Origin: an uncultured Bacilli bacterium
GTDB taxonomy: Bacteria > Bacillota_I > Bacilli_A > RF39 > UBA660
Assembly (NCBI GenBank): GCA_944331895.1
Contig: CALVIX010000008.1
Location: forward strand, 1-42,279
Direction of reading: 5' to 3'
Length of the DNA stretch: 42,279 nucleotides
Position 1 is the stretch's first letter; every line of letters starts with the position of its first letter. Under the pieces are notes generated by a model, which did no database searches, was not told where the DNA came from, and saw only the letters and a list, made by a program, of their open reading frames with translations. Position numbers and translations under genes: made by a program. This document shows positions 1 through 42,279 of this stretch, in pieces.

Positions 1-76
1 GAAATTGGTAGACGCGATGGACTCAAAATCCATTGGTAGCAATACCATGCCGGTTCGAGTCCGGCCACGAGCACCA
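1..76 (+). tRNA. tRNA-Leu (anticodon CAA), 5' end cut by window edge
   Basis: The window opens inside the D arm. The anticodon loop CTCAAAA is closed by ATGGA/TCCAT, giving anticodon CAA (Leu, reads UUG). A long variable arm (TGGTA/TACCA) marks a class II tRNA. The T arm is GCCGG-TTCGAGT-CCGGC at 49-65. The 3' acceptor strand CACGAGC is followed by discriminator A and an encoded CCA (74-76). The 5' acceptor strand lies before base 1. Confidence 0.95.
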
Positions 77-86
77 TATTGATACT

Positions 87-116
87 AAACTCGAACCTTT
101 ATAGTTCGAGTTTTTG
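87..116 (+). terminator. Intrinsic terminator after tRNA-Leu
   Basis: A 10-bp perfect stem AAACTCGAAC (87-96)/GTTCGAGTTT (104-113) with a 7-nt loop runs into a T tract, 10 nt after the tRNA CCA. Confidence 0.85.
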
Positions 117-175
117 TATACTTATTTCACAACAATATCGATCTTAAATCACTATAATTCTCATAGATAAATAAT

Positions 176-201
176 AAAAGAAGCATTCACAAGCTTCCTT
201 T
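176..201 (-). terminator. Terminator of scpAB operon
   Basis: On the minus strand AAAGGAAGC pairs with GCTTCTTTT, followed by TATT. The stem begins in the scpB stop codon (200-202). Confidence 0.65.
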
Positions 202-760
202 ATTTGTCTTCTTTGTATCTAGATTGAAATAAATCCGTTTCTTCTATTTTTTCTTCCACCGGATCTAGTTGAGGTAAATCCTCTTTTTTCTTTAGTCCAA
301 AATAATCTAAAAACTGCTTCGTTGTCCCATACAAGTTTGGTCTACCCGGCAAATCCGATTTTCCAACTTCCTGTATTAAATTTTTATTTAACAACTTGCG
401 GATCATATGACTACTACTTACCCCTCTAATCTCATCGACTTGTACACGTGTTACCGGTTCATTATAAGCAATGATCGCTAAAGTTTCAAGTGCAGCCTGA
501 CTTAAAAACGACTGATCCATCTCTTCTACTAACTTCTGATACACTTCCTTATGTTCCTTTTTCGTCGTCAATTTAAAAGTATCTCCAAATAGAGATATAT
601 GGATTCCACGCGTTTCTGATTGATAATCACCTTCTAATTGATTTAAAAGTTCCAGTGCCTGTGATTCGTCTATTTCTAATAGTTCTGCTACTTGCTTTAA
701 AGTGATCCCATCACTTCCGACTACAAAAAGAAGTCCTTCTAATAGCGCTTTTTGATTCAC
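200..760 (-). CDS. scpB: Segregation and condensation protein B
   Basis: 186 aa, the usual length for ScpB, the winged-helix (kite) subunit that joins ScpA in bridging the SMC heads during chromosome segregation. Family features include the N-terminal ALLEGLLFVVG helix (about 5-15), the segment LSQAALETLAIIAYNEPVTR (about 86-105) and the second winged helix with RGVSSSHMIRKLL. The C-terminal tail is acidic. The start is GTG at 760, preceded by GGGAGGT 3 nt upstream. It follows scpA with no gap, so the two are cotranscribed. The scpA-scpB pairing is the standard Firmicutes arrangement. Confidence 0.95.
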   Translation of the reverse strand: MNQKALLEGLLFVVGSDGITLKQVAELLEIDESQALELLNQLEGDYQSETRGIHISLFGDTFKLTTKKEHKEVYQKLVEEMDQSFLSQAALETLAIIAYNEPVTRVQVDEIRGVSSSHMIRKLLNKNLIQEVGKSDLPGRPNLYGTTKQFLDYFGLKKKEDLPQLDPVEEKIEETDLFQSRYKEDK

Positions 761-761
761 G

Positions 762-1487
762 TTACCTCCCCTCCTTTGCTAAGATTTCGATATTTTCGAA
801 ATTATGATCTTGTTTGATTTGACACTCTTGTTTCTTAGCCAAATCTAAAATAGATAAAAATGTTACAACAAAATAATCTTTCGTATAAACTTCGAATAGT
901 TCATCAAACGATATTTTCCCCTTTTCTTTCAAAATACTTTTAATTTCTCTACTACGAGTACTAACAGAATATTCCCGTTTTGTCACTTTTGTACTAAGTG
1001 GCTTTTCTAATTCTTTTCTAGCTAAAAATTTTTGAAAAGCTATCAGTAAATCATCTAAACTGACATCGTCGATCAACACTTTATCATTCTGTTGAAATTG
1101 TTTTAAATCAAATGGTTCTGCCGTGTAAACTTGTTTTCTATTTTCTTCTAGCTCCTTTAGTTCTGGTGTGACTTCTTTATAACGTTTATACTCCAATAAA
1201 CGTTCTATGAGACGAGTTTTGGGATCTTCTTCATATTCGTCTTCCAATTCTTGCTTCTTACGAGGAAGCAGTTCTCTTGATTTCATCTCTAGTAGTTCTG
1301 CTGCCATTACTAAATATTCACTTGCAATATTCAAATTTAACTCTTCCATCGCATGAATGTAATCCATGTACTGTTTCGTAATTTCCTCTACTGATATATC
1401 CAATATTTCAATGTCTGATTCCTTAATCAAATGAAGAAGTAAATCTAATGGTCCTTCAAACTCGTGAATCATTATCTTGTAATTCAT
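762..1487 (-). CDS. scpA: Segregation and condensation protein A (kleisin)
   Basis: 241 aa kleisin whose two ends bridge the SMC heads, with ScpB bound to its centre. The N-terminal hallmark FEGPLDLLLHLI lies near residues 9-20. The middle is charged and acidic and the C-terminal winged helix covers about the last 70 residues. The ATG at 1487 is chosen because it aligns with the usual ScpA N-terminus. A GTG at 1505 would add six residues. A TATAAT box at 1511-1516 would put the RNA 5' end at about the GTG, so the leader must be very short or absent. Confidence 0.93.
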   Translation of the reverse strand: MNYKIMIHEFEGPLDLLLHLIKESDIEILDISVEEITKQYMDYIHAMEELNLNIASEYLVMAAELLEMKSRELLPRKKQELEDEYEEDPKTRLIERLLEYKRYKEVTPELKELEENRKQVYTAEPFDLKQFQQNDKVLIDDVSLDDLLIAFQKFLARKELEKPLSTKVTKREYSVSTRSREIKSILKEKGKISFDELFEVYTKDYFVVTFLSILDLAKKQECQIKQDHNFENIEILAKEGR

Positions 1488-1510
1488 ATCCTCACATCCA
1501 TTCACACCTT

Positions 1511-1516
1511 ATTATA
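1511..1516 (-). promoter_or_regulatory. Extended -10 promoter of scpAB
   Basis: Minus-strand TGATATAAT is an extended -10 (TGnTATAAT). There is no good -35. The predicted transcription start falls only about 15-20 nt before the scpA ATG. Confidence 0.45.
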
Positions 1517-1561
1517 TCATATTCGATTCCAATCAGCTAGGTTCTTTTATACCTCACAATA

Positions 1562-1590
1562 TTGAGAGAATTTTCCATCTGTGTTATACT
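1562..1590 (+). promoter_or_regulatory. SigA-type promoter of the RNHCP gene
   Basis: TTGAGA (1562-1567), 17-nt spacer, TATACT (1585-1590), with an upstream TG giving an extended -10. It lies 16 nt before the ATG at 1607. Confidence 0.6.
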
Positions 1591-1606
1591 ATGAAAAGGT
1601 GATCTT

Positions 1607-1912
1607 ATGAAACATTTTACCATGAAAGATGAATCATTTATATGTGAACATTGTGGCAAAGCAGTTCCTAAATTAAATTATACAGCCCGAGATCACTGCC
1701 CTTATTGCCTATTTTCGAAACATGTAGATATCATGCCCGGAGATCGTGCCAATCAATGTCTAGGACTTTTAAAACCGATTGGCATCGAAAAATTTAAGCA
1801 TACTTATAAAATTATCTATGAATGTGAAAAGTGTCATCAAAAGCACAAAAACATCATGGCCAATGATGATGATATGGATCGTATCATAGAGTTATCTAAA
1901 ATAAATCACTAA
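1607..1912 (+). CDS. RNHCP-domain zinc-ribbon protein
   Basis: 101 aa. An N-terminal CEHCGK pair is followed by ARDHCPYCLFSKHVD (about 28-42), which matches the RNHCP family signature (usually RNHCP, here RDHCP), then PGDRANQC and a second CEKCHQKH pair. The four CxxC-type pairs suggest bound zinc. The family's function is not established. The gene is read divergently from scpAB, with AAAGGTG 7 nt before the ATG, and ends in a bidirectional terminator. Confidence 0.8.
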   Translation: MKHFTMKDESFICEHCGKAVPKLNYTARDHCPYCLFSKHVDIMPGDRANQCLGLLKPIGIEKFKHTYKIIYECEKCHQKHKNIMANDDDMDRIIELSKINH

Positions 1913-1945
1913 AAAACTTGAATAGAAACACCTATTCAAGTTTTT
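1911..1945. terminator. Bidirectional terminator between convergent genes
   Basis: Stem AAACTTGAATAG/CTATTCAAGTTT flanked by A and T runs on both sides. It starts in the stop codon of the plus-strand RNHCP gene and meets the end (1944) of the minus-strand membrane protein gene. Confidence 0.85.
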
Positions 1946-2507
1946 ATTCGAACATTTTTAAAATAAATGGAATCAAAGCTGTAAAGACGATAAGACATCC
2001 GAAGATAATGATAACAAAAATGATTCCCTTTTTGTTTTCTTTTGATTCATCCTTAGTTTCCTTCACTGTTTCTGCTGCTGCAGCTTTCAGCAATTCCTTG
2101 TTAAGCAACATCGTGTTTTCCAAACTCGAATGAATCAGCTCTTCATCGATCTTAGGTTCTGATTCTACTTCTTCATTACCTTTTATTTCATCACTTGTTG
2201 GTTCAGAAGAAGTTGACTTTGGTTCTTCTTGAGTCTCTTTGTCGGCAGGCATCACTTCTGGCTCTGGCTTTGAAGGTTGATCCATATGTTGTTCCTCTTG
2301 ATGAGTTGTAAGTGTTTCTCGACGCAATTCTTCTTGTAACTGTGTCATCGCAGGCGCTGGATCTACCTTACCTTCTTCCGTTGTTGAAATCTCATTCTTT
2401 TCTACTTCTATTTCATTTTGTTTTTTCTGTGGTTCTACGGGTATTTCGTCATCAAAATCATCGATAATTTCAATTTCCTCTAATACTTCATTTTCTTCTT
2501 TTTGCAT
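1944..2507 (-). CDS. Acidic single-span membrane protein, unknown function
   Basis: About 187 aa from the ATG at 2507, chosen for the GGGGGA 6 nt upstream. Upstream in-frame codons run through the UTR. About 150 residues are Glu/Lys/Pro/Ser/Thr-rich and probably disordered, starting with an acidic patch (EEIEIIDDFDDE). One hydrophobic segment (GIIFVIIIFGCLIVFTALIP) lies near the C-terminus, so the tail is probably anchored with the acidic part in the cytoplasm. No family is recognised. It follows mraY but is separated by a terminator and has its own promoter. Confidence 0.65.
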   Translation of the reverse strand: MQKEENEVLEEIEIIDDFDDEIPVEPQKKQNEIEVEKNEISTTEEGKVDPAPAMTQLQEELRRETLTTHQEEQHMDQPSKPEPEVMPADKETQEEPKSTSSEPTSDEIKGNEEVESEPKIDEELIHSSLENTMLLNKELLKAAAAETVKETKDESKENKKGIIFVIIIFGCLIVFTALIPFILKMFE

Positions 2508-2541
2508 GAACATCCCCCATATCTTTTCTTGGTATATCTTG

Positions 2542-2547
2542 ATTATA
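2542..2547 (-). promoter_or_regulatory. Extended -10 promoter for the 1944-2507 gene
   Basis: Minus-strand TGATATAAT lies about 35 nt upstream of the ATG. A weak TTTTCA sits 17 nt further upstream. Confidence 0.45.
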
Positions 2548-2583
2548 TCAAAATTTAATTCATTTGAAAAGCAATTTAAAAAA

Positions 2584-2605
2584 GAAAAAAGATGCTTTCG
2601 CATCT
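2584..2605 (-). terminator. Terminator overlapping the mraY stop codon
   Basis: Minus strand: AGATGC-GAAA-GCATCT followed by TTTTTTC. A GNRA-type loop closes a 6-bp stem. The TAG stop of mraY (2604-2606) forms part of the stem. Confidence 0.8.
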
Positions 2606-3596
2606 ATATCCAAACTCCAAACGCTATCGCTGCCATACTCAGCATCAGTCCCACTGTCCAAAATGCTTTTACGACATCTCTTTCATCCCATCCAAGTTTT
2701 TCAAAATGATGATGTAGTGGAGCCATCAAAAACACTTTGCGATGAAAATAACGAACAGAAACCATTTGAATGATACAAGTAAGCGTCTCTACAACAAATA
2801 CACCTGCTACGATAATTAAAGTAACTTCATGACTCGTAATAATAGCAACAGAAGCAAGCGTTCCACCGAGAGCTAAGGAACCAGTATCCCCCATAAACAC
2901 CTTCGCTGGATGTGTATTAAATAATAGAAATCCTAATAACGAACCAACTAAGATAAAACAGAAAATTGCAATGTCTTCACTACCAGCAATATATTTAGAA
3001 TTCCAACTAATGAGCGCAAAAGCCAAGAAAGCAATCGCCGATAATCCACCTGCTAAACCATCTAATCCATCCGTCAAATTGACCGCATTACTACTAGCAA
3101 CTAAAACAAACAATAAGAAGATACCATAGAACCACCCCATGTTAATCTTAATTCCAAGTGTATGAATATCTAATACTGGAGAAGATCCGCTTCTCATAAA
3201 AATATAAAAGAAAATCAATGCGATTAACAACTGACCAAATAGTTTTTGAATTTCTGTTAACCCTTCATTATGACCACGTTTAATACTCAAATAATCATCG
3301 ATAAAGCCTAATACTGCATAAGCAATAAAGACAAACATAACGATAAATAAATTTTCAGTCAACTCAATTTTATTCATAAACAGAAGAATAACAACCGTCA
3401 AGATCGTTGGAACAATGAAAATAAGTCCTCCCATGGTTGGTGTTCCATTTTTTTCCTGATGACGTTTCTTTAAAAAGATACTTACCTTCTGTTTTATTTT
3501 CAATCGTTTTAAAAGTGGGATTAAAATGATTCCCATAATTACCGACAAGATAAATCCTATCATCATCGCCAGTATCGCCTTTGCAAGTATTAGCAC
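2604..3596 (-). CDS. mraY: Phospho-N-acetylmuramoyl-pentapeptide-transferase
   Basis: 330 aa polytopic membrane enzyme that transfers phospho-MurNAc-pentapeptide from UDP to undecaprenyl phosphate to make lipid I. Visible signatures are GTPTMGGLIF (about 51-60), FIDDYLSIKRG (about 98-108), the catalytic NLTDGLDGLAGG (about 173-184), FMGDTGSLALGG and the histidine cluster APLHHHFEKLGW near the C-terminus. The start is GTG at 3596 with GAGGTGAT just upstream. It begins 10 nt after murE and is its operon partner. Confidence 0.97.
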   Translation of the reverse strand: MLILAKAILAMMIGFILSVIMGIILIPLLKRLKIKQKVSIFLKKRHQEKNGTPTMGGLIFIVPTILTVVILLFMNKIELTENLFIVMFVFIAYAVLGFIDDYLSIKRGHNEGLTEIQKLFGQLLIALIFFYIFMRSGSSPVLDIHTLGIKINMGWFYGIFLLFVLVASSNAVNLTDGLDGLAGGLSAIAFLAFALISWNSKYIAGSEDIAIFCFILVGSLLGFLLFNTHPAKVFMGDTGSLALGGTLASVAIITSHEVTLIIVAGVFVVETLTCIIQMVSVRYFHRKVFLMAPLHHHFEKLGWDERDVVKAFWTVGLMLSMAAIAFGVWI

Positions 3597-3606
3597 GATA
3601 TCACCT

Positions 3607-4959
3607 CTATTTAATTATTTTTTTTACTTCTTCCATATCGTCAAAATGTATTTTTTCATTTCCTATGACTTGATAAGTTTCATGCCCTTTTCCAAGCAAT
3701 AACAGTATATCACTTTTTTGTAACATTTGTATACCCCTATCGATCGCTTCTTGTCTATTTACAATCTTTTCATAGTTTGTATTGTCAAGTCCATGTTCCA
3801 TACCCTCTAAAATACGTTCCGGATCTTCATGCCTTGGGTTATCACTTGTAAAAATTACATAATCTGATAAATCCGTAGCGATTTTTGCCATCTCAGGTCT
3901 CTTCGCTCGATCTCGGTCTCCACCACAACCAACAATCGTATAAATTTTTCCATGCGGAATTTCTAATACTGCACGAATGGCATTTAAAACCGCATCTGGT
4001 GTATGAGCATAATCGACAATCACAAGTGCATCGTGATAACGTACGCATTCCATCCGTCCTCGGGGTTCTTCCAGTAGAGAAACTGTTTTTCTTATCTCAT
4101 TTTCATCTATTTTTAAATCTTCTAGCAGCATAATAACAACGAGCATGTTATATAAATTATGCTTCCCAATTAACTTCATTTGATACGTTTTCTCAGCTCC
4201 GTTGGAAACGACAAAATCAGTATGCCCTAAACTATATGTCATATTCGTAATTCGATAGTCACCATTGTGAAATCCATATGTAACATTATGATTTTCAGGA
4301 AGTAAAAAATAGTGATGATAACCATCATCCACATTGATAAAACATCTTCCTTGCCCTTTTAGTTTTCGAAATAACTTTTGCTTCGCAAGTGCGTAATTTT
4401 TCATATTGCCATGATAATCTAAATGATCCTGTGTTAAATTTGTAAATACGACATAATCAAATTCTAATCCTTCTACTCTATTCATATCCAAAGCGTGACT
4501 ACTGACTTCCATTGCGACAAATTCGCAGCCTTCTTTTTTACATGTCAATAACATGTCATATAAGTCTAGAATATCTGGTGTCGTATTGGATAGATCACAT
4601 ATTTTTTTATCGATATAAAAACCGATGGTTCCAATGTACCCACACTTTCTACCAAGTCTATTTAATGCTTGATGAATGAGATAACAACTTGTCGTTTTCC
4701 CGTTCGTACCCGTAATTCCAATGAGTTTTAAATCCTTAATTTGATCATAATATTCATTTTTTAAAGTTTGTACTAAATATTCATGTGTATCTTTTACTAT
4801 ATATGTCTCAACCGAATATAATCCTTCTTCTACTACAACTTTACTAGCCCCTTTTTTAATCGCATCCTCAATATAGGAGTGTCCATCGTGATTTACTCCA
4901 CGTAGTGCGACAAAAATATCACCTTTTTTCACTTTTCTAGAATCCGTTTTGTATTTCAA
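3607..4959 (-). CDS. murE: UDP-MurNAc-tripeptide synthetase MurE, DNPR type (predicted meso-DAP adding)
   Basis: 450 aa Mur ligase that adds the third stem residue to UDP-MurNAc-L-Ala-D-Glu. The P-loop GTNGKTT is at 84-90, EVSSHAL at about 151-157, the likely carbamylated lysine in YALAKQKLF at about 193, and DYAHTPDA at about 316-323. The specificity motif is DNPRHEDP at 373-380. DNPR is the signature of meso-diaminopimelate ligases, its Arg contacting the second carboxylate. The start is TTG at 4959 with AGAGGTGAT upstream; no better codon exists. It is cotranscribed with mraY. A second, different MurE lies at 5310-6698. Confidence 0.93.
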   Translation of the reverse strand: MKYKTDSRKVKKGDIFVALRGVNHDGHSYIEDAIKKGASKVVVEEGLYSVETYIVKDTHEYLVQTLKNEYYDQIKDLKLIGITGTNGKTTSCYLIHQALNRLGRKCGYIGTIGFYIDKKICDLSNTTPDILDLYDMLLTCKKEGCEFVAMEVSSHALDMNRVEGLEFDYVVFTNLTQDHLDYHGNMKNYALAKQKLFRKLKGQGRCFINVDDGYHHYFLLPENHNVTYGFHNGDYRITNMTYSLGHTDFVVSNGAEKTYQMKLIGKHNLYNMLVVIMLLEDLKIDENEIRKTVSLLEEPRGRMECVRYHDALVIVDYAHTPDAVLNAIRAVLEIPHGKIYTIVGCGGDRDRAKRPEMAKIATDLSDYVIFTSDNPRHEDPERILEGMEHGLDNTNYEKIVNRQEAIDRGIQMLQKSDILLLLGKGHETYQVIGNEKIHFDDMEEVKKIIK

Positions 4960-4979
4960 AATATCACCTCTCGGTGTAT

Positions 4980-5008
4980 TTTATGTAACTCCTAGGCGAA
5001 TGGTTCAA
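4980..5008 (-). promoter_or_regulatory. Possible promoter of murE-mraY
   Basis: Minus-strand TTGAAC (5003-5008), 17-nt spacer, CATAAA (4980-4985). The -35 sits in the T tract of the preceding terminator. CATAAAAT also resembles a SigE -10 box, but no SigE -35 is evident. Weak either way. Confidence 0.35.
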
Positions 5009-5032
5009 AAAAGCAATAGATTTCTCTATTGC
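5006..5032 (-). terminator. Terminator after the murE2-GNAT operon
   Basis: Minus strand GCAATAGA-GAAA-TCTATTGC followed by TTTTTT. It separates the GNAT gene from murE-mraY. Confidence 0.85.
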
Positions 5033-5043
5033 CCTACATGATT

Positions 5044-5310
5044 TCATTTCACAAGATATTGTTTTTCAGGATGCTTTTGAAACCAATATGCAGCATAGCT
5101 ACAACGCGGAACGCACTTTTTTTGAAGTGGCTCTAAATAAGTGATAAAAGCCTCCATCAGTTTTTGCGCTAAATGTTTCCCTCGATAAGCTTCATCGACA
5201 TATGTATGCGTTACGACAATCAGTTCTTCCTCTTCCTCAAAACATAATCTTCCGATGATTTTTTCATGATCTATTATTTGAACTTCATCTTCTTTTATTT
5301 TTATCACCAT
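5044..5310 (-). CDS. Small GNAT-family N-acetyltransferase-like protein (YjdJ type)
   Basis: 88 aa, the size of the short GCN5-related family that consists of little more than the acetyl-CoA binding core. DEAYRGKHLAQKLM (about 39-52) matches the pyrophosphate-binding motif A, and CSYAAYWFQKHPE (about 70-82) is the typical C-terminal signature. The substrate is unknown. Its ATG overlaps the murE2 stop (TAATG), so the genes are translationally coupled. That hints at a role near cell-wall precursor or diamino-acid metabolism, but this is inference from position only. Confidence 0.8.
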   Translation of the reverse strand: MVIKIKEDEVQIIDHEKIIGRLCFEEEEELIVVTHTYVDEAYRGKHLAQKLMEAFITYLEPLQKKCVPRCSYAAYWFQKHPEKQYLVK

Positions 5311-6698
5311 TACATATTTGCTCCTGACGTTTCTTTTTCTTTTAAATATTTTTCCACTTCTTTTCTATCATTGAACGGAATTCTCTGATCTTTATATATG
5401 ATTACTTCCTCATGCCCTTTTCCAAGAATCAATAAAATATCATTTTCTTGTAATAACTCGATACCACGAGCTATCGCCTTCCCACGATCTAAGATCACTT
5501 CGTAATTTGATTGTTTTAAACCTTTGATCATATCATCGACAATCTGATTTGGATCTTCATTGTGAGGATCATCAATTGTAATAATCGCATAGTCAACTAA
5601 CTTGGTTACCAAATTCGTCATAAGCGGTCTTTTTAAACGATCTCGATCTCCAGTACAGCCAAAGACTACAAATATCTTTCCTTTCGTCAGCGGTTTTACC
5701 GTCGTAATAATCTTTTCGACTGCATCCGGTGTATGTGCATAATCGATGATAATATTATTTGATTTATATGGTACCGTCTCCATGCGACCAGCAGGCGCTT
5801 TCAAAGTCGGTATGACACTTAATAATGTCTCAGGATCAATTTCTAACTCTGTTAAAACTACGATCGTAACAAGTAGATTATAAATATTGTAATCTCCTAG
5901 CATCGGTGATACGACATCATATTCTTTTCCTAAGTGGCGATATGTAAATGTCGTATGAATGTGATTCATATGGTGTTTTATAACTTGGTAATCACCACTT
6001 TGAAATCCATATGTAATATTATGATTCTCTGGAAGCAAGTACACATCTTTATATGCATCATCCGCATTTACAATTGCGATTCCATTTGGTTTTAACATGT
6101 GAAATAACTTTTGTTTCGCAAGTGCATACTGTTCCATCGTCTTATGGAAGTCCAAATGATCCTGCGTCAAGTTAGTAAATACCGCATAATCGAATTCTAA
6201 TCCTTCTACTCTGCGTCTACAAAGTCCATGACTGCTTACTTCTAATACGACATATTCTACCTTTTGCTCTACACAAAAAAGGAAAATATTATATAGTTCT
6301 AATATGTTTGGTGTTGTATTTGGCAAACTTCTGATTTTATCCCCAATATAAAAACCAACAGTTCCAACATAAGCTGCTTTTTTTCCTACTTTATTTAATG
6401 CATTGTGAAGGAGAAATGCACTCGTCGTCTTTCCGTTTGTACCTGTAATTCCAATGAGCTTTAAACTCGATATCTCTCTATCATAATTTTCTTTTAAATA
6501 ATTGATCAAATAAGTTAAAGTATCGTCGACAATTACAGTTTCTACCTCATAGTTTCCTTCTTCACATATAATTTTAGTCGCTCCGTTTTCGATTGCTTTA
6601 TCGATGTATTGGTGTCCATCTGTATCAACTCCACGCAAAGCTAAAAAAGTATCTCCTGGTTTTACCTTTCTCGAATCTATTTTTATTGCTACTTCCAT
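5310..6698 (-). CDS. Second MurE-family ligase with DDPH specificity motif
   Basis: 462 aa, a full-length Mur ligase paralogous to the murE next door. The P-loop GTNGKTT is at 86-92, EVSSHGL at about 153-159, YALAKQKLF at 191-199 and DYAHTPDA at about 319-326. The third-residue motif reads DDPHNEDP (376-383) instead of DNPRHEDP. L-Lys-type MurE enzymes carry non-Arg variants such as DNPA or DDPN, so this copy probably adds a residue other than meso-DAP (Lys, Orn or similar), which is inferred. ATG at 6698 is chosen (AAGGTG 5 nt upstream) over GTG at 6713. It has its own SigA promoter and is coupled to the GNAT gene. Confidence 0.88.
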   Translation of the reverse strand: MEVAIKIDSRKVKPGDTFLALRGVDTDGHQYIDKAIENGATKIICEEGNYEVETVIVDDTLTYLINYLKENYDREISSLKLIGITGTNGKTTSAFLLHNALNKVGKKAAYVGTVGFYIGDKIRSLPNTTPNILELYNIFLFCVEQKVEYVVLEVSSHGLCRRRVEGLEFDYAVFTNLTQDHLDFHKTMEQYALAKQKLFHMLKPNGIAIVNADDAYKDVYLLPENHNITYGFQSGDYQVIKHHMNHIHTTFTYRHLGKEYDVVSPMLGDYNIYNLLVTIVVLTELEIDPETLLSVIPTLKAPAGRMETVPYKSNNIIIDYAHTPDAVEKIITTVKPLTKGKIFVVFGCTGDRDRLKRPLMTNLVTKLVDYAIITIDDPHNEDPNQIVDDMIKGLKQSNYEVILDRGKAIARGIELLQENDILLILGKGHEEVIIYKDQRIPFNDRKEVEKYLKEKETSGANM

Positions 6699-6720
6699 AC
6701 ATTCACCTTCCACTTATTAT

Positions 6721-6749
6721 ATTGTACTAAATCTACTACTTGAATACAA
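6721..6749 (-). promoter_or_regulatory. SigA-type promoter of murE2-GNAT
   Basis: Minus strand TTGTAT (6744-6749), 17-nt spacer, TACAAT (6721-6726), about 22 nt before the ATG. Confidence 0.6.
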
Positions 6750-6762
6750 GTATTGGCAGAGT

Positions 6763-6798
6763 AAACAAAAAATATAATACATCATTGTATTATATTTT
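6763..6798 (-). terminator. Terminator after the 6825-7283 gene
   Basis: A 13-bp perfect stem AAAATATAATACA (6769-6781)/TGTATTATATTTT (6786-6798). On the minus strand the 3' arm runs into TTTTTTG. Confidence 0.8.
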
Positions 6799-6824
6799 CT
6801 ATATTGCTTTTTGTCTTTAATATT

Positions 6825-7283
6825 TTACCATTTATTAACTTTTTCTTTTATTTTGTTCTTTACGATATTTTCTTCTTTTTTCTTAACACATTTTCCACTA
6901 TAATCACTTCTTTTATGAAAGCAATATGCAGTACGAGCGAATGCCAAAGCTGACATTCCAATAGTAATACTTTTCAACATTCCTGCTGATGGCGTCGAAT
7001 CCATCGGAAGTGTGTAAGTATAAGAAAGTAAAGATCCAAGACACATAATTCCACTCATGATTCCCGAGTTACGGTACAGTTTCATTTGTTTTAAATAATG
7101 ATCATTTTTAGACATCATGTGAAGTGTGATAGATGGATCTGAAGTTACAGGTTCTTTTGTTTCTGGTTCCTCCATAACATCCTCTTCTTCTGGTTCTTCT
7201 AATATATCTTCTTCTATATTACCATAATATCCATTTGCTTTTAAAAGTTCTTCTAAGTATGGATCAATTGTAGGCTTTGTCAT
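6825..7283 (-). CDS. Small membrane protein of unknown function
   Basis: 152 aa, no family recognised. An acidic Glu/Pro-rich N-terminal stretch (about 24-50) is followed by two hydrophobic segments (about 73-90 and 103-122), a CFHKR turn and a strongly basic Lys-rich tail. It has AGAGGGGATATT before the ATG, its own SigA promoter (TTGACA/TAGAAT) and its own terminator. It therefore forms a single-gene unit between the spoVA operon and murE2, and its position does not prove a sporulation role. Confidence 0.6.
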   Translation of the reverse strand: MTKPTIDPYLEELLKANGYYGNIEEDILEEPEEEDVMEEPETKEPVTSDPSITLHMMSKNDHYLKQMKLYRNSGIMSGIMCLGSLLSYTYTLPMDSTPSAGMLKSITIGMSALAFARTAYCFHKRSDYSGKCVKKKEENIVKNKIKEKVNKW

Positions 7284-7308
7284 AATATCCCCTCTTTCTT
7301 GAGAAGAT

Positions 7309-7336
7309 ATTCTATCATATTTTTTATATTTGTCAA
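7309..7336 (-). promoter_or_regulatory. SigA-type promoter of the 6825-7283 gene
   Basis: Minus strand TTGACA (7331-7336), 16-nt spacer, TAGAAT (7309-7314). Confidence 0.65.
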
Positions 7337-7339
7337 ATT

Positions 7340-7690
7340 TTAGTCACGCGGCTTAAAAATCAGTGCAAAGATAAAGGAAAATACAATGGCGGCAATAATT
7401 CCCGTAGATGTTAAATCAAACATTCCCATTGCAAGCCCCATAATACCAATATCGCTAGCACGAGCAAGAGCACCATGAATCAGTAAATGTCCAAAACTTG
7501 TAATTGGAACCAATGCACCACCACCAACCCATAAAATAACTTTGTCGTAAAATCCAAACATATCTAAAAATGTTCCGATTACAACAAATAATGTTGTTAC
7601 ATGTCCAGGGGTTAATTTCGTATTATCTAAAATGATTTGACCAAGTAAACAAACAAATCCTGCAAACAAAAATGAATAGACATAGATCAT
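7340..7690 (-). CDS. spoVAE: Stage V sporulation protein AE (SpoVAEb type)
   Basis: 116 aa integral membrane protein of the SpoVA complex, which moves Ca-dipicolinate into the forespore and out at germination. It has several hydrophobic helices with the family pattern LTPGHVTT, GGGALVPITSFGHLL and a KPRD C-terminus. It resembles SpoVAC in architecture, as expected of this family pair. The start overlaps the spoVAD stop by 4 nt, giving a C-D-E operon. Only these three members of the SpoVA set are present here. They are the conserved core of spore formers. Confidence 0.92.
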   Translation of the reverse strand: MIYVYSFLFAGFVCLLGQIILDNTKLTPGHVTTLFVVIGTFLDMFGFYDKVILWVGGGALVPITSFGHLLIHGALARASDIGIMGLAMGMFDLTSTGIIAAIVFSFIFALIFKPRD

Positions 7691-8676
7691 TCAATCGCCT
7701 CCAAACTAATAGCATGTGCGATACTTGGAATAGATAACTTCTGATTCACCATCGTCGGCGACATGAGAGCACCAGTTGCAATCAATAGCACATGTCGATA
7801 TTCTTTTTTTCTCATCTTGTCAAAAATATAACTATATGTGACAAGTGGAGCACATGCAGGACCACTACTACCCGCCATACGATCTTCACTTTCCACATCA
7901 TATAATAGACATCCTGTATCTTCATAATTTTTTAACGTGATATTATACTCTGTCTGCATAAAATCAATTAGAATTTGTTTCCCATAATCCCCTAGATCTC
8001 CTGTTAAAATCAAATCATAATATCCTATTTCCCTTTTCGTATCTTTTAGATGTTGATACAAAGTATGTGCAGCTGCTGGTGCCATAACTGCTCCCATGTG
8101 AAACACATCTTTCATCCCTAAATCTTGCACCGTTCCTATCGTGGCACTATCTACTTTAATATTTGCTTTATTATAACTTAAATAAGCGCTAGCACTCCCT
8201 GTTGCTGTAATGGTTGCCGTCTTCGGTTTAGGTCCTCCGTATTCTACTGGATAACGAAATTGTTTTTCTGCCGCATTGTTGTGCGAAGAAACACTCGTAA
8301 TACAGTTTTTAATCATTTTTGACTCTATCATATTCGCACCAATGATGAGACCTTCAACACTGCTTGCACAAGCACTGTATACTCCTAAAAAAGGAATACC
8401 AAGACGACTTGCGGCGTAGTTTGATGCGGTAATTTGGTTTAACAAATCACCTGATATAAATAAATCCACATCAAATCTAGTCTTTCCTATTTTTAAAAGA
8501 AGTAAATCTACACTCTCTTCGATCAATTTAGATTCCGCTTGCTCCCAAGTCGGCTGTTTAAAATAAAGATCATCGTAACTTTTGTCAAAATAATTATTGA
8601 GCGGTCCTTTTTGTTCGTAAGGACCCGTTATCGTACTTGTTTCATTGATATATACATTTTTATAGCGAATTGTCAT
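7687..8676 (-). CDS. spoVAD: Stage V sporulation protein AD
   Basis: 329 aa soluble protein with a thiolase-like fold. In Bacillus, SpoVAD binds dipicolinic acid and works with the membrane subunits SpoVAC and SpoVAE in the forespore inner membrane. Visible elements are the thiolase-like nucleophile region VYSACASSVEGL (about 99-110), YPVEYGGPKPKTATITATGS, a late GSSGPACAPLVTY and the C-terminal GALMSPTMVNQ. AGGAGGAT lies 5 nt before the ATG. It sits 2 nt after spoVAC and overlaps spoVAE. Confidence 0.95.
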   Translation of the reverse strand: MTIRYKNVYINETSTITGPYEQKGPLNNYFDKSYDDLYFKQPTWEQAESKLIEESVDLLLLKIGKTRFDVDLFISGDLLNQITASNYAASRLGIPFLGVYSACASSVEGLIIGANMIESKMIKNCITSVSSHNNAAEKQFRYPVEYGGPKPKTATITATGSASAYLSYNKANIKVDSATIGTVQDLGMKDVFHMGAVMAPAAAHTLYQHLKDTKREIGYYDLILTGDLGDYGKQILIDFMQTEYNITLKNYEDTGCLLYDVESEDRMAGSSGPACAPLVTYSYIFDKMRKKEYRHVLLIATGALMSPTMVNQKLSIPSIAHAISLEAIE

Positions 8677-8678
8677 AT

Positions 8679-9119
8679 TTATCCTCCTAACACTATCAAC
8701 CGAATAAAACCTACAATGTAAGCACTGACGACTCCGAAGATAATCACGGATCCTGCTAATTTAAACATGTTAGCTCCAATTCCTGTAACCAGTCCTTCCT
8801 TTCGATACTCTAATGCCGCACTCATCATAGCGTGCGCAAATCCCGTAATTGGTATAATTAACCCAGCTCTAGCAAAACTAACCCATTTATCAAAAAAGCC
8901 AAGTGCCGTTAACAAACACCCTGCAAATACGAGCGTAATGATCATAAAGACAGAAGCATTCGAAGTTGAAATATGGAAGTAATATGAATAGATATCGATT
9001 AAGAATTGTCCGATCACTCCCATCATTCCTCCTGTTAAAAAAGCAATCATTCCATGATAAAGACGAGGTTCTTTTGGCGTATGTTGTGCTACTAGATCTT
9101 TATACTTGTTCTTTTCCAT
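8679..9119 (-). CDS. spoVAC: Stage V sporulation protein AC
   Basis: 146 aa polytopic membrane protein. SpoVAC is known in Bacillus as a mechanosensitive channel component for Ca-dipicolinate passage. The short soluble N-terminus contains the family motif LVAQHTPK (about 9-16), followed by four or more hydrophobic segments with GFFDKW and IIPITGFAHAM. It is the first gene of the spoVAC-D-E operon, with TTAGGAGGAAT before the ATG and a SigG/SigF-like promoter about 20 nt further upstream. Confidence 0.94.
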   Translation of the reverse strand: MEKNKYKDLVAQHTPKEPRLYHGMIAFLTGGMMGVIGQFLIDIYSYYFHISTSNASVFMIITLVFAGCLLTALGFFDKWVSFARAGLIIPITGFAHAMMSAALEYRKEGLVTGIGANMFKLAGSVIIFGVVSAYIVGFIRLIVLGG

Positions 9120-9136
9120 AATATTCCTCCTAACTC

Positions 9137-9165
9137 TATTATGAAAACATTTCTGATTTTTATAC
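9137..9165 (-). promoter_or_regulatory. SigG/SigF-type promoter of spoVACDE
   Basis: Minus strand GTATA (9161-9165), 17-nt spacer, CATAATA (9137-9143). This fits the Bacillus SigG consensus gHATR-N17/18-CATnHTA at every defined position. It lies between the sigF terminator and the spoVAC ribosome binding site, so the spoVA genes are expected to be forespore-specific. Confidence 0.7.
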
Positions 9166-9173
9166 GCTCGTAC

Positions 9174-9203
9174 AAAAAACAGAACTAATTTAATAGTCCT
9201 GTT
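9174..9203 (-). terminator. Terminator overlapping the end of sigF
   Basis: Minus strand AACAGGACTA pairs with TAGTTCTGTT (one G-U), 6-nt loop, then TTTTTTG. The sigF TAG stop (9185-9187) is inside the hairpin. Confidence 0.75.
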
Positions 9204-9841
9204 CTCATCTTACATTTTATTTTGTCTTCTTTTCTCGATACTTGTACCTGACTCATTCCTAATATTTTAGAAACCTCAGATTGTGTCATATCTTCCATAT
9301 ATCTCGCTTCGATCAGACGTTTTTCCTCGTCTGTCAATTGTTGAAGTTGTTCTTTTAAAGCCAGTAATTCATCGATATGAGTTTCTCTTTTATCAGCAAT
9401 CGTCTCATGCAACGACATCTCTTTTCCATCCATACAGATCGGTTCATCGATACTCCTCGTCGGTTGCCGACTCATAAGTGCCTCTCTAATTTCGTAAGGT
9501 GTAACACCAAGATAATCCACAAGTTCTTCCACGCTTGGCTCTCTTCCATAAGTCTGTGCCAAAACAATCATGGCACGTTCTATCCTTAAATTTAATTTTC
9601 GGATATTACGACTTACTTTCATCGTTTTATCTTCTGCTACTAACTTATTCATTTCTCCCCATATATGTGAATATGCGAAAGTAGAAAATTTAACATTCAT
9701 ATTAGGATCGTAGTTTTCATATGCCTTCATAAGTCCAATCACACCTTGTTGAAACAAATCTTCTTTATAAGGATAATAATCAAAATAGCGAAACATAGAA
9801 TAAATCAAATTTTCATACTGCTTGATAAATTCATTGTTCAT
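9185..9841 (-). CDS. sigF: Forespore RNA polymerase sigma factor SigF (SigF/SigG family)
   Basis: 218 aa, shorter than Bacillus SigF (about 255) because it starts close to region 2. Region 2: DLFQQGVIGLMKAYENYDP and KFSTFAYSHIWGEM. Region 3: VSRNIRKL through RSIDEP. Region 4: the helix-turn-helix MTQSEVSKILGMSQVQVSR, where SQVQVSR is typical of SigF/SigG. It is assigned SigF, not SigG, because it follows spoIIAA. Its ATG lies 1 nt after the spoIIAA TGA, so translation is probably coupled. No spoIIAB lies between them. Confidence 0.88.
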   Translation of the reverse strand: MNNEFIKQYENLIYSMFRYFDYYPYKEDLFQQGVIGLMKAYENYDPNMNVKFSTFAYSHIWGEMNKLVAEDKTMKVSRNIRKLNLRIERAMIVLAQTYGREPSVEELVDYLGVTPYEIREALMSRQPTRSIDEPICMDGKEMSLHETIADKRETHIDELLALKEQLQQLTDEEKRLIEARYMEDMTQSEVSKILGMSQVQVSRKEDKIKCKMRTGLLN

Positions 9842-9842
9842 A

Positions 9843-10190
9843 TCAATAACTCATATAGGAAAGAGCTGTCAATTCATCGCTCGTTTCATACATATAGTTT
9901 AATAAATGACTATTTTCTATTCTATGTTTTACTAAATCATTTTTTAATCCACATAACATCACTCTTCCATGACTCGCTTTCGCAAGTTCATAATGTTTCA
10001 GTAACGCATTGATTCCTCTCATATCGATCACATCAAGCCCTTCCACATTAAATACAATATTCCCAATGCCATAATCTTTCATCACGTGAGTAACTTCTTG
10101 TTCAAGCACAGGAATCGTACTTTCGATCAACTCACCGATCAATCGAATAAACAACACACCCTTTCGGTACTCCATATCTATCTCTAACAT
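9843..10190 (-). CDS. spoIIAA: Anti-anti-sigma factor SpoIIAA lacking the phosphoserine
   Basis: 115 aa STAS-domain protein, in near gapless register with Bacillus SpoIIAA (recalled sequence): a LEIDMEYRKGVLFIRLIGEL start and NIVFNVEGLDVIDMRGIN core. In Bacillus the core reads DSSG, with Ser58 phosphorylated by SpoIIAB. Here residues 56-59 are DMRG, so Arg is at 58. ATG 10190 (GAGGTG 6 nt upstream) is preferred over GTG 10199. The usual order is spoIIAA-spoIIAB-sigF, but here spoIIAA runs directly into sigF. It should therefore be locked in a form that the classical kinase cannot inactivate. Confidence 0.88.
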   Translation of the reverse strand: MLEIDMEYRKGVLFIRLIGELIESTIPVLEQEVTHVMKDYGIGNIVFNVEGLDVIDMRGINALLKHYELAKASHGRVMLCGLKNDLVKHRIENSHLLNYMYETSDELTALSYMSY

Positions 10191-10280
10191 GTTCTTCACC
10201 TCGCCTATCTAATGTAGCACACAATTTTTTCCTTTTATACAAATTCGACAAAACTAGAATTCCTTTTCAATTGACAAAAT

Positions 10281-11756
10281 TTATCTTTTTTCATACCTGT
10301 ACTTTCTATATGCAAGATAGAATATTAAGAATATTAAAAGAATGAATAATAAATACCACCACATCTTAGCATCGATTCCTATCTTTTTATTCGGAAAAGA
10401 GAGTTTATCTTTTAATTCTTTTCTTTGCTCATATAATTTTATCGCCTGTTCCCTCAATTTGGATAACCGACCCTCTCTTTCTTTAGAATCGTTAAGTCTA
10501 CTTACTTTTTCGATATCCCGCTCGATCAATTTTATTTCTTCTTGAACTTCCTGATACTGTTTTTGATCGTTTTTTAAAATATCGACAACAATTTTCTTTT
10601 TTACTTTTTTAAATCCTAAATCGAAAACAATATCGTAAACTCCATTCTTCGAAAGATCTAAATCCGTTTGAAATGTAACTTCTCTCGTTTTTTCCTTAAT
10701 GAAAGAATCGATGGAAAAATCTTCTTCCGTAATAATCCAGTCTCCAGATAACACTACTTTATCTCTCGTACGATAGCGATACCATTCTTGATAGTCATCT
10801 TTTATCTTATGTTGATACTGCTCTGGTTTTTCTTTAGTGTACGCTTCTGTTTCATGTCTTGTTTTCCTATACTGACGATAATAAGTATCACGATAACGAT
10901 AAAATATTCCATATAACACTTCCGTTGTGATTGTCTTATTTACCGCTTCTTTAGAATACTGAAATTCTCTCCATTTAGGATTTCCCATCTGTAGAGAAAA
11001 AGATGTAAATTCTATTTGACAAATATCGTCCTTTGTGTCGCTAGTAAACTTTGCTTTAAAGGGATTATACACAAAAAATTGAGTAGGAACCTCTGTTGTA
11101 TCGGTAAAACCATAAGTTAATCTTTTTGCACTCTTTCCTGTATCATATAGATAAATTTCCACACTAATATCATCAATATCATACTCTTTTTGTAAATCGA
11201 GAATCAACGTGGATGATTCCATCATTTCATTTCCAAGATCTTTTGTATTTCCATCTTGAATTCCATCAACCAAATTGGAACTACAAGTATCACAAGTTGC
11301 CCGATAATCGACTTTCTGACCTTTCGCATAGATACGTATCTCTGGGATGTTTAAACGTTCTCCAGATCCTTCCGCATCATAAAAATAAATATATCTGATT
11401 GGCCGCATCGTTCGAAAACGATACAACTGCTCTTTTTCTATCTGTCGTTTTTCCATATTTTCTGGTTGCTGCATACTCCAATCTGACCAATCTCCCTGTT
11501 TAGATTGTTTTAAATCTTGTTTTGGATATTCATCTGTAACATCTCCTAACAAAGTATAATCTCCGTAAGTTATCTCATCATAATACCAGCGATATCTTTT
11601 TTCATATTCTACTTGAACCGTATCACTTTCTCCTATTTGTTCCATCGACCAATCATGAAATGGTCCATACTCTCCATAATATATTTCTTCCTTTGCAGAC
11701 ACTGTTGTTAGAAAAAACAAACTAACTAGAATACATCCTATTAAAAATTTCTTCAT
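10281..11756 (-). CDS. Exported, C-terminally anchored protein with WS/YRYR repeats
   Basis: 491 aa. A signal peptide (1-21, cleavage after TVSA) leads to an extracellular region. It holds three degenerate repeats in which a Trp(-Ser) is followed 20-30 residues later by an aromatic/Arg cluster: W36/RYRW, W93/LYRFR and W262/FYRYRD. A beta-rich stretch (about 118-250) with CDTC (155-158) is vaguely discoidin-like. Then come a coiled coil (about 400-455), one transmembrane helix (about 465-483) and a basic tail. The function is unknown; surface display and carbohydrate or protein binding are guesses. The 40803-42125 protein shares the repeat. Confidence 0.7.
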   Translation of the reverse strand: MKKFLIGCILVSLFFLTTVSAKEEIYYGEYGPFHDWSMEQIGESDTVQVEYEKRYRWYYDEITYGDYTLLGDVTDEYPKQDLKQSKQGDWSDWSMQQPENMEKRQIEKEQLYRFRTMRPIRYIYFYDAEGSGERLNIPEIRIYAKGQKVDYRATCDTCSSNLVDGIQDGNTKDLGNEMMESSTLILDLQKEYDIDDISVEIYLYDTGKSAKRLTYGFTDTTEVPTQFFVYNPFKAKFTSDTKDDICQIEFTSFSLQMGNPKWREFQYSKEAVNKTITTEVLYGIFYRYRDTYYRQYRKTRHETEAYTKEKPEQYQHKIKDDYQEWYRYRTRDKVVLSGDWIITEEDFSIDSFIKEKTREVTFQTDLDLSKNGVYDIVFDLGFKKVKKKIVVDILKNDQKQYQEVQEEIKLIERDIEKVSRLNDSKEREGRLSKLREQAIKLYEQRKELKDKLSFPNKKIGIDAKMWWYLLFILLIFLIFYLAYRKYRYEKR

Positions 11757-11802
11757 ATGATCACCTTACTAATATCTTTCAAAAGAAAAGTGATATTTCC
11801 TG

Positions 11803-11834
11803 CAAAAAAAAGAAAGAAGTTTTATTCTTTCTTC
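11803..11834 (-). terminator. Terminator after the padR-HAAS operon
   Basis: Minus strand AAGAAAGAA-loop-TTCTTTCTT followed by TTTTTTG, placed just after the stop at 11837-11839. Confidence 0.75.
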
Positions 11835-11836
11835 TA

Positions 11837-13324
11837 CTACCAATAACGAATTCTATTTTGATTGACTGGATTTACATAAATCGTAATTTTTGGAACAGTT
11901 AAATCACGATAACTATAAATTTTATGATCTTGAAAATGATCGATAATATCTGATTTTACCTCTCGATACACATTCCATCCATCGACAGATTCATTTCTAA
12001 TTTGATATATATAGAAACAATCTGTTGGATTTCCCATCGCGTCACTATCACAAACTGGATCATTTTCCACTGTGGTTGATAATTCTTTCATCGTGACGAA
12101 ATCATCATAATATTCTACTTTTACTTTCATTTGATTTGTCGTCATCGTTTCATCTGCTACGATTTCTGAAACCCATCCACTATTTGTAGAAATAGTGATT
12201 GGCCATTGATTTTCATTTACTGTTACATCGATAGTATCTATTTTTGTCTGATATTCATTTTTTGGTAATGTATCAATATATTCAAATCTTAACACATAAT
12301 CAAAAGTCATAAATCCACCCACAAGCATCATTCCAAGTCCTACAAAAAATGGCCACACATAGATCTTTTTACGATTAAAAACCAATGAGAAAATCATGTT
12401 CAAAACAGATAGAGAAACCACAAAGACACCAATTGTTAAAACGAAAACTGAATAAATTGGAAATCCTGTAATAATAAGATATATGATAAATGCGATTCCG
12501 AATCCAACGCATCCAACCCATATCATCAAAGGAATAGAAATTAAGATGACAAACACTTTTACTAAACTGACGATCACATCGGAAATCGTATTTGAAACTG
12601 TACTTCTTTGCACTTTGATTTCAGGTACTTTTTTATCTTCTTGCTTAGAATTTTTTACATCTTTTTTTTCCAAGTTGTCTTCATTCTTTTTCATTGCTTC
12701 TTTTTTTTTACCTTTTTTCTCATGGTTAGATTGTGATTTTGTAAAGTATTGTTTAAACATCGCAAGAAATATAAACGCACAACATACAACATATAAAATT
12801 CCTACGATAAAAGACCAACAGAATCCTAAAATAGAATCTAATGGATAAATCATCATTTCCAAGATATTGATTCCTAGCGCACGGATTAACATAAAAGGTA
12901 GAGACGCGATTGCCATAATGACGAGAGATGCGATTGCTTTAAATAATAATTCAAATATAAACTCGATTGTCAACTCTTGATTGTTTTCACGCATTGTATC
13001 TACTACATTTTGCGTTATTTCCGAAGCCTTCTCTGCACCCTTCTTGATAAAAGAATCAAAATCTTCCCCTAACTTTTTCGCACTTTGAGTAAATTCATCA
13101 TCTTCTTTTTTCTTGTAATTTGGATTCACTTTATATGCACTTAAAATGTCTTTTGCTAAACTCTCGACATCTCCTACTTCAGCAACCGCATCTTTTTCCT
13201 TTTGTCCATGCTTAATCTTTTCTTCGATAATATCATTGTATTCGTTAATAATATCTTTTACTTCATGTTCGTCTAATATATTTAACTCTTTTTCTAACCT
13301 ATTCAAAAACTGCTTTTTCGTCAT
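11837..13324 (-). CDS. HAAS/DUF1700-domain multi-span membrane protein
   Basis: 495 aa. The N-terminal about 70 residues (MTKKQFLNRLEKEL... with GDVESLAKDIL) match the HAAS (DUF1700) signalling domain, typically encoded next to PadR regulators. Then follow a helical linker, a membrane block, a Lys-rich cytoplasmic segment (about 200-230), a second membrane block and a C-terminal extracytoplasmic beta-rich domain of about 130 residues with one Cys pair (NDPVCDSDAMGNPTDC). The ATG at 13324 lies inside padR (26-nt overlap) with GAGGAGAGTGAGAG upstream. HAAS-PadR pairs respond to envelope stress in Bacilli; the signal here is unknown. Confidence 0.8.
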   Translation of the reverse strand: MTKKQFLNRLEKELNILDEHEVKDIINEYNDIIEEKIKHGQKEKDAVAEVGDVESLAKDILSAYKVNPNYKKKEDDEFTQSAKKLGEDFDSFIKKGAEKASEITQNVVDTMRENNQELTIEFIFELLFKAIASLVIMAIASLPFMLIRALGINILEMMIYPLDSILGFCWSFIVGILYVVCCAFIFLAMFKQYFTKSQSNHEKKGKKKEAMKKNEDNLEKKDVKNSKQEDKKVPEIKVQRSTVSNTISDVIVSLVKVFVILISIPLMIWVGCVGFGIAFIIYLIITGFPIYSVFVLTIGVFVVSLSVLNMIFSLVFNRKKIYVWPFFVGLGMMLVGGFMTFDYVLRFEYIDTLPKNEYQTKIDTIDVTVNENQWPITISTNSGWVSEIVADETMTTNQMKVKVEYYDDFVTMKELSTTVENDPVCDSDAMGNPTDCFYIYQIRNESVDGWNVYREVKSDIIDHFQDHKIYSYRDLTVPKITIYVNPVNQNRIRYW

Positions 13325-13640
13325 GACTCTCACTCTCCTCAATAAACTGATTTACAGAACTTGAAAAATCTAACCATATTGCTTTTAATTCTTTCATTCT
13401 TTCCTCTCCTAATACAGTTAACCTGTAATATTTTCTGGGTGGCCCTTCTGTCGACTCTACTAAGTATGTATCAAAGTACTTTTCATTTGTTAATCTCTTC
13501 AATAAAGGATAAATTGTTCCTTCATTGATATCCACGATTTTAGAAACCTCTGTCATCAATTCATAGCCATAGCGATCTTTCTTATGAACTGATAACAACA
13601 CAATCAATTCTAGTACTCCTTTTTTGAACTGAACATTCAT
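13299..13640 (-). CDS. PadR-family transcriptional regulator
   Basis: 113 aa winged-helix repressor of the short PadR type. KKDRYGYELMTEVSKI (about 20-35), EGTIYPLLKRL (about 39-49) and GPPRKYYRLTVLG (about 65-77) form the DNA-binding domain, followed by a dimerisation helix. It is first in a two-gene operon with the HAAS protein, its usual partner. A strong SigA promoter precedes it, and a TGTA-N12-TACA palindrome over the spacer and -10 suggests autorepression. Confidence 0.92.
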   Translation of the reverse strand: MNVQFKKGVLELIVLLSVHKKDRYGYELMTEVSKIVDINEGTIYPLLKRLTNEKYFDTYLVESTEGPPRKYYRLTVLGEERMKELKAIWLDFSSSVNQFIEESESHDEKAVFE

Positions 13641-13660
13641 AGTACCACCTCGTCAGTATC

Positions 13661-13689
13661 ATTGTATATCAACTATCTTACATTGTCAA
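13661..13689 (-). promoter_or_regulatory. padR promoter with candidate PadR operator
   Basis: Minus strand TTGACA (13684-13689), 17-nt spacer, TACAAT (13661-13666). The imperfect palindrome TGTA-N12-TACA spans 13663-13682, overlapping the -10 and spacer, where a repressor would block polymerase. Confidence 0.65.
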
Positions 13690-13720
13690 GTACTAAAATA
13701 ATTAAAATAGTAGAAAAAAG

Positions 13721-13738
13721 AAAAAAGGCTTACGCCTT
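13721..13738 (-). terminator. Terminator overlapping the flippase stop codon
   Basis: Minus strand AAGGC-GTAA-GCCTT followed by TTTTCTTTTTTC. The TAA of the flippase gene (13730-13732) is in the loop. Confidence 0.7.
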
Positions 13739-15370
13739 CTTCAAATGTAGTTTCTTCAAAATTCTGTCTAAAATATCGTTCCCAAATACTTCTTGGAATA
13801 CACGATGACGATATCCGAGAATACAATATATCACTGCCCCTACTCCAGCATATAAAATCGTAATCAAAATAGCAATCCACCTAGACTGTACAGCTACAGG
13901 AACAAATAAATTCATAATACTTAATATTCCTATCATAACTCCCGTAATCAGTAATACTTTCATTGTCAGTACAATCGTTTTACGATAAGCGACTTGATAA
14001 TCTATTCTCATAATAATCAATATCAATAAAACTGATATAGATTGTGTTAATAAGGTTGTGAAAATTGGTCCGTAATAAGCAGGAATTCCTATAGAGTAAC
14101 AAAGTCTCATGATTGGAACATTTAAAAGATATTTCACGATAAAGCTTCCACCTAAAATACCCATTCCTAGTTTTGTTCGATTCATCGTCTGAATTAAATT
14201 CACAAGAGTCGTATAGAAAGAGAATGTAATTGCTTGGATAATATATAACCTAAAAATATCTATACTGAGCGCATTATATCCATAAAAGATTACCCAAACA
14301 GGAGCGGCTAAAAAGCTAAGTCCAAATGCCATTGGAATCGTCGTTAAAGAAAGTGCCTGTAACGCTTGGTTCATCTTACGACTAACGCCCTTCCAGTTCT
14401 TCTTAACATAACTACTTGCGATATTTGGAATTAAGCTCACGGTAATTCCCAGGGCAATCGATGCGACGATCATATTCAACTTCGTTGCCCATGTTGCAAT
14501 TACACCAATTGCCGTTTCCGTTGTAACCGCATCATATCCTAAATCTGTAAGCCCTGATACGACAGTCAATGTATCGACCATTCCGTATGCGGAATTCATA
14601 ACATCGATCATGACAAAAGGAAGTGCATAATATATAATTTTCTTTAAAATGGTCTTTCTTGAAATTCTCGGTTCATGACTTGCTACCAACGCAGTTTCTT
14701 CTATCTTCTTTTTATTTTTCTTAAGGACACGTAGCAAATAAAAATACGCGACCAAACAACCGATCGTCGCACCAAACACGGCGATTCCAACAGCTGTTTC
14801 TAAAGATAGATGAAATACTTGTAAAGCGACAAAACTTCCTGCGACGATGACGATGACTCGGACCAATTGTTCTATGACATTAGCCATCGTTGGAGGCACC
14901 ATAATTTTATGCCCTTGAAAATAACCTTGCGTTACACTTTCGATCGGTACAATTAAAAGTGCGGTTGCGACAATTCTAATGACTAGTGTAACTCCCTCTA
15001 ATGTATTTCCACCTTGAATGTCTCCTAAAATTATACTTGCAATCGTAGGTGCGAAAATCACGAGAACGAGGAAAAAGAAAATTCCAAGTCCAATGATGAC
15101 AAGAGATGCCATTTGAAATGCCCTCTCTTTTGCCTTGACATAACCAAGTGTATTATATTCACTAATTACCTTGCTGACAGCAACGGGAATTCCACTATTG
15201 GAAAGACTTAAGAAAATCGCATAAATAGAATATGCATAACTATACAAAGCCCCTCCTTGTGTTCCGATGATTGCATAAAAAGGAATAACATATACAAGAC
15301 CTATGATCTTACACAAAATAATTCCGATCGTCGCTATCATTGCTCCTTCTAAAAACGTATTTTTCTTCAT
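13730..15370 (-). CDS. MOP-superfamily lipid/polysaccharide flippase, SpoVB-like
   Basis: 546 aa with about 14 hydrophobic segments, the size and layout of the SpoVB/YtgP/MurJ branch of the MATE/MOP flippases. These move undecaprenyl-linked precursors across the membrane. Conserved-type stretches include GGALYSYAYSIYAIFLSLSN and SNSGIPVAVSKVISEY near the N-terminus, and GYFQGHKIMVPPTMANVIEQ. It lies 15 nt after a cse60-like gene, which makes a sporulation (SpoVB) role likelier than general MurJ duty. That is inference, and YtgP/Amj-type alternatives remain. Confidence 0.82.
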   Translation of the reverse strand: MKKNTFLEGAMIATIGIILCKIIGLVYVIPFYAIIGTQGGALYSYAYSIYAIFLSLSNSGIPVAVSKVISEYNTLGYVKAKERAFQMASLVIIGLGIFFFLVLVIFAPTIASIILGDIQGGNTLEGVTLVIRIVATALLIVPIESVTQGYFQGHKIMVPPTMANVIEQLVRVIVIVAGSFVALQVFHLSLETAVGIAVFGATIGCLVAYFYLLRVLKKNKKKIEETALVASHEPRISRKTILKKIIYYALPFVMIDVMNSAYGMVDTLTVVSGLTDLGYDAVTTETAIGVIATWATKLNMIVASIALGITVSLIPNIASSYVKKNWKGVSRKMNQALQALSLTTIPMAFGLSFLAAPVWVIFYGYNALSIDIFRLYIIQAITFSFYTTLVNLIQTMNRTKLGMGILGGSFIVKYLLNVPIMRLCYSIGIPAYYGPIFTTLLTQSISVLLILIIMRIDYQVAYRKTIVLTMKVLLITGVMIGILSIMNLFVPVAVQSRWIAILITILYAGVGAVIYCILGYRHRVFQEVFGNDILDRILKKLHLKKA

Positions 15371-15384
15371 ACCTCACAACCTAT

Positions 15385-15555
15385 CTATCGATATATAATC
15401 ATTGCTGAAAAACAATAAATTTGTTCCTCTGAAAACGAACTGACAGCGACCTGAAATTTAATATCGATCAGCTCTCCATCTAGTTCATCTAAAAATTTAT
15501 TTACTGCTTCTTCTAAATCTTTTTCATGTCCCTCATCTATTACTTTTACTTTCAT
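15385..15555 (-). CDS. Cse60-like sporulation protein
   Basis: 56 aa from the ATG at 15555, chosen because the protein then begins MKVKVIDEGHEKDLEE like Cse60 proteins and GGTGAT lies 5 nt upstream. The end QIYCFSAMIIYR is also a family hallmark. In Bacillus subtilis cse60 is a SigE-controlled gene of unknown biochemical role. It is flanked by a lipoprotein gene 45 nt upstream and the SpoVB-like flippase 15 nt downstream, so all three probably form one operon. Confidence 0.75.
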   Translation of the reverse strand: MKVKVIDEGHEKDLEEAVNKFLDELDGELIDIKFQVAVSSFSEEQIYCFSAMIIYR

Positions 15556-15599
15556 CCTATCACCAATATGATCATAGCAAGTATCCTTTAAAAAAAGAA

Positions 15600-16085
15600 T
15601 CATATTTTGTGATAACTATATATTTGATGACGTTTTCCCTCTTCGTCCTCATATGATACTAACACTCTAACATTCATGTGAAAAGCTCCTACACTCTTAT
15701 CAGTTTCTATATATCCAACCAGAGCAATCCCCTTTACATTTTTCTTCTCTTGGTCTACTTCGTTTGGAATTAAATTTAAAGGTGTATCAAAAATTCCCAC
15801 ACTTGGGAAAATATCTGTCGTCTTTGCGTCGTGAACGACGAGTGCCTTGATGTTTTTCATTGGTATCTTGGGCTGATCGATCACAACACTATATACGAGT
15901 TCTCCTTCCACTAAAGAATCGATAGACACTTCTATTTCAAAAGGAAAGTCTTGATCGAAATTCTTTACCTTTTTTTCCTCCAGTTGTCTTACATCGTCTT
16001 GATATTCTCTCTGTGCTTCAGACATCTGCATCTCACATCCACATAACAGAAAGATGATTGGTAAAATCCACAATATTTTTTTCAT
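15600..16085 (-). CDS. Lipoprotein, unknown function (first gene of cse60-flippase operon)
   Basis: 161 aa. The N-terminus MKKILWILPIIFLLCGCEM carries a lipobox (LCGC, modified Cys at 17), so the mature protein is anchored to the outer face of the membrane. A charged helical stretch (about 20-45) precedes a predicted beta-rich domain, and no family is recognised. AGGAGGTG lies 6 nt before the ATG. The next gene downstream encodes a Cse60-like protein, so a sporulation link is possible. Confidence 0.7.
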   Translation of the reverse strand: MKKILWILPIIFLLCGCEMQMSEAQREYQDDVRQLEEKKVKNFDQDFPFEIEVSIDSLVEGELVYSVVIDQPKIPMKNIKALVVHDAKTTDIFPSVGIFDTPLNLIPNEVDQEKKNVKGIALVGYIETDKSVGAFHMNVRVLVSYEDEEGKRHQIYSYHKI

Positions 16086-16105
16086 GATACACCTCCTTTT
16101 GCTTT

Positions 16106-16130
16106 AAAAAGTGGGTATCGTTCCCACTTT
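16106..16130 (-). terminator. Hairpin terminator or attenuator ahead of the lipoprotein gene
   Basis: Minus strand AAAGTGGG-7 nt-CCCACTTT followed by TT. It ends only about 20 nt before the lipoprotein ATG at 16085, leaving no room for a promoter after it. Confidence 0.65.
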
Positions 16131-16183
16131 AATATCTTGTCGTACGCTTCTACTGTTCTTGGGTTATGGGTTATAGCTGTTGC

Positions 16184-16819
16184 CTAACCTTTTAACATTT
16201 TTCTAATTCGTTTATATTCAGGACAATAAACACTTACGAGATTCCAGAAGTTTTTTGAATGATCAAAATGTACTAGATGACAAAGTTCATGAATAATCAC
16301 ATAATCTAAACACTCGAGTGGATAAGATAATAACTTTGCATTCAATGTAATCGTCTTGCTCTTGCGATTACATACCCCCCATCTCGTCTTCATCGAACGA
16401 ATTTTCAATTTTGGATATAAGACGTTTTCTTTAAAATTATGATAAATATCGTCGTACCGTTTTTGAAATATTCTTTTTCGTTCTAGATCACACCATGCAT
16501 CTAATTTCTTTTTACTAGGCACATAAATACGTGTTTCTTTCCATTCGATTTTATCTAATGTCGGCACAATAATTATATCATATTTTTGACCTAAATAATA
16601 GAATTCCTCATCTCTCTTTTGCTGTTCTAATTGATGCGATATCATCTTCAATAGTTGTTTTTCGTTTTCATCCAACAATTTTTTAATGCAAGACTTCGAA
16701 GTAAAAAACGGACAAGATACATATATTTTCCCATCGTTTTTCACGCGTATATATAAATTTTTATTATGTTTTTTTTCTATTACAACATCGTATTCTATTC
16801 CATTGATCTTATATTTCAT
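16184..16819 (-). CDS. YgjP-like zinc metallopeptidase (M48-related, DUF45)
   Basis: 211 aa, about the family's usual length. The C-terminal half carries the zinc-metallopeptidase motif IIHELCHLVHFDHSKNFW (about 174-191): HExxH with a downstream His for the third ligand. It is preceded by the family's MKTRWGVCNRKSKTITLN. The N-terminal half is the typical YgjP beta domain. The ATG at 16819 replaces GTG codons upstream. The protein is cytosolic, with no signal peptide. The substrate is unknown; YgjP relatives occur near restriction systems elsewhere, but nothing here suggests that. Confidence 0.87.
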   Translation of the reverse strand: MKYKINGIEYDVVIEKKHNKNLYIRVKNDGKIYVSCPFFTSKSCIKKLLDENEKQLLKMISHQLEQQKRDEEFYYLGQKYDIIIVPTLDKIEWKETRIYVPSKKKLDAWCDLERKRIFQKRYDDIYHNFKENVLYPKLKIRSMKTRWGVCNRKSKTITLNAKLLSYPLECLDYVIIHELCHLVHFDHSKNFWNLVSVYCPEYKRIRKMLKG

Positions 16820-16877
16820 ATCTAACACCACACTATCATTTTACCATAAAAGAACGGTTTTTTTATGATAAATTATG

Positions 16878-16886
16878 TGATATAAT
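16878..16886 (+). promoter_or_regulatory. Extended -10 promoter of the 16910 lipoprotein gene
   Basis: TGATATAAT (TGnTATAAT) at 16878-16886, 24 nt before the ATG. The -35 region is only a T run. Confidence 0.5.
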
Positions 16887-16909
16887 CAGAAAAGATAGCG
16901 AGGTGGAAA

Positions 16910-17368
16910 ATGAAAAAGATAGTCATCGTTTTCCTTGGGGTTGCGATTCTCTGTGGCTGCAATCATCAAACATCAACAAAAGAAACAGAAGTCATGACAT
17001 GTCGAGAAGATCTCAGATATGATATCTATGCATTAACCAACGAAAATCACATTTATTCTAGCGATGGAACCAATGTCTCTTCCGTTAGAACATCTAGCGT
17101 ATATAGTGCTAGCTTTGACGATACTGACTTTACACATGTCAAAAGCTCGTTAGAAGCAATGGAACAAGATTATAAACAAAATTATAAAGACGTAAAAACA
17201 AATTTAATAGAAGATGAAAGTCAAATTGTCTATACCATTGAAATGCCATTTAACGACATAAACAAGGCAGAACTAAAAAAAATCAACCCTGATATTTTTG
17301 AAGGTGATGAAATTCCAATCGAAAAATACCAAGCAATGTTAACAAATTCTGGATCAATCTGTCAATAA
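16910..17368 (+). CDS. Lipoprotein, unknown function
   Basis: 152 aa with a clear lipoprotein signal: MKKIVIVFLGVAILCGCNH, lipobox LCGC, Cys 17. The mature part is Ser/Thr-rich, with YSSDGTNVSSVRTSSVYSASF in its first half and an amphipathic segment VKSSLEAMEQDYKQNYKDV (about 76-94). No family is recognised, although size and layout resemble small DUF1307-type lipoproteins. GAGGTGG lies 4 nt before the ATG. It is one of few plus-strand genes and has its own promoter and a terminator shared with the convergent dehydrogenase gene. Confidence 0.7.
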   Translation: MKKIVIVFLGVAILCGCNHQTSTKETEVMTCREDLRYDIYALTNENHIYSSDGTNVSSVRTSSVYSASFDDTDFTHVKSSLEAMEQDYKQNYKDVKTNLIEDESQIVYTIEMPFNDINKAELKKINPDIFEGDEIPIEKYQAMLTNSGSICQ

Positions 17369-17370
17369 AA

Positions 17371-17394
17371 AAAGAAGTTTCAAAACTTCTTTTT
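17371..17394. terminator. Bidirectional terminator between convergent genes
   Basis: AAAGAAGT/ACTTCTTT stem with A-rich and T-rich flanks serves the plus-strand lipoprotein gene and the minus-strand dehydrogenase gene (stop 17393-17395). Confidence 0.75.
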
Positions 17395-18442
17395 ATTTGA
17401 TATATTTTAGTTCTCCCATACGTGAAGTTGGAATAAATCCAGCATCTGCTTTGATTACATCCGGAATTCTATTTACAGTCGTTGCACAAGTCAACTCTAC
17501 AGTAGCAGGTTTTTCGATCACAAGCGTCGTATCTGGTTCTCCATAAATCGTCCACTCATTGCGATCGAATTCATCTTTGTTGTATACCTTTCCAATACAT
17601 TCAGTTTCTAATGTGATCCCCTCTTTTGTCTCAGTTGTAACCACTGCACTCATTCCTGTTGCCATACCAGCTTTTACTGTCATACCAAGCGTACTAGATT
17701 CGATATCGTAATCGTTGAATTGTGGCACGCATTTTTGTCTTTGGCTTACTACAGTAAGTCCCAATTTATCGCAAAGCCATCCATTGACATTCCACATATA
17801 TGATGGTGCATATGCTCCACTTTCAATTACTTTTTGTCTTTCTTCATCCGTTATTTCATCTGCTGATGCGATCTCTTTTTCAAACTCTTCCTTCGATAAA
17901 CCTGCACCATGAGCTTTTGCTAGCGCAATCCCGTAATCTTCTACATTATAAGAAGAACTTCCCTTGATCTTAGTAATGTTGTGACTTGCACCAGCCAATG
18001 TCGTAATTAAATTTCCCCAGAACGCATCTTGATATCCACTTCCTGTAATCGTACAATTATTTTCTTTTGCTAATTGATCGATTTTGTTTGTCAAAGTAGG
18101 ATTAGAATTCATTGGATAGAATGCCTCTTCACAAGTTGTAATTGCATTCACTCCACATTTTGCACATGTCATAAGAGCTTCTTCGAGATCTGATAGTAAG
18201 CTCATCGTCGTAACGATCGCACAATCTGGCTTTAATTCTGTAAGTATTTTTTCTGCATTTTTTGCATCCTCTATGATGACTCCAACTTTATCAGTTCCCA
18301 TCACTTCCCCGATATCTTTTCCTATGACATCAGGATTGATATCAACTGCTCCTATGATCTTTCCACCATTTTCAATGACATAGCGCATTGTATATACGCT
18401 CATCTTTCCACATCCATATTGAAATATTTTTAAATCTTTCAT
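17393..18442 (-). CDS. NAD(P)-dependent amine dehydrogenase, 2,4-diaminopentanoate dehydrogenase-like
   Basis: 349 aa. The N-terminal Rossmann fold begins KIFQYGCGKMSVYTMRY (about 5-21), and AITTCEEAFYP, SGYQDAFWGNL and YNVEDYGIALAKAHG follow. This pattern is shared by 2,4-diaminopentanoate dehydrogenases of clostridial ornithine breakdown and their dihydrodipicolinate-reductase-like relatives. In that pathway the enzyme deaminates 2,4-diaminopentanoate to 2-amino-4-oxopentanoate. No other ornithine-pathway gene (aminomutase, thiolase) is nearby, so the substrate is uncertain. A YfcC-type transporter lies upstream behind a terminator. Confidence 0.7.
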   Translation of the reverse strand: MKDLKIFQYGCGKMSVYTMRYVIENGGKIIGAVDINPDVIGKDIGEVMGTDKVGVIIEDAKNAEKILTELKPDCAIVTTMSLLSDLEEALMTCAKCGVNAITTCEEAFYPMNSNPTLTNKIDQLAKENNCTITGSGYQDAFWGNLITTLAGASHNITKIKGSSSYNVEDYGIALAKAHGAGLSKEEFEKEIASADEITDEERQKVIESGAYAPSYMWNVNGWLCDKLGLTVVSQRQKCVPQFNDYDIESSTLGMTVKAGMATGMSAVVTTETKEGITLETECIGKVYNKDEFDRNEWTIYGEPDTTLVIEKPATVELTCATTVNRIPDVIKADAGFIPTSRMGELKYIK

Positions 18443-18551
18443 ATGTCTCCACCTTTCTTATATTACACTCATATTATAACATTTCTAGGTAATAGATTTT
18501 ACTGCAAAGACAAAATATGACATTTTTTTCCATCTTGCTTTACACTTTTGA

Positions 18552-18580
18552 CAAAAAAAAAGAGAATCTTTTGATTCTCT
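18552..18580 (-). terminator. Terminator of the YfcC-family transporter gene
   Basis: Minus strand AGAGAATC-AAAA-GATTCTCT then TTTTTTTTTG, starting 1 nt after the TAA. Confidence 0.9.
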
Positions 18581-18581
18581 T

Positions 18582-20144
18582 TTAGATACATAAGAACATT
18601 ACAATAATGACGGCAACAATTACAACAAATAATTGTAAGAATAGTTTCCAAGCATATTTTAAATATTCTTTGTATGATATTTTTAAATAAGATAATCCAG
18701 CAATTAACATTAAGCTTGTTGGCACGATCAACATAACAAGTCCATAGAATGATTGCATAATCAATCCAATAACTGGATAAATAGTAGCATCTGTAAATCT
18801 CGTTCCCAATGTTGTAACTAGTGAATTTAATAAGTATGGGAAGTCATTGTAGAATAAACTTCCAATTGCTGCAACTAATGAAGTTGTCAAGAAATTAAAT
18901 TCAGTTGTCATATTGAGTAAGAAATCACTAATCGTTAAGAATAGATTTCCTGATGTTTGGATATTTACGACAAGTGCCATAATAATATTTGCAATTGTCA
19001 CATAAATAGCTACTGGTAGAACCTCTTTAGCTCCCTCGATAAATGCATCTAATCCATCCTTGAATTTTACATTATATAACCATCCAATGAGTAATGTAAG
19101 AATGACTAATACCATTCCAAGCTCTGTAATCGTCCAATACCCAAGAGGACTCAAACTTCCAAGAATGTTTTGTAAGATTGCATATCCTTTAATTTCAACA
19201 GCCATAATAGATTCATAAACTTCTTCGAAAAGTGTAACTCCAAATCCATAACGCCAGTTAAACATTGCAACTAATAAGAAAATAAATGTTAAAATAAGTA
19301 CGATGGCAAGTGGCCAAATACTCTTCTTTTTCTCATCTTTTTCATTATAAAGAGGAATAGAAATCTTATCTTCTTTTGTTGTTTCTGCCTTAGTTGCAAC
19401 CACTTTCTTCTCTTTTGCTGCCTTTGTATTTTTAGCTGTTTTTTTAGCAGTTTCCTTCTTAGTTGATTTTTTCTCTGCCTTCACGGCTTTCGTAGTCTTC
19501 TTCTCTGCTTTAGCTTTTTCTTTTACTTCAATTTTCTTAAGACGTTTCGCACTCGTTACGTATAAGATAAATACGATCGTAGTAACAGCTAACATCGCAA
19601 TTTTAAACAAAATACTATTGTGAACATCGATTCCAAAATAATAATTGACATATCCACATACATTAAATCCATATGTAGAACCAATGGTTCCAACGATCAT
19701 TGCACCAATCGTTGCCATAAGTGCTGTCATCTTGTCATATCCAAGTAATAAAATTGCACTAATGAATAATGGAACGATCACCAAGATTGCAAAATTTAAT
19801 CCTGAGATAGATGATAAGATTGCAAATAATACAATGCTAAGAATTAAAAATCTTTTTTCGTGCCCTTTAAACTTCTTCGTCATTGCATTTAGTAATTTTG
19901 TATATACTCCACTTTGATTCATGACTCCGTAAAGTCCACCAATCAAAAGTACGATAATTCCATAAATGGCATAGTTACTAACTGTAAGTAATGGAACACG
20001 GATAAGATCAAACAATCCTACAGGTGCTGTTACATCTAGTGCAAATGTTCCACTTGAGTAACTTCCAATTGGAATTAACCAAGAAAGTACAACGAAAATT
20101 AAAAATACAATTCCTAATGCTTTTAATAAACCATACTTTTTCAT
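18582..20144 (-). CDS. YfcC-family (AbgT/DcuC-like) carrier with Lys/Ala-rich cytoplasmic loop
   Basis: 520 aa, about 12 hydrophobic segments. The start KKYGLLKALGIVFLIFVVLSW and the reentrant-type segments GSTYGFNVCGYVNYYFGI and SLFYNDFPYLLNSL fit the YfcC family, often annotated as basic amino acid or C4-dicarboxylate carriers. Its true substrate is not established. Residues about 198-275, between the two membrane halves, form an unusually long loop of Lys, Ala and Thr (repeats such as AEKKTTK, AEKKSTK, KKTAK), like a histone H1 tail. It has AAGGAGG before the ATG. Neighbouring the diaminopentanoate-dehydrogenase-like gene, it may import an amino acid. Confidence 0.75.
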   Translation of the reverse strand: MKKYGLLKALGIVFLIFVVLSWLIPIGSYSSGTFALDVTAPVGLFDLIRVPLLTVSNYAIYGIIVLLIGGLYGVMNQSGVYTKLLNAMTKKFKGHEKRFLILSIVLFAILSSISGLNFAILVIVPLFISAILLLGYDKMTALMATIGAMIVGTIGSTYGFNVCGYVNYYFGIDVHNSILFKIAMLAVTTIVFILYVTSAKRLKKIEVKEKAKAEKKTTKAVKAEKKSTKKETAKKTAKNTKAAKEKKVVATKAETTKEDKISIPLYNEKDEKKKSIWPLAIVLILTFIFLLVAMFNWRYGFGVTLFEEVYESIMAVEIKGYAILQNILGSLSPLGYWTITELGMVLVILTLLIGWLYNVKFKDGLDAFIEGAKEVLPVAIYVTIANIIMALVVNIQTSGNLFLTISDFLLNMTTEFNFLTTSLVAAIGSLFYNDFPYLLNSLVTTLGTRFTDATIYPVIGLIMQSFYGLVMLIVPTSLMLIAGLSYLKISYKEYLKYAWKLFLQLFVVIVAVIIVMFLCI

Positions 20145-20278
20145 ATTTTACCTCCTTACTCATCATATCACAATTGCCTTATAATATAAAGGTTTTTTGT
20201 CTTTTTTTCGCTTTTTTCATTATTTTTTCACAAAAAAACTTCGATAAATGATATCATAAGAAATGAAGGAGGCTTTAC

Positions 20279-21235
20279 ATGAATCCATTTATATATTCAA
20301 ACACGAACAAAAGATACCATACTCTTACTTACGCATATGAACAAAAATTTCATACCAAAGTATTTAAGATCAGTTTAAACGCAGGTTTTTCTTGTCCTAA
20401 TCTCGATGGAACTGTTGGAACTGGTGGATGTATTTACTGTTCTAAACTCGGTAGCGGTGAATTTGCCGGAAGAAAAAATGATCACCTATTAAAACAATTT
20501 CAAGATGGCGTTTTCATGATGCAAAAGAAGTGGCCCACTGGGAAATACATTGGTTATTTTCAAGCCCGCACCAACACGTATGCGCCTCTTTCTATTTTAA
20601 AAGAAAAATACGAGTTAATTTTAAAGCAACCGGGAGTCATCGGATTAGCAATTGCAACGCGACCAGATTCTATTACAGATGAATGTTTGGACTATCTAGA
20701 AGAACTTTCCAAACGGACTTATCTCACCGTAGAATTAGGATTGCAATCCATCCACGAAGAAACAATTCACCTCATTAACCGGTGTCACACCCTAGAGTGT
20801 TTCAATGCAATGGTTAAAAAATTAAGAGAGAGAAACATCAATGTCGTCGTTCACATTATTAACGGACTACCTTACGAGACAAAAGAAATGATGATTGAAA
20901 CAGCAGAGTATCTCAACCACTTAGATATCCAAGGAGTTAAAATACATATGCTACACATCATAAAAGATACTCCACTGGCTACCCTTTACAAAAAGAAACC
21001 ATTCCATGTTTTAACGAAAGAAGAATACACGGATATCATATGTGATCAGCTAGAGCGAATCGATCCTAATATCGTTATCCACAGAGTAACGGGAGACCCC
21101 AAAAAAGAGGATCTTATCGAACCTCTTTGGCTTTTGAAGAAATTTTGTGTCATAAACGAAATCGATAAAGAATTTGTAAGACGCAATACTTATCAAGGTT
21201 ACTATTATCAAAAAGAAAGTTCTATCACACGATAG
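20279..21235 (+). CDS. Radical SAM protein, YtqA/TIGR01212 family
   Basis: 318 aa, the normal family length. The [4Fe-4S] cysteines are C39, C51 and C54 in an Elp3-like spacing (CPNLDGTVGTGGCIYC). ARTNTYAPLSIL (about 96-107), ATRPDSI and ELGLQS (about 152-157) are further family marks. It is a cytosolic S-adenosylmethionine enzyme; related YtqA/YhcC proteins have been linked to RNA modification, but the reaction here is not proven. AAGGAGGC lies 5 nt before the ATG. The TAG stop sits in the terminator stem. Confidence 0.9.
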   Translation: MNPFIYSNTNKRYHTLTYAYEQKFHTKVFKISLNAGFSCPNLDGTVGTGGCIYCSKLGSGEFAGRKNDHLLKQFQDGVFMMQKKWPTGKYIGYFQARTNTYAPLSILKEKYELILKQPGVIGLAIATRPDSITDECLDYLEELSKRTYLTVELGLQSIHEETIHLINRCHTLECFNAMVKKLRERNINVVVHIINGLPYETKEMMIETAEYLNHLDIQGVKIHMLHIIKDTPLATLYKKKPFHVLTKEEYTDIICDQLERIDPNIVIHRVTGDPKKEDLIEPLWLLKKFCVINEIDKEFVRRNTYQGYYYQKESSITR

Positions 21236-21244
21236 AACTTTTTT
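21217..21244. terminator. Bidirectional terminator between ytqA-like and herA-like genes
   Basis: AAGTTCTATC (21217-21226)-ACAC-GATAGAACTT (21231-21240) then TTTT. The stop codon 21233-21235 is inside the 3' arm. On the minus strand it terminates the HerA-like gene. Confidence 0.85.
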
Positions 21245-23018
21245 ATGCCTTTCTTTCGATAAACCAGATGTTGCTAACATCACAACTATTAGATGATGGT
21301 TCTGGATCTGGCATTTTAAATTTAACAAGAACTGGAACTTTGAATGCGTTTCCAAACGCCATACAACTTCCCGGCTGTAAGATTTTGATCTTACGTATGA
21401 TATCATCTGTTACGTTTGGAACCATATCTCTAATATACCCGACATCCTTCGGGTGTAACATTTTCAAAATCAAGAAATTGTTACACTGTGAAATAACTGT
21501 TTCAGATAATTCACTCGGTCTTTGAGAAATGAGTCCTAGAATAACTCCATATTTACGTCCCTCTTTTGTGATACGTTCGAAAATATTATATCCGAGAAGA
21601 CTGATGTCGTTATCGTTTTGTACATAACGGTGTGCCTCCTCTAGAATAATGTGAAAAGGAAACGATGCACGTTGTTCTAATTCTTTTGCATAGTCGAATA
21701 ATAACTTCGAATAAATTTTCGTTAAATTCTTCGCCATACGATCATCTACATAGTTGATATTAAAGTTAACAATCTGTGCTTTTCTTCCGTTTGGTGCCGT
21801 TAATAGTTCATGAATATATTGTTGCTTTGTTACATATTTTGGATAATCAAAATAAGCACCATATTCCCCATTTACTAAAGAATGTAATCTTACTTTCAAC
21901 ATGTTGACATCATCGAAAATTTTCTCACTTTTCAACACACCTTCTGCAATTAAGGCGAAGTCAAAAGCCATTTTTAAATCTTTTAAATTATACATAAATG
22001 TTCCATCTGGAAGTGTTAACTCTAGATCTTCTGCTAAAAATGACTCGATGAAACTCGTAAGTAATTCCATATCACGAATTTTTCCTGTCGCATCGATAAA
22101 TAAACACTGTTTTAACGGTCTTGAATATCCAGGCTGATAAATGATAGAATCCAAGTTTAATTCCTTCGTATTATAATAGGATAATACAGACATAACTTGG
22201 TCACGAATCTGAGCTGGTGGACGTCCACTTGAAAGAATATCCAAAACAGCACGTGCGATAATATCGTTTTTATGCTTGATAACTAAACTTTCTTCTCGAC
22301 CAAATATCGTAACTAGTTTTAACGCTTTTTCAATAATTGGTAACTGCGAATGCTTTTCTGCTCCAAGTAAAATAGCAACATCGTCTACACTTAGTAACCA
22401 TAATGGAATTCTAAGCATCTCACTATCCCCGACATCCGGATTAGTCGTATATGCTTTGAAACTTACTTCTGGCGCTTTTTTATAAAGTTCTTTAAAAGCT
22501 GAGTGGTACTCTCCATACGCATCAAAGATAAATAAGCTAGCGCGATATGGAACAACCGTCTTCTTTTCAAAAATATTTTGAATGACACGAGCAACACTAC
22601 AAGATTTACCACTACCGGTATTTCCAAAAATGGCAAAATGATTTGCGAAGAAACCATTAATGTTTACCGCTACTTGTTGTCCAGCATAAACAGCACTCTC
22701 TCCTAAGATCAGATCCTTTTTCTCGTTATAGTCATCAACACTGATGATCGTACTGATGTTTTCTTTTGGAACAAGTGTTACTCTCGCATTGAATGCAGGC
22801 TTTCTAACAACTCCAAATACGAATTGATTGTTAATCATCTCTCCTTGTAAGTTGACATATGCGACTCCATCTTTAATATCTGATATTTCACCTACACTGA
22901 TTTTTTCAGTATCTTGCATCAAAGCGTATAAGTTAATTAAGTTTTGGGAAGTATTTAAATCGACACTTAACTTTACAAGTACGATATTTCCTTCCATTCC
23001 GATAATTTTTCCTAACAT
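21243..23018 (-). CDS. HerA-like ATPase (DUF87 helicase family)
   Basis: 591 aa from the ATG at 23018 (GAGAGGGATTCT upstream). An N-terminal HAS-barrel-like beta region (about 1-110) is followed by the RecA/FtsK-type ATPase core: Walker A IFGNTGSGKS (about 138-147), FIFDAYGEYH as the second acidic motif, IILEEAHRYV as Walker B, and the arginine-containing LGLISQRPSELS. HerA hexamers translocate on DNA, in archaea with NurA nuclease in end resection and in some bacteria with partner nucleases or Sir2 proteins in phage defence. No nuclease partner is encoded next to it; it sits between ytqA and yqeH, suggesting a housekeeping copy. Confidence 0.88.
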   Translation of the reverse strand: MLGKIIGMEGNIVLVKLSVDLNTSQNLINLYALMQDTEKISVGEISDIKDGVAYVNLQGEMINNQFVFGVVRKPAFNARVTLVPKENISTIISVDDYNEKKDLILGESAVYAGQQVAVNINGFFANHFAIFGNTGSGKSCSVARVIQNIFEKKTVVPYRASLFIFDAYGEYHSAFKELYKKAPEVSFKAYTTNPDVGDSEMLRIPLWLLSVDDVAILLGAEKHSQLPIIEKALKLVTIFGREESLVIKHKNDIIARAVLDILSSGRPPAQIRDQVMSVLSYYNTKELNLDSIIYQPGYSRPLKQCLFIDATGKIRDMELLTSFIESFLAEDLELTLPDGTFMYNLKDLKMAFDFALIAEGVLKSEKIFDDVNMLKVRLHSLVNGEYGAYFDYPKYVTKQQYIHELLTAPNGRKAQIVNFNINYVDDRMAKNLTKIYSKLLFDYAKELEQRASFPFHIILEEAHRYVQNDNDISLLGYNIFERITKEGRKYGVILGLISQRPSELSETVISQCNNFLILKMLHPKDVGYIRDMVPNVTDDIIRKIKILQPGSCMAFGNAFKVPVLVKFKMPDPEPSSNSCDVSNIWFIERKA

Positions 23019-23061
23019 AGAATCCCTCTCTATCCTTCTAATATTATATACCAAAGAGCGA

Positions 23062-23103
23062 AAAAAAAAAAGAGAAATTCCAGATTAAATCAAAGAATCT
23101 CTC
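23062..23103 (-). terminator. Terminator overlapping the end of yqeH
   Basis: Minus strand GAGAGATTC pairs with GAATTTCTC (one G-U), followed by a run of 11 T. The 14-nt loop includes the stop codon. Confidence 0.65.
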
Positions 23104-24077
23104 GTATATACACTTACACCTTTTAATGTGTATAACGTCAATTTACATGGTTTCATAATTTTAATGAACCCAAACCCAGAAACTACTACATCTTCACGTT
23201 CACCTACCGTAATTTCATGTCGTTCTAATTCTTGTAGGCGATCATTATCTTTATAATACCTCTCTATTTTTAACACGTTAGAAATATAATAAGTCACACT
23301 ATTTTGTGTCTTATAGTCGATGCGGAGCAAAGAATCGATCACATGTGTCTGTGTCCCTTTTATCTGATAAGTTCTAGGGCGAATCTCTGATTTAGGTACA
23401 ACTTTTTTCATCGTTGGATAATCGATGTATTCCAGCATATTTCCTCGATCCAAAATTCCAGGAGTATCGATAAAAGTCAACTCATCTGAAATCGGAATCG
23501 TAATAAAATTCATCGTCGTCGAAGGTAACATACTCGTTGTAATCTCCCTTTTGATATCACTGTAGTTATAAATCATTCGATTGAGCATCGTAGACTTTCC
23601 TGCGTTTGTAAGCCCTACAACATACACCTTACGACTCTTTTTATATTTTAATATTTTCTCGTAAAGTTCATCCATATGATCGTTTTTACTACTACTGATC
23701 ATCACTTTATCGACAAATGGAATTTGAAAACGATCAATATATTGGAGTAACTTAGAGTCGTAGGTCGTTCGTGGTAACAAATCTCTTTTTGTGAGAACTA
23801 AGAGAAGCGGATTATGTAATGCGCGAGCTATTTTTTGAATATCGGGATGAATATGCATTAAATCTACGACGAGCACTACAAGATCGTTCGTTTCATTAAT
23901 TCTTTCTAATAATGCCATAAATTCCGCATTATCCTTTGCGATACTCTTATAATCGTTATAATTCCGTATACGAAAACAACGTTCGCACAACGTATGTTCT
24001 AAATTACTCACATACCCCTCTATGTTACGATTTGTCGTCTGTAATACTGCTCCACACCCTTCGCAATATCTAGTCAT
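23085..24077 (-). CDS. yqeH: Ribosome biogenesis GTPase YqeH (circularly permuted)
   Basis: 330 aa. The N-terminal zinc finger has CxxC at residues 5/8 and a second CxxC about 23 residues later (CERC). GTPase motifs are in permuted order: G4 TKRD (about 98-101), G5-like SSSK, then G1 GLTNAGKST (about 155-163) and G3 DTPG (about 209-212). The C-terminal region is the usual YqeH beta domain. YqeH acts in 30S subunit assembly. It overlaps yqeG by 8 nt, the standard Bacilli pairing. Confidence 0.95.
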   Translation of the reverse strand: MTRYCEGCGAVLQTTNRNIEGYVSNLEHTLCERCFRIRNYNDYKSIAKDNAEFMALLERINETNDLVVLVVDLMHIHPDIQKIARALHNPLLLVLTKRDLLPRTTYDSKLLQYIDRFQIPFVDKVMISSSKNDHMDELYEKILKYKKSRKVYVVGLTNAGKSTMLNRMIYNYSDIKREITTSMLPSTTMNFITIPISDELTFIDTPGILDRGNMLEYIDYPTMKKVVPKSEIRPRTYQIKGTQTHVIDSLLRIDYKTQNSVTYYISNVLKIERYYKDNDRLQELERHEITVGEREDVVVSGFGFIKIMKPCKLTLYTLKGVSVYTRDSLI

Positions 24078-24591
24078 AGTACTTTCCTTTCACAAACAAA
24101 TCTTTCTCACGAAGTTTATGCATAATTCTTTCTTCTAAAAAACGATTCACTTTCGTAAATACCATATCATGCTTACTTACTGGATTAACTAAAACTGTCG
24201 TGATTCCTGCTTTATTTCCTCCAAGAATATCTGTAAGCATCTGATCTCCGATGATTGCAACTTCACTTTCTTCATAATTATATTTTTTCATTACTTTTTG
24301 AAATTTTGCACTCAACGGTTTCATTGCATTAGATATATACCCGATCGCTAATTGATCTGCGAACGCTTTTACTCTCTTTTTAGGACTATTGGAAAACAAA
24401 ATCAATTGAAATCCTTGTTCCTTTAAATCTTCAAATAACTCTTTTATTCTCTTGTTTGGTACTTTTACGCTGGCTGGAACCAATGTATTATCTAAATCAA
24501 ATAATAAACAATGAATTCCACTGGATTTCAATTTTTGATAATCGATGGTGTAAACACTCTTCTGATATACATCCGGTATGTATTTTTCCAT
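24070..24591 (-). CDS. yqeG: YqeG family HAD-IIIA phosphatase
   Basis: 173 aa. The HAD motif I is LLFDLDNTLV (about 29-38), motif II SNSPKKR (about 69-75) and motif III/IV GDQMLTDILGGNKAG (about 115-129). The physiological substrate is not established; phosphatidylglycerophosphate phosphatase activity is known for eukaryotic relatives of the HAD-IIIA group. It is first in the yqeG-yqeH operon, with AAGGAGG before the ATG and a SigA promoter about 40 nt upstream. Confidence 0.92.
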   Translation of the reverse strand: MEKYIPDVYQKSVYTIDYQKLKSSGIHCLLFDLDNTLVPASVKVPNKRIKELFEDLKEQGFQLILFSNSPKKRVKAFADQLAIGYISNAMKPLSAKFQKVMKKYNYEESEVAIIGDQMLTDILGGNKAGITTVLVNPVSKHDMVFTKVNRFLEERIMHKLREKDLFVKGKYYD

Positions 24592-24626
24592 GAAATCCCT
24601 CCTTACTACAACTTTACATTGTTTTC

Positions 24627-24655
24627 ATTTTAGCACATATCTCGTTATTTTACAA
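24627..24655 (-). promoter_or_regulatory. SigA-type promoter of yqeG-yqeH
   Basis: Minus strand TTGTAA (24650-24655), 17-nt spacer, TAAAAT (24627-24632). Confidence 0.6.
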
Positions 24656-24665
24656 TATGACAAAA

Positions 24666-24697
24666 CAAAAATAGGAGGAAGTACTCTCTCCTATTTT
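24666..24697 (-). terminator. Terminator overlapping the clpB stop codon
   Basis: Minus strand AAAATAGGAG-10-nt loop-CTCCTATTTT then TTG. The TAG stop (24691-24693) is inside the 5' arm. Confidence 0.85.
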
Positions 24698-26805
24698 ATA
24701 TAAAGCTTCCCATCTTTTATATCGACGATAATTTCCGAATTAAACTTGATTTCATCTTGAATGAGTTTATTTGCAATCAACGTTTCAAGGTGACGGCTTA
24801 CATAACGTTTAATCGGACGAGCTCCATAGTTTTCATCATAAGATTGATCGATAATATAATCTTTTGCATCCTTTGTTAACGTAATCTTTATCTTTTGGTC
24901 ACGCAAGCGATATTCGATCTCAGAGATAATTTTATCCAAGATATCATATACGACATCTTTCGATAGAGAATGGAACACGATAATTTCATCTAATCGGTTG
25001 ATGAACTCCGGCTTAAACGTATGCTTTACCGCATTCATGACGAGCTCTTCGCTATTCTCTTCCTTATCTAAGATATATTCACTTCCTAAATTAGAAGTTA
25101 AGATAATGATCGTATTCTTAAAATCGACCGTTCTTCCTTGAGAATCTGTAATACGCCCATCGTCTAAAATTTGAAGTAAGATATTAAATACATCACGATG
25201 TGCTTTTTCGATTTCATCAAATAATACGATACTATAAGGATTTCTACGTACTGCTTCTGTAAGCTGTCCACCTTCATCATATCCAACATATCCAGGAGGT
25301 GCTCCTACCAAACGAGAGACAGAATGTGCTTCCATATATTCACTCATATCGATACGTACCATATGCCGTTCATCATCGAATAACTCATAGGCAAGCGTAC
25401 GTGCTACTTCTGTTTTTCCAACGCCAGTTGGACCTAAAAATAAGAAAGAACCGATTGGACGATTTGGATCTTTAATTCCTGCACGTGCACGAATAATCGC
25501 TTCACTTACAAGATTAAGCGCCTCATCTTGCCCCTTTACTCTCTTTTTCATGTTTTCATTTAAGTGAAGTAGTTTTTCTCTTTCTCCACCTACTAATTTT
25601 TGTACTGGAATGTTCGTCCACTTTGAGATAATTCCTGCAATATCTTCATCAGTTACAGTATCCCCTAAAATCTTAGAACTATCTATTTTTCGTAACTCTT
25701 CTAACTCTGATTCTAATTTTGGAATGGAACCGTGACGAAGACGCGCAGCTGTCTCTAAATCATAACGATTTTCTGCTTGTTCTAACTCGAACTTCGCATG
25801 TTCGATCTCTTCTTTTTTCTTACTAATTTTTTCATTGATATTTTTTTCATTTTCCCAATCTTTACGGAATTTTGCTTCACGTTCTTTCATTCCAGCAAGC
25901 TTTTGATCGATCTCTTCTAATCTTTTTTTCGAAAGCTCATCTTTCTCTTTTTTCAAAGCTTGTCTTTCAATTTCCAAACGCATGATATCTCGTGTCAATG
26001 TATCGAGTGCGGTTGGCACAGAATCCATCTGTACTTTGATTGTCGCACAAGCTTCATCCACTAAATCGATCGCTTTATCAGGTAAGAAACGATCCGTAAT
26101 ATATCGATCTGAAAGTGTCGCTGCAGCAACTAAGGCTTTATCTTTAATATTGACACCATGATAGACTTCAAATCGTTGTTTTAGTCCTCTTAAAATCGTA
26201 ATCGTATCAATTACTGTTGGCTCACTGACCAACACCTTTTGAAAACGTCGCTCTAAAGCTCCATCTTTTTCGATATATTTGCGATACTCATTCAACGTCG
26301 TTGCACCAATCACACGAATTTCACCACGTGCCAGCATTGGCTTCAACATATTTCCAGCATCCATCGCCCCTTCGAGTGCACCAGCCCCTACAATCATGTG
26401 AATCTCATCGATAAACATGATAATTTTTCCATCTGATTCTTTTACTTCTTTCAAGACTGCTTTTAAACGTTCCTCAAATTCTCCACGATATTTTGCACCA
26501 GCGATCAATGCCCCCATATCAAGTTCCCATACAGTTTTATTCTTCAAACTATCTGGGACATCCCCTTTGATAATACGTTGCGCTAGTCCTTCTACGATAG
26601 CTGTTTTTCCAACTCCTGGTTCTCCAATCAATACTGGATTATTCTTCGTTTTTCTCGATAAAATACGAGTGATACTACGAATCTCATCATCGCGGCCGAT
26701 GACAGGGTCCTGTTTGCCATCACGTACTCCGGCAGTAATATCTCTACCGTATTTTTCCAATACATTTTCCAAGTTTTCTTGGTATGGATTTTGATTATTA
26801 TTCAT
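24691..26805 (-). CDS. clpB: ClpB-type disaggregase lacking the N-domain
   Basis: 704 aa against about 860 for standard ClpB. The ATG at 26805 (AGGAGGGG upstream) is followed within 40 residues by the AAA-1 domain, so the usual N-terminal substrate-binding domain of about 145 residues is absent. Walker A1 GEPGVGKT is at 61-68. Next come Walker B FIDEIH, a long coiled-coil M-domain (about 270-380), Walker A2 [23 protein letters not shown] and [11 protein letters not shown]. The M-domain marks ClpB, which works with DnaK on aggregates. The CIRCE site and promoter just upstream show that no N-domain was lost by a wrong start choice. Confidence 0.92.
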
Positions 26806-26849
26806 AAGTATCCCCTCCTTTTCATTTGGTCTATCTACCAAACAAAAAC

Positions 26850-26878
26850 ATTATAACACTAAAATTAGCACTCGTCAA
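26850..26878 (-). promoter_or_regulatory. SigA promoter of clpB
   Basis: Minus strand TTGACG (26873-26878), 17-nt spacer, TATAAT (26850-26855). The -35 lies within the CIRCE element. Confidence 0.85.
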
Positions 26879-26891
26879 TAGTGAGTGCTAA
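26865..26891. promoter_or_regulatory. CIRCE operator (HrcA binding site)
   Basis: TTAGCACTC (26865-26873)-N9-GAGTGCTAA (26883-26891) is a perfect match to CIRCE. It covers the clpB -35, so HrcA binding should block initiation until heat shock. It starts right after the stop codon of the upstream gene. Confidence 0.97.
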
Positions 26892-27902
26892 TTATTTTTT
26901 ATACGCTGTTTCATTTTGGTGAATCTTTCCCGTTTGGATATATTCGACCCAATTTTGATATCGATTTAATTTAAAGAACAACTTTTCATTTGCTATTCTT
27001 AATTTTTCATCTTCTCCCATCATATATCCATATACTGTTGGATCATCATAAGACTGTGCGATACGAATGACTTCTGTAAATTCACGTCCTTTTTCTGATG
27101 TAGACAAATTGGAAGTCTCAATATGGCGATAAAGATCTCTCAAAACCGACTTGACGTCCATATTTGTATTAGCCTCATACTGTTGTAATTCTGACTTCAC
27201 ACGATTTAATTTTCTCATGTCGGTCACAATCATCTGATTGAAGCAGTTGAGTGCATATTTGATATCTTCTTTCGGCAAGTTTAATCCTGCCTCCTCTTTT
27301 GGTTGGAACACATTTAACATATCATGATGATCATAAACAATGTCTTTTTCCATGTTCCCGTAACTAATATCTAATATTTTAGAAGCTCTTTCCCCAGTTT
27401 GTCTATCATTTGTAAAAAGCAATAATTGCGTCGCTAATTTTTGCTCATTCGTGATATCGCGATCCTTCGGAAATGAAAGTACTCCATATCCTTTCGCTAT
27501 ATTAGAAATGCGATCATCTTTTAAATAGTTTTGTGCTTCTTTTCCTGTAACAATTTCTGTCGTATATCTAGTTTTAACACCAAAATATACAATATGTTTC
27601 ATATCATTCAACATCTTCGTACATTCGTAACTTCCCCACTGTTCTTTAGACTCAGGAGTTCCCTTATAATAATTGATATAAAGGGAAAAGACATCATCGT
27701 GTTCTTGAAAATCATGCACAGTGATAAGTTTACCCTCTGGCGTAATAATATATCCGCCTTCCAATGCATTTATTTCCGGATAAGACGCACCGATCATCTG
27801 AAATGGATTCCCGTTGATATCAAGTACGGTAATCAATTTTTTCTCATCGAATTCATCGCCATACAAATCCTTTAATCTCTCTATATTGTTTAATTGTTCC
27901 AT
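26892..27902 (-). CDS. Protein of unknown function, 336 aa
   Basis: Soluble, no signal peptide or membrane span, no family recognised. The first third looks beta-rich (VLDINGNPFQMIGASYPEIN, GGYIITPEGKLITVHDF). The C-terminal half is helical and charged (DMRKLNRVKSELQQYE). The start could be ATG at 27902 or GTG at 27911. It lies 13 nt after the 355-aa unknown gene, probably cotranscribed with it. It is followed directly by the CIRCE-clpB promoter with no terminator seen, so read-through into clpB is possible. Confidence 0.6.
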   Translation of the reverse strand: MEQLNNIERLKDLYGDEFDEKKLITVLDINGNPFQMIGASYPEINALEGGYIITPEGKLITVHDFQEHDDVFSLYINYYKGTPESKEQWGSYECTKMLNDMKHIVYFGVKTRYTTEIVTGKEAQNYLKDDRISNIAKGYGVLSFPKDRDITNEQKLATQLLLFTNDRQTGERASKILDISYGNMEKDIVYDHHDMLNVFQPKEEAGLNLPKEDIKYALNCFNQMIVTDMRKLNRVKSELQQYEANTNMDVKSVLRDLYRHIETSNLSTSEKGREFTEVIRIAQSYDDPTVYGYMMGEDEKLRIANEKLFFKLNRYQNWVEYIQTGKIHQNETAYKK

Positions 27903-27915
27903 CCCTTCCACCCCA

Positions 27916-28983
27916 TTACTTTCTCTTTTGGTAGGTCACTACAGAATCTAACAATGTTTGATAAACTTCATTTTCCGAGAATAGCATTTTTGCATTCAAT
28001 GTTGCATTGCAAAAACTCTCATTTTCTTTCCTAACCTCAATGCCATGTATTTGATCTTGTAAACGTTCCATCACGTGCAAGAATCGAGTTGTGAGATTAT
28101 ATTCGATCTTTTCTACGTTCGTAATCACACCAAGCGCTTTTAACTTGCTAGCACTTAACCCTTTATATTTTTCCATATCTCCAAAGACATTTTTCTTGAT
28201 TTCTAATTTTAATGGCAGTGTTTTTGCAATCGTCATATCTTCTATCCCTACTTCTTGCATACATTTTAATAAGATCGTAGAAGCAAACATGAAGGACAAT
28301 GGAACATCTTGTAACTCCTCACGACAATTCTTATTCATCTTATAAAAATGGCGATTTGCCTTTTTTGCCAATTTTCTATCTATCTCTTTTATATCCTCGT
28401 TGTTCTTCCCTTGAATCGCATAAAGATATAATTGATGATCAGCAACGCCATATCTAAGAAGAGGTAAGGTATAGTGTGCACTACCTTCTGGATATTCTTT
28501 CTCCAATGTAATGGATAGTGCATATGGTGTTTCTTGCCCAGCAGGTTGTTCTTTTCTCTCTACCAGTATTTTACAGTCTAAAGGAGCGTACTCCATCACC
28601 ATCGGTTCAGAAAATGTGCGATCCATACAAAACTCGATATAGCGATTCACAAACTCAGTAGGATGTTGAAAATCTTGTGGCGTCATATTGGCAAGTAAAT
28701 ATACGAGGTTTGCTCTCAAATATGCTCTATCTTTTTCTTCTGCCACACGAAACCACCCATGATCGGTAGTCATCACTATTTCGCTATAACGTTTTAGCGC
28801 GTTCATAAATTGATTAAAATCATCGATTTTAAGTATGTGATCACTCTTCTGATCCACATTGGAAAATCGATCTTTGATTTCCGTTTCAAATCCTGCTTGT
28901 ACATAAGATAACACTGTTGGAATTTTACCAATCTTAGCACCATGGACGATTTCAAAAAATATATCGAATAACTCTCTTTCCAT
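27916..28983 (-). CDS. Protein of unknown function, 355 aa
   Basis: Predicted soluble protein with mostly helical character and no recognised domain. The N-terminus ERELFDIFFEIVHGAKIGKI is followed by an alternation of helices and a central beta segment (YALSITLEKEYPEG, YTLPLLRYGVADHQLYLYAI) holding an Arg/Asp-rich turn. It has AGGTGACAT before the ATG. It is encoded between an HAD-like phosphatase gene (33 nt upstream) and the 336-aa unknown gene (13 nt downstream), so these probably form one operon. Confidence 0.6.
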   Translation of the reverse strand: MERELFDIFFEIVHGAKIGKIPTVLSYVQAGFETEIKDRFSNVDQKSDHILKIDDFNQFMNALKRYSEIVMTTDHGWFRVAEEKDRAYLRANLVYLLANMTPQDFQHPTEFVNRYIEFCMDRTFSEPMVMEYAPLDCKILVERKEQPAGQETPYALSITLEKEYPEGSAHYTLPLLRYGVADHQLYLYAIQGKNNEDIKEIDRKLAKKANRHFYKMNKNCREELQDVPLSFMFASTILLKCMQEVGIEDMTIAKTLPLKLEIKKNVFGDMEKYKGLSASKLKALGVITNVEKIEYNLTTRFLHVMERLQDQIHGIEVRKENESFCNATLNAKMLFSENEVYQTLLDSVVTYQKRK

Positions 28984-29015
28984 ATGTCACCTCATTTGGT
29001 ATTTTCACATAAGAA

Positions 29016-29510
29016 TTATAAAATATCTAGTACCTGATCGATCCGATCGACGCATAAAAATTCAGTCGTCTTTTTCGTTGGCGAAAACTTTACGGGAATT
29101 CCCCCAGCTGCCTTCCATTCTCTTAAATTTTCTGAATAATCATCGATTAAAATCGCATCTTTTGCATGTACCATCTTAGTTTTACTTAGATCTTTAGGGC
29201 AGGCTATAATCGTAATATCATCAAAATATTTTCTTATAAATTTTACTTTTTCCACAATTTCAGGAACACTATTGACATGAGTTAAAACAGATATGTTGAA
29301 GCGATTAGAATCTTTCATCCTTTTTAAACGATCCATACTATCATATAAAATAGGCGTAATTTCAATCACTTGTTCCCAGTTTAAAGTCTGATAAAACTTT
29401 AAAACTTCGTCGTAATTATCTAAATCTACCTGTTGTTCATCTAATAAACGATAGGACGTTGTAATCGTATCCATTAACACACCGTCAAAATCAATATATA
29501 ATTCTCTCAT
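29016..29510 (-). CDS. HAD-superfamily 5'-nucleotidase-like phosphatase
   Basis: 164 aa from the ATG at 29510 (AAGGAG 7 nt upstream). Motif I YIDFDGVLMDT (about 4-14) gives the nucleophile and acid Asp pair. VLTHVN (motif II, Thr) and KDAILIDDYSENLREWKAAG (motif III/IV Asp pair) follow. The layout resembles NT5C-type 5'(3')-deoxyribonucleotidases and YorS/YqfW-like small HAD proteins, cytosolic and Mg-dependent. The substrate is unknown. It is 28 nt after the coiled-coil membrane protein gene and 33 nt before the 355-aa gene. Confidence 0.75.
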   Translation of the reverse strand: MRELYIDFDGVLMDTITTSYRLLDEQQVDLDNYDEVLKFYQTLNWEQVIEITPILYDSMDRLKRMKDSNRFNISVLTHVNSVPEIVEKVKFIRKYFDDITIIACPKDLSKTKMVHAKDAILIDDYSENLREWKAAGGIPVKFSPTKKTTEFLCVDRIDQVLDIL

Positions 29511-29537
29511 AAGTTGCTCCTTTCTCAAGAAAAAAAC

Positions 29538-30119
29538 TTAAAACAGTAAAAACCAACATACCCCTATTACAACGAGCAATAAGATAAGTCCTAAAACTAA
29601 AGTTAAAGAAGGTCCTCCCGAGTGTCCCATAGAGGCATTTGACTCTTTGGTTTCGTCTCTTACTCCAAGGGTCTCATAAATATCTTTTTTCACTGTTGCT
29701 ACCGCACTTAAAATTTCCGTGTATGTAAATTCATCTATCTCGTGTTGCTGAAACATTTCGCGGGCGCGTTTCAAGCAACTAAAAATTTCATTATCTAATT
29801 GTTTGATACTTTTTTCTTCTTTCACATCTACCTGCATCGCCATTCCATCAGGTCGAATCGATTTAATATACTCCGGATTGAGTTCATATCCAAAATACTG
29901 TTTTAACATCTCCCTTGAAATTTCTAACTTATGTTCCTTACGATACTCTTCTACTGCAGCTTTACATTGATTTTCTTTTAACTGTAAATCCTGCACTTGA
30001 GCGTAATATTCCTCTACTCCAAGATCGATCTCTTTTGCTTTAAAAGCTCTTGCCAATTCTTCTTTTTCTGCCTTTACCTGTTCCATCTGATTTTTTAATT
30101 CAACATAATTCTGATACAT
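29538..30119 (-). CDS. Tail-anchored coiled-coil protein, unknown function
   Basis: 193 aa from the ATG at 30119 (AGGGGGAG 5 nt upstream). A long Glu/Lys/Gln-rich coiled coil (about 5-65) leads into a middle segment with YFGYELNPEYIKSI, a second helical region, a short Gly/Ser linker (SMGHSGGPS) and one C-terminal membrane helix (LTLVLGLILLLVVIGVCWFLLF). This predicts a tail-anchored protein with a cytoplasmic body. No family is recognised. It appears first in the run leading to the HAD and the two unknown genes. Confidence 0.6.
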   Translation of the reverse strand: MYQNYVELKNQMEQVKAEKEELARAFKAKEIDLGVEEYYAQVQDLQLKENQCKAAVEEYRKEHKLEISREMLKQYFGYELNPEYIKSIRPDGMAMQVDVKEEKSIKQLDNEIFSCLKRAREMFQQHEIDEFTYTEILSAVATVKKDIYETLGVRDETKESNASMGHSGGPSLTLVLGLILLLVVIGVCWFLLF

Positions 30120-30191
30120 ACAAACTCCCCCTACCAACATTATAGCACACTTCTACAAATTATCATCCATAAAGAAAAAAGCACTGTAAAC

Positions 30192-30216
30192 AAAAAAAGA
30201 TACCACTTGGCATCTT
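30192..30216 (-). terminator. Terminator of the infC-rpmI-rplT operon
   Basis: Minus strand AGATGCC-AAGT-style loop-GGTATCT then TTTTTTTG, starting at the rplT stop codon. Confidence 0.75.
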
Positions 30217-30763
30217 ACTTTAAAGCGTCTAATAATTCTGCTTTTTTCATTGTAGAAGTTCCTTCTACACCTTTTTCTTTTGCAAGCTTACGAAGTTCTG
30301 CAACTGTCATCTTAGAATAATCTGTTACTTCTTCCTTCTTTTCTTTTTTAGCAGGTTTTTCTTCTTTCTTCACAGTCTTTGGAGCTTTTTTCTCCTCGAA
30401 TTTTTTTCCATCTAAAGCATCTTTTGCAATTGCAACTAAAGAAGCGAAGCTCTTTGGATTGTCGATTGCAATTTCTGCTAACATCTTACGGTTTACTGTA
30501 ACTCCAGCTTTTGTTAATCCATTGATGAATTTAGAATAACTAATGTCATTCATACGGCAAGCTGCGTTGATTCTCGTAATCCATAATTTTCTGAATTCTC
30601 TTTTGTTTTGTCTTCTATCTCTGTATGCATATTTATGTGAATGCATCACCTGTTCTTTTGCTGTTCTATATAATCTGTGTTTACTTCCGAAATAACCTTT
30701 TGCTTCTTTTAAAACCTTTGCTCTACGTGCACGGTGAATTGTTCCGTTTTTTACTCTTGGCAT
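30215..30763 (-). CDS. rplT: Ribosomal protein L20 with C-terminal Rho_N/SAP-like extension
   Basis: 182 aa where L20 is normally about 118. Residues 1-117 are a complete L20 ([49 protein letters not shown]). A Lys/Glu/Pro-rich linker (about 118-147) joins a 35-residue module with [17 protein letters not shown] and KKAELLDAL (148-182), which matches the Rho N-terminal/SAP helix-extension-helix pattern for nucleic-acid binding. The reading frame is intact, with the operon terminator right after it. L20 is an early 50S assembly protein and, in Bacillus, the repressor of this operon. Confidence 0.95.
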
Positions 30764-30782
30764 AATATCCTCCTTCTAAATC

Positions 30783-30983
30783 TTACTTTTTAATTAAACT
30801 TTTCAATCTGTTCATGTCTGCTTTACTTAATAATGAACCTTTTCTTCCGGCTCTATTAGATGCAGCATTTTTCTTTCCTGTGTTATGTCTCGTTCCAGGT
30901 TTTCCAATTTTAACTGTTCCACCAGGTCTTACTTTTAAAACTTTAGCTGTTCCCTTGTGTGTTTTTTGTGTCTTTTTAGCCAT
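30783..30983 (-). CDS. rpmI: Ribosomal protein L35
   Basis: 66 aa basic 50S protein, normal length. KVRPGGTVKIGKPGTRHNTGKK and the end RLKSLIKK fit L35, although the N-terminal KTHKGTAKVLKV is less Arg-rich than in many species. It sits between infC (11 nt) and rplT (19 nt), the universal order of this operon. Confidence 0.93.
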   Translation of the reverse strand: MAKKTQKTHKGTAKVLKVRPGGTVKIGKPGTRHNTGKKNAASNRAGRKGSLLSKADMNRLKSLIKK

Positions 30984-30994
30984 ATATGTCCCTC

Positions 30995-31525
30995 CTACTT
31001 TTCCTTCTTTGGCGCAAGTATCATTGTCATCACACGACCATCTAATACAGGTTTTTGCTCTACGGTAGAAATTTCACTCAATGCTTCTGCAAAACGATGT
31101 AATACGTCTTTCCCACGATCGATATGAACCATCTCTCTACCTTTAAAACGTATAGATGCTTTAATCTTATGACCTTTTTCCAAATATTTAGATGAATTTT
31201 TCACTCTCGTATTAAAGTCGTGAACATCGATCGATACTGTTAATCGATATTCTTTCATCTCTAAGTTTCTCTCGCGTTGTTTTTTTAAGTTTTCCTTGTT
31301 TTGTTTTTTCTTTTCATACTTAAACTTATTGTAGTCCATAATCTTACAAACCGGTGGTTTGGCATTTGGGCTCATTAAAACAAGATCAAACCCTGCATAA
31401 GATGCTAATGTTAAAGCGTCTTTTAACGGTTTAATTCCCAATTGTTCCCCATTCGGACCAATCAACATAACCTCTTTTGCTCTTATCTGTTCGTTGATAA
31501 ACAAATCTCTCTCTTTATTTGCGAT
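30995..31525 (-). CDS. infC: Translation initiation factor IF-3 with predicted AUC start
   Basis: 176 aa. The N-domain includes FINEQIRAKEVMLIGPNGEQLG, followed by the linker and C-domain (PPVCKIMDYNKFKYEKKKQ, KEYRLTVSIDVHDF, KGHKIKASIRFKGREM). IF-3 blocks subunit joining and checks the start codon. The best Shine-Dalgarno GGAGGTG lies 6 nt before ATC at 31523-31525; the in-frame ATG just upstream would place that SD inside the coding region. Rare AUU/AUC-type starts are a known feature of infC, allowing IF-3 to repress itself. Behind a strong promoter and a leader hairpin. Confidence 0.9.
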   Translation of the reverse strand: MANKERDLFINEQIRAKEVMLIGPNGEQLGIKPLKDALTLASYAGFDLVLMSPNAKPPVCKIMDYNKFKYEKKKQNKENLKKQRERNLEMKEYRLTVSIDVHDFNTRVKNSSKYLEKGHKIKASIRFKGREMVHIDRGKDVLHRFAEALSEISTVEQKPVLDGRVMTMILAPKKEK

Positions 31526-31688
31526 AACTGACACCTCCATAAAAAAAGTGAATACCAGGTATCCACTCATCTTCCAAACATCGTTATATTATATAGTCAA
31601 TAATATCTCTTTTTGGCTTGTTACCCATAACTTTAGCTATCGGGTGAGAAGTGGATTCCTTCTGCTTTCCTTTTTTCAATTCCATTAC
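31526..31688 (-). ncRNA. infC leader RNA, probable L20 leader attenuator
   Basis: About 160 nt of untranslated leader between a strong SigA promoter and infC. An upstream segment (ATCCAC at 31653-31658 on the minus-strand RNA, complement of gtggat) can pair with the GTGGAT in the 5' arm of the terminator hairpin at 31541-31567, giving an antiterminator alternative. In Bacillus this operon is controlled by L20 through leader termination. Pairing here is by eye. Confidence 0.6.
31541..31567 (-). terminator. Leader terminator just upstream of infC
   Basis: Minus strand AGTGGATA-CCTGG-TATTCACT followed by TTTTTTT, ending about 16 nt before the infC start. A stem with a T run inside the operon leader means regulated premature termination. 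Confidence 0.75.
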
Positions 31689-31717
31689 ATTATACATAAT
31701 TCTATGTACTTTGTCAA
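31689..31717 (-). promoter_or_regulatory. Consensus SigA promoter of infC-rpmI-rplT
   Basis: Minus strand TTGACA (31712-31717), 17-nt spacer, TATAAT (31689-31694): both hexamers perfect. Confidence 0.9.
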
Positions 31718-31720
31718 CAA

Positions 31721-32599
31721 TTATAACACTTTTTTATCTTCTTCTTTGATTAAATTCATTTTCTTTAACGTTTCGATCACTCGTTCTCCACGATTTACAT
31801 AATCTTCCATAGATGATAACGGGGTTAATAGAAACCCTAATTTTCGAAACTGTCTATAATAACAATCTTCTTTTAATTCATCGATATTTCGATAAACATT
31901 ATTTAAAATCGGATTCTTTTGCATTGCGATCCAACATTTCATGAGAATTTGATCGATCCATGCCTCTACAAACTCTCGATCCTCTTTTAGAATATTTCCT
32001 TTCCCCAGCAACACTTTTAAATAAGAATAGCAAACGACATCAGGAGTATCGATCACATGTCTCGGTGTTAAATCTACAAATCCGAATCCCTCTTTTGAAT
32101 CGTATTGAAAATTAGAAGCATATGTTGCGTCGTAACACAATGACTCGTGTTGTCCTAACTCTAACATATCGGATAAAAACTTATCGTAATGTACCTGAGG
32201 GGCAGTTGCTAATTTTTCTAGTTCACGCTCATATATCATTGCATTGTGAGCCTCTTTTTCATAATTATATACGACTTCTTCTCTCGTTGTCGGACGAAAA
32301 ATCAATGGGAATGGACAAGTTTGATGCAACGGTTTTCCCTTGACTCTCGTTTCTAATAGCCAACCTTCTCGATATTTCTGATTGCTATTTTCATCAGTAA
32401 AACAATATTCTATTACACATGGAACCATCATGCCTCGATTCCATAATTTTTCATTCTCCCTTTGCATTATCTTTAAATGCTCTTCATAATATGCTCCATG
32501 CAATAATGCCACATCAGGAAACAAATAACACTCACTGTTTTCTCCATGAGCAGATACCGGCATCGATGAAGCTTCTTCTATATATTTTTCTATTTCCAT
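31721..32599 (-). CDS. Unknown protein with possible phosphotransferase (kinase-like) fold
   Basis: 292 aa, cytosolic, no clear family. GWLLETRVKGKPL (about 79-91) resembles the hinge segment of aminoglycoside-phosphotransferase-like kinases. HESLCYDATYASNFQYD followed by GFGFVDLTP (about 152-179) resembles a catalytic loop Asp...Asn plus a DFG-like metal Asp, but the spacing is not canonical and no ATP-anchoring Lys is obvious. It could be a pseudokinase-like or unrelated fold. Its ATG overlaps the gmk stop (TAATG), so it is translationally coupled to guanylate kinase, the place where rpoZ often sits. Confidence 0.55.
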   Translation of the reverse strand: MEIEKYIEEASSMPVSAHGENSECYLFPDVALLHGAYYEEHLKIMQRENEKLWNRGMMVPCVIEYCFTDENSNQKYREGWLLETRVKGKPLHQTCPFPLIFRPTTREEVVYNYEKEAHNAMIYERELEKLATAPQVHYDKFLSDMLELGQHESLCYDATYASNFQYDSKEGFGFVDLTPRHVIDTPDVVCYSYLKVLLGKGNILKEDREFVEAWIDQILMKCWIAMQKNPILNNVYRNIDELKEDCYYRQFRKLGFLLTPLSSMEDYVNRGERVIETLKKMNLIKEEDKKVL

Positions 32600-33273
32600 T
32601 AAAAATCTTTAACCTCATTATTTAATTCTTTATTATCGACAAGAGACTCGTGTAACTCTTCTTCTACTGTATCTAAATATACCTCTTCAATACGATCGAC
32701 ACGACATTTTTCTGCCATCAATATTGCCTCTACTTTGTTCGTTGCGTTTTCCACAGTATCATTTGTAACAACATAGTTATACTTAGTTACCTCGTTAATT
32801 TCCTGATAAGCACGTTTAAATCTCTTTAAAACTTTTTCTTTCGTCTCTGTCCCTCTGTTTTCCAAACGTTTTTTTAAAGTTTTCATACTAGGAGGTAAAA
32901 TGAAAATAAATAGCCCTTGTGGATAGACATCTTTAATCTGCAAGGCACCCTGAATTTCAATTTCCAAAATAACATCTTCTCCCTTGTTCAAATGTTCTAA
33001 TACATAAGAACGTGGAGTTCCATAAAACTCATCTGCATAGGTAGCATGTTCTAAAAGCCCATTCTCTTTTATATTTTCTTTAAATTCTTTTTTAGATACA
33101 AAAAAATAGTCAACTCCATCCACTTCGCCTTTTCTCGGCTTACGTGTCGTCATCGATACCGACTTCCATAAATTCTTATTTCTTTTTAATAATTCTGCAC
33201 AAATCGTTCCTTTGCCAGCACCACTCGGACCTGAAATTACGATTAGTAACCCTTGTTTCTTTGTTTCTAACAT
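32599..33273 (-). CDS. gmk: Guanylate kinase
   Basis: 224 aa, slightly long because of an acidic C-terminal tail. P-loop ISGPSGAGKGT (about 13-23), GMP-binding SMTTRKPRKGEVDGVDYFF, the YGTPRSYV and LEIEIQGA segments, and the lid Arg region RLENRGTETKEKVLKR. It phosphorylates GMP to GDP with ATP. ATG at 33273 is chosen for AGGAGG 6 nt upstream. A SigA promoter (TTGCCT/TATAAT) precedes it. First gene of a two-gene operon. Confidence 0.96.
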   Translation of the reverse strand: MLETKKQGLLIVISGPSGAGKGTICAELLKRNKNLWKSVSMTTRKPRKGEVDGVDYFFVSKKEFKENIKENGLLEHATYADEFYGTPRSYVLEHLNKGEDVILEIEIQGALQIKDVYPQGLFIFILPPSMKTLKKRLENRGTETKEKVLKRFKRAYQEINEVTKYNYVVTNDTVENATNKVEAILMAEKCRVDRIEEVYLDTVEEELHESLVDNKELNNEVKDF

Positions 33274-33299
33274 ACACAACCTCCTGCTAATTTATATGT

Positions 33300-33328
33300 A
33301 TTATACTATTTCCTTTTATCTGAGGCAA
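33300..33328 (-). promoter_or_regulatory. SigA-type promoter of gmk
   Basis: Minus strand TTGCCT (33323-33328), 17-nt spacer, TATAAT (33300-33305). Confidence 0.7.
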
Positions 33329-33365
33329 GTGTTATAGACTTAATTCTTTCGTTCTAGCTATTTCT

Positions 33366-33935
33366 CTATTTTTCTAATCTCCCTTGATCTTTCAAGTAAT
33401 TAGCAAGTTGAATATAAGCCGTACTATCCCAAAACTTCCATCTCTCATTATCTGGATAATGGGCTAATGTTTTATCTTCTCCCTTCGGTATAAATATCAA
33501 ATCCCAACTCCATCCATTTTCTCCACTCGGTACTTTTGCAATCGTTCCTTCCGTCTTAGAGGTAAATGTAACAGGTTCCTTCCCATACTCGGTGTAAGCA
33601 AGCACTTCTATAAAATATGCACTTCGATCTTCTATCTCATCTAGCAACTTTAAAATCCCATCTACTCCAAGTGTTTTTTCTACATATTTCGTATATACAC
33701 TCGGAAATCCTTTCAAAGCTGAAATGACCAAACCAGAATCATTTTTCAACGTATTTTTCTTTAATATATCACTGGCATACTTAGACGAAAATTTTGCAAC
33801 TTCTTCCATCGTATCTGCTTGAATTTCAGGACAATCAATATCTTTTGCATCAATTTCAAATCCAAGAGGTTCTAAAAATCCTTTCGCTCCAACTACTTTG
33901 TATTGATTTCCCGTAATATAAGTTATTTTTTTCAT
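33366..33935 (-). CDS. Non-canonical purine NTP pyrophosphatase (RdgB/HAM1 family), divergent
   Basis: 189 aa. The HAM1 fold is recognised by ITYITGNQYKVVGAK (about 4-18; the usual motif is T/SxNxxK), LKNDSGLVISALKGFPSVYTKYV (catalytic Asp at about 67) and WSWDLIFIPKGEDKTLA (about 143-159). Canonical RdgB has DDSGL and GWDPIFxPxG, so this is a divergent branch, closer to HAM1-like proteins found in archaea and some bacteria. It probably hydrolyses ITP/XTP-type nucleotides to monophosphates; exact substrate unproven. It has its own -10 box and follows the efp terminator. Confidence 0.8.
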   Translation of the reverse strand: MKKITYITGNQYKVVGAKGFLEPLGFEIDAKDIDCPEIQADTMEEVAKFSSKYASDILKKNTLKNDSGLVISALKGFPSVYTKYVEKTLGVDGILKLLDEIEDRSAYFIEVLAYTEYGKEPVTFTSKTEGTIAKVPSGENGWSWDLIFIPKGEDKTLAHYPDNERWKFWDSTAYIQLANYLKDQGRLEK

Positions 33936-33959
33936 ATCGATCCCTCACTTGATATCAGT

Positions 33960-33989
33960 ATTATACTACAATTAAAAAAAAAAGAACAA
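33960..33989 (-). promoter_or_regulatory. Promoter of the RdgB/HAM1 gene embedded in the efp terminator
   Basis: Minus strand TATAAT (33960-33965), 18 nt below TTGTTC (33984-33989), which is part of the efp terminator 3' arm. Confidence 0.4.
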
Positions 33990-34004
33990 TGAATCTCATT
34001 ATTC
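33974..34004 (-). terminator. Terminator of efp
   Basis: Minus strand GAATAATGA-GAT-TCATTGTTC (one G-U) followed by ten T residues. Confidence 0.85.
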
Positions 34005-34005
34005 T

Positions 34006-34563
34006 TTATGCACGTGATACGTATTTTCCGTCTTTTGTAGAAACTAAGATTTTCTCTCCTTGTTCGATAAATAATGGTACCTTTACAAGTAACCCTGTTT
34101 CGATTGTAGCATCTTTTTGTGCATTGTTTGTCGTATTTCCTTTTACAGCACTCGTCGTTTCTGTTACTTCTACTTCGATTTTATCAGGAAGCATAAGTCC
34201 TAGCATTTCTCCTTGATAGAAAATAACTGTAACATCGAGACCATCTTTTAAATAATTTACATCATCTCCAAGTTGATCCTTTGAAAGTTCTACTTGTTCA
34301 TATGTCTCCATATTCATAAATGTATAAGTATCTCCAGATGAATATAAGAATTGCATCTCTTGCTTATCGATATGAATCTTTTCCACTTTGATATTAGAGT
34401 TAAATGTTTTCTCGATCGTTGCTCCAGTTCTCAAGTTCTTTAATTTCGTACGAACGAAAGCTGGTCCCTTTCCAGGTTTTACATGTAAAAATTCGATAAT
34501 TTGATAGATACACCCATCGTATCCAATCGTCATTCCGTTTTTAATATCGTTAATGTTAATCAT
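34006..34563 (-). CDS. efp: Translation elongation factor P
   Basis: 185 aa from the ATG at 34563 (AGGAG 8 nt upstream), the standard EF-P length. It has three beta domains: an N-terminal KOW-like domain with the loop HVKPGKGPAFVRTK, whose tip lysine is residue 32 as in Bacillus EF-P, then two OB domains ending in IEQGEKILVSTKDGKYVSRA. EF-P rescues ribosomes stalled at polyproline. In Bacillus Lys32 is 5-aminopentanolylated; a Pro after the KG (KGPA, commonly KGGA/KGSA) is a small local oddity. It lies 45 nt after rpmG, behind the rpmG terminator. Confidence 0.95.
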   Translation of the reverse strand: MININDIKNGMTIGYDGCIYQIIEFLHVKPGKGPAFVRTKLKNLRTGATIEKTFNSNIKVEKIHIDKQEMQFLYSSGDTYTFMNMETYEQVELSKDQLGDDVNYLKDGLDVTVIFYQGEMLGLMLPDKIEVEVTETTSAVKGNTTNNAQKDATIETGLLVKVPLFIEQGEKILVSTKDGKYVSRA

Positions 34564-34582
34564 ACTTTTTTCTCCTTTACCC

Positions 34583-34608
34583 AAAAAATAAGGTTTCTAC
34601 CCTTATTT
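34583..34608 (-). terminator. Terminator of rpmG
   Basis: Minus strand AAATAAGG-GTAGAAA-CCTTATTT then TTTGGG. It begins in the rpmG TAA. Confidence 0.7.
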
Positions 34609-34775
34609 TATTTTTTCTCTTTATGTACTGTCGTCGTTTTACAGTTTGCGCAGTATTTTTTTAATTCTAAACGTTCTGTTGTATTCTTTTTATTTTTTTC
34701 AGTACGATAGTTTTCTCTTTTGCACTCTGTACATTGTAATGTAATGCGTTCTCTATTTTCTCCTTTTTTTGCCAT
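34608..34775 (-). CDS. rpmG: Ribosomal protein L33 (zinc-binding type)
   Basis: 55 aa gene too short for a long-ORF scan, read directly from the sequence. It starts [19 protein letters not shown] and ends HKEKK, with two CxxC pairs (CTEC and CANC), which make it the zinc-binding C+ form. It has AAGGAGGTAA before the ATG at 34775 and TAA at 34608-34610. Two promoters lie upstream and a terminator overlaps its stop. A rpmG near the pbpA-sodA segment is also found in Bacillus. Confidence 0.95.
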
Positions 34776-34805
34776 GTGTGTTACCTCCTTTGCACGCGTA
34801 ATAAC

Positions 34806-34833
34806 ATTATAACAAATAATTTGTTATTTTCAA
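34806..34833 (-). promoter_or_regulatory. Proximal promoter of rpmG
   Basis: Minus strand TTGAAA (34828-34833), 16-nt spacer, TATAAT (34806-34811), with an extended -10 TG. Confidence 0.65.
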
Positions 34834-34856
34834 AGACTTTTTAAAAGTTCCATTCA

Positions 34857-34886
34857 ATAATATATCACAATTATTCAAATTGTCAA
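34857..34886 (-). promoter_or_regulatory. Distal promoter upstream of rpmG
   Basis: Minus strand TTGACA (34881-34886), 18-nt spacer, TATTAT (34857-34862), directly after the pbpA stop codon. Confidence 0.5.
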
Positions 34887-34891
34887 ATATC

Positions 34892-36988
34892 TTATGGATA
34901 CATTTCAAAATATTTATTTGATACCTTTTGTGAAATACGTTTATTGACTGTCGACTCATACGATGACGGAGCACCTTGATAATAGATATCTGGCGAAATC
35001 ACTGTAAACGTCACTTTAGGGTCATCATAAGGAGCATATGCGACGAATGTATTCGTAATCGTTTCAAGATCGACAACGCCATCTCCATCTGTATCGACAA
35101 AACTCTGCGATGTCCCTGTTTTTCCAGCTGGTTTATACGCTAGATTCATAAATCCGCTTCCTGTTCCATTCGTCGTCATAACTTCTTTAAATCCTTCTTC
35201 TACTCGATCTAAATATTCTTGCTTTGTATCTACTTTATTAAGTACTTCAGGTGAAGTCTGACTCAATAAATTTTGAAGTGCCTGTTTCTCTGGTTTATAA
35301 ACCTCCTTTAGTAAGTAAGGCCTTACTCTCGTCCCATTATTGGCAATCGTTCCTATATATTGTGATAACTGTACAGGTGTATATGTATCATACTGTCCAA
35401 TAGAAAAATCCAGTAAGTGTCCAGTTACTTCACTCCTCCCCTTATATCCTAAACTTTCTACAGGTAAGTCGATCCCAGTTTTTACACCAAGACCAAATTG
35501 AGCAAAAGTATTACGATAAATATCAAATGCTGTCTTATCGATCGATAACGGTTTATCGTATACGTAATTTCCCTTTCCCACTTTGATCGCCGTGTTAAAT
35601 TGATATGTATTAGAAGAATATTTCAATGCTGTAATATCATCTAAGTTTCCTAAATATTTCCATGAACACTTGATTGGTGTTGCTGCAATCTTGATACAAG
35701 TATCATATCGTTTTTCCCCTATTTTGAGCGCTCCTGTATTATATCCAACAATGTGAGATGCACCCTTCACGACAGAACCTACAACAACCGGCGAAGTTGT
35801 AATCCCTGGTGTATAATCATATACTTTGTAGCTTCCATCCGCTTCTTGTTTCACTTGTTTTCCAGCCATTGCGAGAATTTCTCCGGTCTTTGGATTCTGA
35901 ATTACGACAAAAGAACGATCATAATATTTTGTATTTGGTTCAGTTTTTGCCTTTAATACCTCTTCTGTTAAAATACGTTCTACTTCTTTTTGCAATTCAA
36001 TATCGATTGTAAGTACGACGTCATTTCCTCTTGATCCTTCTTTTACAAGCTTATACTCTCCAGAATTCGTAATCTCGTATACATTCTTTTCTCCTTTTAA
36101 AACATCTTCGTATTGATACTCTAAATAACTCGTTCCAACACGATCATTTAAACTATATCCTTTCGATAAATAGTAGTTCTTAAGCTCGTATGGGATTCCA
36201 CTTTCACTTGTCGAAACACTTCCTAGTATTGTTCTAAACACTTCTCCATAAGGATAACTTCTCTCCCAATCCAAACGTGTATTGATTCCATTTAAATTAG
36301 CTACATTTTCGCTAATCTTAGCATACTCTTCATCCGTAATCCCTTCTTTTTTAATCACTTTTTCCGCATAAGAATATCCTGTATTCATTAGTGCATAAAT
36401 ATATGCAGCCTCGCGATCGATATCAGTCAATTGAGCAAGCTCTTCTTCCGTTACCCTCTCTAATTTATAATTTTCGATATCCTTAGAAGTTAATTTTCTC
36501 TCTTTTACCTTTTGTCTTTCTTTCTTTGTAATTTTAGCATCTGCCTTTTCTGGATTTTTTAATACCCAATAATTGCGCAATTGCTTATCTGTCAACTTCG
36601 TATCATCTACACTGATATACTCTGCTACTTTCATGGCAAGTGCTAACTCTTGCTCTGTCGTTACTCCATTTGGCTTTTTATAATAAATCACTTTCACAGG
36701 TATATTATCGACAATCAAACGATGATTGCGATCGTAAATTCTACCTCGTGGTGCACTACTTCCCTCTACTGTATTCTCTGTCAATTTCTCTACTTGATTG
36801 ATATAATATTCGTTTTGAATAATTTGAACATAAAATAAATTTGCAATCATTATCATGATAATTACGATAATTAAAATCATCAATATATTGTATCTTTTTT
36901 CTATGACTTCTTTCATATCCTTGTATTTATTGTAATAACTATAACGTATATTTTGATGTGTATTAATTCTCTTTGATCGTCTTCTCAT
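34892..36988 (-). CDS. pbpA: Class B penicillin-binding protein PBP2 (PbpA/PbpH-like transpeptidase)
   Basis: 698 aa. A basic cytoplasmic N-terminus is followed by one membrane anchor (about 35-56), a dimerisation region (RGRIYDRNHRLI, 81-92; DWERSYPYG, 240-248) and the transpeptidase domain. Active-site Ser405 is in GSVVKG, SSN is at 458-460 and KTG at 623-625. The SVVK form is typical of Bacillus PbpA/PbpH, which serve side-wall elongation. An acidic DTDGDGVVDLE loop (632-642), resembling a calcium-binding EF-hand/dockerin loop, lies just after KTG. The start overlaps the sodA end by 26 nt, so the two are cotranscribed. Confidence 0.93.
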   Translation of the reverse strand: MRRRSKRINTHQNIRYSYYNKYKDMKEVIEKRYNILMILIIVIIMIMIANLFYVQIIQNEYYINQVEKLTENTVEGSSAPRGRIYDRNHRLIVDNIPVKVIYYKKPNGVTTEQELALAMKVAEYISVDDTKLTDKQLRNYWVLKNPEKADAKITKKERQKVKERKLTSKDIENYKLERVTEEELAQLTDIDREAAYIYALMNTGYSYAEKVIKKEGITDEEYAKISENVANLNGINTRLDWERSYPYGEVFRTILGSVSTSESGIPYELKNYYLSKGYSLNDRVGTSYLEYQYEDVLKGEKNVYEITNSGEYKLVKEGSRGNDVVLTIDIELQKEVERILTEEVLKAKTEPNTKYYDRSFVVIQNPKTGEILAMAGKQVKQEADGSYKVYDYTPGITTSPVVVGSVVKGASHIVGYNTGALKIGEKRYDTCIKIAATPIKCSWKYLGNLDDITALKYSSNTYQFNTAIKVGKGNYVYDKPLSIDKTAFDIYRNTFAQFGLGVKTGIDLPVESLGYKGRSEVTGHLLDFSIGQYDTYTPVQLSQYIGTIANNGTRVRPYLLKEVYKPEKQALQNLLSQTSPEVLNKVDTKQEYLDRVEEGFKEVMTTNGTGSGFMNLAYKPAGKTGTSQSFVDTDGDGVVDLETITNTFVAYAPYDDPKVTFTVISPDIYYQGAPSSYESTVNKRISQKVSNKYFEMYP

Positions 36989-37580
36989 AACGTTTTCCTA
37001 TCTCTTTGAAGTCAATGATAGAAAAAAAGTCTGAAATATATTGATTGCGTTTATGATAATCATCTAAATAATAACTATGTTCCCATAAATCAAGAGCGGC
37101 AATCGGTATCATGCCATAACTATATGGCGTCTCTTGATTGCTTAGATTGATCACTTCAATTCCGTGATTTTTATCCACAACGATAAATGTATAGCCACTT
37201 CCAACCATCAAATTGGCTTTACGCATCACTTCAATTTGGAAAGCATCCCATGATCCATATTGTTTTTCGATCTGCTTTCTTAACTCTCCCATTGGTTCTA
37301 CATTTTTCTCGGGACTCATAGATGTAAAATATAGTTTGTGATTCAATACCCCGCCTAGTAAAAACAAAACTTGATCTCTTTGATCTACGGGAAAAATATC
37401 CAAATGGTCCAATAGTTCCACCATAGAATAGCGATAATCATAATTTAATTCTTTTAATAATTTGTTTAGACGTTCTAAGTAACTCGTATACAATTTATCA
37501 TGATGTAGATAAATTGTCTGATAACTAAGTAACGGTTCAAACGCATCATAACTATATGGCAATTTCATCAATCGATACAT
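36963..37580 (-). CDS. sodA: Divergent Fe/Mn superoxide dismutase family protein
   Basis: 205 aa with start in register with E. coli SodA numbering. Metal ligands are all present: H26, H81 (GGVLNH), D164 and H168 (DLWEHSYY). Tyr34 of the substrate gateway and a Gln of the Mn-type (NQE, 148-150) are kept. The gateway His30 is Leu, His31 is Tyr, and the usual FW after the second ligand reads YF. It therefore probably still binds metal and may have altered or low activity. GGAG lies 7 nt before the ATG. Cotranscribed with pbpA, the same neighbour as in Bacillus. Confidence 0.82.
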   Translation of the reverse strand: MYRLMKLPYSYDAFEPLLSYQTIYLHHDKLYTSYLERLNKLLKELNYDYRYSMVELLDHLDIFPVDQRDQVLFLLGGVLNHKLYFTSMSPEKNVEPMGELRKQIEKQYGSWDAFQIEVMRKANLMVGSGYTFIVVDKNHGIEVINLSNQETPYSYGMIPIAALDLWEHSYYLDDYHKRNQYISDFFSIIDFKEIGKRYEKTIKEN

Positions 37581-37662
37581 CTTATCACTCCTTATCTATA
37601 GTGTACTCCTATTCTTCGTTCATTATTACAAGCTCTCACATATAATAAATAGAGGTGAGATC

Positions 37663-37926
37663 ATGTATCATTTTTTCATTCGAAAGTATATTCAAAACAT
37701 AACTGAAAAAGACATTATAAAATTCGCGTTGTCACAAGGAATTGAATTATCGGAAAACGAAGTAAAATTATTTTATCACCATGTAAAACAAAATTGGGAA
37801 ACCATTTTATATGGAGATCCAACAACTCTATTTCATGCGGTAAAATCTGAAATCAGACCCGAGACTTATCAGAAAATGATTGAATTATATCAGTACTTTA
37901 AAGAAAAATATCAATCTTATTTATAA
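37663..37926 (+). CDS. YqfT-like protein (DUF2624 family), probable
   Basis: 87 aa, helical and soluble. YIQNITEKDIIKFALSQGIELSENE (about 9-33) follows the DUF2624 pattern of a short N-terminal helix-turn-helix-like segment (here given by its positions and key words NIT, LLKYA-like, I-L). The family is small proteins of unknown role. The assignment rests as much on position: in Bacillus subtilis yqfT lies beside yqfS (nfo), as here. GAGGTGAG precedes the ATG. It is convergent with nfo and their 3' ends overlap by 10 nt. Confidence 0.55.
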   Translation: MYHFFIRKYIQNITEKDIIKFALSQGIELSENEVKLFYHHVKQNWETILYGDPTTLFHAVKSEIRPETYQKMIELYQYFKEKYQSYL

Positions 37927-38831
37927 AAATCTCTAATATGTTCTAATAACTCTGTATCATATTTACCATTTCGAAACATATCTATTTCAAATCGATATGG
38001 CGGATATACTTTCTCTTTGGCGTTATCTTCTTTCGTCACGTAAGGTGTTTCTAATATTTTAGGAACATCTTTTAATTTTGGATGTGTCACAATTTTATAT
38101 AACGTATCAAAACCAAGCGTCCCAAGACCAATATTCTCATGACGATCTTTATGCGCTCCACAAACATTTTTGCTATCGTTCACATGAACACATCCGATAC
38201 GATCGATGCCAATTTTTTCATCGAATTCACTTAAAAAATCATCAAACTTCGTCATATCGTATCCGGCATCGTTCAAATGACAAGTATCAATACATACTTT
38301 CAAGTATTCAGAATGATCTACATTTTCTATAATTTTCTTTAGCTCATCCAAATTTCCTATCTCTGTTCCTTTTCCCGCCATCGTCTCCAGACAAATATAT
38401 GTCGATTCTTCCGTCGTCAATACCTGGTTTAATCCATCGATAATATTTTGAATACCTTCTTCTCTCGTCTGTGACACATGACTTCCAGGATGTAAAACGA
38501 GACGTGTCATTCCTAATTTTGCACAACGGTCCATTTCTTCCCTTAGAAATTGAATTGCAAACCGATGATTATCAGGCTTTGCTGTATTTGCTAAATTGAT
38601 GATATACGGTGCATGCACGACGACATCTACTGGATCGATCCCATTTTCTTCCATCAATTGATATCCTTCTTGCGTCAACCTATCATCGATCGGATAGCGC
38701 GCTGTATTTTGTGGAGCTCCCGTATAAAACATAAATGTATTCGCTCTATAACTAATCGCTTCTTTTACACTTCCTACAAGTTGTGTATTTTTCTGAAAAG
38801 AAACGTGTGACCCTATGATTAATTCCTTCAT
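37917..38831 (-). CDS. nfo: Endonuclease IV (AP endonuclease)
   Basis: 304 aa from the ATG at 38831 (GGAGG 5 nt upstream); the 19 upstream in-frame residues lack an RBS. It is a TIM-barrel enzyme with three zinc ions. HAPY (about 68-71), RLVLHPGSH (about 107-115), ICLETMAGKG (about 143-152), VCIDTCHLNDAGYD and VHVNDSKNVCGAHKDRHENIGLG carry the metal-binding His, Glu and Asp residues. It cleaves DNA 5' of abasic sites in base-excision repair. In Bacillus, Nfo also protects spore DNA, which suits this sporulating genome. Confidence 0.95.
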   Translation of the reverse strand: MKELIIGSHVSFQKNTQLVGSVKEAISYRANTFMFYTGAPQNTARYPIDDRLTQEGYQLMEENGIDPVDVVVHAPYIINLANTAKPDNHRFAIQFLREEMDRCAKLGMTRLVLHPGSHVSQTREEGIQNIIDGLNQVLTTEESTYICLETMAGKGTEIGNLDELKKIIENVDHSEYLKVCIDTCHLNDAGYDMTKFDDFLSEFDEKIGIDRIGCVHVNDSKNVCGAHKDRHENIGLGTLGFDTLYKIVTHPKLKDVPKILETPYVTKEDNAKEKVYPPYRFEIDMFRNGKYDTELLEHIRDFYK

Positions 38832-38911
38832 AACAACCTCCGTTTTATTATTATACCATGCTTTATAGAAGAATAAAATGAGATCCACTTATTTTTCACA
38901 AAACTTTAATG

Positions 38912-38940
38912 CAAAGAAAAAAGGAGGATTCCCTCCTTTT
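38912..38940 (-). terminator. Terminator of pilin gene 1
   Basis: Minus strand AAAAGGAGG-GAAT-CCTCCTTTT then TTC. Closely related to the terminator of pilin gene 3. Confidence 0.85.
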
Positions 38941-38951
38941 AATTCGATAAA

Positions 38952-39419
38952 TTACTCTCCACTACCCTCAGCTGGTGGCACTGTGCAATCGTCTGCATTT
39001 GTCCACTCACCTTGAGCATTCATAGAGAATGAATATCCTGAAATTGTAATACATGAACCATTTCCAACAGTTCCATTTGTAATTACTAAATTGTGACGAG
39101 CTGGTTTTGTTCCCTTATAATTGATATCTGCTTCCTTTTTCGTTCCAGCCGCCCCACTATTCATTAATGGCGTGAATGTCACTTTACCCACTTCTGTTTG
39201 TGGTGAGTCTGGTGAAATTGTCGTATCTTTGATCATTTCAGTAGCAATTGTATTTTCCATTGCTTTTACATAACCATAAGCACCATTCTTAGCTGATCCC
39301 TTTCTAGCATCGTCGATTACTCCCATGATAAGTGGTGTTGCAATCAATGCAATTACTGCTAAGATTACGATAACTGCTAATAATTCAATCAACGTAAATC
39401 CTTTTGAATTTGACTTCAT
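38952..39419 (-). CDS. Type IV pilin-like protein 1
   Basis: 155 aa. Prepilin leader MKSNSKG, then the processed Phe and FTLIELLAVIVILAVIALIA, with Glu at +5: a class III-like hydrophobic assembly helix. The amphipathic part DDARKGSAKNGAYGYVKAME follows, and the C-terminal domain has a Cys pair (GSC...DDC) for a disulfide loop, ending PPAEGSGE. It is expected to be processed by a prepilin peptidase and polymerised; no peptidase or ATPase gene is in the window. AAGGAGGAGAAT precedes the ATG. Own promoter and terminator. Confidence 0.88.
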   Translation of the reverse strand: MKSNSKGFTLIELLAVIVILAVIALIATPLIMGVIDDARKGSAKNGAYGYVKAMENTIATEMIKDTTISPDSPQTEVGKVTFTPLMNSGAAGTKKEADINYKGTKPARHNLVITNGTVGNGSCITISGYSFSMNAQGEWTNADDCTVPPAEGSGE

Positions 39420-39447
39420 ATTCTCCTCCTTCTATTATTACAATAAT

Positions 39448-39476
39448 AATATACCATTATTTCATCTCGGAATCAA
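39448..39476 (-). promoter_or_regulatory. Promoter of pilin gene 1
   Basis: Minus strand TTGATT (39471-39476), 17-nt spacer, TATATT (39448-39453). The same hexamers and spacing recur before all three pilin genes. Confidence 0.7.
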
Positions 39477-39487
39477 GTACTTTAATA

Positions 39488-39518
39488 CAACTCTTATGTA
39501 AATTGCGTTGCTTTTTTT
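39488..39518. repeat. Conserved element upstream of pilin gene 1
   Basis: CAACTCTTATGTAAATTGCG plus TTGCTTTTTTT recurs at 40111-40141 with one visible substitution (AAACTGCG). It lies between a pilin terminator and the next pilin promoter. Confidence 0.7.
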
Positions 39519-39524
39519 AGATAA

Positions 39525-39546
39525 CAAAAAGGAGAACATCTCCTTT
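39525..39546 (-). terminator. Terminator of pilin gene 2
   Basis: Minus strand AAAGGAGA-TGT-TCTCCTTT then TTG. Confidence 0.8.
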
Positions 39547-39562
39547 CTATATTTTCATCAAA

Positions 39563-40042
39563 TTAAGCACCAGTTTTTGGACATCCTAAAGTGTTTAATT
39601 CTTCATTTGTTGCATCTTGCCATTCTCCAGAACTCATTTTGAATCCATATCCTGAAACAACAATACATGAATCATCTCCAACAGTACCGTTTACAATTAT
39701 CAATTTATGACGGTCTGGTGATGTACCTTTGAAGTTAATTGGCTTCCCATTGGCAGGTGTACCTATAGTAGTGCTTCCGTCATTTTTACGTGTATCAAAT
39801 ACAACTTTTCCAACTGTTGTTTGGTTTTTAGCTGGTGAAATCTTCGTATCTTTGATCATTTCAGTAGCAACTGTGTTTTCAAATGCTTTGACATAACCAT
39901 AAGCACCATTCTTAGCTGATCCTTTTCTAGCATCGTCGATTACTCCCATGATAAGTGGTGTTGCAATCAATGCGATAACTGCTAAGATTACGATAACTGC
40001 TAACAACTCAATCAACGTAAACCCTTTTGAATTTGTCTTCAT
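39563..40042 (-). CDS. Type IV pilin-like protein 2
   Basis: 159 aa, with the leader MKTNSKG and the same FTLIELLAVIVILAVIALIA helix and KGSAKNGAYGYVKA segment as its neighbours. The C-terminal domain differs: DTRKNDGSTTIGTPANGKP, then GDDSCIVVSGYGFKMSSGEW and a late Cys in LGCPKTGA. It lacks the PPAEGSGE tail shared by copies 1 and 3. It shares the promoter, RBS and upstream element with copy 1 almost base for base. Role as for pilin 1: predicted subunit of a surface filament. Confidence 0.88.
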   Translation of the reverse strand: MKTNSKGFTLIELLAVIVILAVIALIATPLIMGVIDDARKGSAKNGAYGYVKAFENTVATEMIKDTKISPAKNQTTVGKVVFDTRKNDGSTTIGTPANGKPINFKGTSPDRHKLIIVNGTVGDDSCIVVSGYGFKMSSGEWQDATNEELNTLGCPKTGA

Positions 40043-40070
40043 ATTCTCCTCCTTCTATTATTACAATAAT

Positions 40071-40099
40071 AATATACCATTATTTCATCTCGGAATCAA
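40071..40099 (-). promoter_or_regulatory. Promoter of pilin gene 2
   Basis: Minus strand TTGATT (40094-40099), 17-nt spacer, TATATT (40071-40076), with a spacer identical to that of pilin gene 1. Confidence 0.7.
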
Positions 40100-40110
40100 G
40101 ATCCTTGACA

Positions 40111-40141
40111 CAACTCTTATGTAAACTGCGTTGCTTTTTTT
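40111..40141. repeat. Conserved element upstream of pilin gene 2
   Basis: Second copy of the CAACTCTTATGTAAA-type element found at 39488-39518. Absent before pilin gene 3. Confidence 0.7.
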
Positions 40142-40146
40142 AGATA

Positions 40147-40172
40147 ACAAAAAAGGAGAATTCCCTCCTTTT
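40147..40172 (-). terminator. Terminator of pilin gene 3
   Basis: Minus strand AAAAGGAG-GGAATT-CTCCTTTT then TTG. Confidence 0.85.
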
Positions 40173-40183
40173 AATTCGATAAA

Positions 40184-40669
40184 TTACTCTCCACTGCCCT
40201 CAGCTGGTGGAACTTTACAATTTGAACTTGCTAATTCGGTATCTGTCATCTCAACCCACTCACCAGAACTCATTTTGAATGCATATCCAGAAACTACGAT
40301 ACATGAACCATCTCCAACAGTACCATTTACAATGCTCAAATGATGACGGTCTGGTGCGGTTCCTTTATAGTTGATTGTTTTATTTTCAACATCTACACTT
40401 CCTCCAGCATTCGTTCTTGAAGAAAATGCGACTTGACCAACAGTTGTTTGCTCTCCCTTTGGTGATATTGTCGTATTTTTGATCATCTCAGTAGCAATTG
40501 TATTTTCCATTGCTTTTACATAACCATAAGCACCATTCTTAGCTGATCCCTTTCTAGCATCGTCGATTACTCCCATGATAAGTGGTGTTGCAATCAATGC
40601 GATTACTGCTAAGATTACGATAACTGCTAACAATTCAATCAACGTAAATCCTTTTGAATTTGACTTCAT
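40184..40669 (-). CDS. Type IV pilin-like protein 3
   Basis: 161 aa, with leader MKSNSKG, cleavage before Phe, Glu at +5, and the common N-terminal about 57 residues. Over the first about 170 coding bases it differs from copy 1 at only two positions by eye. The middle diverges (FSSRTNAGGSVDVENKT), then GDGSCIVVSGYAFKMSSGEW, close to copy 2, and the Cys/PPAEGSGE end, close to copy 1. It thus looks like a mosaic of its neighbours. It is the first of the three in transcription order and sits just after the 440-aa repeat protein gene. Confidence 0.88.
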   Translation of the reverse strand: MKSNSKGFTLIELLAVIVILAVIALIATPLIMGVIDDARKGSAKNGAYGYVKAMENTIATEMIKNTTISPKGEQTTVGQVAFSSRTNAGGSVDVENKTINYKGTAPDRHHLSIVNGTVGDGSCIVVSGYAFKMSSGEWVEMTDTELASSNCKVPPAEGSGE

Positions 40670-40696
40670 ATTTTCCTCCTCCTATTATACGATAAT

Positions 40697-40725
40697 AATA
40701 TATCATTATTTTAACTAAGAATCAA
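40697..40725 (-). promoter_or_regulatory. Promoter of pilin gene 3
   Basis: Minus strand TTGATT (40720-40725), 17-nt spacer, TATATT (40697-40702). The spacer differs from copies 1 and 2. Confidence 0.7.
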
Positions 40726-40745
40726 GCTATTTCATGCGCCGAGCT

Positions 40746-40767
40746 TGTAAAATTCCATGATTTTACA
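40746..40767. promoter_or_regulatory. Palindrome upstream of pilin gene 3 promoter
   Basis: TGTAAAAT (40746-40753)-TCCATG-ATTTTACA (40760-40767), a perfect 8+8 inverted repeat about 20 bp above the -35. No T tract follows, so an operator or activator site is likelier than a terminator. Confidence 0.45.
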
Positions 40768-40780
40768 GTTGATCCAATAC

Positions 40781-40804
40781 AAAAAACATCCCATAGGATG
40801 TTTT
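40781..40804 (-). terminator. Terminator overlapping the stop of the 440-aa protein gene
   Basis: Minus strand AAAACATCC-TATG-GGATGTTTTTTG. It begins at the stop codon (40803-40805). Confidence 0.85.
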
Positions 40805-42125
40805 AAGCTTTTCTATATTTATATGTGTATTTTACCTCTACTTTTACATTTGGTTGCTTTACAAACTCTTCTAATGTCGTTCCAACCGTCTGTTCAAATT
40901 TACTTGCACTCACGTAATTATCTAATAATGGTAAAGAATATATATCGTATTTATATCTAAAACGTGATCTTACTTGTATTTCTTCTGTACGGTATCCACG
41001 ATTCGTATCATCGAGTCTTGATTCTTCATCGTAGCTAGACCATGACGTTGTAATCATCGTTTCATCATCACGATATGGGAAACTTGAATTCGTAACAGAA
41101 CTATACGATATGTACCGTCTTGTTGCACCGTTACACCAACGCCACATTAAATCCGTATAAGAATACATTGGAGACTCATTATCTTTTTCAGTGTATTTTT
41201 CTCCAGGTTGCTCGACTGCATACTTTCCATTTTTCCAGTATACTTTCTTTTTACCATCCATGTAATACCAACGATATCCGATCTCTCTCGTAATAGAACG
41301 ATAGTCTTTTTCATCCGGGTAAGAAAGTGACCATGGAGATGGATCCGATTCAATTTGTGATGTTTCATCTTTTGTTGCATATCCGCTTGGCTGCTCGGAA
41401 CTATATGCAGAACAATTCGCATTCGGGTTAGAATAGAATTTCCACATTTTATCCTGATAACGATAGTAATTTTTCTTCTCCTCTTCGATCGTTACAATAT
41501 GTGCATCTACTGGTGCTTCTGGAATCAAATCCATTTGTTTTGGTAAGTTTATCTTATATTTTTTATCTTTTTTAGATTCCAATTGATCTTCCGTCAAATA
41601 ATCACTCCACATACCGTAATTAGTTTCAAACGTGTAATAATTATAAGAAGGTACCAACTCTACATACACATTCCCAGATGGCATTTTATCTGATTCTTTC
41701 CAGTTTCCATATCTTTCTTCCGTCGCACAGAAACCACAACCAGTTAGATTCACTGCCATATGATAATCTTCTTTATATTTTGTAATCGTCACTTTTCCTT
41801 TGCAAGCATCTTTTCCATTGTTTGCTTCTTCACTCGATAGCGTACCGTCTTTAATTAAATCATCGATATCCAATGTAATAGATTTTCCTTCTACTGTTGG
41901 TAATATTTTTTGTTCTCTTGCAGAAGAAAGTGCTGCACTCTCGATCGTATCTTCGATTTTATTGCATTTCTTATTTTTACTGCTCTTTTGTACAATAATA
42001 AAAATAAAAATGATAATAAAGACAACAAGAGCAACAATACCGATTCGAATCATTAAAGTTTTTTTATCTATTTCCTTATGTACAATTGGAGCCCCTTCCG
42101 CATTTACATATCCTTCTTGCTTCAT
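40803..42125 (-). CDS. Membrane-anchored surface protein with pilin-like region and WS/YRYR repeats
   Basis: 440 aa. A cytoplasmic N-terminus and one membrane helix (about 25-46) lead to an extracellular region. Residues about 54-130 (C54, LPTVEGKSI, DDLIKDGTL, C108, C130) resemble the head domain of Firmicutes pilin-like proteins. A CGFC motif is at 130-133. Two about 70-residue repeats follow: 221-288 (YRYQDKMWKF, DET, PWS, YRWYY) and 321-393 (YSYTDLMWRW, DET, SWS, RFRYKY), with a further WS at 173. It shares the WS-to-aromatic/Arg motif with the 10281-11756 protein. It lies next to the pilin array. The function is unknown; a pilus-associated or adhesive role is inferred. Confidence 0.7.
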   Translation of the reverse strand: MKQEGYVNAEGAPIVHKEIDKKTLMIRIGIVALVVFIIIFIFIIVQKSSKNKKCNKIEDTIESAALSSAREQKILPTVEGKSITLDIDDLIKDGTLSSEEANNGKDACKGKVTITKYKEDYHMAVNLTGCGFCATEERYGNWKESDKMPSGNVYVELVPSYNYYTFETNYGMWSDYLTEDQLESKKDKKYKINLPKQMDLIPEAPVDAHIVTIEEEKKNYYRYQDKMWKFYSNPNANCSAYSSEQPSGYATKDETSQIESDPSPWSLSYPDEKDYRSITREIGYRWYYMDGKKKVYWKNGKYAVEQPGEKYTEKDNESPMYSYTDLMWRWCNGATRRYISYSSVTNSSFPYRDDETMITTSWSSYDEESRLDDTNRGYRTEEIQVRSRFRYKYDIYSLPLLDNYVSASKFEQTVGTTLEEFVKQPNVKVEVKYTYKYRKA

Positions 42126-42182
42126 TTTAGTCCCTCACTTTATAGTATTATCATAGCATAAATCAATTAGTTTGAAAAGAAA

Positions 42183-42205
42183 AAAGATGAACTAATCATC
42201 TTTTA
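42183..42205 (-). terminator. Terminator of a gene lying beyond the window
   Basis: Minus strand AAAAGATGA-TTAGT-TCATCTTTT then TTC. It would end a minus-strand gene whose body lies past 42279. No convincing reading frame was assigned in 42206-42279. Confidence 0.7.
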
Positions 42206-42279
42206 TAAATTGAAATAATAAGTGTCCGCACACATAGTACCTAGATAAGTGCTGTTATATATTACATAATATCATATTT

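Follow-up and report, generated by a model that had tools for sequence, protein, structure and literature searches.

Two adjacent MurE ligases with different third-residue sites suggest a division of labour between growth and spore walls in an uncultured Bacilli bacterium

The contig of an uncultured Bacilli bacterium analysed here (42,279 nucleotides, hereafter the window) carries two intact murE genes, and their comparison with relatives suggests, from a switch of residues in the third-residue site, that one (murE-A, motif DDPH) encodes a non-DAP-type and the other (murE-B, motif DNPR) a DAP-type ligase. On balance, we favor the reading that murE-A is the ligase of the vegetative wall, with a preference for a diamino acid other than DAP, most likely L-lysine, and that murE-B is a separately controlled DAP-type ligase serving mainly the spore cortex. 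The duplication, the residue switch, a conserved -10 element and, in many relatives, a hairpin can be read from the sequences. The genes concerned are the following.

5310..6698, minus strand: murE-A, the DDPH copy (TIGR01085, 475.6 bits; three Mur domains)
3607..4959, minus strand: murE-B, the DNPR copy, a predicted DAP-type ligase (TIGR01085, 484.7 bits)
2604..3596, minus strand: mraY, directly after murE-B (TIGR00445, 319.6 bits)
5044..5310, minus strand: small GNAT ORF between murE-A and murE-B (PF14542)
7340..9119, minus strand: spoVAC, spoVAD and spoVAE, a sporulation marker outside the murE units (NCBIfam/Pfam)

Both products score above the curated cut-off of TIGR01085, the NCBIfam murE subfamily model (257.3 bits), and have three Mur ligase domains, the P-loop and the carbamylated lysine. 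They are 53% identical and share the P-loop GTNGKTT, the carbamylated-lysine stretch AKQKLF, DYAHTPD and the UMAG-binding residues. The ORFs, domains, profile scores and alignment confirm what the initial annotation had described, namely two MurE genes with DDPH and DNPR at neighboring sites, both with intact P-loops and catalytic motifs. murE-A runs from an ATG at 6698 to 5310, an alternative GTG at 6713 falling, by our reading, within its Shine-Dalgarno stretch, and murE-B runs from a TTG at 4959 to 3607. The linkage of the DNPR copy to mraY, also pointed out earlier, is found here and in 14 of the 17 two-ligase genomes whose neighborhoods were compared; the GNAT ORF has no counterpart between A and B in relatives and is particular to this genome. 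The spoVAC-AD-AE genes lie upstream of murE-A, but membership of murE-A in the spoVA operon was rejected, as a terminator-like hairpin and an ORF of hypothetical function separate them.

The DDPH of murE-A aligns with the DNPR of E. coli MurE. Comparison of 16 A with 17 B copies showed only four class-wide differences, with the catalytic residues kept, and two of the four positions are equivalent to E. coli N415 and R417, the residues holding the second carboxylate of meso-DAP. At these positions murE-A has D for N and H for R, as do 16 of the 18 A copies with D and H, and it has also lost the YQ after GKGHE, while murE-B retains every residue that contacts DAP in E. coli MurE. The N and R of a meso-DAP-adding MurE are thus present in murE-B and absent from murE-A, and because both carboxylate-binding residues are lost, murE-A should reject meso-DAP. 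This agrees with one part of the earlier interpretation of DDPH as a non-Arg form of the Lys type; the equation of non-Arg with Lys-type, however, is too simple, since the T. maritima LD-lysine ligase has DDPR in the alignment, and S. aureus MurE has DNPA and its A409R mutant gains no DAP activity (as given in the excerpt of PMC3829189). The mutant indicates that the motif is insufficient to fix specificity, and the motif alone was rejected as proof of the amino acid.

Profile scores do not discriminate the copies. The NCBIfam DAP-ligase model NF001126 gives 498 bits for A and 520 for B (cut-off 373), and the Lys-ligase model NF010628, which represents another lineage, gives 299 and 304 bits, both under its cut-off of 536. 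Model-based annotation therefore labels both enzymes DAP ligases, which the residue comparison corrects. The NF001126 scores would favor a reading in which both enzymes ligate meso-DAP and murE-A is a dosage copy only, but as this model cannot separate A from B and nearly all A copies have lost both carboxylate-binding residues, we regard it as highly improbable.

The A copy was found in 17 of the 58 genomes of the family, and 16 of these, together with one named MAG, also have B, so that 18 A copies and 17 two-ligase genomes were compared; a scan of named genomes with general patterns reached one A-type genome only. The DNPR copy stands alone in 12 family genomes. Phylogeny of both copies, which had been proposed as a check, placed A within the DNPR clade, which indicates that murE-A is the product of a DAP-type gene duplication. 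The A copies form a single group in the 43-row tree, with a support of only 87, and in the 91-row tree the copy of G007 stands apart from the other 17. The DDPH of A is convergent with that of a separate DDPH lineage. None of 50 genomes has A together with an intact non-DNPR (C-type) ligase, and for this reason murE-A looks like a re-invention of the old C-type enzyme.

The DDPH gene that arose convergently in family f11 bears on which amino acid murE-A would use. FemABX enzymes of known function work on Lys-type stems, and the f11 gene lies tail to tail with femAB in G067 and G089 and 1.6 kb from it in G078, all genomes with lysA. These observations argue against ligation of L-ornithine or another short diamino acid, instead of lysine, by murE-A. 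The acidic pocket would nevertheless fit any plain-amine side chain, and we know of no characterised enzyme with a DDPH motif. S. aureus MurE, moreover, accepts ornithine weakly (excerpt of PMC3829189). Taken together, we judge ornithine a rather unlikely substrate and keep lysine as the preferred one. The presence of femAB itself was discarded as a Lys marker, because femAB was found in all 58 family genomes, including those with no MurE.

The two genes also differ in their upstream regions, where the following elements were located.

5007..5032, minus strand: terminator-like hairpin with a U-run in the gap between the GNAT ORF and murE-B (fold -11.7 kcal/mol, z -2.9)
4977..5004, minus strand: mother-cell (sigma-K/E)-type promoter-like site from a scan of the window, with AC at 5004 and CATAAAATA at 4985-4977
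4966..4973, minus strand: Shine-Dalgarno of murE-B by our reading, with computed accessibility
6721..6729, minus strand: conserved TAGTACAAT upstream of murE-A, a housekeeping-type -10 from comparison of relatives
6766..6800, minus strand: terminator-like hairpin upstream of murE-A (fold -11.9 kcal/mol, z -5.1)

The mother-cell-type -10 CATANNNTA precedes B at a matching position in 13 of the 17 two-ligase genomes (shuffles: mean 0.64, maximum 4/17) and is missing from the other four; it was found before none of the 18 A copies and before 1 of 13 B copies that are the sole ligase. Conversely, TAGTANAAT was found before 9 of 18 A copies and 0 of 17 B copies. The CATANNNTA of B often lies within a hairpin that masks the ribosome-binding site in read-through RNA, where the median unpaired value of the B Shine-Dalgarno was 0.03, versus 0.45 for A and 0.46 for B in genomes without A (p 6e-4); the hairpin is weak or absent in this genome (G000) and in G053, G030, G015 and G010. 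The AC of the -35 before murE-B mostly overlaps the hairpin arm, and a transcript started from this -10 would have a leader of only about 15 nt. When spoIVA of this genome was used as a positive control for the -10, CATATAGT was found and not CATANNNTA. There is a precedent in C. difficile, where murE is under sigma-K/sigma-A (excerpt of PMC3789822). Sigma-70-like sites occurred at about the chance rate (42 versus 33.5 +/- 6.8 in shuffles), so the assignment of a good SigA promoter to the DDPH copy and a weaker one to the DNPR copy is unreliable in that form; the elements conserved among relatives are more informative. Plain expression as an A-B operon, which would have been an argument against a role in sporulation, was rejected in the light of the hairpin and the internal -10. 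On these predicted elements, murE-B is insulated from murE-A.

In relatives the DNPR copy is linked to sporulation genes. Outside the family, spoVD is followed by DNPR murE in 8 of the 9 genomes with two ligases, and DN-type MurE and spoVAD go together (10/10 and 0/10). Inside, DNPR murE follows spoVD in G015 and G026, both with spoVE too, and G036, which lacks spoVAD and SpoIVA, has kept A and is missing B; neither DN-type MurE (29/35 vs 12/15) nor A+B (15/16 vs 32/42, p 0.26) was linked to spoVAD. Relatives with B as the sole ligase and others with C-type only also have spoVAD, so two ligases are unnecessary for spore genes in the family, and such a requirement was rejected. Two MurFs accompany A+B (15/17 vs 3/33, a count inflated by shared ancestry), with G005, G007 and G015 deviating from this pattern. 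The second MurF was rejected as a cortex partner under a mother-cell promoter: of 8 genomes with two ligases, 1 has CATANNNTA close before the canonical MurF and 2 more have it inside the preceding ORF.

The initial annotation had also suggested looking for dapF and lysA; neither these nor dapB were found over the cut-off in this genome, which is 83% complete, and dapB and dapF each occur in only one of the 58 family genomes. The DAP supply expected with a meso-DAP-adding MurE therefore cannot be assumed, and as neither DAP nor Lys would be made, both would need scavenging. Lanthionine occurs with a DAP-type ligase in Fusobacterium, and the full DAP-type site of B in genomes lacking dapB and dapF could likewise mean that B takes meso-lanthionine or another analogue of DAP; these facts are accounted for by scavenged DAP as well, and we hold the analogue to be very unlikely. 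The missing dapB, dapF and lysA would also suit a mixed wall, in which both ligases are active during growth and load whichever diamino acid is scavenged, as would the same-strand adjacency of A and B in 12 of the 17 two-ligase genomes and the 12 family genomes where B, being the only ligase, must be vegetative. Against this, the upstream elements of A and B differ, a hairpin in read-through RNA covers the Shine-Dalgarno of murE-B and DNPR murE is linked to spoVD in relatives, and we consider a mixed wall unlikely.

The preferred reading, growth use of A and cortex use of B, would thus run as follows. Both copies would be working UDP-MurNAc-tripeptide synthetases with distinct third-residue preferences and separate control. 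A DNPR gene would have been duplicated to give murE-A, with N to D and R to H at the residues for the second carboxylate of DAP, so that murE-A rejects meso-DAP and supplies the vegetative wall with a plain-amine diamino acid, L-lysine being the most probable one. A terminator, a ribosome-binding-site hairpin or both would separate murE-B and mraY from murE-A, and murE-B, cut off in this way, would have a mother-cell (sigma-K/E-type) promoter of its own and serve mainly the spore cortex. It is from the sequence features that we infer the activities of the two enzymes, the amino acids they use and the timing of their expression. A wider scheme, which we put forward only tentatively, has two chemically distinct walls built from two diamino acids that the cell does not synthesize, a non-DAP ligase re-made from a DAP-type duplicate after loss of the original, a DAP-type ligase restricted to the mother cell through a hairpin-nested promoter, and a cortex fed by DAP (or a DAP-like compound) from the peptidoglycan of neighbors. 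If true, a cell could change its wall chemistry between growth and spore by means of a single gene duplication and a short switch in the intergenic region. Two-residue peptidoglycan would then become open to test across a large family of Bacilli with small genomes, and the question is raised of where a spore former without dapB obtains DAP for its cortex.

Lysinibacillus (Bacillus) sphaericus builds its vegetative wall with Lys and its cortex with DAP, and produces a distinct DAP ligase when it sporulates; our literature search on its two ligases found no paper. The proposal that a similar device operates here stands in so far as a spore former has two ligases with different DAP sites, one of DAP type with sequence signs of a tie to sporulation (the -10 and hairpin of B, and the spoVD/spoVE linkage in relatives), which supports a division of labor between growth and spore; it is weakened by the occurrence of spoVAD without two ligases and by the failure to find dapB, dapF and lysA, a lack that itself differs from L. 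sphaericus. Also unlike that species, the second ligase gene here was copied from the DAP-type gene that adjoins it, with a switch in the intergenic region as insulation. The best solved-structure match of A is the MurE of Thermotoga maritima (PDB 4bub), an L- and D-lysine ligase, with which it shares D for N at motif position 2, although A additionally carries H in place of R and lacks the YQ. Like the lysine ligase of S. aureus (PDB 4c12; excerpt of PMC3829189), A is without the Arg of DNPR, but it is altered at both positions where the S. aureus enzyme keeps N. The masking of the ribosome-binding site of B in read-through RNA resembles the Bacillus subtilis sigG leader, whose hairpin cannot form from the internal sporulation promoter (excerpt of PMC5942855), except that sigG encodes a forespore sigma factor and the present gene, which has a mother-cell-type -10, a wall ligase. 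Finally, the two-ligase Bacilli of families f3, f8, f11 and f13, with spoVAD in 9 of 9 genomes, likewise combine one DN-type with one non-DN MurE; their non-DN copy belongs to an old lineage of its own and lies far from spoVD-murE, whereas in the family studied here (f1) A stems from a recent duplication of the DN copy.

The two neighbouring ligase genes of the window, murE-A (A) and murE-B (B), are arranged as follows.

6698-5310, minus strand: murE-A, full-length Mur ligase over the murE cut-off
5310-5044, minus strand: small GNAT ORF between A and B
5004, minus strand: AC before murE-B
4985-4977, minus strand: CATAAAATA before murE-B
4959-3607, minus strand: murE-B, full-length Mur ligase over the murE cut-off
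3596-2604, minus strand: mraY

The two ligases are 53% identical and keep the P-loop, the carbamylated-lysine stretch and the UMAG-binding residues, and murE-A has DDPH at the position of DNPR in E. coli MurE and murE-B. Sporulation genes are present in this genome (G000; 1.12 Mb, 13 contigs, 83% complete), with spoVAC-AD-AE within the window and SpoIVA and Spo0A at other loci. The window also holds the 3′ portion of a tRNA gene truncated at the end of the contig (1-73, plus strand; Rfam tRNA), a SpoVB/MurJ-like flippase under both NCBIfam cut-offs (13730-15370), and a distant 2,4-diaminopentanoate dehydrogenase relative adjoining a YfcC/DcuC-type transporter (17393-20144), a pair with a possible role in ornithine or lysine breakdown.

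A murE-A copy was found in 17 of the 58 genomes of the window's family (f1, own genome included), and a DNPR copy stands beside it in 16, G036 being the exception. The named MAG Bacillota bacterium isolate SIG208 shows the A-B-mraY order of the window and, together with these 16, makes up the two-ligase set (n = 17), where A immediately precedes B in the same orientation in 12 genomes (in the window the GNAT ORF lies in between) and mraY adjoins B in 14. Positions 2 and 4 of the A motif are D and H (DDPH or DDLH) in 16 of 18 copies, and the others are EDQR (G036) and degenerate (G046).

With G036 and G046 excluded, 16 A rows and 17 B rows were compared, and only four alignment positions proved to be fixed differently (at least 85%), given here as A/B.

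V350/I
T354/G (E. coli G387)
D382/N (E. coli N415)
H384/R (E. coli R417)

The rows were read against the DAP contacts of E. coli MurE. In addition, YQ after GKGHE is gone from A, and its replacements are variable. According to PMC3829189, the second carboxylate of meso-DAP is bound in MurE structures by residues two and four of DNPR, and the lysine-adding S. aureus MurE has DNPA and an acidic pocket, its A409R mutant gaining no DAP activity. The LD-lysine ligase of Thermotoga maritima has DDPR, whereas murE-A has DDPH. From the residue changes, read with these S. aureus and T. maritima motifs, murE-A very probably rejects DAP, and lysine is the likeliest candidate for its substrate.

In a MurE tree of 91 rows, built with the motif columns removed, A branched within the DNPR clade (the DNPR side had support 95), A and B of f1 were grouped together (support 100), and a second DDPH lineage, from the related family f11, fell outside that clade. 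A test on 43 of the 91 rows ruled out a single common DDPH clade (p-AU 1e-8). A formed one group (support 87) in the smaller tree of 43 rows, and the G007 copy stood apart from the other A copies in the larger tree. An older ligase of non-DNPR type (C-type; its motif is mostly DDPR or EDPR) is present in other f1 genomes; among the 50 f1 genomes with MurE, 17 have A, 17 have an intact C-type gene and none has both (p 1e-4, a value that ignores shared ancestry), and the A+B genome G028 has a C-type gene disrupted by a frame change, possibly an assembly error. The economical reading of these sequences is that the old non-DAP ligase would have been lost and then re-invented from a duplicated DAP-type gene. 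In G067 and G089 the DDPH gene of f11 and femAB are arranged tail to tail, and in G078 the two are 1.6 kb apart; all three genomes also have DNPR murE, dapB, dapF, lysA and spoVAD.

Of the 17 two-ligase genomes, 13 have CATANNNTA upstream of B, and in 12 of these 13 it stands 36-44 nt ahead of the conserved DSR codons of B. In the same upstream stretch it was not found for A (0 of 18 copies) and was found for 1 of 13 sole-ligase B copies and 2 of 4 B copies accompanying a C-type gene, and shuffled B sequences gave a mean of 0.64 of 17 (maximum 4). Upstream of A, TAGTANAAT was found instead, in 9 of 18 copies. CATANNNTA is the -10 of mother-cell sigma factors, and the conserved element before B is a putative mother-cell -10. 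AC begins 17-19 nt ahead of CATA in 8 of the 13 B upstream regions with CATANNNTA, mostly within a hairpin arm. For C. difficile, PMC3789822 gives a sigma-K promoter (-10, CATATAAT; -35, AC), describes the -10 sequences of sigma-E and sigma-K as very similar, and lists murE under sigma-K/sigma-A.

The stretch before B folds as a hairpin in many relatives, with the Shine-Dalgarno as its 3′ arm, followed by a U-run. Its z is -3.5 to -7.9 in G001, G019, G028, G031 and SIG208 and about -2 in several other relatives, and it is weak or absent in G000, G010, G015, G030 and G053. Judged by eye, the arms covary, a Shine-Dalgarno of GGTGAT occurring with the 5′ arm ATCAC and one of GGTGT mostly with ACA, ACAC or ATAC. 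In the predicted read-through RNA, B has a mostly paired Shine-Dalgarno, with a median unpaired probability of 0.03 (n = 17); the median is 0.45 for A (n = 16) and 0.46 for B without A (n = 17, including the four B+C genomes). For RNA that begins downstream of the -10, this site of B is predicted to be more open in 12 of 13 cases. The window shows a different layout, with a separate terminator-like hairpin (5032-5007, minus strand) upstream of AC and CATAAAATA. A read-through hairpin of similar kind is known for sigG (PMC5942855).

Outside f1, spoVAD was present in 10 of 10 genomes with DN-type MurE (DNPR, DNKR or DNSR) and in 0 of 10 without it, these 20 genomes representing few families and hence not 20 independent cases; the two genomes of the related family f13 nevertheless differ in step in DN-type MurE and spoVAD. 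The DN-type copy follows a spoVD-like gene in 8 of 9 non-f1 two-ligase genomes (exception, G080), where six of the spoVD-like genes are partial ORFs with spoVD (TIGR02214) as best model, scoring under its cut-off owing to truncation at the stretch end, and those of G075 and G089 were judged by C-termini only. Within f1, G015 and G026 have spoVD-murE(DNPR)-mraY-spoVE, with spoVD and spoVE over cut-offs, and G036 keeps A but lacks spoVAD, SpoIVA, B and canonical MurF. Because f1 relatives that carry only B or only C-type ligases also have spoVAD, the two-ligase state is one of several solutions in f1. Another two-ligase state within the family is the pair of C-type copies in G008, G013, G017 and G040, one EDPR with GKGNE and the other DDPR with GKGRD. 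In G003, G011, G021, G034, G047 and G049, MurE was not found at E 1e-45; these genomes have spoVAD and a FemAB-family gene, and are possibly wall-poor with sporulation genes kept, or incomplete assemblies.

Matches over cut-off to dapB, dapF and lysA were absent from G000 (83% complete) and within f1 were found only in G044 (dapB), G012 (dapF), and G008 and G039 (lysA). Since dapB and dapF are lacking over cut-off, DAP would have to be imported by the cell, or B would have to use something DAP-like. Our guess is that f1 is placed near the orders RF39, RFN20 and ML615J-28. For RF39, the RFN20 family CAG-631 and ML615J-28, PMC10868615 predicted walls of the DAP type, with steps missing and muropeptides scavenged; murE does not occur in its main text.

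Canonical MurF has about 450 aa; a MurF-like protein of about 530 aa has a hydrophobic N-terminus in place of the first Mur domain (hydrophobicity read by eye), and its gene sits between an alpha/beta hydrolase gene and ddl. Both kinds occur in 15 of 17 A+B genomes (the canonical copy of G019 is partial) and, among the other 33 f1 genomes with MurE, in 3. The same tendency is seen where only one kind of MurE is present: DNPR-only genomes have 8 canonical and 5 membrane-type MurF, and non-DNPR-only genomes 2 and 22. This distribution hints at two parallel ligation lines of MurE plus MurF, but the MurF counts share ancestry, and G007 and G015 contradict it. Canonical MurF also lacks a clear mother-cell promoter in the eight two-ligase genomes compared. 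The ligase without the first Mur domain (L004 1216-2820, G000:C11; L255-L262), with its conserved order alpha/beta hydrolase-MurF-ddl, is the sole MurF in many f1 members and several non-sporulating Bacilli families. Directly before canonical MurF in 6 of 8 two-ligase genomes examined is a peptidase C26-type protein (L245 9596-10306, G000:C2), which might free amino acids from gamma-glutamyl peptides. In G000, murD and a FemAB-family gene are arranged head to head (G000:C3:58940-61684, L005), and this lower-scoring class is seemingly present in most f1 genomes.

A literature search on two MurE copies, the DNPR motif, L. sphaericus ligases and MurE/MurF copies, with most subscription papers outside its reach, found no such arrangement. 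The initial annotation had proposed a possible division between growth wall and spore cortex, and the precedent for the two-ligase arrangement is Lysinibacillus sphaericus.

Follow-up and report, generated by a model that had tools for sequence, protein, structure and literature searches.

A SigF operon lacking spoIIAB in an order of uncultured Bacilli retains a diverged SpoIIAA and a predicted Spo0A-controlled promoter

The SpoIIAB-SpoIIE-SpoIIAA cycle is the textbook means of telling one cell of a genetically identical pair that it is the forespore. A 2012 survey lists spoIIAA, spoIIAB, and spoIIE for every spore former it covered (PMC3533761). A 2024 survey of RF39 described spoIIAB and spoIIE as reduced or absent and predicted spores with markedly different regulation; the loss of these two genes in RF39 has already been reported (PMC10868615). 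The survey records presence and absence at the level of annotation, and its passages on the subject that were found do not mention loss of the SpoIIAA serine, selection, a Spo0A-box promoter, or SigF without SpoIIAA. For the retention and rewiring of SpoIIAA, the serine loss, the selection, and the promoter, no report was found in the open-access literature searched.

We analyzed a 42,279-nucleotide stretch of DNA (the window), which is contig C8 of a metagenome-assembled genome (MAG; 1.12 Mb, 83% complete) that was searched as a whole with family profiles. Comparisons were drawn from the order of uncultured gut bacteria to which it belongs, represented by 385 genomes from 118 genera (305 genomes of high quality). 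Judging from MAG names, we take this order most likely to be GTDB RF39; the 80 best-named loci come from MAGs called Bacilli, Mollicutes, or Tenericutes and include UBA660, Candidatus Faecisoma, and Candidatus Pelethosoma. In the window, a single nucleotide separates the stop codon of a spoIIAA-like gene from the sigF ATG (9841), with no open reading frame in between; spoVAC, spoVAD, and spoVAE follow sigF in that order, and there is no spoIIAB at the locus (Table 1). The ATG at 10190 on the minus strand was assigned as the spoIIAA start, an in-frame GTG at 10199 falling inside the likely ribosome-binding site. This is the arrangement given in a preliminary description of the DNA, and it is not peculiar to one genome. 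The same spoIIAB-less gene order recurs in about 77/80 independent loci and in 42/45 further loci, so the state is order-wide, and the sequencing or assembly error that sister genomes might have revealed is not the explanation. In most loci spoIIAA and sigF overlap or are separated by short gaps. The only sampled lineage in which the pair is clearly split has metK between the two genes (L005, L053, and L061; genome G001 and relatives).

Several neighboring genes were recorded in passing. A homolog of the 491-aa protein lies directly upstream of spoIIAA in 45/80 relatives, and the window holds two members (10281-11756 and 40803-42125) of this family of 440- to 500-aa proteins with a signal peptide, a membrane anchor, and repeated YRWY/YKWY motifs. 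Elsewhere in the window are three tandem type IV pilin-like genes with nearly identical N termini (KGFTLIELLAVIVILAVIALIATPLIMGVIDDARKGSAKNGAYGYVKA; 38952-40669) and a tandem pair of murE-like genes adjoining mraY (3607-4959 and 5310-6713).

Table 1. Features of the spoIIAA-sigF locus in the window
Feature	Position	Strand	Remarks
spoVAE(B)	7340..7690	-	Profile match
spoVAD	7687..8676	-	Profile match
spoVAC	8679..9119	-	TIGR02838, 169.9 bits, above cut-off
sigF, 218 aa	9185..9841	-	Diverged; ~28 N-terminal residues of other SigF proteins missing (region 1.2)
spoIIAA-like, 115-aa STAS protein	9846..10190 (stop codon 9843-9845)	-	DMRG replaces DSSG
DMRG, residues 56-59 from ATG 10190	10014..10025	-	At the DSSG phosphorylation loop; Ser58 to Met, Ser59 to Arg
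N-terminal signature EYRKGVLFIRLI, residues 7-18	10137..10172	-	Conserved stretch specific to the order
Extended -10-like element TGCTACATT	10211..10219	-	32 nt downstream of TTGTCGA
Spo0A box TTTTGTCGAA	10244..10253	-	Only exact copy within the window; predicted from sequence
491-aa protein	10281..11756	-	Signal peptide and C-terminal membrane helix seen on inspection; matched no family

The spoIIAA-like product is recognizable as SpoIIAA-like by family, fold, and position. TIGR02886 was its best-ranked family (48.7 bits, under the equivalog cut-off of 114.75), and Pfam STAS matched above cut-off (48.3 bits). An AlphaFold model (pLDDT 93.4) has the STAS fold; its best PDB match is SpoIIAA (1thn_B, TM 0.92), and the top five matches are all SpoIIAA (TM 0.90-0.92). 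The gene stands directly before sigF and spoVA genes in the window and in most relatives. At the phosphorylation loop, DMRG aligns without gaps to D57-S58-S59-G60, with B. subtilis numbering running one ahead (Asp56 here is Asp57). The preliminary description had correctly placed DMRG at residues 56 to 59, but its exact register with the Bacillus protein was off by one, and the replacement of Ser58 by Arg that it reported does not hold. In the PDB, the loop is DASG in the S-to-A chain 1tid and DSSG in wild-type 1th8, and mutagenic primers for the SpoIIAA homolog SypA put the phosphosite at D+1 (PMC10120452); the phosphoserine, S58 in SpoIIAA (PMC11418112, PMC3517971), is therefore the first serine after the aspartate, and it is Met that takes its place, with Arg at Ser59. 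The broader claim that the target serine is absent stands, both serines of DSSG having been replaced.

SigF carries Sigma-70 regions 2, 3, and 4 and best matches the SigF/SigB-F-G family, scoring 169.1 bits against TIGR02885, under the equivalog cut-off of 321.45. The same genome encodes a separate, better-conserved SigG (352.6 bits) that stays near its model, whereas SigF has diverged and is N-terminally shortened. SigF Glu149, which we take to correspond to SigG E156 in a locally uncertain alignment, is E in 8/8 outgroup SigF proteins versus 3/24 in the order (18/78 in a larger set). A SpoIIAB-refractory mutation of SigG maps to E156 (PMC3174212). On the sequences compared, this SigF position does not vary where SpoIIAB is present, and it has lost that invariance in the order. 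No SigF positions were found that differ when spoIIAA is missing (four examples).

A profile search of the order detected SpoIIAB in 0/385 genomes and none of the 118 genera. An HATPase_c_2 (RsbW-type) kinase domain was present in only 6/385 genomes, in every case in a frame that also holds a PP2C domain, and SpoIIE/PP2C domains were present in 9/385, comprising these six and three weak matches. SpoIIE was found in 0/37 family members of the first genome set. In other families, SpoIIAB scored above cut-off in 8/23 genomes, all eight with a SpoIIE/PP2C match. The family search of the window's genome also found no SpoIIAB or RsbW, a result that is weak alone for an 83% complete MAG and is carried by the order-wide absence. 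The missing kinase gene of the preliminary description is thereby confirmed beyond the locus, and neither element of the case that could have overturned it, an spoIIAB elsewhere together with a second SpoIIAA keeping the serine, was found in the window's genome. The loss also covers SpoIIE, a point left open there. Judged from gene content, the SpoIIAB-SpoIIE partner switch on SigF is dismantled throughout the order.

Several candidates were set aside during this census. The SpoIIE-domain matches in six genomes were rejected as SpoIIE: the two that were read are PP2C-HATPase fusions, and the other four were assigned from matching frames. These fusions (L172 and L173, in G316 and G362, and those of G150, G211, G268, and G345) may be private partner-switch modules. 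Short HATPase frames (G028, G016, G014, G013, and G031) were read and rejected as SpoIIAB, as all resemble pieces of histidine kinases. No second STAS protein with a phosphoserine was found; the second STAS protein in G001 and G016 is 80 aa long and lacks DSSG. This mini-STAS lies between yqfC-like and yqfD-like genes (L148 and L149; G001:C43:42500-44300 and G016:C6:21500-23200), its first half resembles SpoIIAA of the order, and about twenty genomes give two matches to the SpoIIAA profile.

These data bear on whether SigF is now held by a substitute anti-sigma factor or kinase that has diverged beyond recognition or has another fold, with SpoIIAA releasing SigF by binding alone or through modification of another residue. 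SpoIIAA is constrained, and its Asp57 and Gly60 are nearly invariant, a trait of partner-switch proteins; homology searches would miss a partner with a different fold, and the PP2C-HATPase fusion does occur in six genomes. However, 379/385 genomes lack an RsbW-type domain, the short ATPase frames that were read point to histidine kinases, the operon contains no extra small conserved gene, and SigF E149 is no longer fixed. We consider such a replacement unlikely.

The predicted promoter region is conserved. The window contains a Spo0A box and a -10-like element at 32-nt spacing, a pair that occurred in none of 100 shuffles, and the distance from TTGTCGA to the TGnTAAATT element is likewise 32 nt in 56/63 relatives having both. 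TGTCGAA, the known Spo0A box, lies upstream within 150 bp in 81/92 distinct relatives, versus 0.8 expected from mononucleotide shuffling. In four genera with sigF but without a recognizable spoIIAA (L130, L132, L133, and L134), the box precedes sigF itself. A 0A box at a conserved distance from a -10 element is consistent with a Spo0A-controlled promoter, and the earlier suggestion that SigF is timed by transcription gains evidence from it.

SpoIIAA positions were scored as lost or kept against residues shared by all eight outgroup proteins compared, including the B. subtilis protein, whose sequence agrees with the PDB alignment. Seven SpoIIAA proteins from other families keep DSSG. Across the order, the structural positions G20, D57, G60, and G76 are retained, and the positions linked to SpoIIAB and SpoIIE are lost (retention: D23, 9%; F55, 4%; S58, 8%; S59, 6%; R67, 0%). 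The contact roles of D23, F55, and S59 are taken from the comparison with SypA, in which S59 is described as a contact of the SpoIIAB catalytic Arg (PMC10120452), and that of R67 from PMC11418112. New near-invariant positions have appeared at E8, K/R11, G12, F15, and R17. Because the 80 loci had been found by a pattern containing E8 and G12, we resampled 67 proteins without the pattern, about one per genus and still recovered through similarity to the family; E8 was present in 64, G12 in 65, R17 in 66, and D57 in 65. An alignment of sister proteins around residue 58, proposed in the preliminary description, showed Ser58 kept in 8/96 proteins of the first sample and 6/67 of the second. SpoIIAA dN/dS was mostly 0.02 to 0.15, similar to that of SigF (Nei-Gojobori; close, non-independent pairs; highest listed value, 0.31). 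Pairwise distances of SpoIIAA and SigF were correlated given SpoVAD (partial r = 0.63; SpoIIAA-SpoVAD given SigF, 0.16; 0/500 permutations), a relationship that could partly stem from shared fast evolution and linkage. A new conserved surface under purifying selection adds weight to the earlier suggestion of a new partner, and SpoIIAA has probably taken on a different job.

Could SpoIIAA instead be a decaying relic, kept by translational coupling to sigF, with SigF under Spo0A-driven transcription alone? The close spacing of the two genes in most loci would suit such coupling, and SpoIIAA is eroded or absent in several genera with the promoter unchanged there. Four sampled genera have sigF but no recognizable spoIIAA, and SpoIIAA is therefore not universally needed. 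Against decay, dN/dS in close pairs is about 0.05, as low as for SigF; new invariant positions have arisen rather than general drift; and recognizable SpoIIAA-like proteins persist in 302/385 genomes. A relic thus seems quite unlikely.

Much of the remaining sporulation program is in place. Of 36 sister genera, 31 have Spo0A, 33 have SpoIIR (searched with PF09551), and 31 have a strong SigG; TIGR02871, which is YlbJ, served as a further sporulation marker. The window's genome has SigG and YlbJ, and the profile search of this 83% complete MAG did not find Spo0A or SpoIIR. One might propose that the operon is a leftover, with no sporulation role, in lineages that have lost spores. There is no cultured spore former, and a classifier gave RF39 MAGs a sporulation probability of 0%, but spoIIAB was among the genes present in all of its predicted spore formers (PMC12536801). 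SigG, SpoIIR, Spo0A, YlbJ, and SpoVA are nevertheless kept across most genera, SigG and SigF-like genes are missing as well from the three sister genera that have no SpoIIR, an all-or-none loss there, and the 2024 survey predicts spores in RF39 (PMC10868615). We regard a spore-loss origin as very unlikely. The chance of an assembly or sequencing artifact is negligible: the MAG to which the window belongs is fragmented, but the recurrence of the arrangement in dozens of independent MAGs refutes it.

The reading we prefer, and hold with moderate confidence, is that the old switch has been dismantled, that Spo0A-driven transcription would be the main event switching SigF on, and that SpoIIAA would serve as a phosphorylation-independent accessory of SigF. 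Using the new conserved N-terminal hairpin surface, SpoIIAA would attach to a non-kinase partner (SigF itself, RNA polymerase, or some other protein) and so might adjust the timing or place of SigF action, with inhibitor, chaperone, and activator as candidate senses. In some genera SpoIIAA has eroded or vanished, leaving sigF behind the same promoter. It is also possible, although we would sooner doubt it, that SpoIIAA is a direct phosphorylation-independent regulator of SigF, either an anti-sigma factor or a forespore-specific activator, in which case a switch of two proteins plus Spo0A would replace the SpoIIAB-SpoIIE cycle. We infer that the locus may constitute a simplified forespore commitment switch. 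An order that keeps SigF, SigG, SpoIIR, and Spo0A without the cycle offers a natural experiment on the cycle's purpose and makes it testable whether confining SigF to the forespore requires a septal phosphatase. Sporulation predictors that rely on spoIIAB will miss this order.

STAS proteins acting outside the usual scheme have precedents. SypA, BtrV, and RbaV, reviewed as noncanonical STAS-only proteins (PMC8256260), resemble SpoIIAA of the order in acting on partners beyond the usual release of an anti-sigma factor, but they keep the phosphoserine and the kinase, and the order's SpoIIAA has neither. MlaB, the STAS subunit of MlaFB, is a precedent for direct binding of a non-kinase partner (PMC7367683); in contrast to the SpoIIAA described here, MlaB has an ABC ATPase as its partner and is not known to be linked to sigma factors. 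Relative to the SpoIIAA-SpoIIAB-SigF-SpoIIE switch of Bacillus and Clostridium, the order has no SpoIIAB, no SpoIIE, and no phosphoserine, and it has rewritten contact residues and an N-terminally shortened SigF. What the two share are SpoIIAA and SigF, orthologous by their position before spoVA, the STAS fold, and a Spo0A-linked promoter.
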